From: Actinomycetota bacterium
GTDB lineage: Bacteria > Actinomycetota > Geothermincolia > Geothermincolales > RBG-13-55-18
Length of the DNA: 38,779 bases
Assembly: GCA_028697145.1 (NCBI GenBank)
Contig: JAQVFR010000035.1
Location: forward strand, 1-38,779
Direction: 5' to 3'
Part shown: one piece after another, positions 1 to 38,779 of the stretch
Layout of the letters: the number at the start of each line of letters is the position of its first letter
How positions within the stretch are numbered: the first letter of the stretch is position 1
Notes under the pieces: generated by a model
Seen by the model: only the letters and a program-made list of their open reading frames with translations
Told to the model about the DNA's origin: nothing
Database searches by the model: none
Program-made: the position numbers and the translations under genes

Positions 1-65
1 GCGAGCGCGCCATGTACGGGAACGTTCGCACCTGGGCCCATAACTCCATAGGCTACGCGCCGTAG
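1..65 (+). CDS. C-terminal end of an unidentified protein (partial)
   Basis: An open frame enters from the left edge and stops at TAG 63-65; the codons begin at base 3 and give about 20 residues ending in NSIGYAP. Codon choice (GCC, TAC, GGG, AAC, ACC, TGG) matches the GC-rich coding style of the window, and a strong hairpin terminator follows 25 bases later, so this is probably a true gene end. The tail is too short for me to recognise a family. Confidence 0.6.
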   Translation, partial: ERAMYGNVRTWAHNSIGYAP

Positions 66-90
66 AGCCGGCCCGGACGGAAGAACAACG

Positions 91-120
91 GCGGGGGAGC
101 TGCGGCTCCCCCGCCTCTTT
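91..120 (+). terminator. Rho-independent terminator
   Basis: A perfect 10-bp stem, GCGGGGGAGC (91-100) with GCTCCCCCGC (105-114), closes a TGCG tetraloop and is followed by CTCTTTTAT. It lies just after the partial gene that ends at 65 and is the clearest intrinsic terminator in the window. Confidence 0.9.
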
Positions 121-123
121 TAT

Positions 124-209
124 GGGGTCAGCCCTAACATTCATCATTCTGGTGGGTGTGATCGCAGGCATTGGGGTCTCGCCCCGCGCCTGAGGGCGCT
201 TGCTGACCC
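124..209. repeat. Short repeat element bounded by GGGGTCA and TGACCC
   Basis: The segment opens with GGGGTCA (124-130), continues with a one-base-deleted copy of the terminal sequence found at 26994-27020, and closes with TGACCC (204-209). Its inner part, around 169-196, resembles the 32-bp tandem unit at 25615-25678 (GCATTGGGGTC followed by a CGCC-rich stretch and CCTGAGG). It sits between two gene ends, and the stop codon of the minus-strand exporter gene begins at its right edge. I read it as a small non-autonomous mobile-element remnant. Confidence 0.55.
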
Positions 210-1153
210 TAGGCAATGTGGCTGGGTTCCTCCACCCCCGCTGCCACGAGGCCGCGGCGCATGACCAGGGCGCCCGCGACGATAATAAAGAGGCCGCCCA
301 CCAGGTCCTGCCAGCCGGGGTTCTCTCCCAGGAAAATCGCCCCGAATACGACGGCGCTCAAGGGCTCGAGGTATGCGATGATCCCCACGTGCTGCGCCTT
401 GACCTTCTTCACCGCGTAGATGAAAACCAATCCGCCGAACGCGGTATGCACGGTCCCGAGGATGATGAGGGAGATCCACCCCCGCGTGGATACCGGAAAG
501 TCCCTGAACGCGCAGAAGGGCAGGAGGACGGCCGCGTTTACCGATGTCTGATAGAAAGTGACGGTGAGTGCGGGTAAATCCTCCCGCAATTTTTTCAGGA
601 TGATGAGCAGAAAGGCGTAAGAGACAGCGGCGATGAGAGCGTAGACGATGCCGACGCCGTACAGCCCCACCTCCCCGGACTGGCCGGTCACGGAGATAAG
701 GTACATGCCCAGAAGCGCGATAAGCAGCGCGATTACCGTCGTCCCCTCCAGCTTTTCCTTGAGCAGGAACACCGCAAGCACCGCAACCATCACGGGCGCG
801 AGGTAGGTGATGAATACCGCGTCCCCTATGGAGAGGTTGTTCATTGCCTTCATGAGCATGACCCAGTGAAAGCTCAGGACCGCCCCGCTCGCAAAGAGGA
901 GCACGGGGTGCTTGCCCGGACGCAGCTTATCCTGTTCATGCCCGGCGTAGATGACGACGGTGAGCAGACAGAGGCTGATAACGGCGCGCATGAACACCAC
1001 GAAGTGCTCCTGTCCCGGTAAGTCCACCCACCTCAGGAACACCCCCACCGTGCCCCATAGCGTCGCGGCCGCCGCTACCAACAGGTATTCTTTTCTTCCG
1101 CTGCCGCCCAATCCCGCTTCCTCCGATCCTGGCATGCACGCGCCTGGGCTCAT
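209..1153 (-). CDS. EamA/DMT-superfamily membrane transporter
   Basis: A 314-residue integral membrane protein with about ten hydrophobic segments arranged as two similar five-helix halves, the usual EamA (drug/metabolite transporter, RhaT/YdcZ-type) layout. Conserved-looking points are AAATLWGTVGVFLRW at the first helix and the YLAPVMVAVLAVFLLKEKL and YLEPLSAVVFGAIFLGE helix ends, the pattern that closes each EamA half. It would act in the cytoplasmic membrane, probably as an exporter of small metabolites; the substrate cannot be read from sequence. The start is uncertain: ATG 1153 and an in-frame ATG at 1135 both have weak ribosome sites. Its stop overlaps the edge of the repeat at 124-209. 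Confidence 0.85.
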   Translation of the reverse strand: MSPGACMPGSEEAGLGGSGRKEYLLVAAAATLWGTVGVFLRWVDLPGQEHFVVFMRAVISLCLLTVVIYAGHEQDKLRPGKHPVLLFASGAVLSFHWVMLMKAMNNLSIGDAVFITYLAPVMVAVLAVFLLKEKLEGTTVIALLIALLGMYLISVTGQSGEVGLYGVGIVYALIAAVSYAFLLIILKKLREDLPALTVTFYQTSVNAAVLLPFCAFRDFPVSTRGWISLIILGTVHTAFGGLVFIYAVKKVKAQHVGIIAYLEPLSAVVFGAIFLGENPGWQDLVGGLFIIVAGALVMRRGLVAAGVEEPSHIA

Positions 1154-1350
1154 GGCAATCCACGCTTAATTATCTGCTTCGGCCTGAATAAAGCAACTGC
1201 AGACGTGGCATGGGGCGGCGCTGGTCAGGGCGAGATGGTGATCTTGAGCCCCGGACCATTAAGACCAGCTTCACTCTCCGTTCCAAGCTGCCGAGACCCG
1301 AGGACTATGGGGTCGGTCGGGAACGGGGGCCGTTACCACCGGGCTCGGGC

Positions 1351-2487
1351 CTAGGAGCGCTTCACGTGGATGGTCAGGCTCAGGTCGCCGTGATCCTCCA
1401 GCTCCCACTCCACCCTCGAGCTGTCCGCGCGGTAGGCCAGCTCGACCAGGGCCTGGATGGTGCCGATCATCGGGAGATGCAGGCACGAGTTCTCTATCCT
1501 CATGGAGAGGTGGTCGCCGTTGCCCTCGAACTCGACCTGATTACCCAGGCCGCGTACGGCGATCATCTTCTGGAAGGTCGCCCCCGACCTGTTCCACCTC
1601 TCCACGCCCCAAGCGTACTTTATGTATCTCCTCTGGGCCTCGATGACCGCCTCGGGTATCGCCTCCCCCAGTTCCGTCTCCAGGTCGTTGAAAATGGCGT
1701 CGAGGGGAGCGGGCCCGAAGATGGCCATCCTCCAGCCGGTGTCCGGGTTGACGTACGTCCCGTCCTCGAGGCTGTACTCCAGGTTCGCCACCTCCTGCGG
1801 CAGGCCGCATCCGGAACAACGCTCGTAGGCGATATCCCCAGGCTTCATCTCATAGCGCTTCGTCCTCAACCTCTCCTTGAGATCTATTGGGTGCTTGCCG
1901 GGATATACCACGATATTGTAGGTGCCCCCTCCCATGTTCTCCCACCTGACCCACATTTCCGTTTTCTCGAAGACCTCACCCGCTCCCAGGTTGTCGGCGG
2001 CCGCGAACAGGAGCGAATACGGATTGTGATATACCTGCAAACGCCAGGGATAGTCTTCTCCGCTGTCCCAGGATTCTCCGAGCCTCTGGTCTCCGTACCC
2101 GTAAATGCGGCTGAGATCGGTCATGTTCTGAGTGACGGACTTGATCACGGCGAGGCTGGCAGCCTTCTGGTCCTCCGTCATGTGGTTCATCTCACCCTTC
2201 CCGCCCCTCCACTCTTCTGGCAGGAAACCGCTCGCCGCGGGCGTCAGCAGGCGCTCGACATAACCCCTGGTGTCGCGCGCCTTGCTCTCGATGACGAGGT
2301 TGACGATGGAGAACCCTATGAGCTTCTCGATCCCCAGGAACAACTCATCGATGCTGGCCGATTCGAAGAACACCATACGGGTCGAGGGGGACCTCTTCAG
2401 GGAGATGGTTCCATTATCCTCCCAGTTCAGTTCCTTGCTGACCATTGCGGGTATTCCGCAGATATCACACCGTTCTACTCCGCTCAT
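1351..2487 (-). CDS. Internally duplicated CxxC protein of unknown function
   Basis: A 378-residue soluble protein that I cannot place with certainty. It is built from two similar halves. Each half opens with a CxxCG(I/L)P zinc-finger-like motif (C7/C10 and C224/C227), followed by a segment reading RM.(F/I)F....(I/L)D..F..(I/L)E..(I/L)G and a VIE...R helix (about 37-75 and 253-291), and ends with an (R/E)WE..x.G...I.V strand pair (about 178-194 and 358-375). The layout is reminiscent of small-molecule-binding 4-vinyl-reductase-like (V4R) folds, but that is a weak inference. ATG 2487 is preceded by GGGAGGGGCGGTC, a good ribosome site. It is a single-gene unit on the minus strand. Confidence 0.7.
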   Translation of the reverse strand: MSGVERCDICGIPAMVSKELNWEDNGTISLKRSPSTRMVFFESASIDELFLGIEKLIGFSIVNLVIESKARDTRGYVERLLTPAASGFLPEEWRGGKGEMNHMTEDQKAASLAVIKSVTQNMTDLSRIYGYGDQRLGESWDSGEDYPWRLQVYHNPYSLLFAAADNLGAGEVFEKTEMWVRWENMGGGTYNIVVYPGKHPIDLKERLRTKRYEMKPGDIAYERCSGCGLPQEVANLEYSLEDGTYVNPDTGWRMAIFGPAPLDAIFNDLETELGEAIPEAVIEAQRRYIKYAWGVERWNRSGATFQKMIAVRGLGNQVEFEGNGDHLSMRIENSCLHLPMIGTIQALVELAYRADSSRVEWELEDHGDLSLTIHVKRS

Positions 2488-2796
2488 GACCGCCCCTCCC
2501 TATCGCCCGAAAAGCCGCCCCTCATGATCGCGCATCCTCCATACGAGCACTGGCAGCGAGGTGCGGCGGGAAACCGGATATGTAGCTTTCTCGCGCATCC
2601 GCCCGTCTCTCCCCCGGCCTTACCCACGCCGCTTTGTGAGCTCTCCCACGTCTTATTTCTTTTCGTCTGACCGCACCTCCTACTTGAGGTCAAACGGGGG
2701 TGAAACCACGTGGCCACGGTTGTCCGCTCCACGCAGGAACCGGAGCGGAGGGCGCAGGTTCCGGCACCGGGCCTGCACCACCACCATACATCACTG

Positions 2797-2802
2797 TATA
2801 AT
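2797..2802 (+). promoter_or_regulatory. Candidate -10 box for the PEP-synthase-like gene
   Basis: A perfect TATAAT lies 26 bases before the GTG start at 2829, in a locally AT-rich patch; I see no convincing -35 hexamer. An imperfect inverted repeat (GGAACC at about 2738 and GGTTCC at about 2757) lies upstream and could be an operator. The rest of the 341-base gap 2488-2828 between the two divergent genes shows nothing else I can support. Confidence 0.5.
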
Positions 2803-2828
2803 GATTAGAACAAAGCAAGGGTGGTGCC

Positions 2829-5800
2829 GTGGAGCGAGTTACCGCGAGTCTCTCCGAGGTCGGCCTGGGCGATCTCGCACGGGTAGGGGGCAAGGGGGCC
2901 AACCTGGGTAATCTGCTCAAGGGTGGCTTCGCCGTCCCCCCGGGATTCTGCGTGCTGTCGGGCGCTTACGGGAGTTTTATCTCCCAGCCCGAGCTCGCGC
3001 GGCGCCTCAAGGCCATCCTGGAATGCCTCGACTTCTCCGACCTCCCGGCCGTGGAAGAGGCGTCGGCGGCCATCCGCGAGCTCTTCCTCGCCGTGCCCCT
3101 CCCCGCCCCCACCGAGTGGGCCATAGCCTCGGCCTACCGCGGGCTGCTGGCGGAGACGGGGGAGGACGCGCTGGTGGCAGTGCGCTCTTCGGTGGGAACC
3201 TGGGACCTTTCCGCGACCTCCTTCCCCGGACAGATGGATACCTATCACAACCTGCGCGGGGAGGACGAGGTTCTGAGAAAGGTGGTGGATTGCTGGGCAT
3301 CGGCCTTCAGCTACCAGGCCATGGTCAACCGCCATTCCCGCGGCATCGGCCATTTCGACGTTTTCGTCGCCCCCTTGGTGCAGGCGATGATCGCGGCGGA
3401 GAGCGCCGGGGTCATCTTCACCGCCAACCCGGTGAACGGCCAACGTGACCAGATGGTGATCAACGCCTGCCTCGGGCTGGGCGAGGGAGTGGTCTCGGGG
3501 GGGCTGCAATGTGACCACCTGGTGGTGGAACGCGGCGGCGGCGTGGTGGAGGAGGTAACCGGCCGCAAGGAATTCAAGGTGATGCTGGACGAGGACAAGG
3601 GAAGAGGAACCCGCATGGTACCCCTGGATCCCGCAGAGGGCTCGCTTCCCGCCCTGTCCAGGCTGCAGGTCCGGCTGCTGGTGGATACTGCCTCCGCTAT
3701 CGAGGAATATTACGGCTCGCCCCAGGACATCGAATGGGCGTTCGCCGGGGGCAAGCTGCATATCCTGCAGGCGCGGAAGATAACCGGACTCAAGCCTTTT
3801 CCATGCGGCGGCGAGAGGCCGCGGGAGGATGCGGCGGACCTGCCTTCCTCGCATGTCGCCCTGGAATGGGTGAGCGAGTTCGACACCACCGTGGACCCGC
3901 GCTACGACCTCTACACCCTCTCCAACATCAGCGAGGTGCTGCCCGGAGTGCTCACGCCACTGAGCATGTCCGACATCCCCTCGCTCGATTACGGTTTCGT
4001 CAAGGCCAACAGTGACTTCGGCCTCATGAAGGGCATCGAGCCCGCGAGCGAGATGACCTTCCTGGGACTCTTCTACGGGCGCGTCCATCTCAACCTCTCG
4101 GTGGCCAAGGCCATGATAGCCAGGGCGCCCGGGGGCAGCACCCGCGAGTTCGACCGCAGGCCGCCGCAGGAGAGCGGCCTGGAGGAGGTGAGGTGGCGTC
4201 CCACCGTGGAGAACCTCCTGGCGTTGCCCGGGATCGTCGCGGGACTGGCGAGGGGGGTGATGGAGGCACCGTCAAGGGTGGAGGAACTGGGGCGGGAGAA
4301 CGCGCGCCTGCTGGCACGTGCGCGGCGGCTGGACGTCGCCTCCGACCCCTACCCGCCCATCATGGAATGGCTGGTGGAGAGCCGCGCCTTCGTCAACCAG
4401 GTCATGGCGCAGCATATCGTCGTTTCCGAGCTGGCGACCAACTTCTACGAACTCCTCGGCAAGCTCACGGCGGCATGGCTGGACGACGCCGGCGGCATGC
4501 TGGCCTCCCGCCTCATGACCGGCCTGCAGACGCTGGAGAGCGCCCGCCCCAACATCGGTATCTGGGACCTCTCGTGCATGGTCCGCGAGTCGCCGGAGTT
4601 GAGGCAGGTCTTCGAGACCACACCGCCGCGGGAGATACTGCCGCGCCTCGAGTGCGACCTCTCGCCACAGGCCGGCGAACTCCTGCTCGCCCTGCGTGCC
4701 TTCCTGGACGAGTACGGCTACCGCGGCGTCTTCGAGGGGGAGGCCATGACCCTCAACTGGGAGGAGGACCCGGCGTACATCTTCGGCATGATAATAAACT
4801 GCCTGGATGCCGGCCCCGACAGCGACCCCCGCGAGCATGCGCGCAGGCAGGAACGGGAGAGGGAGGAGGCCACCCGCGCCTGCCTCGACCGCCTGAACGC
4901 CGCACGGCGGCCCGTCTTCCGCTACGCCCTGCGGCAGGCGCAGGAATTCATCCGCCTGCGCGAGTTAATGAAGGCGGAGCTGGTGAAGCTGCTGGCCCAG
5001 GGCAAGATCATCTATCACGCCCTCGGGCCGAGGTTCGTCGCCGAGGGCGTCACCACGCGGGCGGACGACATCTTTTTCCTCACCAGCCCAGAGATACGCG
5101 AGCTCGCCCTGGGCCGGGGGGCTGACATCCCCGTGGCGGAATCGGTGGCGAGGCGCAGGAGTGAATACGAGAGGAACCTCTCCGTGGTGCTGCCCGAGCA
5201 CAGCAAGGGACGGCCCCGGCCCCTCTCCCCCGCCGAGCAGGAGGCGCGGCGGGAGGTGAGAACCCTGCGCGGAATACCCGTGAGCCCGGGGCGGGCGACG
5301 GCGAGGGCGCGGGTGATCACCGACCCACGGCGGAGTTCCCACTTCGAGCCGGGAGAGGTCCTTGTCGCCCCGGTCACCGACGCCGCCTGGACCCCCCTCT
5401 TCGTCACCGCCTCGGCCATCGTCGTCGACGTGGGCGGTCCGCTGTCCCACGGCTCCATCGTGGCGCGCGAGTACGGCATCCCCGGCGTGCTCAACGTGGG
5501 CGAGGGCACCCGCGTCATCCGCACCGGCCAGTTGATCACCGTGGACGGGGACCGCGGGACCGTATACCTCCACCCTCTCGCGGGAGAGGGCGGGGGCGCC
5601 GGGGCGGGCCCCGCCGGGACCGGGGCCGGGGAATGGGTGAGCGAGTTCGACACCGCCGTTGACCCGGCCTATCCGGATTACACCCTGTCCAACATCGGCG
5701 AGGTGCTGCCCGGCGTGCTCACCCCCCTCACCATGTCCGACCTCGACGCCCTCGACTACGGCTTCGTGAAGAACAACCGCGACTTCGGCCTCATGCGGGG

Positions 5801-7355
5801 CATCGAGCCCGCGAGCGAGATGACCTTCCTGGGCCTCTTTTACGGGCGCTGCCACCTCAATCTCTCGGTTATCAAGGCCATCGCCGCCAGGGTCCCTGGC
5901 GGCTCCGCGAGCGAGTTCGAGCGCAGGGACGAGGAGGAAGCGGGATCGCCCGAAAAGACCTGGCGGCCGACGGCGGCCAACCTCGCCGCCCTGCCGGGCC
6001 TGTTGTGGCGCGAGGTGGCCAGGGGCATCAGCACCCCGGGGGAGGCGGAGAGACTGGCGCGCGAGATGGACGCCTACCTCGAGGAGGCGGGCCGGCGCGA
6101 CCTGGCGAAGATGTCCTGCCGTGATGTCGTGGAGGTCCTGGTGAGAGGGCGGGAACACCTCTTCCGGGCCATGGCCATGCACATAAACGTGTCGCAGTTC
6201 GCCCTCATCTACCACCTCTTCTTGAGCCGCCTTACCGCCGCATGGCTGGACGACCCCGGCGGCATACTGGCCTCCCGTCTCATGACCGGGCTGCAGAGCC
6301 TCGAGAGCGCCCGTCCCAGCGCGCTCATCTGGGACCTCTCGCGCATGGTCGAGGAAAGCGGTGAGCTCTCGCGCATCTTCGCCGCAAGCGAGACGGACGA
6401 GATACTCCCGCGCCTGGAGGGCAGCGCCTCGCCCGAGGCGGGGGCGTTCCTCGCCTCCCTGCGCTCCTTCCTCGACGAGTTCGGCTACCGGGGCGTGTTC
6501 GAATCGGAGACCATGGCGCCCAGTTGGGAGGAGGACCCCGCCTGCGTCTTCTCCATGATCGCCAACTACCTGGAAGCCGACCCCGCCGCCAGCCCGGGCG
6601 AGCTGGCGGCAAGGCAGGACCGCGAGAGGGAGGAGGCGGCGCGCGAGGTCGCGAGGAGGATCAAGGGGCCGCGCCGCATCGTCTTCGACTACATACTCGG
6701 GCAGGCGCAGCGTTTCATCTCCCTGCGAGAGTACATGAAGTCCTATCTCATCAAGATTATCTACCAGGGCAAGAAGATCTACCGCGTCCTGGGCGCGAGG
6801 TTCTGCGAGGACGGCATCCTTGGCGCGGCGGACGACATCTATTTCCTCACCCGCGCGGAGGTGATCGCGCTGGCCCGGGGAGAAGGCGGAGATGTCCCGC
6901 TGGAGGAGATCATCGCCAGGCGACGTGGCGAGTACGAGCGCAACCTCACCGTGACCCTCCCCCAGTACAGCCGCGGCCGCCCCAGGCCCCTCGCCGCGGA
7001 CGAGCTGGCGCGGGAGAGGGACGCCGAGGTCCTGCAGGGCATAGGGGTGAGCCCTGGAGTGGTCACGGCGAAGGCGCGGGTGATAACCGACCCGTGCCGC
7101 GACGCGTCGCTGGAGCCGGGGGAGATACTGGTGGCGCCGGTGACCGACGCCGCCTGGACGCCCCTCTTCGTCACCGCCGCGGCCACCGTGGTCGAGGTGG
7201 GAGGGCCGCTTTCCCACGGCTCCATCGTGGCGCGCGAGTTCGGGATGCCCTGCGTGGTCAACGCCGGCGGCGCCACCCAGCTCATCGCCACGGGGCAGAC
7301 CATTACCGTGGACGGCGGCGCGGGCAAGGTATATCTGCACCCCACAGAGAAGTAA
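2829..7355 (+). CDS. PEP synthase/rifampicin-phosphotransferase-like enzyme with two phosphohistidine modules
   Basis: A 1508-residue protein. Residues 1-335 form a PPDK/PEP-synthase-type ATP-grasp domain (GGKGANLGNLL near 20-30, AVRSSVGTWDLSATS, and QDIEW at 299-303). Two long copies of the same module follow: residues about 346-920 and 935-1508. Each starts EWVSEFDT.VDP, contains LSNI.EVLPGVLTPL and GIEPASEMTFLGLFYGR, and ends in a swivelling phosphohistidine domain with GGPLSHGSIVARE; the candidate phospho-histidines are H874 and H1463. Rifampicin phosphotransferases have one ATP domain, one substrate domain and one His domain in under 900 residues, so this enzyme has an extra 570-residue half. 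The likely chemistry is ATP-dependent phosphoryl transfer through histidine to an unknown substrate. GTG 2829 is preceded by AAGGGTGG. The lipocalin-like gene follows 53 bases later. Confidence 0.85.
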   Translation: MERVTASLSEVGLGDLARVGGKGANLGNLLKGGFAVPPGFCVLSGAYGSFISQPELARRLKAILECLDFSDLPAVEEASAAIRELFLAVPLPAPTEWAIASAYRGLLAETGEDALVAVRSSVGTWDLSATSFPGQMDTYHNLRGEDEVLRKVVDCWASAFSYQAMVNRHSRGIGHFDVFVAPLVQAMIAAESAGVIFTANPVNGQRDQMVINACLGLGEGVVSGGLQCDHLVVERGGGVVEEVTGRKEFKVMLDEDKGRGTRMVPLDPAEGSLPALSRLQVRLLVDTASAIEEYYGSPQDIEWAFAGGKLHILQARKITGLKPFPCGGERPREDAADLPSSHVALEWVSEFDTTVDPRYDLYTLSNISEVLPGVLTPLSMSDIPSLDYGFVKANSDFGLMKGIEPASEMTFLGLFYGRVHLNLSVAKAMIARAPGGSTREFDRRPPQESGLEEVRWRPTVENLLALPGIVAGLARGVMEAPSRVEELGRENARLLARARRLDVASDPYPPIMEWLVESRAFVNQVMAQHIVVSELATNFYELLGKLTAAWLDDAGGMLASRLMTGLQTLESARPNIGIWDLSCMVRESPELRQVFETTPPREILPRLECDLSPQAGELLLALRAFLDEYGYRGVFEGEAMTLNWEEDPAYIFGMIINCLDAGPDSDPREHARRQEREREEATRACLDRLNAARRPVFRYALRQAQEFIRLRELMKAELVKLLAQGKIIYHALGPRFVAEGVTTRADDIFFLTSPEIRELALGRGADIPVAESVARRRSEYERNLSVVLPEHSKGRPRPLSPAEQEARREVRTLRGIPVSPGRATARARVITDPRRSSHFEPGEVLVAPVTDAAWTPLFVTASAIVVDVGGPLSHGSIVAREYGIPGVLNVGEGTRVIRTGQLITVDGDRGTVYLHPLAGEGGGAGAGPAGTGAGEWVSEFDTAVDPAYPDYTLSNIGEVLPGVLTPLTMSDLDALDYGFVKNNRDFGLMRGIEPASEMTFLGLFYGRCHLNLSVIKAIAARVPGGSASEFERRDEEEAGSPEKTWRPTAANLAALPGLLWREVARGISTPGEAERLAREMDAYLEEAGRRDLAKMSCRDVVEVLVRGREHLFRAMAMHINVSQFALIYHLFLSRLTAAWLDDPGGILASRLMTGLQSLESARPSALIWDLSRMVEESGELSRIFAASETDEILPRLEGSASPEAGAFLASLRSFLDEFGYRGVFESETMAPSWEEDPACVFSMIANYLEADPAASPGELAARQDREREEAAREVARRIKGPRRIVFDYILGQAQRFISLREYMKSYLIKIIYQGKKIYRVLGARFCEDGILGAADDIYFLTRAEVIALARGEGGDVPLEEIIARRRGEYERNLTVTLPQYSRGRPRPLAADELARERDAEVLQGIGVSPGVVTAKARVITDPCRDASLEPGEILVAPVTDAAWTPLFVTAAATVVEVGGPLSHGSIVAREFGMPCVVNAGGATQLIATGQTITVDGGAGKVYLHPTEK

Positions 7356-7408
7356 TGCGGAAAGGCCCTTCCCGGGAACCGGGAAACGACGTCTCGAAGG
7401 GGGTACTC

Positions 7409-8503
7409 ATGGAAGCTTCCGCGGCGAGGCAGGAGGGTTTCGGCGGCAAGCTGAAGGTCCATGCCCTGAGCGCTTCCTACGCCATGCTCAAGCGGGCCAG
7501 GGGCATCGGCATCCCGCTGGAGCCCGAAGTGGAATACCTGCACGACCCCACCGCCGACTTCGACTTCAACGAGAGCTTCTACTTCAACTTCACCGACCCC
7601 AAGCGCCAGGTGGGCGGCTGGACCAGGATAGGCATCCTTCCCAACCAGGACGGAGACATGGGCGCCATCATGCTCTACGCCGGGGGGAGCCGCATCCTGG
7701 CCGCGCTTCAGACCGGCAAGGTTGAGTGCGACGAAGGCGGGCTGCGTTTCGGCGACCTCTCATACCGCCGCCTCGAGCCGCTGAAGAGGTGGCGCCTGGA
7801 ATTCAGGGGCGAGATGATGGACGTGGAGAACGCGAGGAAGCTGCCCGAGCTGAAGCCGGAGGTCCTGCTCACCCAGGGGGTGGAGGTGGACCTGGAGGCG
7901 GAGGGGATGGCCCCCTGCTTCGACTTCAAGGATTCCGACCCGCGCGCCCTGGCGGAGATGCTGGTTAGGGCGCGCACGCGCCTCGCGGACCTGCGCAAGG
8001 TGTCCAAGGTCTCCAGCGAGCACTACGAGCAGGCGATGCGGGTGAGCGGCACCATCAGGATCGGCAACCGCGAGATAACCTTCGCCGGCAGCGGCCACCG
8101 CGACCACTCCTGGGGGATAAGGGACTGGGCGGCGCCGCGGCTGTGGACCTGGCTCACCTGCCAGTTCGGAGAGGAACTCGCCTTCAACCTCAGCCGCGTG
8201 GCCATCGCCAGCGTGGACATCTACAACGGCTTCGTCACCCGGGACGGCGCCAACTACCCCCTGCGCAGGGCGCAGCTGGAGACGGGGTTCGAGGACGATG
8301 GCGTGACCCAGCGCGGCCTGGCCTTACGGCTGGAGGACACCGGCGGCATGGCCCTGGAGGTCACGGGGGACGCGCTCTGCGTCATCCCCCTGCTCATGGA
8401 ATCCGGCGGCCGCCGCACCCTGGTCAACGAGGCCCTCACCGAGTACCACTGGGGGGACAGGGTGGGCTACGGCATCGCCGAGTACCTGCACCAGTTGGGC
8501 TAG
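7409..8503 (+). CDS. Lipocalin-like (DUF7064/7065-type) protein
   Basis: A 364-residue, beta-rich soluble protein without signal peptide. The motif GHRDHSWGIRDW near residue 230 and the repeated W-rich strands are typical of the paired DUF7065/DUF7064 domains, which are related to the CrtC/tocopherol-cyclase lipocalin fold and bind or convert hydrophobic molecules; this placement is from memory of the family. ATG 7409 is chosen because GAAGGGGG lies seven bases upstream. An in-frame ATG at 7355 overlaps the preceding stop (TAATG) and would add 18 residues by coupled translation. It is probably co-transcribed with the upstream phosphotransferase, which hints at a hydrophobic substrate for that enzyme. 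It converges with the SDR gene only four bases downstream. Confidence 0.75.
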   Translation: MEASAARQEGFGGKLKVHALSASYAMLKRARGIGIPLEPEVEYLHDPTADFDFNESFYFNFTDPKRQVGGWTRIGILPNQDGDMGAIMLYAGGSRILAALQTGKVECDEGGLRFGDLSYRRLEPLKRWRLEFRGEMMDVENARKLPELKPEVLLTQGVEVDLEAEGMAPCFDFKDSDPRALAEMLVRARTRLADLRKVSKVSSEHYEQAMRVSGTIRIGNREITFAGSGHRDHSWGIRDWAAPRLWTWLTCQFGEELAFNLSRVAIASVDIYNGFVTRDGANYPLRRAQLETGFEDDGVTQRGLALRLEDTGGMALEVTGDALCVIPLLMESGGRRTLVNEALTEYHWGDRVGYGIAEYLHQLG

Positions 8504-8507
8504 GGGG

Positions 8508-9419
8508 TCAGTCGAGTTTCAGGTTGGAGAGCACGTAGCCTGTCTGCTCGGTCACCGACCCGTACCCGCGGCCGCCCTCGAGGCTCTTGATCTTCTCGAT
8601 GTTGGCCTCCACGTCCTCGATGGTTATCTCCTTGTCGGGATCCAGGAAGACGCCCGGGCCCTCGACGATGGCCGAGCGGCTGAAATATCCCGCTCCCGCC
8701 ATGAAGTACATGCCGCTGACGTCGCAGTGGTCCGAGGCCAGCCAGCATACCATGGGCGCGACGTATTCCGGCTTGAGCTTATCGATGATGTTCGGGGGAA
8801 GTACGGTAGCCGTCATGCGTGTGCCCGCCTGCGGGACGATGACGTTGGCCAGGATGTTGTACTTGGCGCCCTCCTGCTTCACGCAGTTGGTGAAGCCGAC
8901 GATGCCCATCTTCGCGGCCCCGTAGTTGGCCTGCCCGAAGTTGCCGTAAACACCGGTGCCGGAGGCGGTGGACACGATCCTGCCGTAGGCGGCCTCGCGC
9001 ATGTGGGGCAGGGCGGCCTTGGTGCAGTAAAAAGTGCCGTCCATGTGGACCGCCATCACCAGCTTGTAGTCCTCGATGGTCATCTTGAGCAGGCTCTTGT
9101 CCCTGAGGATGCCGGCGTTGTTGATGAGGATGTCTATCCTGCCGTAGGCGTCGATGGCCGTCTGGATGATCGCCTGGGCGCTCTCCCAATCGGAGACGCT
9201 GTCGTAATTGGGCGTCGCTTCCCCTCCCGCGGCCTTGATCTCGTCCACGACCAGCTGGGCCGCACGCGTGTCGGCCCCGACGCCGTCGAACGAACCTCCC
9301 AGGTCGTTGACGACCACCTTGGCCCCCCGGCTGGCGAGGAGCATGGCGTAGGCCTTCCCGAGCCCTCCGCCCGCTCCGGTGACCACGGCCACCCTGTCGT
9401 CGAACTTTACCTCCGCCAT
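8508..9419 (-). CDS. Short-chain dehydrogenase of the MFE-2 (3-hydroxyacyl-CoA) type
   Basis: A 303-residue NAD(P)-dependent oxidoreductase. The glycine motif TGAGGGLG is at 14-21, NNAG at 100-103, and the catalytic set S153-Y166-K170 is intact (Tyr-x3-Lys in YGAAK). The stretches VVVNDLGGSF, GILRDKSL and YGNFGQANY, and the long tail after the Rossmann fold, closely match the dehydrogenase part of peroxisomal multifunctional enzyme 2 and bacterial relatives, which oxidise (3R)-3-hydroxyacyl-CoA. A role in fatty-acid or steroid side-chain beta-oxidation is likely. An upstream in-frame ATG at 9464 exists, but the ATG at 9419 has AAAGGAGCG upstream and begins right before the Rossmann strand, so I chose it. 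No hydratase or SCP2 domain is fused. Confidence 0.9.
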   Translation of the reverse strand: MAEVKFDDRVAVVTGAGGGLGKAYAMLLASRGAKVVVNDLGGSFDGVGADTRAAQLVVDEIKAAGGEATPNYDSVSDWESAQAIIQTAIDAYGRIDILINNAGILRDKSLLKMTIEDYKLVMAVHMDGTFYCTKAALPHMREAAYGRIVSTASGTGVYGNFGQANYGAAKMGIVGFTNCVKQEGAKYNILANVIVPQAGTRMTATVLPPNIIDKLKPEYVAPMVCWLASDHCDVSGMYFMAGAGYFSRSAIVEGPGVFLDPDKEITIEDVEANIEKIKSLEGGRGYGSVTEQTGYVLSNLKLD

Positions 9420-9528
9420 GATGCATCGCTCCTTTCCCTCACACGATCGCGGTTGCGATATCATGCGTGCGGATGCTGTGTTATCTTGTCCCCTGCCGCA
9501 CGAGAATCCGTAAGCCGTCAGTATTCAC

Positions 9529-9552
9529 ATTATACCAGCCGGCATTGCCGGC
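9529..9552 (-). promoter_or_regulatory. Extended -10 promoter overlapped by a palindrome, driving the SDR gene
   Basis: On the minus strand TGGTATAAT (extended -10, TATAAT at 9534-9529) is present. A perfect inverted repeat GCCGGCA-T-TGCCGGC occupies 9538-9552, directly upstream of the -10 where a repressor would block polymerase. The start codon is about 110 bases downstream, leaving a leader of about 100 nt. The regulator cannot be named. Confidence 0.5.
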
Positions 9553-9661
9553 AGTGCGCCCGCCGCAGCCTGCTGGAGACCTCGAACCCCGGGTCACCGA
9601 CCCGCCCGGCTGCCGTCGCGGCCAACGCCGGGAATCCCGCGGGTGTTTGCGGCCCGCAGCT

Positions 9662-9675
9662 ATAGGATATCCTAT
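9662..9675 (+). promoter_or_regulatory. 14-bp perfect palindrome before the flavoprotein operon
   Basis: ATAGGATATCCTAT is its own reverse complement and lies 44 bases before the ATG at 9720. A possible -10 (TATTAA, 9673-9678) overlaps its right half. This is the layout of a dimeric repressor operator, but no -35 box is convincing. Confidence 0.4.
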
Positions 9676-9719
9676 TAATCGTAAGGCCATGAGCAGAGCG
9701 AGGACAAGCGGAGGGAGAG

Positions 9720-11546
9720 ATGGCGGAGACGCTGTATGACCGGGACCTGACCTGCGACGTGCTGGTGGTTGGGAGCGAGGGAGCCGGCGGTCCCACCGCC
9801 ATCAACGCCGCTCGCGCCGGGCTGGACGTGCTTATCGCGAGCAAGGGCAGGATGGGCCGCTGCGGGGCCTCGCAGATGGCCGGCGCGGATTTCAACCTGG
9901 ACGGCAGGAGCGCCATCGCGCTCGGCCTGCCGGGCGACGAGCGCGACTCGCCCGAGCGCTTCTTCGAGGACCTGGTGCGCGAGGGCTTCTTCCTGGGAAA
10001 CCAGCGCATGGTGGAGAAGTACGTGGAGTACGCCGCCAGGAACACCGCGGACCTCCTGGAATGGGGCATGCCGGTGTTCCGCTTCGAGCAGGTGCACGCG
10101 GAGGAGATGGCCAGGGGCATCATCACCTCGGGAGTGCGGTGGGTGCGCATCCTGCGCCGCAAGGCACGCGAGATGGGCATCACCGTCCTGGAGGACACCA
10201 TGGTGGTGGACCTTCTCACCCGCGAGGGGCGCGCCTGTGGGGCGGTGGCCCTGGACCTCAGATCGGGCGAGGTCGTCCTCATCAAGGCCAGGTCGGTGGT
10301 GCTGTGCACGGGTGGCTGGCAGCAGGCCTACCATTTCAACTCCGCCGCGGCCGACCTCACCGGCGACGGCCAGGCCATGGCCTTCCGCGCGGGCGCCGAG
10401 ATGATCGGCATGGAGATGGTGCAGTACATCCCCATGACCATGCTCTGGCCGCCCCTTGCCCGCAAGAGCATCCTCCCCTATATCATGATGGAGACCGAGG
10501 TCGGTCCCCTTGTCCAGCTCCTCAACGGCGAGGGCGAACGCTTCATGCAGCGCTACGACCCCACCACCATGGAGCAGTCCACCAAGGAGATCGTGGCCAT
10601 CGCCAGCGAGCTGGAGGTGGAGGCGGGGCGCGGCAGCCCCCACGGCGGCGTCTTCTTCGCCCTCAAGCACCTCACGCCGGAGGGGATCGATTTCGTATGG
10701 GGAAAGTTCGTCGAGTTCCTCGACCAGAACGGCGACAAGCGCTCCGAGTTCCGCAAGCTGTTGCCCCACCTGCTGGAGATGGCCAAGACGGAGGACCTGG
10801 AGGTGGGCAACGCGGTGCACTTCATGGTGGGCGGCATAAAGGTCGACGAGCGCACGCGCACGGGCGTCCCCGGCCTTTACGCCGCCGGGGAGTGTTCGGG
10901 CGGATTATGGGGCTCGGTGCGCGTGGCATCCGCCACCACCCAGGTGGGGGCCCAGGGCCGCATCGCCGGCGAGACCTGCCCGGAATACGTGGGGAGCGTG
11001 GAGCACGCCGAGCCGGAGAGGGCCCAGCTGGAGGCCGTGCGGGAGAGGATCATGGCCCCCCTGGAGAGGAGCGACGGCGCCCGGCCCATAGAGGTCCTGG
11101 AGAGGATGTACGGTATCACGGACGAATACCTGCGCGTCATCCGGGACGGCGAAGGGCTCCAGAACGCCTACGACGAGCTGAACTGGCTGCGGCGGGACGA
11201 GGCCTCGCGCCTGCACGTCACCGCCTCACGCACGAGGCGCCTGAACCGGGAATGGCATCTGTGCCTGGAGCTGGAGAACATGCTCCTGTGCCTGGAGATG
11301 AGCGCGCTGGCTTCCCTCAGGCGGGAGGAGAGCCGGGGCGGCTTCTACCGCAGCGACTTCCCCTATACCGATAACGACCGCTGGTGCGTGAACGCCGTCA
11401 TCTCGAACCGGGACGGCGAGCCGTCGCTGCGCCTGGAGAAGCCGGTGGTGACCAGCATGCAGCTCCCCTCCGGCAGGATGACCTTCGAGGAGGCAGTGGC
11501 CTCAGGGACCGCATCCCTCAGGCGCGGGGAGGTGGAACAGCCATGA
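9720..11546 (+). CDS. FrdA/SdhA-family FAD-binding oxidoreductase
   Basis: A 608-residue flavoprotein of the succinate dehydrogenase/fumarate reductase/aspartate oxidase family. The N-terminal dinucleotide-binding strand reads VLVVGSEGAGGPTAINAARAG; the next FAD contact region is RCGASQMAGADF, which lacks the His used for covalent flavin in SdhA. VVLCTGGW precedes the capping domain, and GLYAAGECSGGLWGSVR plus QGRIAGE mark the second FAD region. A C-terminal helical domain rich in charged residues follows, as in SdhA. Start ATG 9720 follows GGAGGGAGAG. The stop overlaps the ATG of the 2Fe-2S gene (ATGA), so the two are translationally coupled and probably form one complex. There is no membrane anchor gene nearby, so a soluble enzyme is likely. 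Substrate unknown. Confidence 0.85.
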   Translation: MAETLYDRDLTCDVLVVGSEGAGGPTAINAARAGLDVLIASKGRMGRCGASQMAGADFNLDGRSAIALGLPGDERDSPERFFEDLVREGFFLGNQRMVEKYVEYAARNTADLLEWGMPVFRFEQVHAEEMARGIITSGVRWVRILRRKAREMGITVLEDTMVVDLLTREGRACGAVALDLRSGEVVLIKARSVVLCTGGWQQAYHFNSAAADLTGDGQAMAFRAGAEMIGMEMVQYIPMTMLWPPLARKSILPYIMMETEVGPLVQLLNGEGERFMQRYDPTTMEQSTKEIVAIASELEVEAGRGSPHGGVFFALKHLTPEGIDFVWGKFVEFLDQNGDKRSEFRKLLPHLLEMAKTEDLEVGNAVHFMVGGIKVDERTRTGVPGLYAAGECSGGLWGSVRVASATTQVGAQGRIAGETCPEYVGSVEHAEPERAQLEAVRERIMAPLERSDGARPIEVLERMYGITDEYLRVIRDGEGLQNAYDELNWLRRDEASRLHVTASRTRRLNREWHLCLELENMLLCLEMSALASLRREESRGGFYRSDFPYTDNDRWCVNAVISNRDGEPSLRLEKPVVTSMQLPSGRMTFEEAVASGTASLRRGEVEQP

Positions 11547-11860
11547 CCCGCCCGACCATCAAGGTGCGCTGTTTCCGTTACGACCCGGAGACGGATGCCG
11601 AGCCGCGTTTCCAGGAATACCAGGTCCCCATGGAGGACGGCGAGATGTCCGTGCTCGACTGCCTGCGGCACATAAGGGAACACCTGGACCCCGGCCTGGC
11701 CTTTTTCGCCGGATGCCACCTGGGATTCTGCCAGCGCTGCACCCTGAGGGTGAACGGCAAGGTCGTGCTGGCCTGCGAGACCACGGCCGGGGGCGACATG
11801 GACCTGGAGCCGGTCAACGCGGATGAGGTCATCCGCGACCTCTGGTGCGGCAGCACCTAG
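11543..11860 (+). CDS. Stand-alone SdhB/FrdB-type 2Fe-2S protein
   Basis: A 105-residue ferredoxin-fold protein corresponding only to the N-terminal 2Fe-2S domain of succinate dehydrogenase iron-sulfur subunits. Ligands C58, C63, C66 and C78 follow the CxxxxCxxC...C pattern (GCHLGFCQRC, then VVLAC). Full SdhB is about 230-250 residues and has a second domain with 4Fe-4S and 3Fe-4S clusters; that domain is absent and the stop at 11860 is followed by a new ribosome site, so this is a natural short version, not a frameshift. The start ATG 11543 overlaps the flavoprotein stop as ATGA. It probably passes electrons between the flavoprotein and an external carrier. Confidence 0.85.
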   Translation: MTRPTIKVRCFRYDPETDAEPRFQEYQVPMEDGEMSVLDCLRHIREHLDPGLAFFAGCHLGFCQRCTLRVNGKVVLACETTAGGDMDLEPVNADEVIRDLWCGST

Positions 11861-11900
11861 GGGGGGCCTGACCCCATAAAGAAAAGGAGGTAGGGACAAG

Positions 11901-12428
11901 ATGGCCGACGAGAGGAAGGATTTCGACCTGGAGGTCCTGGGGCCGGCCCTGGGAGAGAGGACGGAGAAGAAGGAGCGATACATCGACGCGCCCCTGGCCA
12001 TGCAGGCCAAGCTGTTCACCACCATGGCCAAGGAAGTCATCGAGCGTTTCGGCGACGAAGGCCGGGAGGCCGTCATCGCCGCGGTGAAAAGGTTCGGGGA
12101 AGAGCGCGGCCGCCGCATGGCAGAGCGCGCCGCCGCCGAGGGCAGGGAGAACAGCTTCGCCAGCTTCCTGGTCCTTTCCGACCTGGATACGGGCTATCAC
12201 CAGATGGTGCCCGAGGCCATGGAGGGGGCGCTGAAGGTCACCATCTCCCACTGCCCCTTCGCCGCCGCCTGCGCGGAATGGGGCCTTTCCGAATACGGCA
12301 AGTATTTCTGCCAGGAGATAGACGCCGCCATCATGCGTGGATACAACCCGGAGAGATACGAGACGGCATGCGAACGCAATCTCACAGAGGGCGCCGAAAC
12401 CTGTGTCATCGTCTATAAGTTCAAATGA
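11901..12428 (+). CDS. ATC-hydrolase-family protein (L-2-amino-thiazoline-4-carboxylate hydrolase-like)
   Basis: A 175-residue protein resembling the ATC_hydrolase family (PF14196): an N-terminal helical part with FGDEGREAVIAAVKRFGEERG, and a C-terminal part with HCPFAAACAEWG, a YGKYFCQEID helix, RGYNP and a final TCVIVYKF strand. Family members open the thiazoline ring of L-ATC to N-carbamoyl-L-cysteine, but many proteins with this domain have other or unknown substrates. The several conserved cysteines and acidic residues suggest metal or cluster binding. A near-ideal ribosome site AAAAGGAGG lies before ATG 11901. It follows the 2Fe-2S gene by 40 bases and overlaps the M20 leader, so it is part of the same operon. 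Confidence 0.75.
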   Translation: MADERKDFDLEVLGPALGERTEKKERYIDAPLAMQAKLFTTMAKEVIERFGDEGREAVIAAVKRFGEERGRRMAERAAAEGRENSFASFLVLSDLDTGYHQMVPEAMEGALKVTISHCPFAAACAEWGLSEYGKYFCQEIDAAIMRGYNPERYETACERNLTEGAETCVIVYKFK

Positions 12429-12451
12429 TGAAGCCGGAAGGAGAGAGTCAC

Positions 12452-13774
12452 ATGGACTGGGATAAACTGGGATATGATGCCGTTGAGACACTTTGCGAGT
12501 ACCTGCGCATCGACACCACCAATCCTCCCGGCAACGAGGCTCCGGGGGCGGAGTTCCTGGGAGACGTCCTGCGCGGGGAGGGCATCGAGTTCAGGCTGTA
12601 CGAGAGCGCCCTCGGGCGTTCATCCCTCCTGGCGCGGCTGAGGGGCTCCGGGGAAGGCAGGCCGCTCATCCTCCTCAACCACATAGACGTGGTCCCCGCC
12701 AATCCCGAGAACTGGCAGATCCACCCCTTCTCCGGCGAGATCGCCGACGGTTTCATCTGGGGGCGGGGGGCCCTCGACATGAAGGGCATGGGGGTGATGG
12801 AGCTCATGGCCTTCATCGCCGCCGCCCGCGAGGGCCTCGAACTCGGCCGCGACGTGGTCTTTTTGGCCGTCGCCGACGAGGAGGCGGGAGGCTACTCCGG
12901 GGCGAGGATGCTCCTCGAGAAACACCCGGAGGAGCTGGAGGCCGACCTGGTCATCAACGAGGGCGGTTACGCCACCATGGACCTGGTGCCCGGCAAGCCT
13001 TTCTTCATGATCGCCAACGCGGAGAAGTACGGTTACTGGCTGCGCCTGAGGCGCCGCGGCATAGGCGGCCACGGCTCCATGCCCACCGGCCAGGGCGCAC
13101 TCGACCACATGGTCCCAGCGCTTGCCAGGCTCCTCGCCAGCAAGCGTCCCATGAGCATCAATCCCACCATGCAGGCATTCTTCGCGCGGCTGGCCGAGCA
13201 CTGGGAGATCCTCTTCCCCTACCGCGATGACGGGAGCCTCGAGACCCTGGAGAGGCTGGTCGAGGAGAACAACCTAGCCGCCCTGCCCGCCCTGAGCGCC
13301 GTGGTCCGCGACACCGTGAGCCTGAACATGCTCAACGCCGGGGTGAAGATAAACGTCATCCCCGACGAGGCGGAGGCCTTCCTCGACTGCCGCCTGCTGC
13401 CGGAGACGGAGGGGGACGACTTCCTGGCATATATAAGGGAGGCGCTGGGCGATCCCGACATGGAGGTCGACGTGTTCATGGACATGGAGAGGGCCCCCGC
13501 CTCTCCCCTCGAGGGCCTTTTCATCGCGGCGATAGAGAGGGCCGTTCGCGCCAACTACCCGGACGCCGTCAGCAGCCCCTTCATGCTCTCGGGGCTGTCC
13601 GACTCCCGCTTCTTCCGCGCCCGAGGCATTCCCTGCTACGGCATCATCCCCGCCCGCCTCGGCCTCGCGGACCTGACGCGCATCCACGGCGTGGACGAGA
13701 GGATAGCCGTGCAGGACGTGAAGGACGGGGTGAAGTTCCTCTACGACCTCATCGTGGAGACCTGCCGGCCCTAG
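12452..13774 (+). CDS. M20-family metallohydrolase (peptidase/amidohydrolase)
   Basis: A 440-residue M20/M25/M40-family enzyme (ArgE/DapE/carboxypeptidase S type). Zinc ligands and catalytic residues are visible: H77 and D79 in NHID, D109 in GRGALDMKG, the general-base pair E143-E144 in ADEEAGG, E170 in INEGGY, and H412 in RIHGVDE. The dimerisation lid contains RRGIGGHGSMPT. It hydrolyses an amide, peptide or N-acyl/N-carbamoyl amino acid in the cytoplasm. I chose ATG 12452, which has GGAAGGAGAG at the right distance; an ATG at 12425 overlaps the previous stop and would add nine residues. Its place after an ATC-hydrolase-type gene makes N-carbamoyl-cysteine hydrolysis a testable idea. Confidence 0.85.
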   Translation: MDWDKLGYDAVETLCEYLRIDTTNPPGNEAPGAEFLGDVLRGEGIEFRLYESALGRSSLLARLRGSGEGRPLILLNHIDVVPANPENWQIHPFSGEIADGFIWGRGALDMKGMGVMELMAFIAAAREGLELGRDVVFLAVADEEAGGYSGARMLLEKHPEELEADLVINEGGYATMDLVPGKPFFMIANAEKYGYWLRLRRRGIGGHGSMPTGQGALDHMVPALARLLASKRPMSINPTMQAFFARLAEHWEILFPYRDDGSLETLERLVEENNLAALPALSAVVRDTVSLNMLNAGVKINVIPDEAEAFLDCRLLPETEGDDFLAYIREALGDPDMEVDVFMDMERAPASPLEGLFIAAIERAVRANYPDAVSSPFMLSGLSDSRFFRARGIPCYGIIPARLGLADLTRIHGVDERIAVQDVKDGVKFLYDLIVETCRP

Positions 13775-13803
13775 TCCGGCGTTCGTATCCGCGGGGCCCC
13801 GGT

Positions 13804-14868
13804 CTACTGCAGGGCGACCATCTCGTGCAGGGTGGTGCCGGTCTCTGAGAAGCTGCGCCCCCCGTGCTGTGCGCGCAGGGTGAAATCCGACTCGAAACGG
13901 AACCATCCCGGCCGCATTAACCTGTTCATCAGCCAGCGCACGGCCGGGTTCATGACGATAGGGTTCATCTCCCTGAGGAGGTCGCCAGAGTCGATGATGC
14001 GCCTCACGTCGAAGCGCAGGTAGACCTCGCCGCGTATCTCCATCTCCAGGACGGACGGATAGGTGCGGTTGGCCTTGCGGTTGAAGGTGGCCCCGCTCTC
14101 CCTCAGCTCCATCTCGCCCGAGGAGAGGACGACCTTGTCCTTATACGCCAGCATGAGGGGCTTGGAGGCCACGTTACCGAAGCGCTTCTGGGTGCGCACG
14201 TAGGCATAGAGGAGGGTGAAGTCGTCGGTGTACAGCCTTCCCCAGTACCACCAGGAGATGATGCGCCGCGCGTCGGTGGTGATCACGTTGTGGTCGTGGT
14301 AGCCGATGCCCTTCGCCTGCAATGTCTTCCCCTCGAACTTCACCGTGCCCTCGACCCTCGCGCGCGGAATGGGCACCACCCAGCTGAAGTAGCCGCGGTC
14401 CCCGTACCTGGTCCTGCCCTTGCCCGGCTTCCAGCCCGGCAGCTCGCTCACGAAGGTGAGGTCCAGCTCCATGCCGTCCTCGGATATGAAAAGGTGGTGC
14501 GTGGGCAGGTCCCCCTCCTCCGGCCACTCCGCCCAGCAGTGGTTACTCCCCACCCACACGTCGCATTTCTCCTCCGAGGCGCGCAACTCGGAGACGGGGA
14601 ACTTTTTCACCACCGAGAGCTTCTCGCCCGACGGTTTGTACACGTGTATCTCTATGCCCGGCTTGCGCGTCATCAGCTCCGAGGCCTGCAGGAAGCCCAC
14701 CACCACGTGACCGTCCTCCAGGCGCGCGTCGAAGTACCACCACTCGCCGTAGAACCTGCTCCTGCTGGCCTCACGGTTGATGGCATTCTCGCGCGCGGTG
14801 ATGGGGATGATGGTCCCGTCCCTTTCCCCCGGTCCAGACCATTCGTCAATAACCGGCTCTACCCTCAT
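13804..14868 (-). CDS. CrtC-like (hydroxyneurosporene synthase/AttH-type lipocalin) protein
   Basis: A 354-residue protein with the marks of the CrtC/AttH lipocalin-like family: GEWWYFDARLEDG at 41-53, WAEWPEEG, GYFSWVVPIPRARVEG, and GIGYHDHN with a following ISWWYWGR near residue 190-210. CrtC adds water to carotenoid precursors, while other members bind or modify lipids; no other carotenoid gene is in the window, so a carotenoid role is not supported here. ATG 14868 is preceded by GGGGGGAGG; an in-frame ATG at 14889 lacks such a site. It lies just downstream of the antiporter on the same strand but has its own candidate promoter. Confidence 0.75.
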   Translation of the reverse strand: MRVEPVIDEWSGPGERDGTIIPITARENAINREASRSRFYGEWWYFDARLEDGHVVVGFLQASELMTRKPGIEIHVYKPSGEKLSVVKKFPVSELRASEEKCDVWVGSNHCWAEWPEEGDLPTHHLFISEDGMELDLTFVSELPGWKPGKGRTRYGDRGYFSWVVPIPRARVEGTVKFEGKTLQAKGIGYHDHNVITTDARRIISWWYWGRLYTDDFTLLYAYVRTQKRFGNVASKPLMLAYKDKVVLSSGEMELRESGATFNRKANRTYPSVLEMEIRGEVYLRFDVRRIIDSGDLLREMNPIVMNPAVRWLMNRLMRPGWFRFESDFTLRAQHGGRSFSETGTTLHEMVALQ

Positions 14869-14912
14869 GCCGCCTCCCCCCGTCAACATATAAAGACTCC
14901 GATAGTGTCTAG

Positions 14913-14921
14913 ATTATAGCA
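14913..14921 (-). promoter_or_regulatory. Extended -10 promoter of the CrtC-like gene
   Basis: Minus-strand TGCTATAAT (extended -10) lies just past the antiporter stop and about 45 bases before ATG 14868. It is the best-formed -10 on this strand, so the CrtC-like gene is probably transcribed separately as well as by read-through. Confidence 0.55.
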
Positions 14922-14923
14922 TT

Positions 14924-16885
14924 TCAAGCGGGGTGGATGATCACCGCCAGCGAAGCCTGCGTGCCCGCCGCTAGCTGTTCCGGGATCCTCCCCAGGCTCG
15001 ATCCGAAACGCAGCCTGGAGACGACCGTGGTCACCACGATAAGGTCCTGCGCGGTGGACCTGGCGGCAACGTCCTTGACGACGTTTCTCCCGAGCTTGTA
15101 CACCTTATGCTGCGGGGCGGAAACCATCGCTCCCATACGCTCCCGGATCCCCTCCAGGTAGGCGTCGTCGCAAAGGACCATGATCGGGAGGTTGAGGGAG
15201 GACGCGATAACCGTCACCGTCCCCAGTATCTCCTCCAGGGTGCCCAGGACCATGCTGTTGGGGGGCACCACCAGCAGGAGTCGTTTCATCGCGTTCACCG
15301 GAGTGCGGATCCGCCCCACCATCACCGGCACCTCCACCGTTGACAGTACCTGGTCGATTATGTCCCCCAGGGTCCCTTCCCGCACCGGCCTGTCTCCGTG
15401 CCATCCCAGAACGATCATGGTGGCGCGGTTCTCCATGGCGGCATTGAGTATGCCGCCCGCCACGGAAATGTCCACCCTCGCCAGCAGCCTCGTGTCTCCG
15501 TCGGACCCGTCGATCCTCACGACGTCCTCGGGCGGTTCCATCTCCTCGGGATCGTAGTAGCACTCCCCCTCATAGCGCGAGGTTACGTGCAGCGGGAAGA
15601 GCTTGCCTTTCGCCGAGCGGGCAAGTATGCCCGCCATGGCCAGGAGGTTCTCCTGGGTGGTCGGGTTGGAGACCGCCACCATGATCCTCTTGTATCGCGA
15701 CTCGATCTCCTCCGGCACCGTGGAGGGGGCAAGACGCATCCCGAACCGCTGCACGATTATGGACGAGGTGATGCAGGTGACCATGACCATTACCACCCCC
15801 CCGTTGAACACCGCCTCGGGGAGCATCCCCATCTCCACCCCCACCAGGAGCACCGCCAGGGTGGTGGTGGCCTGCGCCTGCGATATGCCCCACAGGGTGA
15901 GCAATTCGTCCCGGGTGTAATGGAATATGCCGGTGACTATCCAGGCGGGGATGAGCTTGGAGAGGTAAACCGCCGCGACCATCATCCACCCCGCCATGGC
16001 CGTGCTGGGCTCGGTGAACACGGTCACGGGGTCCACGATCATGCCTATGTAGATGACGAATATGGGTATGAAGAAGGCCTCGCCCAGGAAGAGTATGCGG
16101 TCGACCACCGGGCTGCGTGAGGGCAGGGTCGAATTCACGGCCAGCCCGGCGAGGAAGGCCCCGATGATCACGTGCATGTCGATGACCTCGGCCAGCACCG
16201 CCGCGGCGAACAGCACGACCAGGATGAACTGGAATTCCACCGCGCTCCCCCTGAAGCGTCGGAAGAACATCTTTCCCAGGCGCGGAACCACGAAGAGGAT
16301 CAGGGTGGTATAGGCGATCATTATCACCACCAGGAGGAAGATGTCGAGAGCGGAAGAGCCCCCGTCCCCGGACCTGACCACGTACGCCAGCACCAGCAGG
16401 GCCGATACGTCGGTGAACACCGTGGCCCCCACGGAGGCAGCGACGGCGTCGTTGCGCAGCACCCCGAGGCGGCTCAACAGGGGGTAGTTGATGAGGGCGT
16501 GGGAGGCGATGACCGCCCCCAGGAGGAAGGAGCTGCTCAGGGAGTAACCCAGCCACCATCCCAGCAGCACCCCGGTTACCATGGGAAAGGCGAAGGTGAA
16601 AGCGCCGAACACGATGGCCTGGTTGCGCACGCGCTTGAATTGGCGCAGGTCTATCTCCAGGCCCACGCTGAACATGAGGTAGACAAGGCCGGCTATGGCC
16701 AGCGTCTCTATGGTGTATTCCGGCGACAGGAGGTTGAGCGCGTGCGGGCCGATGATGATGCCGCCCACGATCAGCCCGACTATGCCCGGGAGGCGGAAGC
16801 GCTGCATGAGCAGGGGGGCGATGAGGATGACCGTCATGATGGTCAGAAAGACCGTCACCGGGTTCTGCAGCAAAGGCTCTTCCAC
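14924..16885 (-). CDS. CPA2-family cation/proton antiporter with USP-like cytoplasmic tail
   Basis: A 653-residue protein. Residues 1 to about 390 hold 11-13 hydrophobic helices of the monovalent cation:proton antiporter-2 type (KefB/NapA-like): GLIVGGIIIGPHALNLLSP, FSVGLEIDLRQFKR, GAVIASHALINYPLLSRLG and VIIGAFLAGLAVN. The rest is cytoplasmic and contains two universal-stress-protein-like stretches, KRIMVAVSNPTTQENLLAMAG near 400 and MKRLLLVVPPNSMVLGTLEE near 540, which in relatives bind nucleotides and gate transport. It lacks a RCK/TrkA-N domain. The first codon is GTG, preceded by GGAGAC; a TATACT box lies about 45 bases upstream at 16934-16929. It probably exchanges Na+ or K+ for H+. Confidence 0.85.
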   Translation of the reverse strand: MEEPLLQNPVTVFLTIMTVILIAPLLMQRFRLPGIVGLIVGGIIIGPHALNLLSPEYTIETLAIAGLVYLMFSVGLEIDLRQFKRVRNQAIVFGAFTFAFPMVTGVLLGWWLGYSLSSSFLLGAVIASHALINYPLLSRLGVLRNDAVAASVGATVFTDVSALLVLAYVVRSGDGGSSALDIFLLVVIMIAYTTLILFVVPRLGKMFFRRFRGSAVEFQFILVVLFAAAVLAEVIDMHVIIGAFLAGLAVNSTLPSRSPVVDRILFLGEAFFIPIFVIYIGMIVDPVTVFTEPSTAMAGWMMVAAVYLSKLIPAWIVTGIFHYTRDELLTLWGISQAQATTTLAVLLVGVEMGMLPEAVFNGGVVMVMVTCITSSIIVQRFGMRLAPSTVPEEIESRYKRIMVAVSNPTTQENLLAMAGILARSAKGKLFPLHVTSRYEGECYYDPEEMEPPEDVVRIDGSDGDTRLLARVDISVAGGILNAAMENRATMIVLGWHGDRPVREGTLGDIIDQVLSTVEVPVMVGRIRTPVNAMKRLLLVVPPNSMVLGTLEEILGTVTVIASSLNLPIMVLCDDAYLEGIRERMGAMVSAPQHKVYKLGRNVVKDVAARSTAQDLIVVTTVVSRLRFGSSLGRIPEQLAAGTQASLAVIIHPA

Positions 16886-16981
16886 GCTGTCTCCATGTCC
16901 GCTTACCTGCCCCGTCCGATACCGTTCAAGTATAAGCGCCCATGCCGCGCGGCGCTTGCGCCACTGACCGCGTCCGCGCGC

Positions 16982-17110
16982 TCACTCCCCCTTCTCCACC
17001 TTTATCCTCCTTGGCGCGCTGTACCAGGGCGGGCCTCCCGCCGCCCATTCCTCCACTCCCACCTTCTTTATCTTGAGGCCGCATGGAGTGCGGCCGCTGA
17101 CGCTCTTCAT
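16982..17110 (-). CDS. Small 42-residue protein coupled to the GGR-like gene
   Basis: ATG 17110-17108 overlaps the TGA of the GGR-like gene (17109-17107) in an ATGA arrangement, and the frame runs 42 codons to TGA at 16984-16982. The peptide begins MKSVSGRTPCG, continues KIKKVGVEEWAAGGPPWYS and ends KVEKGE. Third positions are mostly G or C, as in the neighbours, and the residue mix looks protein-like. A small hairpin (GGCCGCA/TGCGGCC, 17078-17096) lies inside it. An overlapping frame begun at 17114 looks less natural (low-complexity Gly/Arg). I do not recognise a family; it may be a small accessory of the flavoprotein. Confidence 0.5.
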   Translation of the reverse strand: MKSVSGRTPCGLKIKKVGVEEWAAGGPPWYSAPRRIKVEKGE

Positions 17111-18483
17111 TCATACTCGCGCAGCAGGCGGCGGAAGTAACCGTGCCTCGCCGCGTCAGCCTTCTCCCACAGGGGCTTCACCTTTTCGGCCCAGGCCCCG
17201 AACGCGACCGGGTGTTCCGGATATGCCTCGTAGAGTTTCCTGAGGGTAGCTGCCGTCATGCCCATCTTGACGATGGCGGCGACCGAACCGGGGCGCAGCT
17301 TCCCCGTGGCGATACCGGCAAGAAGGGCCGGAAGCGATCTCAACGCTGTGGCCGGGTCCGACTTCAGTTCATACTCGAGGTTGAGCGCCCGCGTCCCCTC
17401 CTCGCTGAAGATGCCGGGGACGGTGAAGAGGAAATCGATCTCCTCCTGCGAGAGGGAAACGACGGCGGGCATCGCCGCCGCGAGAAAGGCGAACTTGGCG
17501 CCCTGGTCGCGGAAGTAACGCGCATTGTAAGGCCAGAGGGCTTCCCGCGTGAGGTCGTCGCGCGCCAGCGCGTCCGCTGCGACCTCTGCGGCGATGGCAC
17601 AGGCGGTGAAGGCGGAGGTCACACCCTCACCATTGAACGGTTTGTTCAAGAAGGCGGCATCGCCCACCACCATGAGGCCGCTGTCCAACAGGGAGAGCGG
17701 CGGGCGGCGGTAAGGGACCCTGCCGCCGGTCGAACTCACGGCCCGCCCCGTGAAGGGCAGGGTCGCCGCGAAGGCCTGCTGCCTTTTCCTCGCGCCCTCG
17801 GGGCTTGCGGGCATGCCCACCCCTACGATGAGCTCGTCCCCGTAGCTGGGCGCATACCATCCCTGGAAGTGCAGGAAAGAGTTTATGTCCGCGCCCACCT
17901 CGCCCTGGAGGTCACCCCAGGACTCCATGTAGACGATGAGGGTATCCAGGTCGGCGATGGGATCGTTCTCGATCCAGGGGCTGTCCGGCAGGCTGGTCCT
18001 CACCGCCCCGTCAATGCCCGACGCGTCCACCACAAGGCGGCAGGTGACCTCGATGTCTCCCTCCGATCCCGACGCCTCGACACCGGCGGGGAAGCCTTTC
18101 TCCCTGATCACCCTCCTGAACTCCACCTTCTCCAGGATCTCCGCTCCCGCCTTCCTCGCATAGGAGTGGAGCCTGCGCATGAAGGCCGGCTTGTCCATGT
18201 CCAGGGTCGCGAACCTGGCCGTCGCCCTGTTGCGGTGGTCGGGAGACCACATGGTTATGGTTTCCAGGCGGTGCAGCAGCTCTTCCCCCTCCGGAAGCGG
18301 TATGCCGAACCTCTCGAATGCCTCCTCCTCCATGTGGAAGGGCCCGATCCTCGTTCCCAGGTTTTCCAGCTCATCCTTTTCCAGCACCAGGCAACGGTAC
18401 CCGGCCTCAGCGAGTCTCCAGGCAAGGTATGTCCCGGAGGTCCCCGCCCCCACGATCGTCACGTCCACCTCGCGAACAGACAT
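17107..18483 (-). CDS. Geranylgeranyl-reductase-like FAD oxidoreductase
   Basis: A 458-residue flavoprotein of the p-hydroxybenzoate hydroxylase/geranylgeranyl reductase superfamily. The N-terminal VTIVGAGTSGTYLAWRLAEAG gives the FAD dinucleotide motif (G12, G14, G17), LVVDASGIDG is the DG-type motif, and LMVVGDAAFLNKPFNGEGV is the second FAD-binding motif with the pattern usual in GGR proteins. Family members reduce polyprenyl double bonds or oxidise aromatic and lipid substrates; the exact substrate is open. The C-terminal 100 residues are helical. ATG 18483 follows GGGAGG. The gene has a candidate extended -10 at 18530-18522 and overlaps the small gene downstream. Confidence 0.8.
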   Translation of the reverse strand: MSVREVDVTIVGAGTSGTYLAWRLAEAGYRCLVLEKDELENLGTRIGPFHMEEEAFERFGIPLPEGEELLHRLETITMWSPDHRNRATARFATLDMDKPAFMRRLHSYARKAGAEILEKVEFRRVIREKGFPAGVEASGSEGDIEVTCRLVVDASGIDGAVRTSLPDSPWIENDPIADLDTLIVYMESWGDLQGEVGADINSFLHFQGWYAPSYGDELIVGVGMPASPEGARKRQQAFAATLPFTGRAVSSTGGRVPYRRPPLSLLDSGLMVVGDAAFLNKPFNGEGVTSAFTACAIAAEVAADALARDDLTREALWPYNARYFRDQGAKFAFLAAAMPAVVSLSQEEIDFLFTVPGIFSEEGTRALNLEYELKSDPATALRSLPALLAGIATGKLRPGSVAAIVKMGMTAATLRKLYEAYPEHPVAFGAWAEKVKPLWEKADAARHGYFRRLLREYE

Positions 18484-18521
18484 AGTAAACCTCCCTGAGC
18501 CCGTGAGCCTGCAACACGTCT

Positions 18522-18530
18522 ATTTTAACA
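18522..18530 (-). promoter_or_regulatory. Extended -10 promoter of the GGR-like gene
   Basis: Minus-strand TGTTAAAAT (extended -10 pattern) lies about 40 bases before ATG 18483, giving a leader of roughly 30 nt with a GGGAGG ribosome site. No -35 hexamer is clear. Confidence 0.5.
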
Positions 18531-18603
18531 ACCCGCGGAGACCTGGTGCGCGGCTAAGCGTACATGTGCACGCGGAGTGTATGGCCCTTCGCCCTGATTT
18601 TCG

Positions 18604-18619
18604 TTAAAATATTTTATTA
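18604..18619 (+). promoter_or_regulatory. AT-rich palindrome upstream of the acyltransferase gene
   Basis: TAAAATATTTTA (18605-18616) is a perfect palindrome in an otherwise GC-rich intergenic region and is the probable melting or operator site for the rightward gene. Its GTTAAAATA core also occurs in the leftward GGR-like promoter, in mirrored orientation. Confidence 0.4.
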
Positions 18620-18691
18620 CGGATCGGGGGGATGCCGGTAACGATAGAGAAAAATCCTGCCGGAATGCGTCCGGCCCGCCATGGGGGAAAC

Positions 18692-19711
18692 ATGAGCAAG
18701 GACACAACGGAGAGATCCAATATTTTCTTCCGCGCGGTGGAGGCCTTCCTTCTCGGGGTCTTCCACGCGACCGGCTTCCTGTTCCGTTATATGCCTCCCC
18801 GCGTAATGGACGCCCTCTTCTCCGCCCTGGGCGCCCTGGTGTTCTATCTCAGGCCCGGGATGAGGCGCCGCCTGGTGGCCAAACTCTCCGACGCCATGCT
18901 GGAGATAAAAGACCGCCGCCACCTGGCGCGCATCGGCAGGGAGGTGTGTTCCTCCGCCCTGCGCCCCATCTACGACCTCTATCTTTTCGGCACGCACGAG
19001 GAGCGCTTTCTGCGCGGACTGCGCGTGGAGGGCATGGAGAACCTGGACCGGGCCGAATCCCTCGGCAGGGGCGTACTGCTGCTGGGCTCACACCTGGGCG
19101 CCTTTTGCCTGCGCCTGGCGGTGATGATGCGGCTTGGAAAGCCCTACACCCCGGTGATGTACAATCCCGAAAGCTCGCCCGTGTCCAGGTACGTGAAAGC
19201 CATGTCGGATTACGGCAGTTCCCTGGGCTACGATCCCGAAGGCAATCCCGTGATATTCGCGGGAGAGGACGCTGTTTCCGGCATAGAGGGGCAACTGGCA
19301 AAAGGAGGGAAGGTGTCCATCAACTTCGACGTGGACGGCGGATTCGTGGTCGACTTCATGGGCAGGCCCGCCGCCATGGCCAGCGGCGCCGCGCACTTCG
19401 CCCTCAACACGGGCGCGGCCATCGTCCCCTTCGCGCTGCTGCGGGGAGAGGGGGTCTTCGACCACCGCATGAGGATCTGCGAACCGCTGCAATATCGGCT
19501 GAGCGGCGACCGCGCACAAGACCTCGAGACCATCATGACCGCGGTGGCCAAGGCCGGCGAGGACCTCATCCGCGAGACCCCCGGCCAGTGGATGAGCTGG
19601 TTCGGCCTGTGGCAATGGTGGGACAAGGCCGCCGAGATCATGGAAGCCCGCGAAGAGAACGTGCGGCAGCCCGTCGAAGCGGAAGCCCCCTCGCCCGCCT
19701 CCGCACGGTAA
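18692..19711 (+). CDS. LPLAT-superfamily lipid acyltransferase (HtrB/PatA-like), atypical active site
   Basis: A 339-residue protein resembling lauroyl/acyl transferases that acylate lipid A or phosphatidylinositol mannosides at the inner membrane. It has a hydrophobic N-terminal stretch (about 11-52), the block GRGVLLLGSHLGAFCLRL around 126-142, a PESSPVSRYVKAM segment, and QWMSWFGLWQWW near the C-terminus. The usual catalytic HxxxxD/E is read here as H134-LGAF-C139: the acidic residue is replaced by cysteine, so activity is uncertain. ATG 18692 is preceded by GGGGGAA; in-frame ATGs at 18632 and 18665 would add an unconserved-looking leader. The DUF3795 gene follows after 23 bases, probably in one operon. 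Confidence 0.75.
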   Translation: MSKDTTERSNIFFRAVEAFLLGVFHATGFLFRYMPPRVMDALFSALGALVFYLRPGMRRRLVAKLSDAMLEIKDRRHLARIGREVCSSALRPIYDLYLFGTHEERFLRGLRVEGMENLDRAESLGRGVLLLGSHLGAFCLRLAVMMRLGKPYTPVMYNPESSPVSRYVKAMSDYGSSLGYDPEGNPVIFAGEDAVSGIEGQLAKGGKVSINFDVDGGFVVDFMGRPAAMASGAAHFALNTGAAIVPFALLRGEGVFDHRMRICEPLQYRLSGDRAQDLETIMTAVAKAGEDLIRETPGQWMSWFGLWQWWDKAAEIMEAREENVRQPVEAEAPSPASAR

Positions 19712-19734
19712 TAGGCGAAGGAGGTACGGGAGAC

Positions 19735-20187
19735 ATGGAAGTGAAGAGAGAGCTGCTGGCGCCCTGCGGGCTGTACTGCGGCGTGTGCGCCGTGCTCATC
19801 GCCCACCGCGATGGCAACGACAAGTTCAAGGAGAAGCTGGTCTCGGTTTACGGCGTGAGTTCGCCGGACGATATCCGCTGCGGGGGGTGCCTCTCCGAGG
19901 ACCGTTTCTTCTACTGCCAGGCATGCCCCATACGGGACTGCTGCGCGCAGAAGGGGCTCGAGGGCTGCCACCAGTGCGACGAATGGCCCTGCGACCTCAT
20001 CGAGAACTTCCCCCTTCCCGTCGGGAAGAAGGTGATCATGCGCGCCGTTCCCGCCTGGAAGGAACTGGGTACCGAGGCCTGGGTGGAAGCGGAGGAGAAA
20101 CGCTACACCTGCCCCGAGTGCGGTTATGCCCTCTTCCGGGGCGCGAAGAGGTGCCGCGGATGCGGCGCCGACGTGGACGTCGATTAA
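19735..20187 (+). CDS. DUF3795-type cysteine-rich protein with C-terminal zinc ribbon
   Basis: A 150-residue protein with the DUF3795 cysteine pattern: CGLYCGVC near residue 11-18, CGGC, CQACPIRDCC, then CHQCDEWPC. Such proteins are common in anaerobes and may bind an iron-sulfur cluster or zinc; the function is unknown. After the domain comes a second zinc-ribbon unit, CPECGY and CRGCGAD, at the very C-terminus. ATG 19735 has a strong AAGGAGG site. It follows the LPLAT gene closely. Confidence 0.8.
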   Translation: MEVKRELLAPCGLYCGVCAVLIAHRDGNDKFKEKLVSVYGVSSPDDIRCGGCLSEDRFFYCQACPIRDCCAQKGLEGCHQCDEWPCDLIENFPLPVGKKVIMRAVPAWKELGTEAWVEAEEKRYTCPECGYALFRGAKRCRGCGADVDVD

Positions 20188-20249
20188 GGGAGGAAAGGTC
20201 ACCCGGCGACTGCACCCGCCCATTCAGCACACGTTCCCTCTTCGTCTGC

Positions 20250-20474
20250 CACAGGTGGGGGAAACACCTATACTTGAAGTCGTCCGGTCCGGCCCTGCAC
20301 GGGGTTTTCATCCGCTATATGCTCTCCCGCCACGAGAACGTCTTCGTCCCCGCCTATTTCGACTTCGACCTGGAGGGCAGGCTCAAGAGCCTGGGCGCCA
20401 ACGTCGAGGAGAAGCGCCCGGTGCTGAGGGGCGTGGGCAGGATCCTCAAATGCCGCAAGCCTTTTCCACTTTAA
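20250..20474 (+). pseudogene. Possible gene remnant or small unidentified protein
   Basis: A frame ending in TAA 20472-20474 codes for a natural-looking segment that includes HGVFIRYMLSRHENVFVP, FDFDLEGRLKSLGANVEEK and GRILKCRKPFP. The longest ATG-started version begins at 20319 (51 residues) with no good ribosome site; a TTG at 20274 follows AGGTGGGGG. The amphipathic, well-mixed composition suggests the C-terminal end of a former enzyme whose 5' part is lost. I could not name the family. Confidence 0.4.
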
Positions 20475-20503
20475 CGCCACCCCGGAAAAGCGGCGGCGCC
20501 CCT

Positions 20504-20717
20504 GGGGTCACATCTTTATTATTGAAGAGATATGTTTATTAAGGATCTTCAAGTCATTTAATGGCTGCATTAATTGTTCGGCTTGTTTAATCTGCACACG
20601 CCTTATCCCAAACCCTGCCATCGCTCCGGCCTGGTCAACCTCTACCCTGCGTAAGGCGGTACGGGCACGGTATCCCTCTCCGCCGCCCGAGTTGAATGCT
20701 TCTTTGTAAGCGCGCAT
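20504..20717 (-). mobile_element. Mobile-element-type remnant ending in TGACCCC
   Basis: Minus-strand frame 20717-20508 (69 codons, MRAYKEAFNSGG at the start, SIIKM at the end) stops at the TGA of TGACCCC (20510-20504), the same arrangement as the terminal repeats at 26994-27177. Base composition is clearly lower in GC than the flanks. I read this as the leftover end of an inserted element; the protein family is not recognised. From 20718 to 21002 I see no gene, only AT-richer DNA and no convincing promoter for the amidohydrolase. Confidence 0.4.
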
Positions 20718-21002
20718 GGTCTCGTCATCTTTGCATTATTAGCCTGAATATTCCATTTGTGCATATCTTATGCCATGATGTCCAGCTCAGTCGCAGGCTT
20801 TTCATTTAACCGGTATTTCCTATCTCATATGCACCATTTAAAAAGGGCTGCGTCGCTGCGTTCGCAAGGTCGAGACACAGGCCGGGTTTTACCCCGAGTG
20901 TGACGCTCGTCATGCCGCCGTCAAGTGCCCCGTCAAAGCCGTCGAAAGAACATATAAAGTGCAGCGGCTTATCCATACCGGATCAGTGTTGGGAGGATAG
21001 AG

Positions 21003-22721
21003 ATGGATTTCTTCAATTGGCTTAGCCCGGGTCCCAGGTTCGAGAGGACGGGCGCGGACCTCGCGGACATGGTGGTCGCAGACGCCAGGATCTTCACCTC
21101 CGACGCCGCCCGTCCCCGGGCGAGCGCCATGGCGGTGAGGGGCGGGCGCATAATCTACGTCGGGGACGACGGCGGGGCGGCAGTGCACGTGGGGCAGGAT
21201 ACGCGCTTGATCGACGGCAGGAAAAGGGTGCTCACGCCGGGATTCATCGATAACCACTGCCACGTGGTGTGGATAGGCGGCATGACGGCCATCATGACCC
21301 CACGGCTGTTGGAGGCCGCGAACCTGGAGGAGATGCTCGAGATGGTCCTCGACCAGTCCCGCGCCAACCCTGACCTCCCCTACGTATCCGGGGTGGGATG
21401 GAGGTTCGAATATGCCCCGGGAGGGGCCCCGGACCGCGAGGTGATGGACAGGGTGGTCAAGGACCGGCCGGTCCTGCTCATGTCCATCTGCGGCCAGTGC
21501 GGGTGGATCAACACCCGCGCCGCCGAGCTGCTTGAGGAGAGGAATCCCCAGGCCCTGGGCCGCCTCGCTCCAAGGCTCGACGCTTCGGGGGCCTGTACCG
21601 GCGCACTGGACCACTTCCACTCCTTCTCTCCTCTGGACTTCTTCAGCGAAGAGGAGATCGCGCCCGTGTTCGAGACGGCGGTGCCGGAGGCCATAGCGGC
21701 GGTGATGGACGAGGCGGTCTCGGCAGGGGTAACGGCCATGGACGACGTGCAGTTCTACCGCCCCTTCGTCCCCTATGTGATCAAGTACCGCGAAAGCGGC
21801 ATCTTCGACAAGGTGCGGCTGCGCGGTTCTCTCTACGTGGACCCCCACGACCTGGAGGACGAGGGCAGGCTGCGCGATGACCTCGCCTGGTGGAAGGATA
21901 CCGCCGGGGAGTCGGATGAGCGCCTGACCCTGGGCAAGTCCGTGAAGTTCTACATCGACGGCACTGTGGGCAACCGCACCTCTTTCTTCCTGGAGCCTTA
22001 CTGCGACGACCCGTCCTATTACGGCAGGCCCGACTGGACGCAGGAGGACTTCGACCGCGTGATCGAGATCGCCGACGGCATGCACCTCCAGACCTGCACC
22101 CACGCCATCGGCGACGCCGGCATACGCCGGGTGATAGACTCCTGCGAGCGCGCGCGCGGGATCAACGGCGAGTGGGACTCGCGCCACCGCCTCGAGCACT
22201 GCGAGTTCCCCACCCCGGATGACCGGGAGAGGATGGCGCGGCTGGGCATGCACGCGGCCATGCAGCCGACGCATTCCTTCGGAGACGAGGTGGTGGAACG
22301 CTTCCTGGGACACGAGAGGATGCAGGGCTGGCATCCATGGCGCAGCCTGGAGAGAGCGGGGGTCCCCTTGTCCTTCGGGAGCGACTGGTGCAACTCTCCC
22401 TTGAATCCCTTCTACGGGCTACTGCTCGCCACCACCCGCATGAACTACAAGGGCAAGACCGACTGGGCGCCGGAGGAGAAGATCGCCATCGAGAACGCGG
22501 TCCGGCACTGGACCATCGACTCCGCGCGTGCGCTCAAGATGGAGGACGACATCGGCTCCCTCGAGGTGGGGAAACGCGCCGATTTCGTCATCTGGAATAC
22601 CAGCCCCCTCAAGGTGAATTCCTGGTGGTTCATGCTCACCCACGAGATGGACCTGGGTAAGCTCGAGGGCTTCGTGGACCTCACTGCGGTGAACGGAGAG
22701 GTGGTCTACGAGAAGACCTGA
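21003..22721 (+). CDS. YtcJ-like metal-dependent amidohydrolase (Amidohydro_3)
   Basis: A 572-residue amidohydrolase. ADMVVADARIFTSD is the first beta-sandwich strand, LTPGFIDNHCHVVW carries the HxH metal pair (H85, H87), THAIGDAG and HRLEHCEFP give further metal-binding histidines, and FGSDWCNSPLNPFYG holds the catalytic Asp. EVGKRADFVIWNTSPL near the C-terminus is the return strand typical of the family. Members (YtcJ, N-substituted formamide deformylase) hydrolyse amides or formamides with one or two metals; no signal peptide, so cytoplasmic. ATG 21003 is preceded by GGGAGGATAG. It precedes the HdrD-like trio by 247 bases and may or may not share their transcript. Confidence 0.85.
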   Translation: MDFFNWLSPGPRFERTGADLADMVVADARIFTSDAARPRASAMAVRGGRIIYVGDDGGAAVHVGQDTRLIDGRKRVLTPGFIDNHCHVVWIGGMTAIMTPRLLEAANLEEMLEMVLDQSRANPDLPYVSGVGWRFEYAPGGAPDREVMDRVVKDRPVLLMSICGQCGWINTRAAELLEERNPQALGRLAPRLDASGACTGALDHFHSFSPLDFFSEEEIAPVFETAVPEAIAAVMDEAVSAGVTAMDDVQFYRPFVPYVIKYRESGIFDKVRLRGSLYVDPHDLEDEGRLRDDLAWWKDTAGESDERLTLGKSVKFYIDGTVGNRTSFFLEPYCDDPSYYGRPDWTQEDFDRVIEIADGMHLQTCTHAIGDAGIRRVIDSCERARGINGEWDSRHRLEHCEFPTPDDRERMARLGMHAAMQPTHSFGDEVVERFLGHERMQGWHPWRSLERAGVPLSFGSDWCNSPLNPFYGLLLATTRMNYKGKTDWAPEEKIAIENAVRHWTIDSARALKMEDDIGSLEVGKRADFVIWNTSPLKVNSWWFMLTHEMDLGKLEGFVDLTAVNGEVVYEKT

Positions 22722-22968
22722 AGCTGAACCCCGTGCAAAGGGCGTAACCGGGCCGCGGTTGATTCGTAGCCGGATGTCCCGGGCACAGGCACCTTGCCGT
22801 GCATGCAGCCTGGGGCGTCGCACTTGCTTGATCCCATGGTCTTCATGGTTTTACGCATGGGTGGGGAGATGCCAGCCTGATTTGCTACTATATAGAAGCC
22901 TGCTAAATATCATCCGGCAAACCAGGGTCCGTCCATCAGCGGTGGCGACGAAGCCAGGGAGGTTTCGC

Positions 22969-24195
22969 ATGGAGATGCTCGGTCCGGCAAAGCGGTTCGA
23001 CGAGGAAGCGTGCACGCGCTGCGGCCTGTGCTTCAGCGAGTGCCCGGTGATGGGCCTGCCGGTGAAGACGGCTCGGGAGGAGATCCGGCGCCTCATCGCC
23101 GGAGAGCCCACGAAGCACGTGCTGCGCAAGTGCGCCAGCTGTTTCGCCTGCGACCATATCTGCCCCGAGGGGTGCAATCCCACCGAGCTGGTGCTGCAGC
23201 GCTGGCACGAGCAGTACGAGCGGGAGGGGCTGCCCGTTCGCGCCAGGTACTACTCGCCCCACGAAGAGCTCAACTTCCGCACCTACGTGGTGGCCAGGAT
23301 GCCTGCTGGGGAGCGGGAACTCATCCGCAAGTGGGCAGACCACTCCCCGACAGAGGAGATACTCTACCCCGGATGCAACATCATCACCGCCCCGTTCATC
23401 ACGCAGACAAAGGCCCTGGGGGGACTGGACATCCGTGGCACCCTGGACTACTGCTGCGGCGAGACCTACTACCGCATGGGCCTTTTCGATGAAGTGCAGA
23501 AGGTGGCCCGCCGACTGGAGAGGTACTTCAAAACCCTCGGCGTGAAAAAAGTGAACCTCCTGTGCACGGCGGGGTGCAACATGTTCATGAACGTGCTCCC
23601 CGCCTACGGCGTGGACTTCGACTTCGAGGTGCGCCCCTACCTGCCCGTCATCCTGCGTAAACTGGAGGACGGGGAGCTGGAGATAGTGAGGAGGCTGGAG
23701 GGCACGGCCACCATCCAGGAGTCCTGCTACGGCAAACAACTCGGCGATGAATACATGGACGTCCCCCGCCGCATCCTGGAACTCATCGGGTTGGAGGTGG
23801 TGGAGGAGAAGAAGCGGCGGGACTGTGCGCTGTGCTGCGGCATCGCCGGCGGTTTTCCGCCCGACTCCGGCTACCACATCATGGACGTGACCCTGGCCAC
23901 GGTGAAGAGCCTGCTGCAGTCGCGCGGGACCGGGGCCGATTACACCGTGGGTTACTGCGCCGGCTGCCTGCAGATGCTCTCCACCGGACGCGTGCTCTTC
24001 CCCCTGGGCGGTCCCGTTTACCACGTCCTGGAACTGCTCTCCGAAGCCTTGGGTGAGGAACCGCAGCACCCCATGAAGTGGCGCGCACGCGCTTTCCTCG
24101 CGGGCACCATGCGCCATCAGCTGCCTCTCACCCTTTCCAGGAAAAAGTACCGCATCCCGGAGATACCCGAGGTCCCGCCGGGCGCGGGCTCTTGA
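22969..24195 (+). CDS. HdrD/GlpC-like iron-sulfur oxidoreductase, paralogue 1
   Basis: A 408-residue soluble protein. Two 4Fe-4S motifs open it: C15-C18-C21-C25P and C55-C58-C61-C65P. Two cysteine-rich CCG domains follow: LYPGCN, YCCGETYYRMGLF and CTAGCNMF in the first, and ESCYGKQ, LCCGIAGG and YCAGCLQM in the second. All expected ligands are present, so both CCG domains could bind a cluster. The family includes HdrD, GlpC and LutA-type subunits that pass electrons between dehydrogenases, thiols or quinones. There are no membrane helices; the C-terminal tail has a basic LSRKKYRI motif. ATG 22969 has GGGAGG upstream. It heads a group of three similar genes in the same direction. Confidence 0.85.
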   Translation: MEMLGPAKRFDEEACTRCGLCFSECPVMGLPVKTAREEIRRLIAGEPTKHVLRKCASCFACDHICPEGCNPTELVLQRWHEQYEREGLPVRARYYSPHEELNFRTYVVARMPAGERELIRKWADHSPTEEILYPGCNIITAPFITQTKALGGLDIRGTLDYCCGETYYRMGLFDEVQKVARRLERYFKTLGVKKVNLLCTAGCNMFMNVLPAYGVDFDFEVRPYLPVILRKLEDGELEIVRRLEGTATIQESCYGKQLGDEYMDVPRRILELIGLEVVEEKKRRDCALCCGIAGGFPPDSGYHIMDVTLATVKSLLQSRGTGADYTVGYCAGCLQMLSTGRVLFPLGGPVYHVLELLSEALGEEPQHPMKWRARAFLAGTMRHQLPLTLSRKKYRIPEIPEVPPGAGS

Positions 24196-24262
24196 CGCAT
24201 GGCGGCACGGGGTGGATATGAGACGGCGGAGGACGCCGGAACATACAGGGGGTAGATAAGCT

Positions 24263-25648
24263 ATGGCTGTACGTGAATTCCGTTTCTTCCGCGAGGACCT
24301 CTGCGACCGCTGCGGCGACTGCTTCGCGGCCTGCCCCTACCTGGAGCTGCCGCAGGGGGAGGCGAAACGCGAGATAGGCGGCCTTATCGAGCGCGGCTCC
24401 TCCCTCGCCCTCGAGGTATGCAACACCTGTCACACCTGCGACGCCGTCTGCCCAAACGGCGCCGACCCCTACGAACTGGTGCTGGAGCACTGGAGCGAGC
24501 GGCGCAAGCAGGGATTGCCCACCACCGCCAGGCTGGTCACGCCGTCGGAGCCATGCAACATCTGGTCCTGCCTCAAGGCGGTGATGCCTGCGGATGAGCT
24601 GGCGCTGCTGCGCTCCTGGGACGATTTCTCCCCCTGCGAGGAGATATGCCTCACCGGTTTTTACACCAGCGTGGTCCCCTATCTCCTGCAGGCATCGGTG
24701 CTGGAGGGCCTGCCGAAGATCGTAGGCTCGGAGGCGCTCTTCGGCTGTGCGGGAGATATCTACAAGACGGGCCGTTTCGACATGGTGGAGCAGATAAGCC
24801 GCCGCCTGGAGCGCGTCTTCTCGGAGATGGGCGTGAAGAAGGTGGTCTGCTCCATGAGCGCCGAGGGCATGGTGCTCGAGGAGATCCTCCCCCGCCGCTT
24901 CGGGGCGGACTTCGCCTTCGAGGTGGAGCCCCTGGACGTGTGGCTGCTGCGCAAGCTGCAGGAGGGGGAGATCGTGCCCGTCAGGGAGTTGGGCATGAAG
25001 GTGACCGTGCACGACAACTGCCTCTCCAAGATGCAGGGGGGCAGGCTGCAGGAGGTCAACCGGGAGATCGTGCGGCGCACCGGCTGCGACATCGTGGAGA
25101 TGCGGCACACCCGCGAGCGCTCCATGTGCTGCGGCTTCGGGGCCGCCGCCGCCCGCTTCCGGGTCATGGACATCATGTCCTCGGGCTGGCGCCGCCTGAA
25201 AGAGATCGAGGCCACGGGGGCGGACGCCGCCGTCATCTACTGCCCCGCCTGCCTCTTCATCCTCTCGGTGATCAAGGAGATGGCGGGCTCCAGGATGCCC
25301 TTCTACCATCCCGTGGAGCTGGTGGAGATGGCCGCGGGAGGAGAGCCGCCGCGCCGCCACGAGGACAGGGCCTGGGACATGGCGGCGGTGATAAGCAATC
25401 ACCTCGTCAAGTACGCTCTCTTCCCATCCTACCGCAAGAGCTTCCAGCCCGCCTTCATCTCCCCCGAAATACAGCCCCTGCCGCAGCTGCCGCGGGGAGA
25501 CCGCCTGCGCATGAAGGCCCTGGCCGCCCTTTACCACAGCCCGGTCGTACAAAACAGGATCATGCGGTCCGTCATCTCCCTCGGCTTCAAGGCGGCGGTG
25601 GCGGCCTACGACGTGAGGCATTGGGGTCAAGCCTCGCCGCGTGCCTGA
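24263..25648 (+). CDS. HdrD/GlpC-like iron-sulfur oxidoreductase, paralogue 2 (degenerate first CCG domain)
   Basis: A 461-residue paralogue of its two neighbours. The two 4Fe-4S motifs are intact (C14-C17-C20-C24P and C53-C56-C59-C63P). In the first CCG domain the ligands are mostly lost: the PGC motif reads LTGFY, CCG reads GCAG, and the CxxxC pair keeps only one Cys (VCSMSAEG). The second CCG domain is intact (HDNCLSK, MCCGFGAAA, YCPACLF). It is about 55 residues longer than the others at the C-terminus, with a basic, aromatic tail. The last eleven residues, from about RHWGQASPRA, come from the 32-bp tandem repeat that holds the stop codon, so the original end may have been different. Start ATG 24263 has a weak GGGGGTAG site. 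Confidence 0.8.
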   Translation: MAVREFRFFREDLCDRCGDCFAACPYLELPQGEAKREIGGLIERGSSLALEVCNTCHTCDAVCPNGADPYELVLEHWSERRKQGLPTTARLVTPSEPCNIWSCLKAVMPADELALLRSWDDFSPCEEICLTGFYTSVVPYLLQASVLEGLPKIVGSEALFGCAGDIYKTGRFDMVEQISRRLERVFSEMGVKKVVCSMSAEGMVLEEILPRRFGADFAFEVEPLDVWLLRKLQEGEIVPVRELGMKVTVHDNCLSKMQGGRLQEVNREIVRRTGCDIVEMRHTRERSMCCGFGAAAARFRVMDIMSSGWRRLKEIEATGADAAVIYCPACLFILSVIKEMAGSRMPFYHPVELVEMAAGGEPPRRHEDRAWDMAAVISNHLVKYALFPSYRKSFQPAFISPEIQPLPQLPRGDRLRMKALAALYHSPVVQNRIMRSVISLGFKAAVAAYDVRHWGQASPRA

Positions 25649-25684
25649 GGCATTGGGGTCAAGCCTCGCCGCGTGCCTGAGGCA
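25615..25684. repeat. Tandem 32-bp repeat carrying GGGGTCA, overlapping a gene end
   Basis: Two identical 32-bp units (25615-25646 and 25647-25678) are followed by six bases of a third. Each has GAGGCATTGGGGTCAAGCC then a CGCC-rich stretch. The first copy contains the TGA of HdrD-like paralogue 2. A related sequence occurs at about 169-196. Confidence 0.85.
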
Positions 25685-25793
25685 CGCACGGCGGCGCTGC
25701 ACTCCGAACTTCAAGGCGCCGGGGATGCCGCTCAGGCGGACAGGGTGATCGGGAGATACGATTGGACTTCGGTGAATGCGACCGGAAGGGGGT

Positions 25794-26987
25794 ATGGCGG
25801 TGATCGAGAAGGGGGATTTCGACTTCTTCCGCTACGAGGACTGCGACATGTGCGGCGACTGCCTCGTGCGCTGCCGGTATATGGACCTGAGCCGGGAGGG
25901 GGCCGTGAGGGAGATGAAGCGCCTGAGGGCCGGTGAGCCCACGCGCGTGGTACACCGAAAATGCATCAGCTGCTACGCCTGCAACGCCTTCTGCCGCAAC
26001 GACTGCCATCCCTACGAACTCATCACCAGCGCCTGGCACCGGCGCTACCGGGACGTGGGCCTGCCAGTGCGGGCCTCATACCTCATGCCCGCATCCTCCC
26101 CCAACTTCCGCACCGACATAGTAAAGAACATGGCGCCCTGGGAACGGGAGCTGCTGCGCGAGTGGAAAAACACCCCGCCCGAGGGTGAACTCGTCCTCTA
26201 CCCCGGCTGCAATGCCCTCACCCTCCCCCACCTCCTGCACGCCCCCTACATGGAGGGGGTGGTGGTCTCCGGCGACTTCGACCTCTGCTGCGGCGAGATG
26301 TACTTCCGCATGGGCCTCTTCGACGTGGTGGAGAGGGTGGCGGAGAAACTCACCGCCCATTACCGGGGGCGGGACATCGGCACCATGCTCTTCGTCTGCC
26401 CCGCCGGGCTGAACATGTTCCGCAACGTCCTGCCGGGACAGTTCGGGGCGGAGCTTCCCTTTCAGACCAGGTTCCTGGGAGATTACCTGCTGGAGAAAGT
26501 GGAGGCGGGGGAACTCGAGATCAGAAAGCCGCTCGACCGCTCCATCGCGCTGCACGATTCCTGCCACGGCCGCATCCTCGGCAAGGAGGTCACTGAGTCC
26601 GCGCGCAGGCTGTACTCCCTCATGGGACTGGAGATGCGCGAGATGACGCGCAACCCCGACGAGGGCCTGTGCTGCGGCATGGCGGCGGGCTGCAAGCGCT
26701 ACCGCCCCGAGGACATGTTCCTGGCGGCGGTGAAAGAGCTGCGCGCGGCATCCAGTACCGGCGCGGACGAGCTGGCGACCTACTGCGGGGGCTGCCACCT
26801 CACCCTGGCTATGATGCGCTGGCTCTACCCCACCCGCCAGCCGGTGTTGCACCTGCTGGAGTACCTGCAGGAGGCCACGAGCCAGGAGCCCTATCGTCCC
26901 GCCGCCAGGCGCACCCTGCGCATGCTGGGCAACGTGGCGGTCAAGGCCTTCCCTAAGTTGTTCTCCCGCGAGACCTACCGCATCTAG
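25794..26987 (+). CDS. HdrD/GlpC-like iron-sulfur oxidoreductase, paralogue 3
   Basis: A 397-residue paralogue. The 4Fe-4S motifs are C17-C20-C23-C27 and C57-C60-C63-C67, but the usual Pro after each last Cys is missing (CR in both). First CCG domain: LYPGCNALTLP, LCCGEMYFRMGLF, and CPAGLNMF, where the last Cys of the CxxxC is Leu. Second CCG domain: DSCHGRIL, LCCGMAAG, YCGGCHLT, all present. The C-terminus ends LFSRETYRI, the same short motif as in paralogue 1. I chose ATG 25794 because GGAAGGGGG precedes it; an ATG at 25776 lacks a site. A 184-bp repeat element begins six bases after the stop. It probably shares a transcript with paralogues 1 and 2 and an electron-transfer role with the acyl-CoA dehydrogenase beyond. 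Confidence 0.85.
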   Translation: MAVIEKGDFDFFRYEDCDMCGDCLVRCRYMDLSREGAVREMKRLRAGEPTRVVHRKCISCYACNAFCRNDCHPYELITSAWHRRYRDVGLPVRASYLMPASSPNFRTDIVKNMAPWERELLREWKNTPPEGELVLYPGCNALTLPHLLHAPYMEGVVVSGDFDLCCGEMYFRMGLFDVVERVAEKLTAHYRGRDIGTMLFVCPAGLNMFRNVLPGQFGAELPFQTRFLGDYLLEKVEAGELEIRKPLDRSIALHDSCHGRILGKEVTESARRLYSLMGLEMREMTRNPDEGLCCGMAAGCKRYRPEDMFLAAVKELRAASSTGADELATYCGGCHLTLAMMRWLYPTRQPVLHLLEYLQEATSQEPYRPAARRTLRMLGNVAVKAFPKLFSRETYRI

Positions 26988-26993
26988 GTATAG

Positions 26994-27177
26994 GGGGTCA
27001 GCCCTTAACATTCATCATTTTGGCCGAGCCGTCCTCCCATCTCAGCCAGATCCATCTTGCAAAGCATATAAACGTATGCGTCAAGCTCTCTAACGGTGTA
27101 GATGGAACATGCGTACGTACAAGCGCTGCGAATATTTGTTATTGGCAAGTAAATGATGAATGTTAAGGGCTGACCCC
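26994..27177. mobile_element. 184-bp MITE-like element with 27-bp perfect inverted repeats
   Basis: The left end (26994-27020) and right end (27151-27177) are exact reverse complements over 27 bases; each begins or ends GGGGTCA/TGACCCC. Read outward, both ends code MMNVKG followed by a TGA inside TGACCCC, a tail typical of REP-associated (Y1/IS200-like) transposase genes, by memory. The inside is AT-richer with no intact gene, so it is non-autonomous. I see no clear target-site duplication. Confidence 0.8.
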
Positions 27178-27184
27178 AGGATAG

Positions 27185-27213
27185 TTGAACGGCGATGCAT
27201 GCTGGACGATAAT
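27185..27213 (+). promoter_or_regulatory. Sigma-70-type promoter of the acyl-CoA dehydrogenase gene
   Basis: TTGAAC (27185-27190) and GATAAT (27208-27213) are separated by 17 bases, the best two-box promoter in the window. It begins seven bases after the inverted repeat of the 184-bp element, and predicts a leader of about 65 nt before ATG 27284. Confidence 0.6.
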
Positions 27214-27283
27214 TATTACGGTCTTGCCGCGGGAAATCGCCCCGGCACCTGCAACACACACCTTGTCTAGGAGGGAGAAAGAG

Positions 27284-28426
27284 ATGGACTTCGCACTGAG
27301 CGACGAACAGAAAGCCCTGAAGCAGACGGTGCACGAGTTCGCGGAAAACGAGATCAGGCCCATCTCCATGGAGATGGACGAGAAGGGCGAGTTCGCCTGG
27401 GACGTGGTGCGCAAGGCGGCCAGGCTCGAGCTGACCTACTCCGGCGTGCCGGAGGAATACGGCGGCCCCGGCCTGAGTATGCTGGACAACGTCATCGTCA
27501 TCGAGGAGCTGGGGTGGGGGTGCGTGGGCATAGCGTCGGCCATCGCCCTCAACCAGATCGCCATCCTCCCCGTCCTGCTGGCGGGGACGGAGGAACAGAA
27601 AAAGCGGTACCTCCCCCGCATCACCGACTCCGACAACCCGCGCCTCTGCGCCTTCGGCCTCACCGAGCCCGAGGCCGGCTCCGACGCAGCCTCCCTCAAG
27701 ACGCGCGCGGTGCGCGACGGCGACGACTACGTCTTGACCGGCGGCAAGTGTTTCATCACCAACGGCGGCATCTCCGACTTCTACACCATCTTCACCACCG
27801 TGGACCCCGACCAGAAGTACCAGGGCATCACCGCCTTCATCGTGGAAGCCGATACCCCGGGCTTCTCAATCGGCAAGATAGAGCACAAGATGGGCATGCG
27901 CGCCTCCCAGACGGCCGAGCTCATCCTGGAGGACGTGCGGGTGCCCGCTTCGAACATCCTGCGCGGCGAGGGACAGGGATTTTACGTGGCCATGGAGACC
28001 CTGGACTCCTCCCGCCCCGGCGTGGGCGCCATCGGCGTCGGTCTCGCGCGCGCCGCCTTCGAGGAGGCCCTGGCCTACTCCAGGCAGCGGGTGCAGTTCG
28101 GCAAGCCCATCTGCCGCCAGCAGGCCATCGCCTTCATGCTCGCGGACATGGCCACCAAGGTGGATTACGCTCGCCTGCTCTGCTACCGCGCTGCCTGGAT
28201 GCTCGACAACGGCCTGGACGCCATCAAGGAGTCGTCCATGGCCAAGTACACCGGCACCGACGTGGCCATGGAGGTCGTAACAGACGCGGTGCAGATCCAC
28301 GGCGGCTACGGTTACATGAAGGAATACCTGGTGGAGAAGTTCTTCCGCGACGCCAAGATCCTGCAGATCGTGGAGGGCACCAACCAGATCCAGCGCCTGG
28401 TGCTGTCGGCGCAGCTAATAAACTGA
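27284..28426 (+). CDS. Acyl-CoA dehydrogenase
   Basis: A 380-residue FAD enzyme of the usual length. Marks: the N-terminal helical domain (MDFALSDEQKALKQTVHEFAE), FGLTEPEAGSDAASLKTRA for FAD and substrate contact, YVLTGGKCFITNGG, the RQRVQFGKPICRQQ helix, IHGGYGYMKEY, and ILQIVEGTNQIQR, in which E364 is the catalytic base at the position seen in medium- and short-chain enzymes. It oxidises an acyl-CoA to the 2-enoyl-CoA and passes electrons to an ETF-type acceptor. No etfAB genes are in the window; the HdrD-like proteins upstream are candidate partners. ATG 27284 is preceded by AGGAGGGAGAAAGAG; earlier in-frame starts lie in the repeat-associated region. Confidence 0.95.
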   Translation: MDFALSDEQKALKQTVHEFAENEIRPISMEMDEKGEFAWDVVRKAARLELTYSGVPEEYGGPGLSMLDNVIVIEELGWGCVGIASAIALNQIAILPVLLAGTEEQKKRYLPRITDSDNPRLCAFGLTEPEAGSDAASLKTRAVRDGDDYVLTGGKCFITNGGISDFYTIFTTVDPDQKYQGITAFIVEADTPGFSIGKIEHKMGMRASQTAELILEDVRVPASNILRGEGQGFYVAMETLDSSRPGVGAIGVGLARAAFEEALAYSRQRVQFGKPICRQQAIAFMLADMATKVDYARLLCYRAAWMLDNGLDAIKESSMAKYTGTDVAMEVVTDAVQIHGGYGYMKEYLVEKFFRDAKILQIVEGTNQIQRLVLSAQLIN

Positions 28427-28608
28427 GGGGGCGCCTCCCGGGCGTCCGATTCCGGCGGCGAACTGCTGCTCTCCCGCGTGGACACCGCCGCTATCCCGGG
28501 CCTCTTGCCCGTGCGCTGGAGGAGGACCTCGCGCGGTAGAGGGCGCACGCGCCGGCGCCGCGAGGCGCCTGTTGCCTTCCGTCGCTTGTGAAGAATAGGG
28601 TATATGGT

Positions 28609-29943
28609 ATGCCGGAGCACGACGCCGAAGACAGCGCCTGCGAGCGTGAGTTGATCATGCTGGGGGAGGGAGAGACGGGGCCCGCCCCCTCGCCGCCTCC
28701 CGTTGAAACCGCGGCCAGAAAGCCGCTGAGGGGAAGCGTCCTCTCCGCCTTTGGCTACCGCGATTTCTCTATCATCTGGTCGGGGGCTCTGCTGTCTAAC
28801 ATCGGCACCTGGATTCACATGAGCGCCCTGTTCTGGTACGTAAAGGAGATCACCGGGTCCGATACCTGGGTCGGCCTGGTCACCGTCGCCAATTTTGTCC
28901 CCGTCTTCTTTCTGGTCCTCTTCGCAGGCTCCATGGCGGACGTCCTCAACCGCAAGCTCCTCATCATCTTCACCCAGGCGGTCATGATGCTGAGCGCGCT
29001 CGCCCTGGGCGTCTTCACCTCTTTCGGCGCATCCAACCTGGCGGTGATAATGGTCATCACCACGGTCATGGGTATCGCCTTCACCTTCAACTTCCCCGCC
29101 TGGCGGGCCATCATAACCGACCTCGTGGAGCCCGGGGACATCCTCAACGCCGTGGCGCTGGACGCCGCCGAGTTCAACGTGGCGCGCTTCATCGGGCCCT
29201 GGCTGGGAGGAATGATCGTATCCGCATTAAGCGTAAGCGCTGCCTTCTATATCAACGCGGGGAGCTTCCTGACTATTATCGGTGCCCTGATACTGGTGAG
29301 GACGAAGACGCCGAGGGGCCCCGCTCCTCCCCACGGGACCCTGAGACACGTCCACGAGATCATCGTCTATGTGCGGAAGAACCATTGGGCTCTTAACGTG
29401 CTGGTGGTGCTCAGCGTGGCCTCGATATTCGGCCTGCCCTTCATCGTCCTTTTGCCGGGGATGGCCAAGGACGTGCTGGGAAGCGACGCCCGGGGCTACG
29501 GGTTGCTGCTAGGCTTCGTCGGCCTGGGCGCGGCCGCGTCCGCCCCCTTCGTCACCTGGCTCAACCGCCGCTTCAAGGAGAGCGAGATCATCAAGATCAG
29601 CGCGTTGATCTCCGGGCTCTTCCTGGTCGGCTTCTCTCTCTCGCGCCTGTTCTGGCTCTCGCTGCTGCTGAGCGCGGGGCTGGGGTCCACCTTCCTCATG
29701 CTCTCGGCGGCGGTGAACACCGTGCTGCAGGCCCGGGTGGAGAGGAACATGCGCGGCCGCATCATGAGCATGTACATCTTGGTCTTCCAGGGTCTGATGC
29801 CGGTGGGGGGGATCGTCATGGGAACGCTGGCCGACCGCTATTCCGCCCCCTCCGTGCTCCTGGCCGGTGGCCTGGTCTGCGCGGCCATGTCGGTGGCCCT
29901 TATCGCGTTCCCGTCATTCCTCAGGGACGTGGTGACCCGCTAA
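28609..29943 (+). CDS. MFS transporter (MFS_3/EntS-like exporter)
   Basis: A 444-residue protein with 12 hydrophobic helices after a proline-rich cytoplasmic N-terminus of about 40 residues. FGYRDFSIIWSGALLSNIGTWIH at the first helix, FAGSMADVLNRKLLI in the loop after helix 2, FNFPAWRAIITDLV and FIVLLPGMAKDVLG match the MFS_3 exporter subfamily. Substrate unknown; export of siderophore, macrolide or other small molecules is typical. Start is uncertain: ATG 28609 is taken, but a GTG at 28588 and an ATG at 28657 are in frame and none has a good ribosome site. It converges with the FAD oxidoreductase gene. Confidence 0.85.
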   Translation: MPEHDAEDSACERELIMLGEGETGPAPSPPPVETAARKPLRGSVLSAFGYRDFSIIWSGALLSNIGTWIHMSALFWYVKEITGSDTWVGLVTVANFVPVFFLVLFAGSMADVLNRKLLIIFTQAVMMLSALALGVFTSFGASNLAVIMVITTVMGIAFTFNFPAWRAIITDLVEPGDILNAVALDAAEFNVARFIGPWLGGMIVSALSVSAAFYINAGSFLTIIGALILVRTKTPRGPAPPHGTLRHVHEIIVYVRKNHWALNVLVVLSVASIFGLPFIVLLPGMAKDVLGSDARGYGLLLGFVGLGAAASAPFVTWLNRRFKESEIIKISALISGLFLVGFSLSRLFWLSLLLSAGLGSTFLMLSAAVNTVLQARVERNMRGRIMSMYILVFQGLMPVGGIVMGTLADRYSAPSVLLAGGLVCAAMSVALIAFPSFLRDVVTR

Positions 29944-29958
29944 ACGTCGCGGAAGGCG

Positions 29959-29979
29959 CCCGGCCGCCGCCGGGGGTCA
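29959..29979. terminator. Short hairpin between convergent genes
   Basis: CCCGGC (29959-29964) pairs with GCCGGG (29969-29974) over a CGCC loop, in the 63-base gap between two convergent stops. There is no T-tract, so termination by this hairpin alone is doubtful. GGGGTCA overlaps its right side at 29973-29979. Confidence 0.35.
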
Positions 29980-30006
29980 TTCCAGGCCCCGCCTCCTCCC
30001 GGGAAC

Positions 30007-31098
30007 CTACTCCCTGTAGATGTTGGCGTGGCCGAAGCCGGGGGTGCCGAAGGGCAGCGGGAACGGCGGCTCGTCCCGCTCGGTCAGTCCCAACAGCCGG
30101 TTCGTTCTCTCCACGCCGACCATGCGCACGCTCCGCTCCAGGCGCCCAACGTAGGGACGCACAAAGCGCTTCCACATCTCCTTGATATAGAAGCTGCGGC
30201 GGAACCCCGCCAGGAAACGGTCGAACTCGGCCTGGGCGGCGGCGGGGTCCGACACCGCCATGGCGGCCACTTTGCCCGTGACCAGCGCGCCGCTGATCCC
30301 GAAGCCCATGAAGGGGTCGATGGCGCCGGACATGGTCCCGCACATGATCAGCCCGTCCCGGAAGAGCCGGTAGTTGTCCGGCCTGGCCAGGGGGACCGCG
30401 CTGACCTGGTAATCCCACTCGTCGTGCTCCACGCCCTCGTTGCGCACCATGAAGTCCTTGTACTTCTCCAGCGCGTCCTCCCCCACCCGTTTCTCGTAGG
30501 AGAAGAGCAGGTCGAAGTAATAATTGTTCACGGCGGAGAGATAGCCGTATTCGGTGATGCACTCGTCGAACCACAGCCAGGCGTAATCGGTGAAACCTAT
30601 CTCGCCACGCGACAGCCACATATACACCATGATGTAGGGCACGCCCACCATCCTGTAGGCGTCGGGGATGAGGCCGCAGGCGATGATGGTGCCCGGCGCG
30701 AGGCGGGGCACGTCCTCCGCCCGCAGGGGCGAGGAGAACTCGAACTCCACCCCCAGGTCAAGGCACTCGCGGTAGAGCAGGGTGTCCAGGCTCCCGGGGC
30801 GGTCCCCCCTCTCCACGCCGTAGACCTCGTAGACCGGCCACATGGTCCTGGTGTCGTGATAATAAGCGGGGCACTGTATGACCTCGTGGAAAACGGGCGA
30901 GACGTCGATCCCGATGTAGCGCGACGTCTTCTCCACGTCGATGGGAGTGACGTGGGTGGAGGGGTTGTAGAGCCTCGACCCGCCGTAGGATTCCTCCGCC
31001 TCACGCACCACGACGCGGAAGCCATCCCGCGCCAGGTTGATGGCGGCGACCATGCCGCTCATGCCCGCACCGTAGATGAGCGCCTCTTTCCCAGACAT
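30007..31098 (-). CDS. FAD/NAD(P)-binding oxidoreductase of unknown substrate
   Basis: A 363-residue protein with an N-terminal Rossmann motif ALIYGAGMSGMVAAINLARDG and a downstream E/S-rich strand (VVVREAEESYGGSR). GTIIACGLIPD ends the FAD domain, and a second FAD contact, LIMCGTMSGAIDPFMGFGISGALVTGKVAA, is near residue 265-295. The layout resembles geranylgeranyl-reductase and squalene-epoxidase-like flavoproteins, but it is shorter than the usual 400-450 residues. ATG 31098 is chosen because GGGGAGGGCATC precedes it; an upstream in-frame extension to 31170 lacks a site. It is divergent from the addB-like gene. Confidence 0.75.
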   Translation of the reverse strand: MSGKEALIYGAGMSGMVAAINLARDGFRVVVREAEESYGGSRLYNPSTHVTPIDVEKTSRYIGIDVSPVFHEVIQCPAYYHDTRTMWPVYEVYGVERGDRPGSLDTLLYRECLDLGVEFEFSSPLRAEDVPRLAPGTIIACGLIPDAYRMVGVPYIMVYMWLSRGEIGFTDYAWLWFDECITEYGYLSAVNNYYFDLLFSYEKRVGEDALEKYKDFMVRNEGVEHDEWDYQVSAVPLARPDNYRLFRDGLIMCGTMSGAIDPFMGFGISGALVTGKVAAMAVSDPAAAQAEFDRFLAGFRRSFYIKEMWKRFVRPYVGRLERSVRMVGVERTNRLLGLTERDEPPFPLPFGTPGFGHANIYRE

Positions 31099-31335
31099 GA
31101 TGCCCTCCCCGCTGCCGGTACCCCTCCACCGGACGAAAGCGCGGAGCCGCGCGTCCTCCATCCCCTGCATTATGGCATGTGCGCACGCGCACCACCAACC
31201 CGCCGCCTGCTCGGCGCCTCCGCGGCGCCAAGAGGTGCGGAGGCCACGGTCCCCGCTCCGGCATGTCAGCGCGGCGCTGTATCCTGTACTCCATGGAGGG
31301 AGGGTAAGGGGCCTTCCCGCGACAGATGGGAATAT

Positions 31336-34300
31336 ATGGTAGATTACACCGTGCCGGAGCGGATCAACCGCCTGACGGAGGGCCTGGGGGACCTGTGCGC
31401 GGAGCGAGTCCTTGCCGAGAAGTGGCTGCTGGCCCCATCCCTGCGGGCCGGCTTCCAGTGGCTGGACGCGGTGACGCGGGCGGGCCGCCCCGTAGTCAAC
31501 GCGCGCGTGAAGACCCTGCCCGGCATGGCCCTCGAACTGGCCGCGCCTGAGATGGAGCGCAGGGGCCTCTCCCTCGTGGGCGGCATGCGTGCGGAACTGC
31601 TCACGGATGGCATCCTCGCCCGCATGCGGGAGGAAGGTGGGTACCTGGCCCGCCTGGAAGCGAGCGCGGGGCTGGTCCGCGCGGCCGCCTCCACCCTGCG
31701 CGAACTGCGCCTGTGCGGCATAGCGGCGCAGGACCTCTCGCCGCGCCTCTTCGACGTGCCGGCCAAGGGGAGGGAGTTGGCCTCCCTCCTGGCCGCGTAC
31801 GAGAAGGAGCTCGACTCCCGCGATCTCATCGACCTCGCCGGTGCGCTGCGCCTCGCGATGAGCCGCCTGCGGGAGGACGCGTCGGCGCTGCCCGCGGACT
31901 GCCTGGTGGCCATCGCCGAGGACATGCTGGAGAGACTACGCGGCCTGGGGCGCCTGCTGTGGGAATCAGTGCCGCGGCAAAGGCGCGTCGTGCTCCCCGT
32001 GGATCGGCCGGGCGAGGAAAGGGGCGGTGGCGCGGCCCTCCTCGCATGGATAGCGCGGCCGGGGGAGGCGCCCTCGCCGCGTGGCGGCGGCGTGGAGATG
32101 TTCCGCGCCGTGGGCGAGGCGAACGAGGTACGCGAGGTGCTGCGCCGCTGCGTCGCGGAGGGCATCCCCTTCGACGAGGTGGAGGTCCTGCACACCGACG
32201 GCGCCACCTATGTCCCCCTCATCTATGAGCTCTCATCCATGCTGGCCCCCGAGCCTGGAGGCGCGGTCCCCGCCACCTTCGCCGAGGGCATACCGGTGCG
32301 CTATTCCCGCCCCGGGCGCGCCCTAGCCGCCTGGCTCTCCTGGATCGAGGAAGGATTTCCCCAGGCCACCCTGGTGAGGATGGTGCAGGAAGGCCTGCTG
32401 GACTTCGGCGCGGCCATGCCCGAGGATTGCAGCTTCTCGCGCCTTGGCTCCGTCCTGCGCTCCATCCCCATCGGCAAGGGGCGCGAGCGCTACGCCGCGG
32501 GGATCGCGGCCGAACTGGACTCCCTGGCGTGGAGGAGAGCCAATCCCGACCGCGCGGAGAACGGCGATGACGAGGAGGAGCGCCTCGCCCGCCTGGAGCG
32601 GCGCACGGAGATGGTCGGCTCCCTCGGCGTTCTTGCCCGCGGCCTGCTGGACGGCGTCCCCGACCCCTCGCGAGAAGGACATGACCTGCTGCTCTCCGCC
32701 GATGGCTTTCTCGTCGGCGGGGCGCGGGCAGTCAGCGAATTCGACGAGTACAGCCGCCTGCGCCTCCTGGACGAGATCAGGGAACTCTCCTCCTGCATGC
32801 GGGACGACGCCGTCTCCCGTTCCTTCTCCGACATCCACGCCTGGCTGGTGGAGCTGGCCCGCGCGACCCGGGTGGAGGGCAAGGGACCGCGTCCCGGCTG
32901 CCTCTACGTGGCCCCTCTGGCCGGGGGTGGCCACTCCGGCCGCCCGCATACCTTCATCGTGGGGCTCGACGACGGGCGCTTCCCGGGGTCGGGCCTGCAG
33001 GACCCGCTGCTCCTGGACTCGGAACGCGGGGGGATCTCGGGCGAGCTGTCCACCGCGGCGGAGCGCCTGGCGGCGAGCCTCGAGGACTTCGCGCGCCTGG
33101 CGGCCCGGCTGCGGAGCACGGTCACCCTGAGCTATCCCTGCCGCAGCCTCACGGACGACCGCGACATGTTCCCCAGCCCGGTCATGCTCGCCGCCTACCG
33201 CATCGTAAGCGGCGACCGCGATGCGGTGCAGGAAGACCTCCTGGCGTGGCTGCCCGATCCCGTCTCCTTTTCGCCGCGCGATCCCGCCCTCGCCCTCGAC
33301 GGGAGCGAGTGGTGGCTCGGCCGCCTGTGCGGCGAGCCCGCCGTCCAAGACCCGGAGGGGGCCGTCGCCGCGGCCTTCCCCCACCTGGGCCGGGGGATGG
33401 AAGCCCGCCGCGCGCGGGAGAGCGACCTCTTCACCGCCTACGACGGCTACGTCCCCGAGGCGGGAGCAGACCTCGACCCCGCCTTGCCCGGCGGCCCCGT
33501 GCTCTCCGCGAGCCGCCTGGAGACCCTGGGGAGGTGCCCGCTGGAGTATTTCCTCGCCTACGTCCTGGGCGTCAAACCGCCGGAGGAGTTCATCCTCGAC
33601 CCCACGAGGTGGCTCGAACCCACGGAGAAGGGCAGCCTTCTTCACGCTGTCTTCCACGCCTTCTTCCTGCGCCTGCACGAGGAGGGCCGCCCGCCGCGCC
33701 TCGAGAGAGACCGGGGCGCCCTGGAGGCCACACTCGCGGACGAGATAAACGCGTGGACGCTGCGCAAACCCCCGCCCAACCGCGAGGTCCAGGCAAGGGA
33801 GTCGGAGGAACTGCGGCGCGCAGCCCGCATCTTCCTGCAGGAGGAAGTGGAGCACTGCCGCGGGCGGCGTCCCCTCTTCTTCGAGGTGGCCGTCGGGATG
33901 GAGAAGGACGGGCGCGGCAACGCGGTGGATTCCCCGCAACCGGTCGAGATAGAGCTCCCGGGGGGAAAGACCATCCGCACGCGGGGCTACATCGACCGCG
34001 TTGACGAGGTGGGAGAGCCCGGCAGCCTGCTCTTCTCCGTGTGCGATTACAAGACCGGCTCCAGTTACGGTTACAAGCGCGAGGATCCCTTCCGCCAGGG
34101 ACGCCGCATACAGAACTTCATCTACATGATGCAGGCGAAGTCCTGCCTCTCCAGGCAGTACGGCAGCGCCGAGGTGGAGTCGTTCCAGTATTTCTTCCCC
34201 TCCACGCGGGAGCACGGCGAGCGCATCGCCTGGGACGCCGATACGCTCGCGCAGGGCATACACGTCCTGGACCGGTTGTACCGCATGCTCTCCGGAGGCT

Positions 34301-34473
34301 GTTTCCCCTTCAGCGACGACAAGGAAGACGTCTCCATCAGCGACTATCGTTATGCCCTCGGCGACGTGGACGCCGCGGCGGAGGCGATGAGGAGGAAGCT
34401 CTCCAATCCGGAGAACAGGGCACTGGCCCCCCTGCGGGAACTGAGGGGATACGCGGAGGGCGGCGATGGTTGA
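31336..34473 (+). CDS. addB: AddB-like PD-(D/E)XK nuclease/inactive helicase subunit
   Basis: A 1045-residue protein. N-terminal EKWLLAPSLRAGFQWLDAV resembles the AddB/RexB opening, with no real Walker A lysine, so the helicase part is probably structural. A middle PHTFIVGLDDGRFPG block matches the helicase motif V region of AddB. The C-terminal nuclease has GYIDRVDE and VCDYKTG (D904, K906), the PD-(D/E)XK active-site pattern. With AddA it would process double-strand DNA ends for recombination. ATG 31336 has a weak site (GATGGGA). The AddA start overlaps its stop by eight bases (34466-34473), so the pair is coupled in the usual B-A order. I see only isolated cysteines where many AddB proteins carry a 4Fe-4S cluster. 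Confidence 0.85.
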   Translation: MVDYTVPERINRLTEGLGDLCAERVLAEKWLLAPSLRAGFQWLDAVTRAGRPVVNARVKTLPGMALELAAPEMERRGLSLVGGMRAELLTDGILARMREEGGYLARLEASAGLVRAAASTLRELRLCGIAAQDLSPRLFDVPAKGRELASLLAAYEKELDSRDLIDLAGALRLAMSRLREDASALPADCLVAIAEDMLERLRGLGRLLWESVPRQRRVVLPVDRPGEERGGGAALLAWIARPGEAPSPRGGGVEMFRAVGEANEVREVLRRCVAEGIPFDEVEVLHTDGATYVPLIYELSSMLAPEPGGAVPATFAEGIPVRYSRPGRALAAWLSWIEEGFPQATLVRMVQEGLLDFGAAMPEDCSFSRLGSVLRSIPIGKGRERYAAGIAAELDSLAWRRANPDRAENGDDEEERLARLERRTEMVGSLGVLARGLLDGVPDPSREGHDLLLSADGFLVGGARAVSEFDEYSRLRLLDEIRELSSCMRDDAVSRSFSDIHAWLVELARATRVEGKGPRPGCLYVAPLAGGGHSGRPHTFIVGLDDGRFPGSGLQDPLLLDSERGGISGELSTAAERLAASLEDFARLAARLRSTVTLSYPCRSLTDDRDMFPSPVMLAAYRIVSGDRDAVQEDLLAWLPDPVSFSPRDPALALDGSEWWLGRLCGEPAVQDPEGAVAAAFPHLGRGMEARRARESDLFTAYDGYVPEAGADLDPALPGGPVLSASRLETLGRCPLEYFLAYVLGVKPPEEFILDPTRWLEPTEKGSLLHAVFHAFFLRLHEEGRPPRLERDRGALEATLADEINAWTLRKPPPNREVQARESEELRRAARIFLQEEVEHCRGRRPLFFEVAVGMEKDGRGNAVDSPQPVEIELPGGKTIRTRGYIDRVDEVGEPGSLLFSVCDYKTGSSYGYKREDPFRQGRRIQNFIYMMQAKSCLSRQYGSAEVESFQYFFPSTREHGERIAWDADTLAQGIHVLDRLYRMLSGGCFPFSDDKEDVSISDYRYALGDVDAAAEAMRRKLSNPENRALAPLRELRGYAEGGDG

Positions 34474-37400
34474 GCGAGCATGTACCCCGCGGAGCGATCC
34501 GCCGCACCTGCCCGACCGGAAGCAGCGCCGGCTCATCCTGCGCGAGCTCGATCGCAACATCATGGTGGAGGCCGCGGCCGGCACCGGCAAGACCACCAGC
34601 ATGGTGGGGAGGATGCTCGCCCTGTTGCGCAGCGGCAGGTGCGGCAGTATACGCACCATGGCCGCGGTAACCTTCACGCGCAAGGCGGCTGCGGAGCTGC
34701 GCTCCCGCTTCCAGGTGGAGCTGGAGCGGGCGGTGCGCGAGGCCGCGGGGGAGGAGAAAGAGCGACTGGAAGACGCCCTCACCCACGTCGAACAGTGCTT
34801 CATCGGCACCATCCACTCCTTCTGCGCCCGCCTGCTGCGGGAGAGGCCGGTAGAGGCGGGGGTGGACCTGGCGTTCGAGGAGATCGACGAGGAGGAGGAC
34901 AGGCGGCTGCGCGCCGAGGCGTGGGAGGCCTTCGCATCCGGCCTGATCGCGCATGACCCCCACCGCTTTCTCCAGCGCCTGAGCGGCCTGGGGCTGGCGC
35001 TATCCGACCTGCAGGGCGCCTTCGCGGCCTTCGCCGATTTCCCGGACGTGGACGAGTGGCCGCTTCCCGGAGATGTGGGGCCCGACCTGGAGCGGGCACG
35101 GCAGGAGCTCGCACGTTACCTGGCCCATATGGTCGAGATCGCTCCCGGACTGCCTCAGGACGCCGGAAACGATACCCTCATCCCCGCGTTGAAACGCCTG
35201 CCACGCGTCGTCTCGCATTACGAGGATCTGGACCGCCCCGACCAGCTCATAGAGGCGCTCGAGTTCTTCGACAAGGGCGTCAGGATAGTGCAGAGGGAGT
35301 GGGCGAAGACGGGGCGTTTCAGCGGCGATGACGCCAAGGCGGAGCTCGCGGCCTGGAACGCGTTTCGCGAGGGCGTCGTGAAGCCGCAGCTGGCGGCATG
35401 GCGCGAGCAGCGCTACGCGACGGTCGTCCCCGTCCTGCTGGCGGCCCGGGAACAATACGACGGTCTGCGCCGCGAGCGGGGCCGCCTCAACTTTCAAGAC
35501 CTGCTGATGAAGGCCGCCGCATTGCTGCGGGACAACCCCGCCGTGAGGCGCTACTTCCAGTCCCGTTTCTCCCACCTGCTGGTGGACGAGTTCCAGGACA
35601 CCGACCCCATCCAGGCCGAGGTAATACTCCTGCTCTGCTCCGGCGACCCCCTCCAGATCAGCTGGCGGTCATGCGCGCCCCGACCCGGTTCCCTCTTCCT
35701 GGTCGGTGATCCCAAGCAGTCCATCTACCGTTTCCGCCGCGCCGACACAGTCACCTACAACGAGGTCAAGGAGATCGTCCTCGCGGCGGGAGGCCTGGTC
35801 GTGAACCTCTCGGTCAACTTCCGCGCCGCGCCGTCCCTCGTGGACTGGGTCAACGGCGCGTTCGAGCCGGACGAGGAGACGTGCGGTGAAAAAGGCAGGG
35901 CGCTGCTACGCTTCCCGGAGCGGGACAGCGAGGAATCCCCCCGCTACGTCCCCCTGCTCCCGGGGAGAGAGGAGGGGGCGGCGGGCGAGCTGTGCGGCCT
36001 CTACCGCCTGCTGATCCCGCCGGACTTCAACAACATGCAGTCGGCGGTGGATTTCGAGGCGGATCTCATCGCCCGCTTCATCCGCCAGGCCCTTGACGAG
36101 GGGGTCACCGTGCCGCGCACGGCGAGACAACTGGCCGTCGGCGCGGGCGCCGAAGCCAGGCCCGACGACTTCATGATCGTGACCCGAAACACCGGTAACC
36201 TGGGCTCGTATGCGCGCGCCTTGCAGCGCTACGGCATCCCCCATCAGGTCACGGGAGGGGATGCCCTCAACGAGCTCGAGGAGTTGAGGCTGTTCCACGC
36301 CTGCCTGCGCGCGGTGGTGCACCCCGACGACCCGCTGGCCCTGGTGGCGGCGCTGCGCAGCGAGCTGTTCGGCCTGAGCGACGGCGCCCTCTATGCCTAC
36401 AGGAAGGCAGGCGGCTCCTTTTCCTTCAACCAGCCCCTGCCCGAGGGGATGCCCGCCGCTTACGTTGAGGGTTTCGAGGACGCTTTCCGCCGCCTGAAGG
36501 ACTACTCGCTCTGGATCTCCCGCCTTCCCTGCGCATCCGCCTGCGAGAAGATAGCCTCCGACCTCGGCCTTCCCGCGCTCGCGGCCGCCCGCCCCGGCGG
36601 GGACATGCGGGCGGGTTCCCTGGGCAAGGCACTCGAACTGCTGCGCGGCATCCAGGCCGGGGCCTGGAGCGCCGCCCAGGTCGTGGAGCACCTGGGCGGG
36701 CTGGTGGAGCGGGAGGAAAAGCACGACGGCGTCTCCGCCCTCTCCGGCGCCCGTCCCGCGGTCAGGGTCATGAACCTGCACAAGGTGAAGGGGCTGGAGG
36801 CACCCGTCGTCTTCCTCGCCGATCCCTCGGGGGAATACGACCACCCCGTGGACAGGCATATAGACCGCTCCGGGGAGAGCGTCCTCGGATATCTCGCCAT
36901 CTATGGCAAGGGGACGGCGCGGGGCAGGGGCAAGCTGCTTGCACACCCGGCGGGATGGGACTCCCTGGCGGAGAGGGAGAAAGAGTTCGAGAGGGCGGAG
37001 GCGCTGCGCCTGCGCTACGTCGCCGCCACCCGTGCCGGGGCCGCCATCTTCATCACCCAGCGCGGCAAACAGAACAGCTATAACCCCTGGTGCCATTTCG
37101 AGCCTTTTCTCGATGAGGGATGCGACCTCCCCGACCCGGGACCGCGGGTGCCTCCGGCGACCCACAGGGTCCCCCTCGCGCCGCAAGAGGCGGAGGAGGC
37201 GCAAGCGCAGGTCCGCCTTCGCCTGGATCGAGTACGCCGGCCTGGCTACGATGCCCGCCCTCTCAAGGAATACGCCCTGTCGCCTGGCGGAGATGCGCTC
37301 TGGGGCGGGGTCACGGCAGGGGAAGAAGGGGTGGCCGAAGCTGCCCCGCACGCGCTTCCCGCCTCCCCGCCGCCCGCGGGCGAACACGGCGTGGAATGGG

Positions 37401-37870
37401 GCGAGGTCATGCACCTTCTGCTGCGGGCGGCCATGGTCGAGCCCGGGGCCGACCTTGAGCGCCTGGCCGCCGCGGCCCTCGCCGAAGTGGGCCTGCAGCC
37501 ATCCCTCGCGCCGCAGGCCGCGGCCCTGGCACGCTCAGTGAGCGCCTCCGACATCTGGGGCAGGGCGATAGGGAGCGACATGCGCCTCGTGGAGGTGCCG
37601 CTGCAGGCCCTCTGGAACGAGGGGGTGCCCGTTCCCACCATACTGCGCGGGGTTATCGACCTCATCTTCCGCGAGGACGGCGGTTGGGTGCTGGTGGACT
37701 ACAAGACGGACCGACTGGATGAGGGAGGCGCGGGGGAAGCGGCGCGGGGGTACGCGCCCCAGGTCCGACTCTACGCCGAGGCGTGGGAAAAATGCACCGG
37801 GGAGGCGGTCAAGGAGGCCTTCCTTTACTTCACCGCCACCGCCACCCTGGTGAGGGCGGGCGCGTGGTGA
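34466..37870 (+). CDS. addA: AddA-like UvrD/Rep helicase-nuclease
   Basis: A 1134-residue ATP-dependent helicase/nuclease. Walker A is AAAGTGKTT (36-44), motif Ia AVTFTRKAAAELRSR, the short TIHSFCARLLR, Walker B VDEFQDTDPIQ (D374-E375), GDPKQSIYRFRRAD (motif III), VNLSVNFR (motif IV), MNLHKVKGLEAPVVFLAD (motif V) and RLRYVAATRA (motif VI). The C-terminal nuclease shows GVIDLIFR and LVDYKTD (D1078, K1080). All helicase motifs and the nuclease are intact, so it should unwind and degrade broken DNA ends with AddB. ATG 34466 is preceded by GGAGGGCGGCG inside the addB end. An insertion of about 20 residues near 400 (SWRSCAPRPG) breaks the usual motif II-III spacing. Confidence 0.9.
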   Translation: MVERACTPRSDPPHLPDRKQRRLILRELDRNIMVEAAAGTGKTTSMVGRMLALLRSGRCGSIRTMAAVTFTRKAAAELRSRFQVELERAVREAAGEEKERLEDALTHVEQCFIGTIHSFCARLLRERPVEAGVDLAFEEIDEEEDRRLRAEAWEAFASGLIAHDPHRFLQRLSGLGLALSDLQGAFAAFADFPDVDEWPLPGDVGPDLERARQELARYLAHMVEIAPGLPQDAGNDTLIPALKRLPRVVSHYEDLDRPDQLIEALEFFDKGVRIVQREWAKTGRFSGDDAKAELAAWNAFREGVVKPQLAAWREQRYATVVPVLLAAREQYDGLRRERGRLNFQDLLMKAAALLRDNPAVRRYFQSRFSHLLVDEFQDTDPIQAEVILLLCSGDPLQISWRSCAPRPGSLFLVGDPKQSIYRFRRADTVTYNEVKEIVLAAGGLVVNLSVNFRAAPSLVDWVNGAFEPDEETCGEKGRALLRFPERDSEESPRYVPLLPGREEGAAGELCGLYRLLIPPDFNNMQSAVDFEADLIARFIRQALDEGVTVPRTARQLAVGAGAEARPDDFMIVTRNTGNLGSYARALQRYGIPHQVTGGDALNELEELRLFHACLRAVVHPDDPLALVAALRSELFGLSDGALYAYRKAGGSFSFNQPLPEGMPAAYVEGFEDAFRRLKDYSLWISRLPCASACEKIASDLGLPALAAARPGGDMRAGSLGKALELLRGIQAGAWSAAQVVEHLGGLVEREEKHDGVSALSGARPAVRVMNLHKVKGLEAPVVFLADPSGEYDHPVDRHIDRSGESVLGYLAIYGKGTARGRGKLLAHPAGWDSLAEREKEFERAEALRLRYVAATRAGAAIFITQRGKQNSYNPWCHFEPFLDEGCDLPDPGPRVPPATHRVPLAPQEAEEAQAQVRLRLDRVRRPGYDARPLKEYALSPGGDALWGGVTAGEEGVAEAAPHALPASPPPAGEHGVEWGEVMHLLLRAAMVEPGADLERLAAAALAEVGLQPSLAPQAAALARSVSASDIWGRAIGSDMRLVEVPLQALWNEGVPVPTILRGVIDLIFREDGGWVLVDYKTDRLDEGGAGEAARGYAPQVRLYAEAWEKCTGEAVKEAFLYFTATATLVRAGAW

Positions 37871-37872
37871 CG

Positions 37873-37906
37873 CCGGACCGCCACGGGCACCACGGGTCCG
37901 GTCCTT
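37873..37906 (+). terminator. Hairpin after addA
   Basis: CCGGACC (37873-37879) pairs with GGTCCGG (37895-37901), with a 15-base loop, three bases after the addA stop and followed by TCCTT. A plausible but weak terminator; no long T-tract. Confidence 0.4.
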
Positions 37907-37916
37907 CGCGATACGA

Positions 37917-37952
37917 TATGATTATCACCCCGGCGGCGACGCGTGCCGCCGG
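37917..37952 (+). promoter_or_regulatory. Candidate -10 and leader hairpin of the acetyltransferase gene
   Basis: TATGAT (37917-37922) lies 58 bases before ATG 37980. CCGGCGGC (37930-37937) and GCCGCCGG (37945-37952) form an 8-bp stem in what would be the leader, just before an AGGAGG ribosome site. No clear -35. Confidence 0.35.
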
Positions 37953-37979
37953 CAGTTAAGACCACAGGAGGTTGACGAG

Positions 37980-38612
37980 ATGAACGCTGTCATCCGCCCG
38001 GCCGTTCCCGGGGACGCGCCGGAGGTGGCGCGGCTCATGTACCTGGCGGGAAAGAGCCACATCGATACCTCCATCTACGACGTCATGTTCCCGGGCGGCA
38101 TGGAGGAGCGCCTTGGCAAACTCGCCGCCCTCTTCACCGCCGGGACGCGCTCCTGGTATCACTATTCCCACTACCTCGTGGGCGAGGTTGACGGCAGGGT
38201 GGCCGGCTCCCTGTGCGGCTTCAACGAGCTGGAGTCCGGAGGGGCCCTGCTGCGCGACGCCCTTATCGAGATAGGCACGGACCGCGCCGAGGGCAAGGCC
38301 ATGAACGCCCGCATGCAGCCCTTCTATCGCGTGAACCCCAGGCATTACGAGGATTCGTGGGTCATCGAACACGTGGCCGTCTTCCCGGAATTCCGGGGCC
38401 GGGGCGTGATCGCTTCCCTGCTGCGGGAGATAATCGCCAGGGGCCGCGAGCGGGGATTCAGGTGCGCGGAGTTGAATATGCTCGACGGCAACGCGGCCGC
38501 CCTGGCCGCCTACCACAGCGCGGGTTTCGTGGTCGTCGAGGAGAACGCCGACGAGGAATTCATGGAGCTGTTCGGCAGCCCGGGCATGTTGCGCCTCTAC
38601 ATGGAGCTTTAG
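37980..38612 (+). CDS. GNAT-family N-acetyltransferase
   Basis: A 210-residue protein with the GNAT fold: IRPAVPGDAPEVARLM at the first strand and helix, VIEHVAVFPEFRGRGVIASLLREI for the acetyl-CoA-binding RxGxxA signature, and ELNMLDGNAAALAAYHSAGF for the C-terminal motif that orders the AcCoA pocket. Between them is a longer insert (about 50-120) than in small GNATs, which probably shapes the acceptor site; the acceptor amine is unknown. ATG 37980 has an ACAGGAGGTTGACGAG site. It stands alone between addA and the IS110-type element. Confidence 0.85.
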   Translation: MNAVIRPAVPGDAPEVARLMYLAGKSHIDTSIYDVMFPGGMEERLGKLAALFTAGTRSWYHYSHYLVGEVDGRVAGSLCGFNELESGGALLRDALIEIGTDRAEGKAMNARMQPFYRVNPRHYEDSWVIEHVAVFPEFRGRGVIASLLREIIARGRERGFRCAELNMLDGNAAALAAYHSAGFVVVEENADEEFMELFGSPGMLRLYMEL

Positions 38613-38681
38613 CCTCCGGAGGGGAGGGCGCTCAGGCCTTGCGGCGCGCCCAGGGTGACTTCATGAAAAAGCAGCCCCCCG

Positions 38682-38717
38682 TGCTACCATCACTGTGGGA
38701 AACAGTAGGCGGTAGCA
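38682..38717 (+). ncRNA. Nested hairpin in the leader of the IS110-type transposase (candidate bridge RNA part)
   Basis: TGCTACC (38682-38688) pairs with GGTAGCA (38711-38717), and inside it ACTGT (38692-38696) pairs with ACAGT (38702-38706) over a GGGAA loop. The internal loops are ATC and AGGC. IS110-family elements encode a structured bridge RNA in the non-coding end beside the transposase, with loops that pair to target and donor DNA; this fold is of that general kind. Assignment is an inference. Confidence 0.35.
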
Positions 38718-38735
38718 GGAAGGAGGCTGGTTACA

Positions 38736-38779
38736 ATGCTACACGCGGGTATGGACATGCACAAGCGCTTCAGTGTGGT
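38736..38779 (+). CDS. IS110-family transposase, N-terminal fragment (runs off window)
   Basis: ATG 38736 follows AGGAAGGAGG and opens a frame reading MLHAGMDMHKRFSVV. The GxDxHKxxS pattern is the RuvC-like first active-site strand of IS110/IS1111 DEDD transposases (D7 is the probable first catalytic Asp). Only 14-15 codons are in the window, so the group and completeness cannot be judged. It lies 123 bases after the acetyltransferase gene. Confidence 0.8.
   Translation, partial: MLHAGMDMHKRFSV

Follow-up and report, generated by a model that had tools for sequence, protein, structure and literature searches.

A predicted rifampicin phosphotransferase-type dikinase with one ATP-grasp domain and two substrate-phosphohistidine modules in a single chain

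We identified a 1508-aa protein in which a single ATP-grasp domain is followed by two successive modules, each made of a substrate-binding domain and a swivel phosphohistidine domain. It is encoded on contig JAQVFR010000035.1 of an uncultured bacterium from a deep branch of the Actinomycetota (38,779 nucleotides, the whole stretch of DNA that was analysed and hereafter the window). Sequence and predicted fold place the chain in the family of rifampicin phosphotransferase (RPH)-type dikinases, and by analogy with characterised relatives we consider it likely that, in this putative small-molecule dikinase, the one ATP-grasp domain charges two swivel arms, each with its own pocket. In the swivel-His dikinases characterised so far, a single ATP site goes with a single arm and a single acceptor site, whereas this chain has two conserved arms. 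The gene and its parts are as follows.

2829 to 7355, plus strand: two-module RPH-type dikinase gene (1508 aa, GTG start, single ORF)
2880 to 3788, plus strand: ATP-grasp domain (PPDK_N), residues 18-320 (Pfam E 8e-78; own-genome family search)
3864 to 5243, plus strand: substrate-binding domain 1, residues 346-805, with R711, E712 and K715 (profile alignment to RPH 5hv1)
5244 to 5576, plus strand: swivel phosphohistidine domain 1, residues 806-916, with H874 in GGPLSHGS (PEP-utilizers match at 5343-5558)
5577 to 5630, plus strand: Gly/Ala/Pro-rich linker LAGEGGGAGAGPAGTGAG, residues 917-934, joining module 1 to module 2 (linker sequences compared)
5631 to 7010, plus strand: substrate-binding domain 2, residues 935-1394, with R1300, E1301 and K1304 (half-to-half alignment)
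7011 to 7352, plus strand: swivel phosphohistidine domain 2, residues 1395-1508, with H1463 in GGPLSHGS (PEP-utilizers match at 7113-7325)

Pfam detects one PPDK_N domain and two PEP-utilizers stretches in the protein and nothing else. Together with the uninterrupted frame, this bears out the order ATP-grasp, middle-His, middle-His that an earlier note, made from the sequence alone, had proposed. Module 1 spans residues 346 to about 920 and module 2 residues 935-1508; their starts, at 346 and 935, give a period of 589 aa, and the DNA repeats are spaced constantly at 1767 nt (589 codons). The halves (346-934 and 935-1508) align over 573 residues with 61% amino acid and 69% nucleotide identity, and third codon positions are 60% identical between the two modules. 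This alignment substantiates the likeness of the middle parts that the note had remarked on and confirms the positions of the two GGPLSHGS histidines, H874 and H1463. The linker is unconserved in sequence among the three genes of this architecture described below, is modelled with pLDDT <50, and its region (14 residues) has a dN/dS without clear constraint by the Nei-Gojobori method. An antisense frame of 791 aa that lies over the dikinase (window 4965-7340, minus strand) is put down to high GC and is not regarded as a gene.

Relatives were searched in the genus, family and phylum, as well as in 84,980 GTDB genomes, and the best 80 loci were kept. Among these loci, the same five-part chain is found as an uninterrupted ORF in two other genomes, both of the same genus (QZKE01000005, 1550 aa, loci L002 and L031; JAFGDU010000114, 1497 aa, loci L003 and L032). 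These two further single-ORF doubles come from independent metagenome-assembled genomes (MAGs) and are both 68-69% identical to the 1508-aa chain. Two modules per chain are thus present in three of the three genomes of the genus that were searched, and a query made of the junction between His domain 1 and substrate domain 2 matched colinearly only these three doubles among 396 sampled genomes of the phylum. Across the genomes searched, the two-module architecture is confined to one genus.

In a tree of the modules, the first modules of the three genes group together and so do their second modules, each clade with a support of 100/100; the duplication is therefore older than the split of the genus. 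Forcing the two modules of the window's chain together is rejected by a tree topology test (p 2e-8). The SURF_21 genome, which also holds L031, has a paralogue with only one module, L033, whose placement is ambiguous: the clade of first and second modules has a support of 78/79, and topology tests that group L033 with the second modules or with the first modules give p 0.34 and p 0.10, respectively. The two modules may have arisen either by internal duplication or by fusion of two tandem dikinase genes.

Both modules are under similar purifying selection, a point that the earlier note had proposed to check on the two halves. Between the three double genes, dN/dS (Nei-Gojobori, with dS probably partly saturated) is 0.20-0.33 and 0.21-0.35 for substrate domains 1 and 2, and 0.13-0.23 and 0.14-0.37 for swivel domains 1 and 2, i.e., about 0.2-0.35 for the modules. 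The ATP-grasp residues K22, R119, T138 and E302 are kept without change in the three double genes, and the pairs R711/R1300, E712/E1301, K715/K1304 and H874/H1463 are likewise identical in all of them. In the alignment to RPH, R711, E712 and K715 correspond to R666, E667 and K670, and R119 and T138 to R117 and T136. Mutagenesis of RPH-Lm has shown that K22, R117, T136, R666 and E667 are required for rifampin phosphorylation, and His825 of RPH is the phosphate carrier (PMC4844700). R1300, E1301 and K1304 are the counterparts of the triad in module 2, and H874 and H1463 both correspond to His825.

Several lines of evidence support the assignment to the RPH-type dikinases. A family profile built from 30 relatives aligns with RPH 5hv1 from one end to the other (profile positions 9-896, E 6e-230). 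Residues 1-924 were modelled with AlphaFold2 (pLDDT 87.9), and this model retrieves RPH entries as the top matches in a Foldseek search of the PDB (E 1e-46), followed by HpeI and PEP synthase over only ~330 columns. The chain has the N-terminal PPDK_N domain, the helical substrate domain with its Arg-Glu...Lys triad and the C-terminal GGxxxHG swivel typical of the RPH type, whereas it carries two substrate-His modules and not one; we count it as an RPH-type variant because each module taken alone shows the remaining features. It is encoded by one ORF and not as the separate polypeptides of two-component dikinases. The NCBIfam models all score well below their curated cut-offs, so the chain is not assigned to any named enzyme: RedH (NF052632, the best-scoring model for the 1508-aa chain, 634 vs 1350), PigC (582 vs 1300), RPH proper (NF041857, RIF_Ptrans, 539 vs 999) and PEP synthase (TIGR01418, 418 vs 740) were all rejected.

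The earlier note had compared the protein with both rifampicin phosphotransferases and PEP synthase. The first comparison is apt, as RPH (Listeria RPH-Lm, PDB 5FBS/5HV1) shares the domain order (ATP, substrate, His), the essential residues of both active sites and the fold of the ATP-grasp domain with module 1; the difference is that RPH has one module and the 1508-aa chain two. The second is not relevant: PEP synthase (PpsA) and pyruvate phosphate dikinase have homologous ATP-grasp and swivel-His domains, but their His domain is central and is followed by a PEP/pyruvate-binding domain, which Pfam did not find at the C-terminus of the 1508-aa chain. The prodiginine ligases RedH and PigC have the same domain order but a single His domain. 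The phenolic dikinases HpeHI, CreHI and PpsAB share the separable substrate-His unit and the same proposed pyrophospho-His chemistry, whereas they consist of two polypeptides with one His unit and the 1508-aa chain is one polypeptide with two. The clade also has single-module members (L033, L034, L035, L037, L038, the second gene of L036, and L009), whose modules are 39-62% identical. Within this subfamily the ATP-grasp loop mostly reads RSSVGT...SFPGQM, in most of the single-module members as well, and other relatives mostly have RSSATAED...SFAGQ. In the literature, mostly papers outside subscription, we found no description of a duplicated swivel or PEP-utilizers architecture, in line with the earlier note, whose author knew of no described enzyme with an ATP-grasp domain and two His modules.

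The gene downstream of the dikinase belongs to a family for which we found neither a paper on DUF7064/DUF7065 nor a function in the sources searched.

7409 to 8503, plus strand: DUF7064/DUF7065 (Rv3169-family) partner gene (364 aa; begins 53 bases downstream of the dikinase stop codon)

The partner protein matches PF23212 (E 1e-22) and PF23213 (E 3e-13), scores below the cut-off of NF053593 (Rv3169_fam) and has no match among PDB sequences. A DUF7064/DUF7065 gene is the next gene downstream on the same strand in 10 of the 10 clade members tested, whether they have one module or two (the three doubles, L033, L034, L035, L037, L038, L036 and L009/G021), in the last of which it follows after a gap of ~0.5 kb. 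These members span two phyla (Actinomycetota and Desulfobacteraceae). Given this pairing, the DUF7064/DUF7065 product and the dikinase probably act on the same compound. Such a gene also comes directly after the dikinase in an Undinarchaeales archaeon (L054, 10277-11467) and in an Acidobacteriaceae genome (L039, 10719-11597); no full-length one was found beside the remaining relatives among the best 80 loci, many of which have short flanks.

The Desulfobacteraceae locus L036 encodes, at 7968-13432, two complete, distantly related dikinases in tandem, with DUF7064/DUF7065 genes at 6100-7089 and 13420-14595 and, also flanking, an ADC-family gene and a CrtC-like gene. At one sampled locus (G045), the DUF7064/DUF7065 gene adjoins an APH-fold kinase. 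In Mycobacterium tuberculosis, Rv3169 adjoins Rv3168 (PMC5340868), a putative APH (PMC3691515), and the pairing described here offers a first handle on a kinase-adjacent family without a known function. The DUF7064/DUF7065 gene is not always beside a kinase: among the other neighbourhoods scanned, one holds an APH, another a two-component-type His unit, and several hold esterases, an oxidase or amidohydrolases. At L168 (G054:C71, 344-4814), a two-component-type substrate-His unit (665-aa frame) lies between two DUF7064/DUF7065-like frames.

By analogy with RPH, ATP bound in the ATP-grasp domain would pyrophosphorylate the swivel histidine with loss of Pi, and the phospho-His domain would then swing to the substrate domain, where the Arg-Glu...Lys triad would hand the phosphate to a hydroxyl; dikinases of the RPH type turn ATP into AMP and Pi. 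The RPH His domain swings >40 A between the ATP-grasp and substrate domains (PMC4844700). We infer by the same analogy not only the chemistry but also the sharing of the ATP site and the specificity of the pockets: either arm (H874 or H1463) would be charged by the shared ATP-grasp domain, whether in cis or by that of a second chain, and would serve its own adjoining pocket. In HpeHI, CreHI and PpsAB, the substrate-His unit is functional and can be charged by an ATP-grasp domain on another chain, and HpeH, such a unit without its own ATP-grasp domain and with HpeI as its separate partner, transfers phosphate between phenolics (PMC12167813). Because these units are modular, a second unit behind a flexible linker is mechanistically reasonable, whether it acts in cis or between chains, and with HpeH/HpeI, PpsA/PpsB and CreH/CreI as natural precedents, the two-module order is one variation within a family that is modular.

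The other PPDK_N genes of the genome encode a pyruvate phosphate dikinase that has a His domain of its own and a PPDK_N protein of 870 aa that lacks one, so there is no obvious separate ATP-grasp for module 2; no APH kinase was found in this genome. The gene for the 870-aa protein lies at L176, 627-3239 (G000, contig C22), and the stretch preceding it is KaiC-like by eye. A model of the two modules (residues 326-1508, pLDDT 69, pTM 0.51, from 9 sequences) is too weak for domain placement and does not bear on the reach of arm 2 to the ATP-grasp domain. The natural chain makes it testable whether one ATP-grasp domain can serve a pair of carriers, and whether charging of arm 2 takes place in cis or in trans. 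It also offers a template for engineered multi-substrate phosphorylation.

Since the pockets have diverged modestly, they would most likely take two related hydroxyl substrates or two positions on one substrate, with the product probably handled by the neighbouring DUF7064/DUF7065 protein. A more specific version, which we put forward tentatively, is that the ATP-grasp domain alternately charges the two arms, that two differently shaped pockets phosphorylate two hydroxyls, on one molecule or on two partners, and that the product then passes to the DUF7064/DUF7065 enzyme.

The identity of the catalytic residues would fit just as well if both modules worked on one and the same position of a single substrate. 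Arm 2 could then serve gene dosage or throughput, raising the turnover of the ATP site or tethering two product-forming units. We regard this as possible but the less likely explanation. Besides the mapped catalytic residues, 251 of the 568 module columns are invariant across all six modules, and the swivel domains 1 and 2 of L032 (JAFGDU) share an exact match of 62 nt (VITDPRSDAEIRPGEILVAP) within a stretch that is more alike within the gene than between species, which suggests gene conversion that would keep the arms alike. However, the modules are only 61% identical after a duplication that predates the genus, 40 of the 568 columns are fixed differently between first and second modules, and the substrate domains (53-58% identity between modules) have diverged more than the swivels (71-82%).

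RedH and PigC are ATP-dependent ligases that have this fold and couple two pyrrole units. With RedH as the top NCBIfam model and PigC also scoring high, the two arms might work one after the other on a single molecule (bis-phosphorylation) or activate two partners that are then joined, and the tandem of two different complete dikinases between two DUF7064/DUF7065 genes at L036 is in keeping with such a phosphorelay or dual reaction. We consider it unlikely, as both scores fall far under the cut-offs of enzymes that the chain is not, and neither a ligase partner nor a second substrate pathway is evident. Even less probable is that one module only is catalytic and the other structural or regulatory: duplicated modules often decay and swivel 2 is distant from the ATP-grasp domain along the chain, but the catalytic residues are all kept and dN/dS is similar in both modules in three species. 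That the two-module chain is an artefact of assembly or gene model, the objection raised in the earlier note, is so improbable that we regard it as ruled out: the window is one of the 52 contigs that make up a draft assembly, but the halves are far too divergent for a recent assembly duplication, the uninterrupted ORF recurs in both independent MAGs, and the first and second modules fall into separate clades.

In the wider neighbourhood of the dikinase gene, three further genes are conserved.

9720 to 11546, plus strand: FAD fumarate-reductase/SdhA-like flavoprotein (same order in the three double genomes, 83-86%)
11543 to 11860, plus strand: 105-aa 2Fe-2S protein (Fer2_3; resembles SdhB in its N-terminal part; conserved next to the flavoprotein)
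11901 to 12428, plus strand: ATC_hydrolase-family protein (PF14196; shared by the three double genomes at 73-79%)

These conserved neighbours (the SdhA-like flavoprotein, the 2Fe-2S protein, the ATC_hydrolase-family protein and the DUF7064/DUF7065 protein) name no substrate. An ATP-dependent dehydration by kinase and partner, modelled on the Sterolibacterium 25-hydroxysteroid kinase, was set aside as a distant idea only, because that kinase is encoded by a 1.2-kb gene and has a sequential mechanism, and the lyase is not known. Further along the window, the gene at 13804-14868 (minus strand) has a weak match to a CrtC lipocalin domain (E 4e-4) and is 87% identical in SURF_21, near the same cluster, and a geranylgeranyl-reductase-like gene (17107-18483) is also conserved in the SURF_21 genome.
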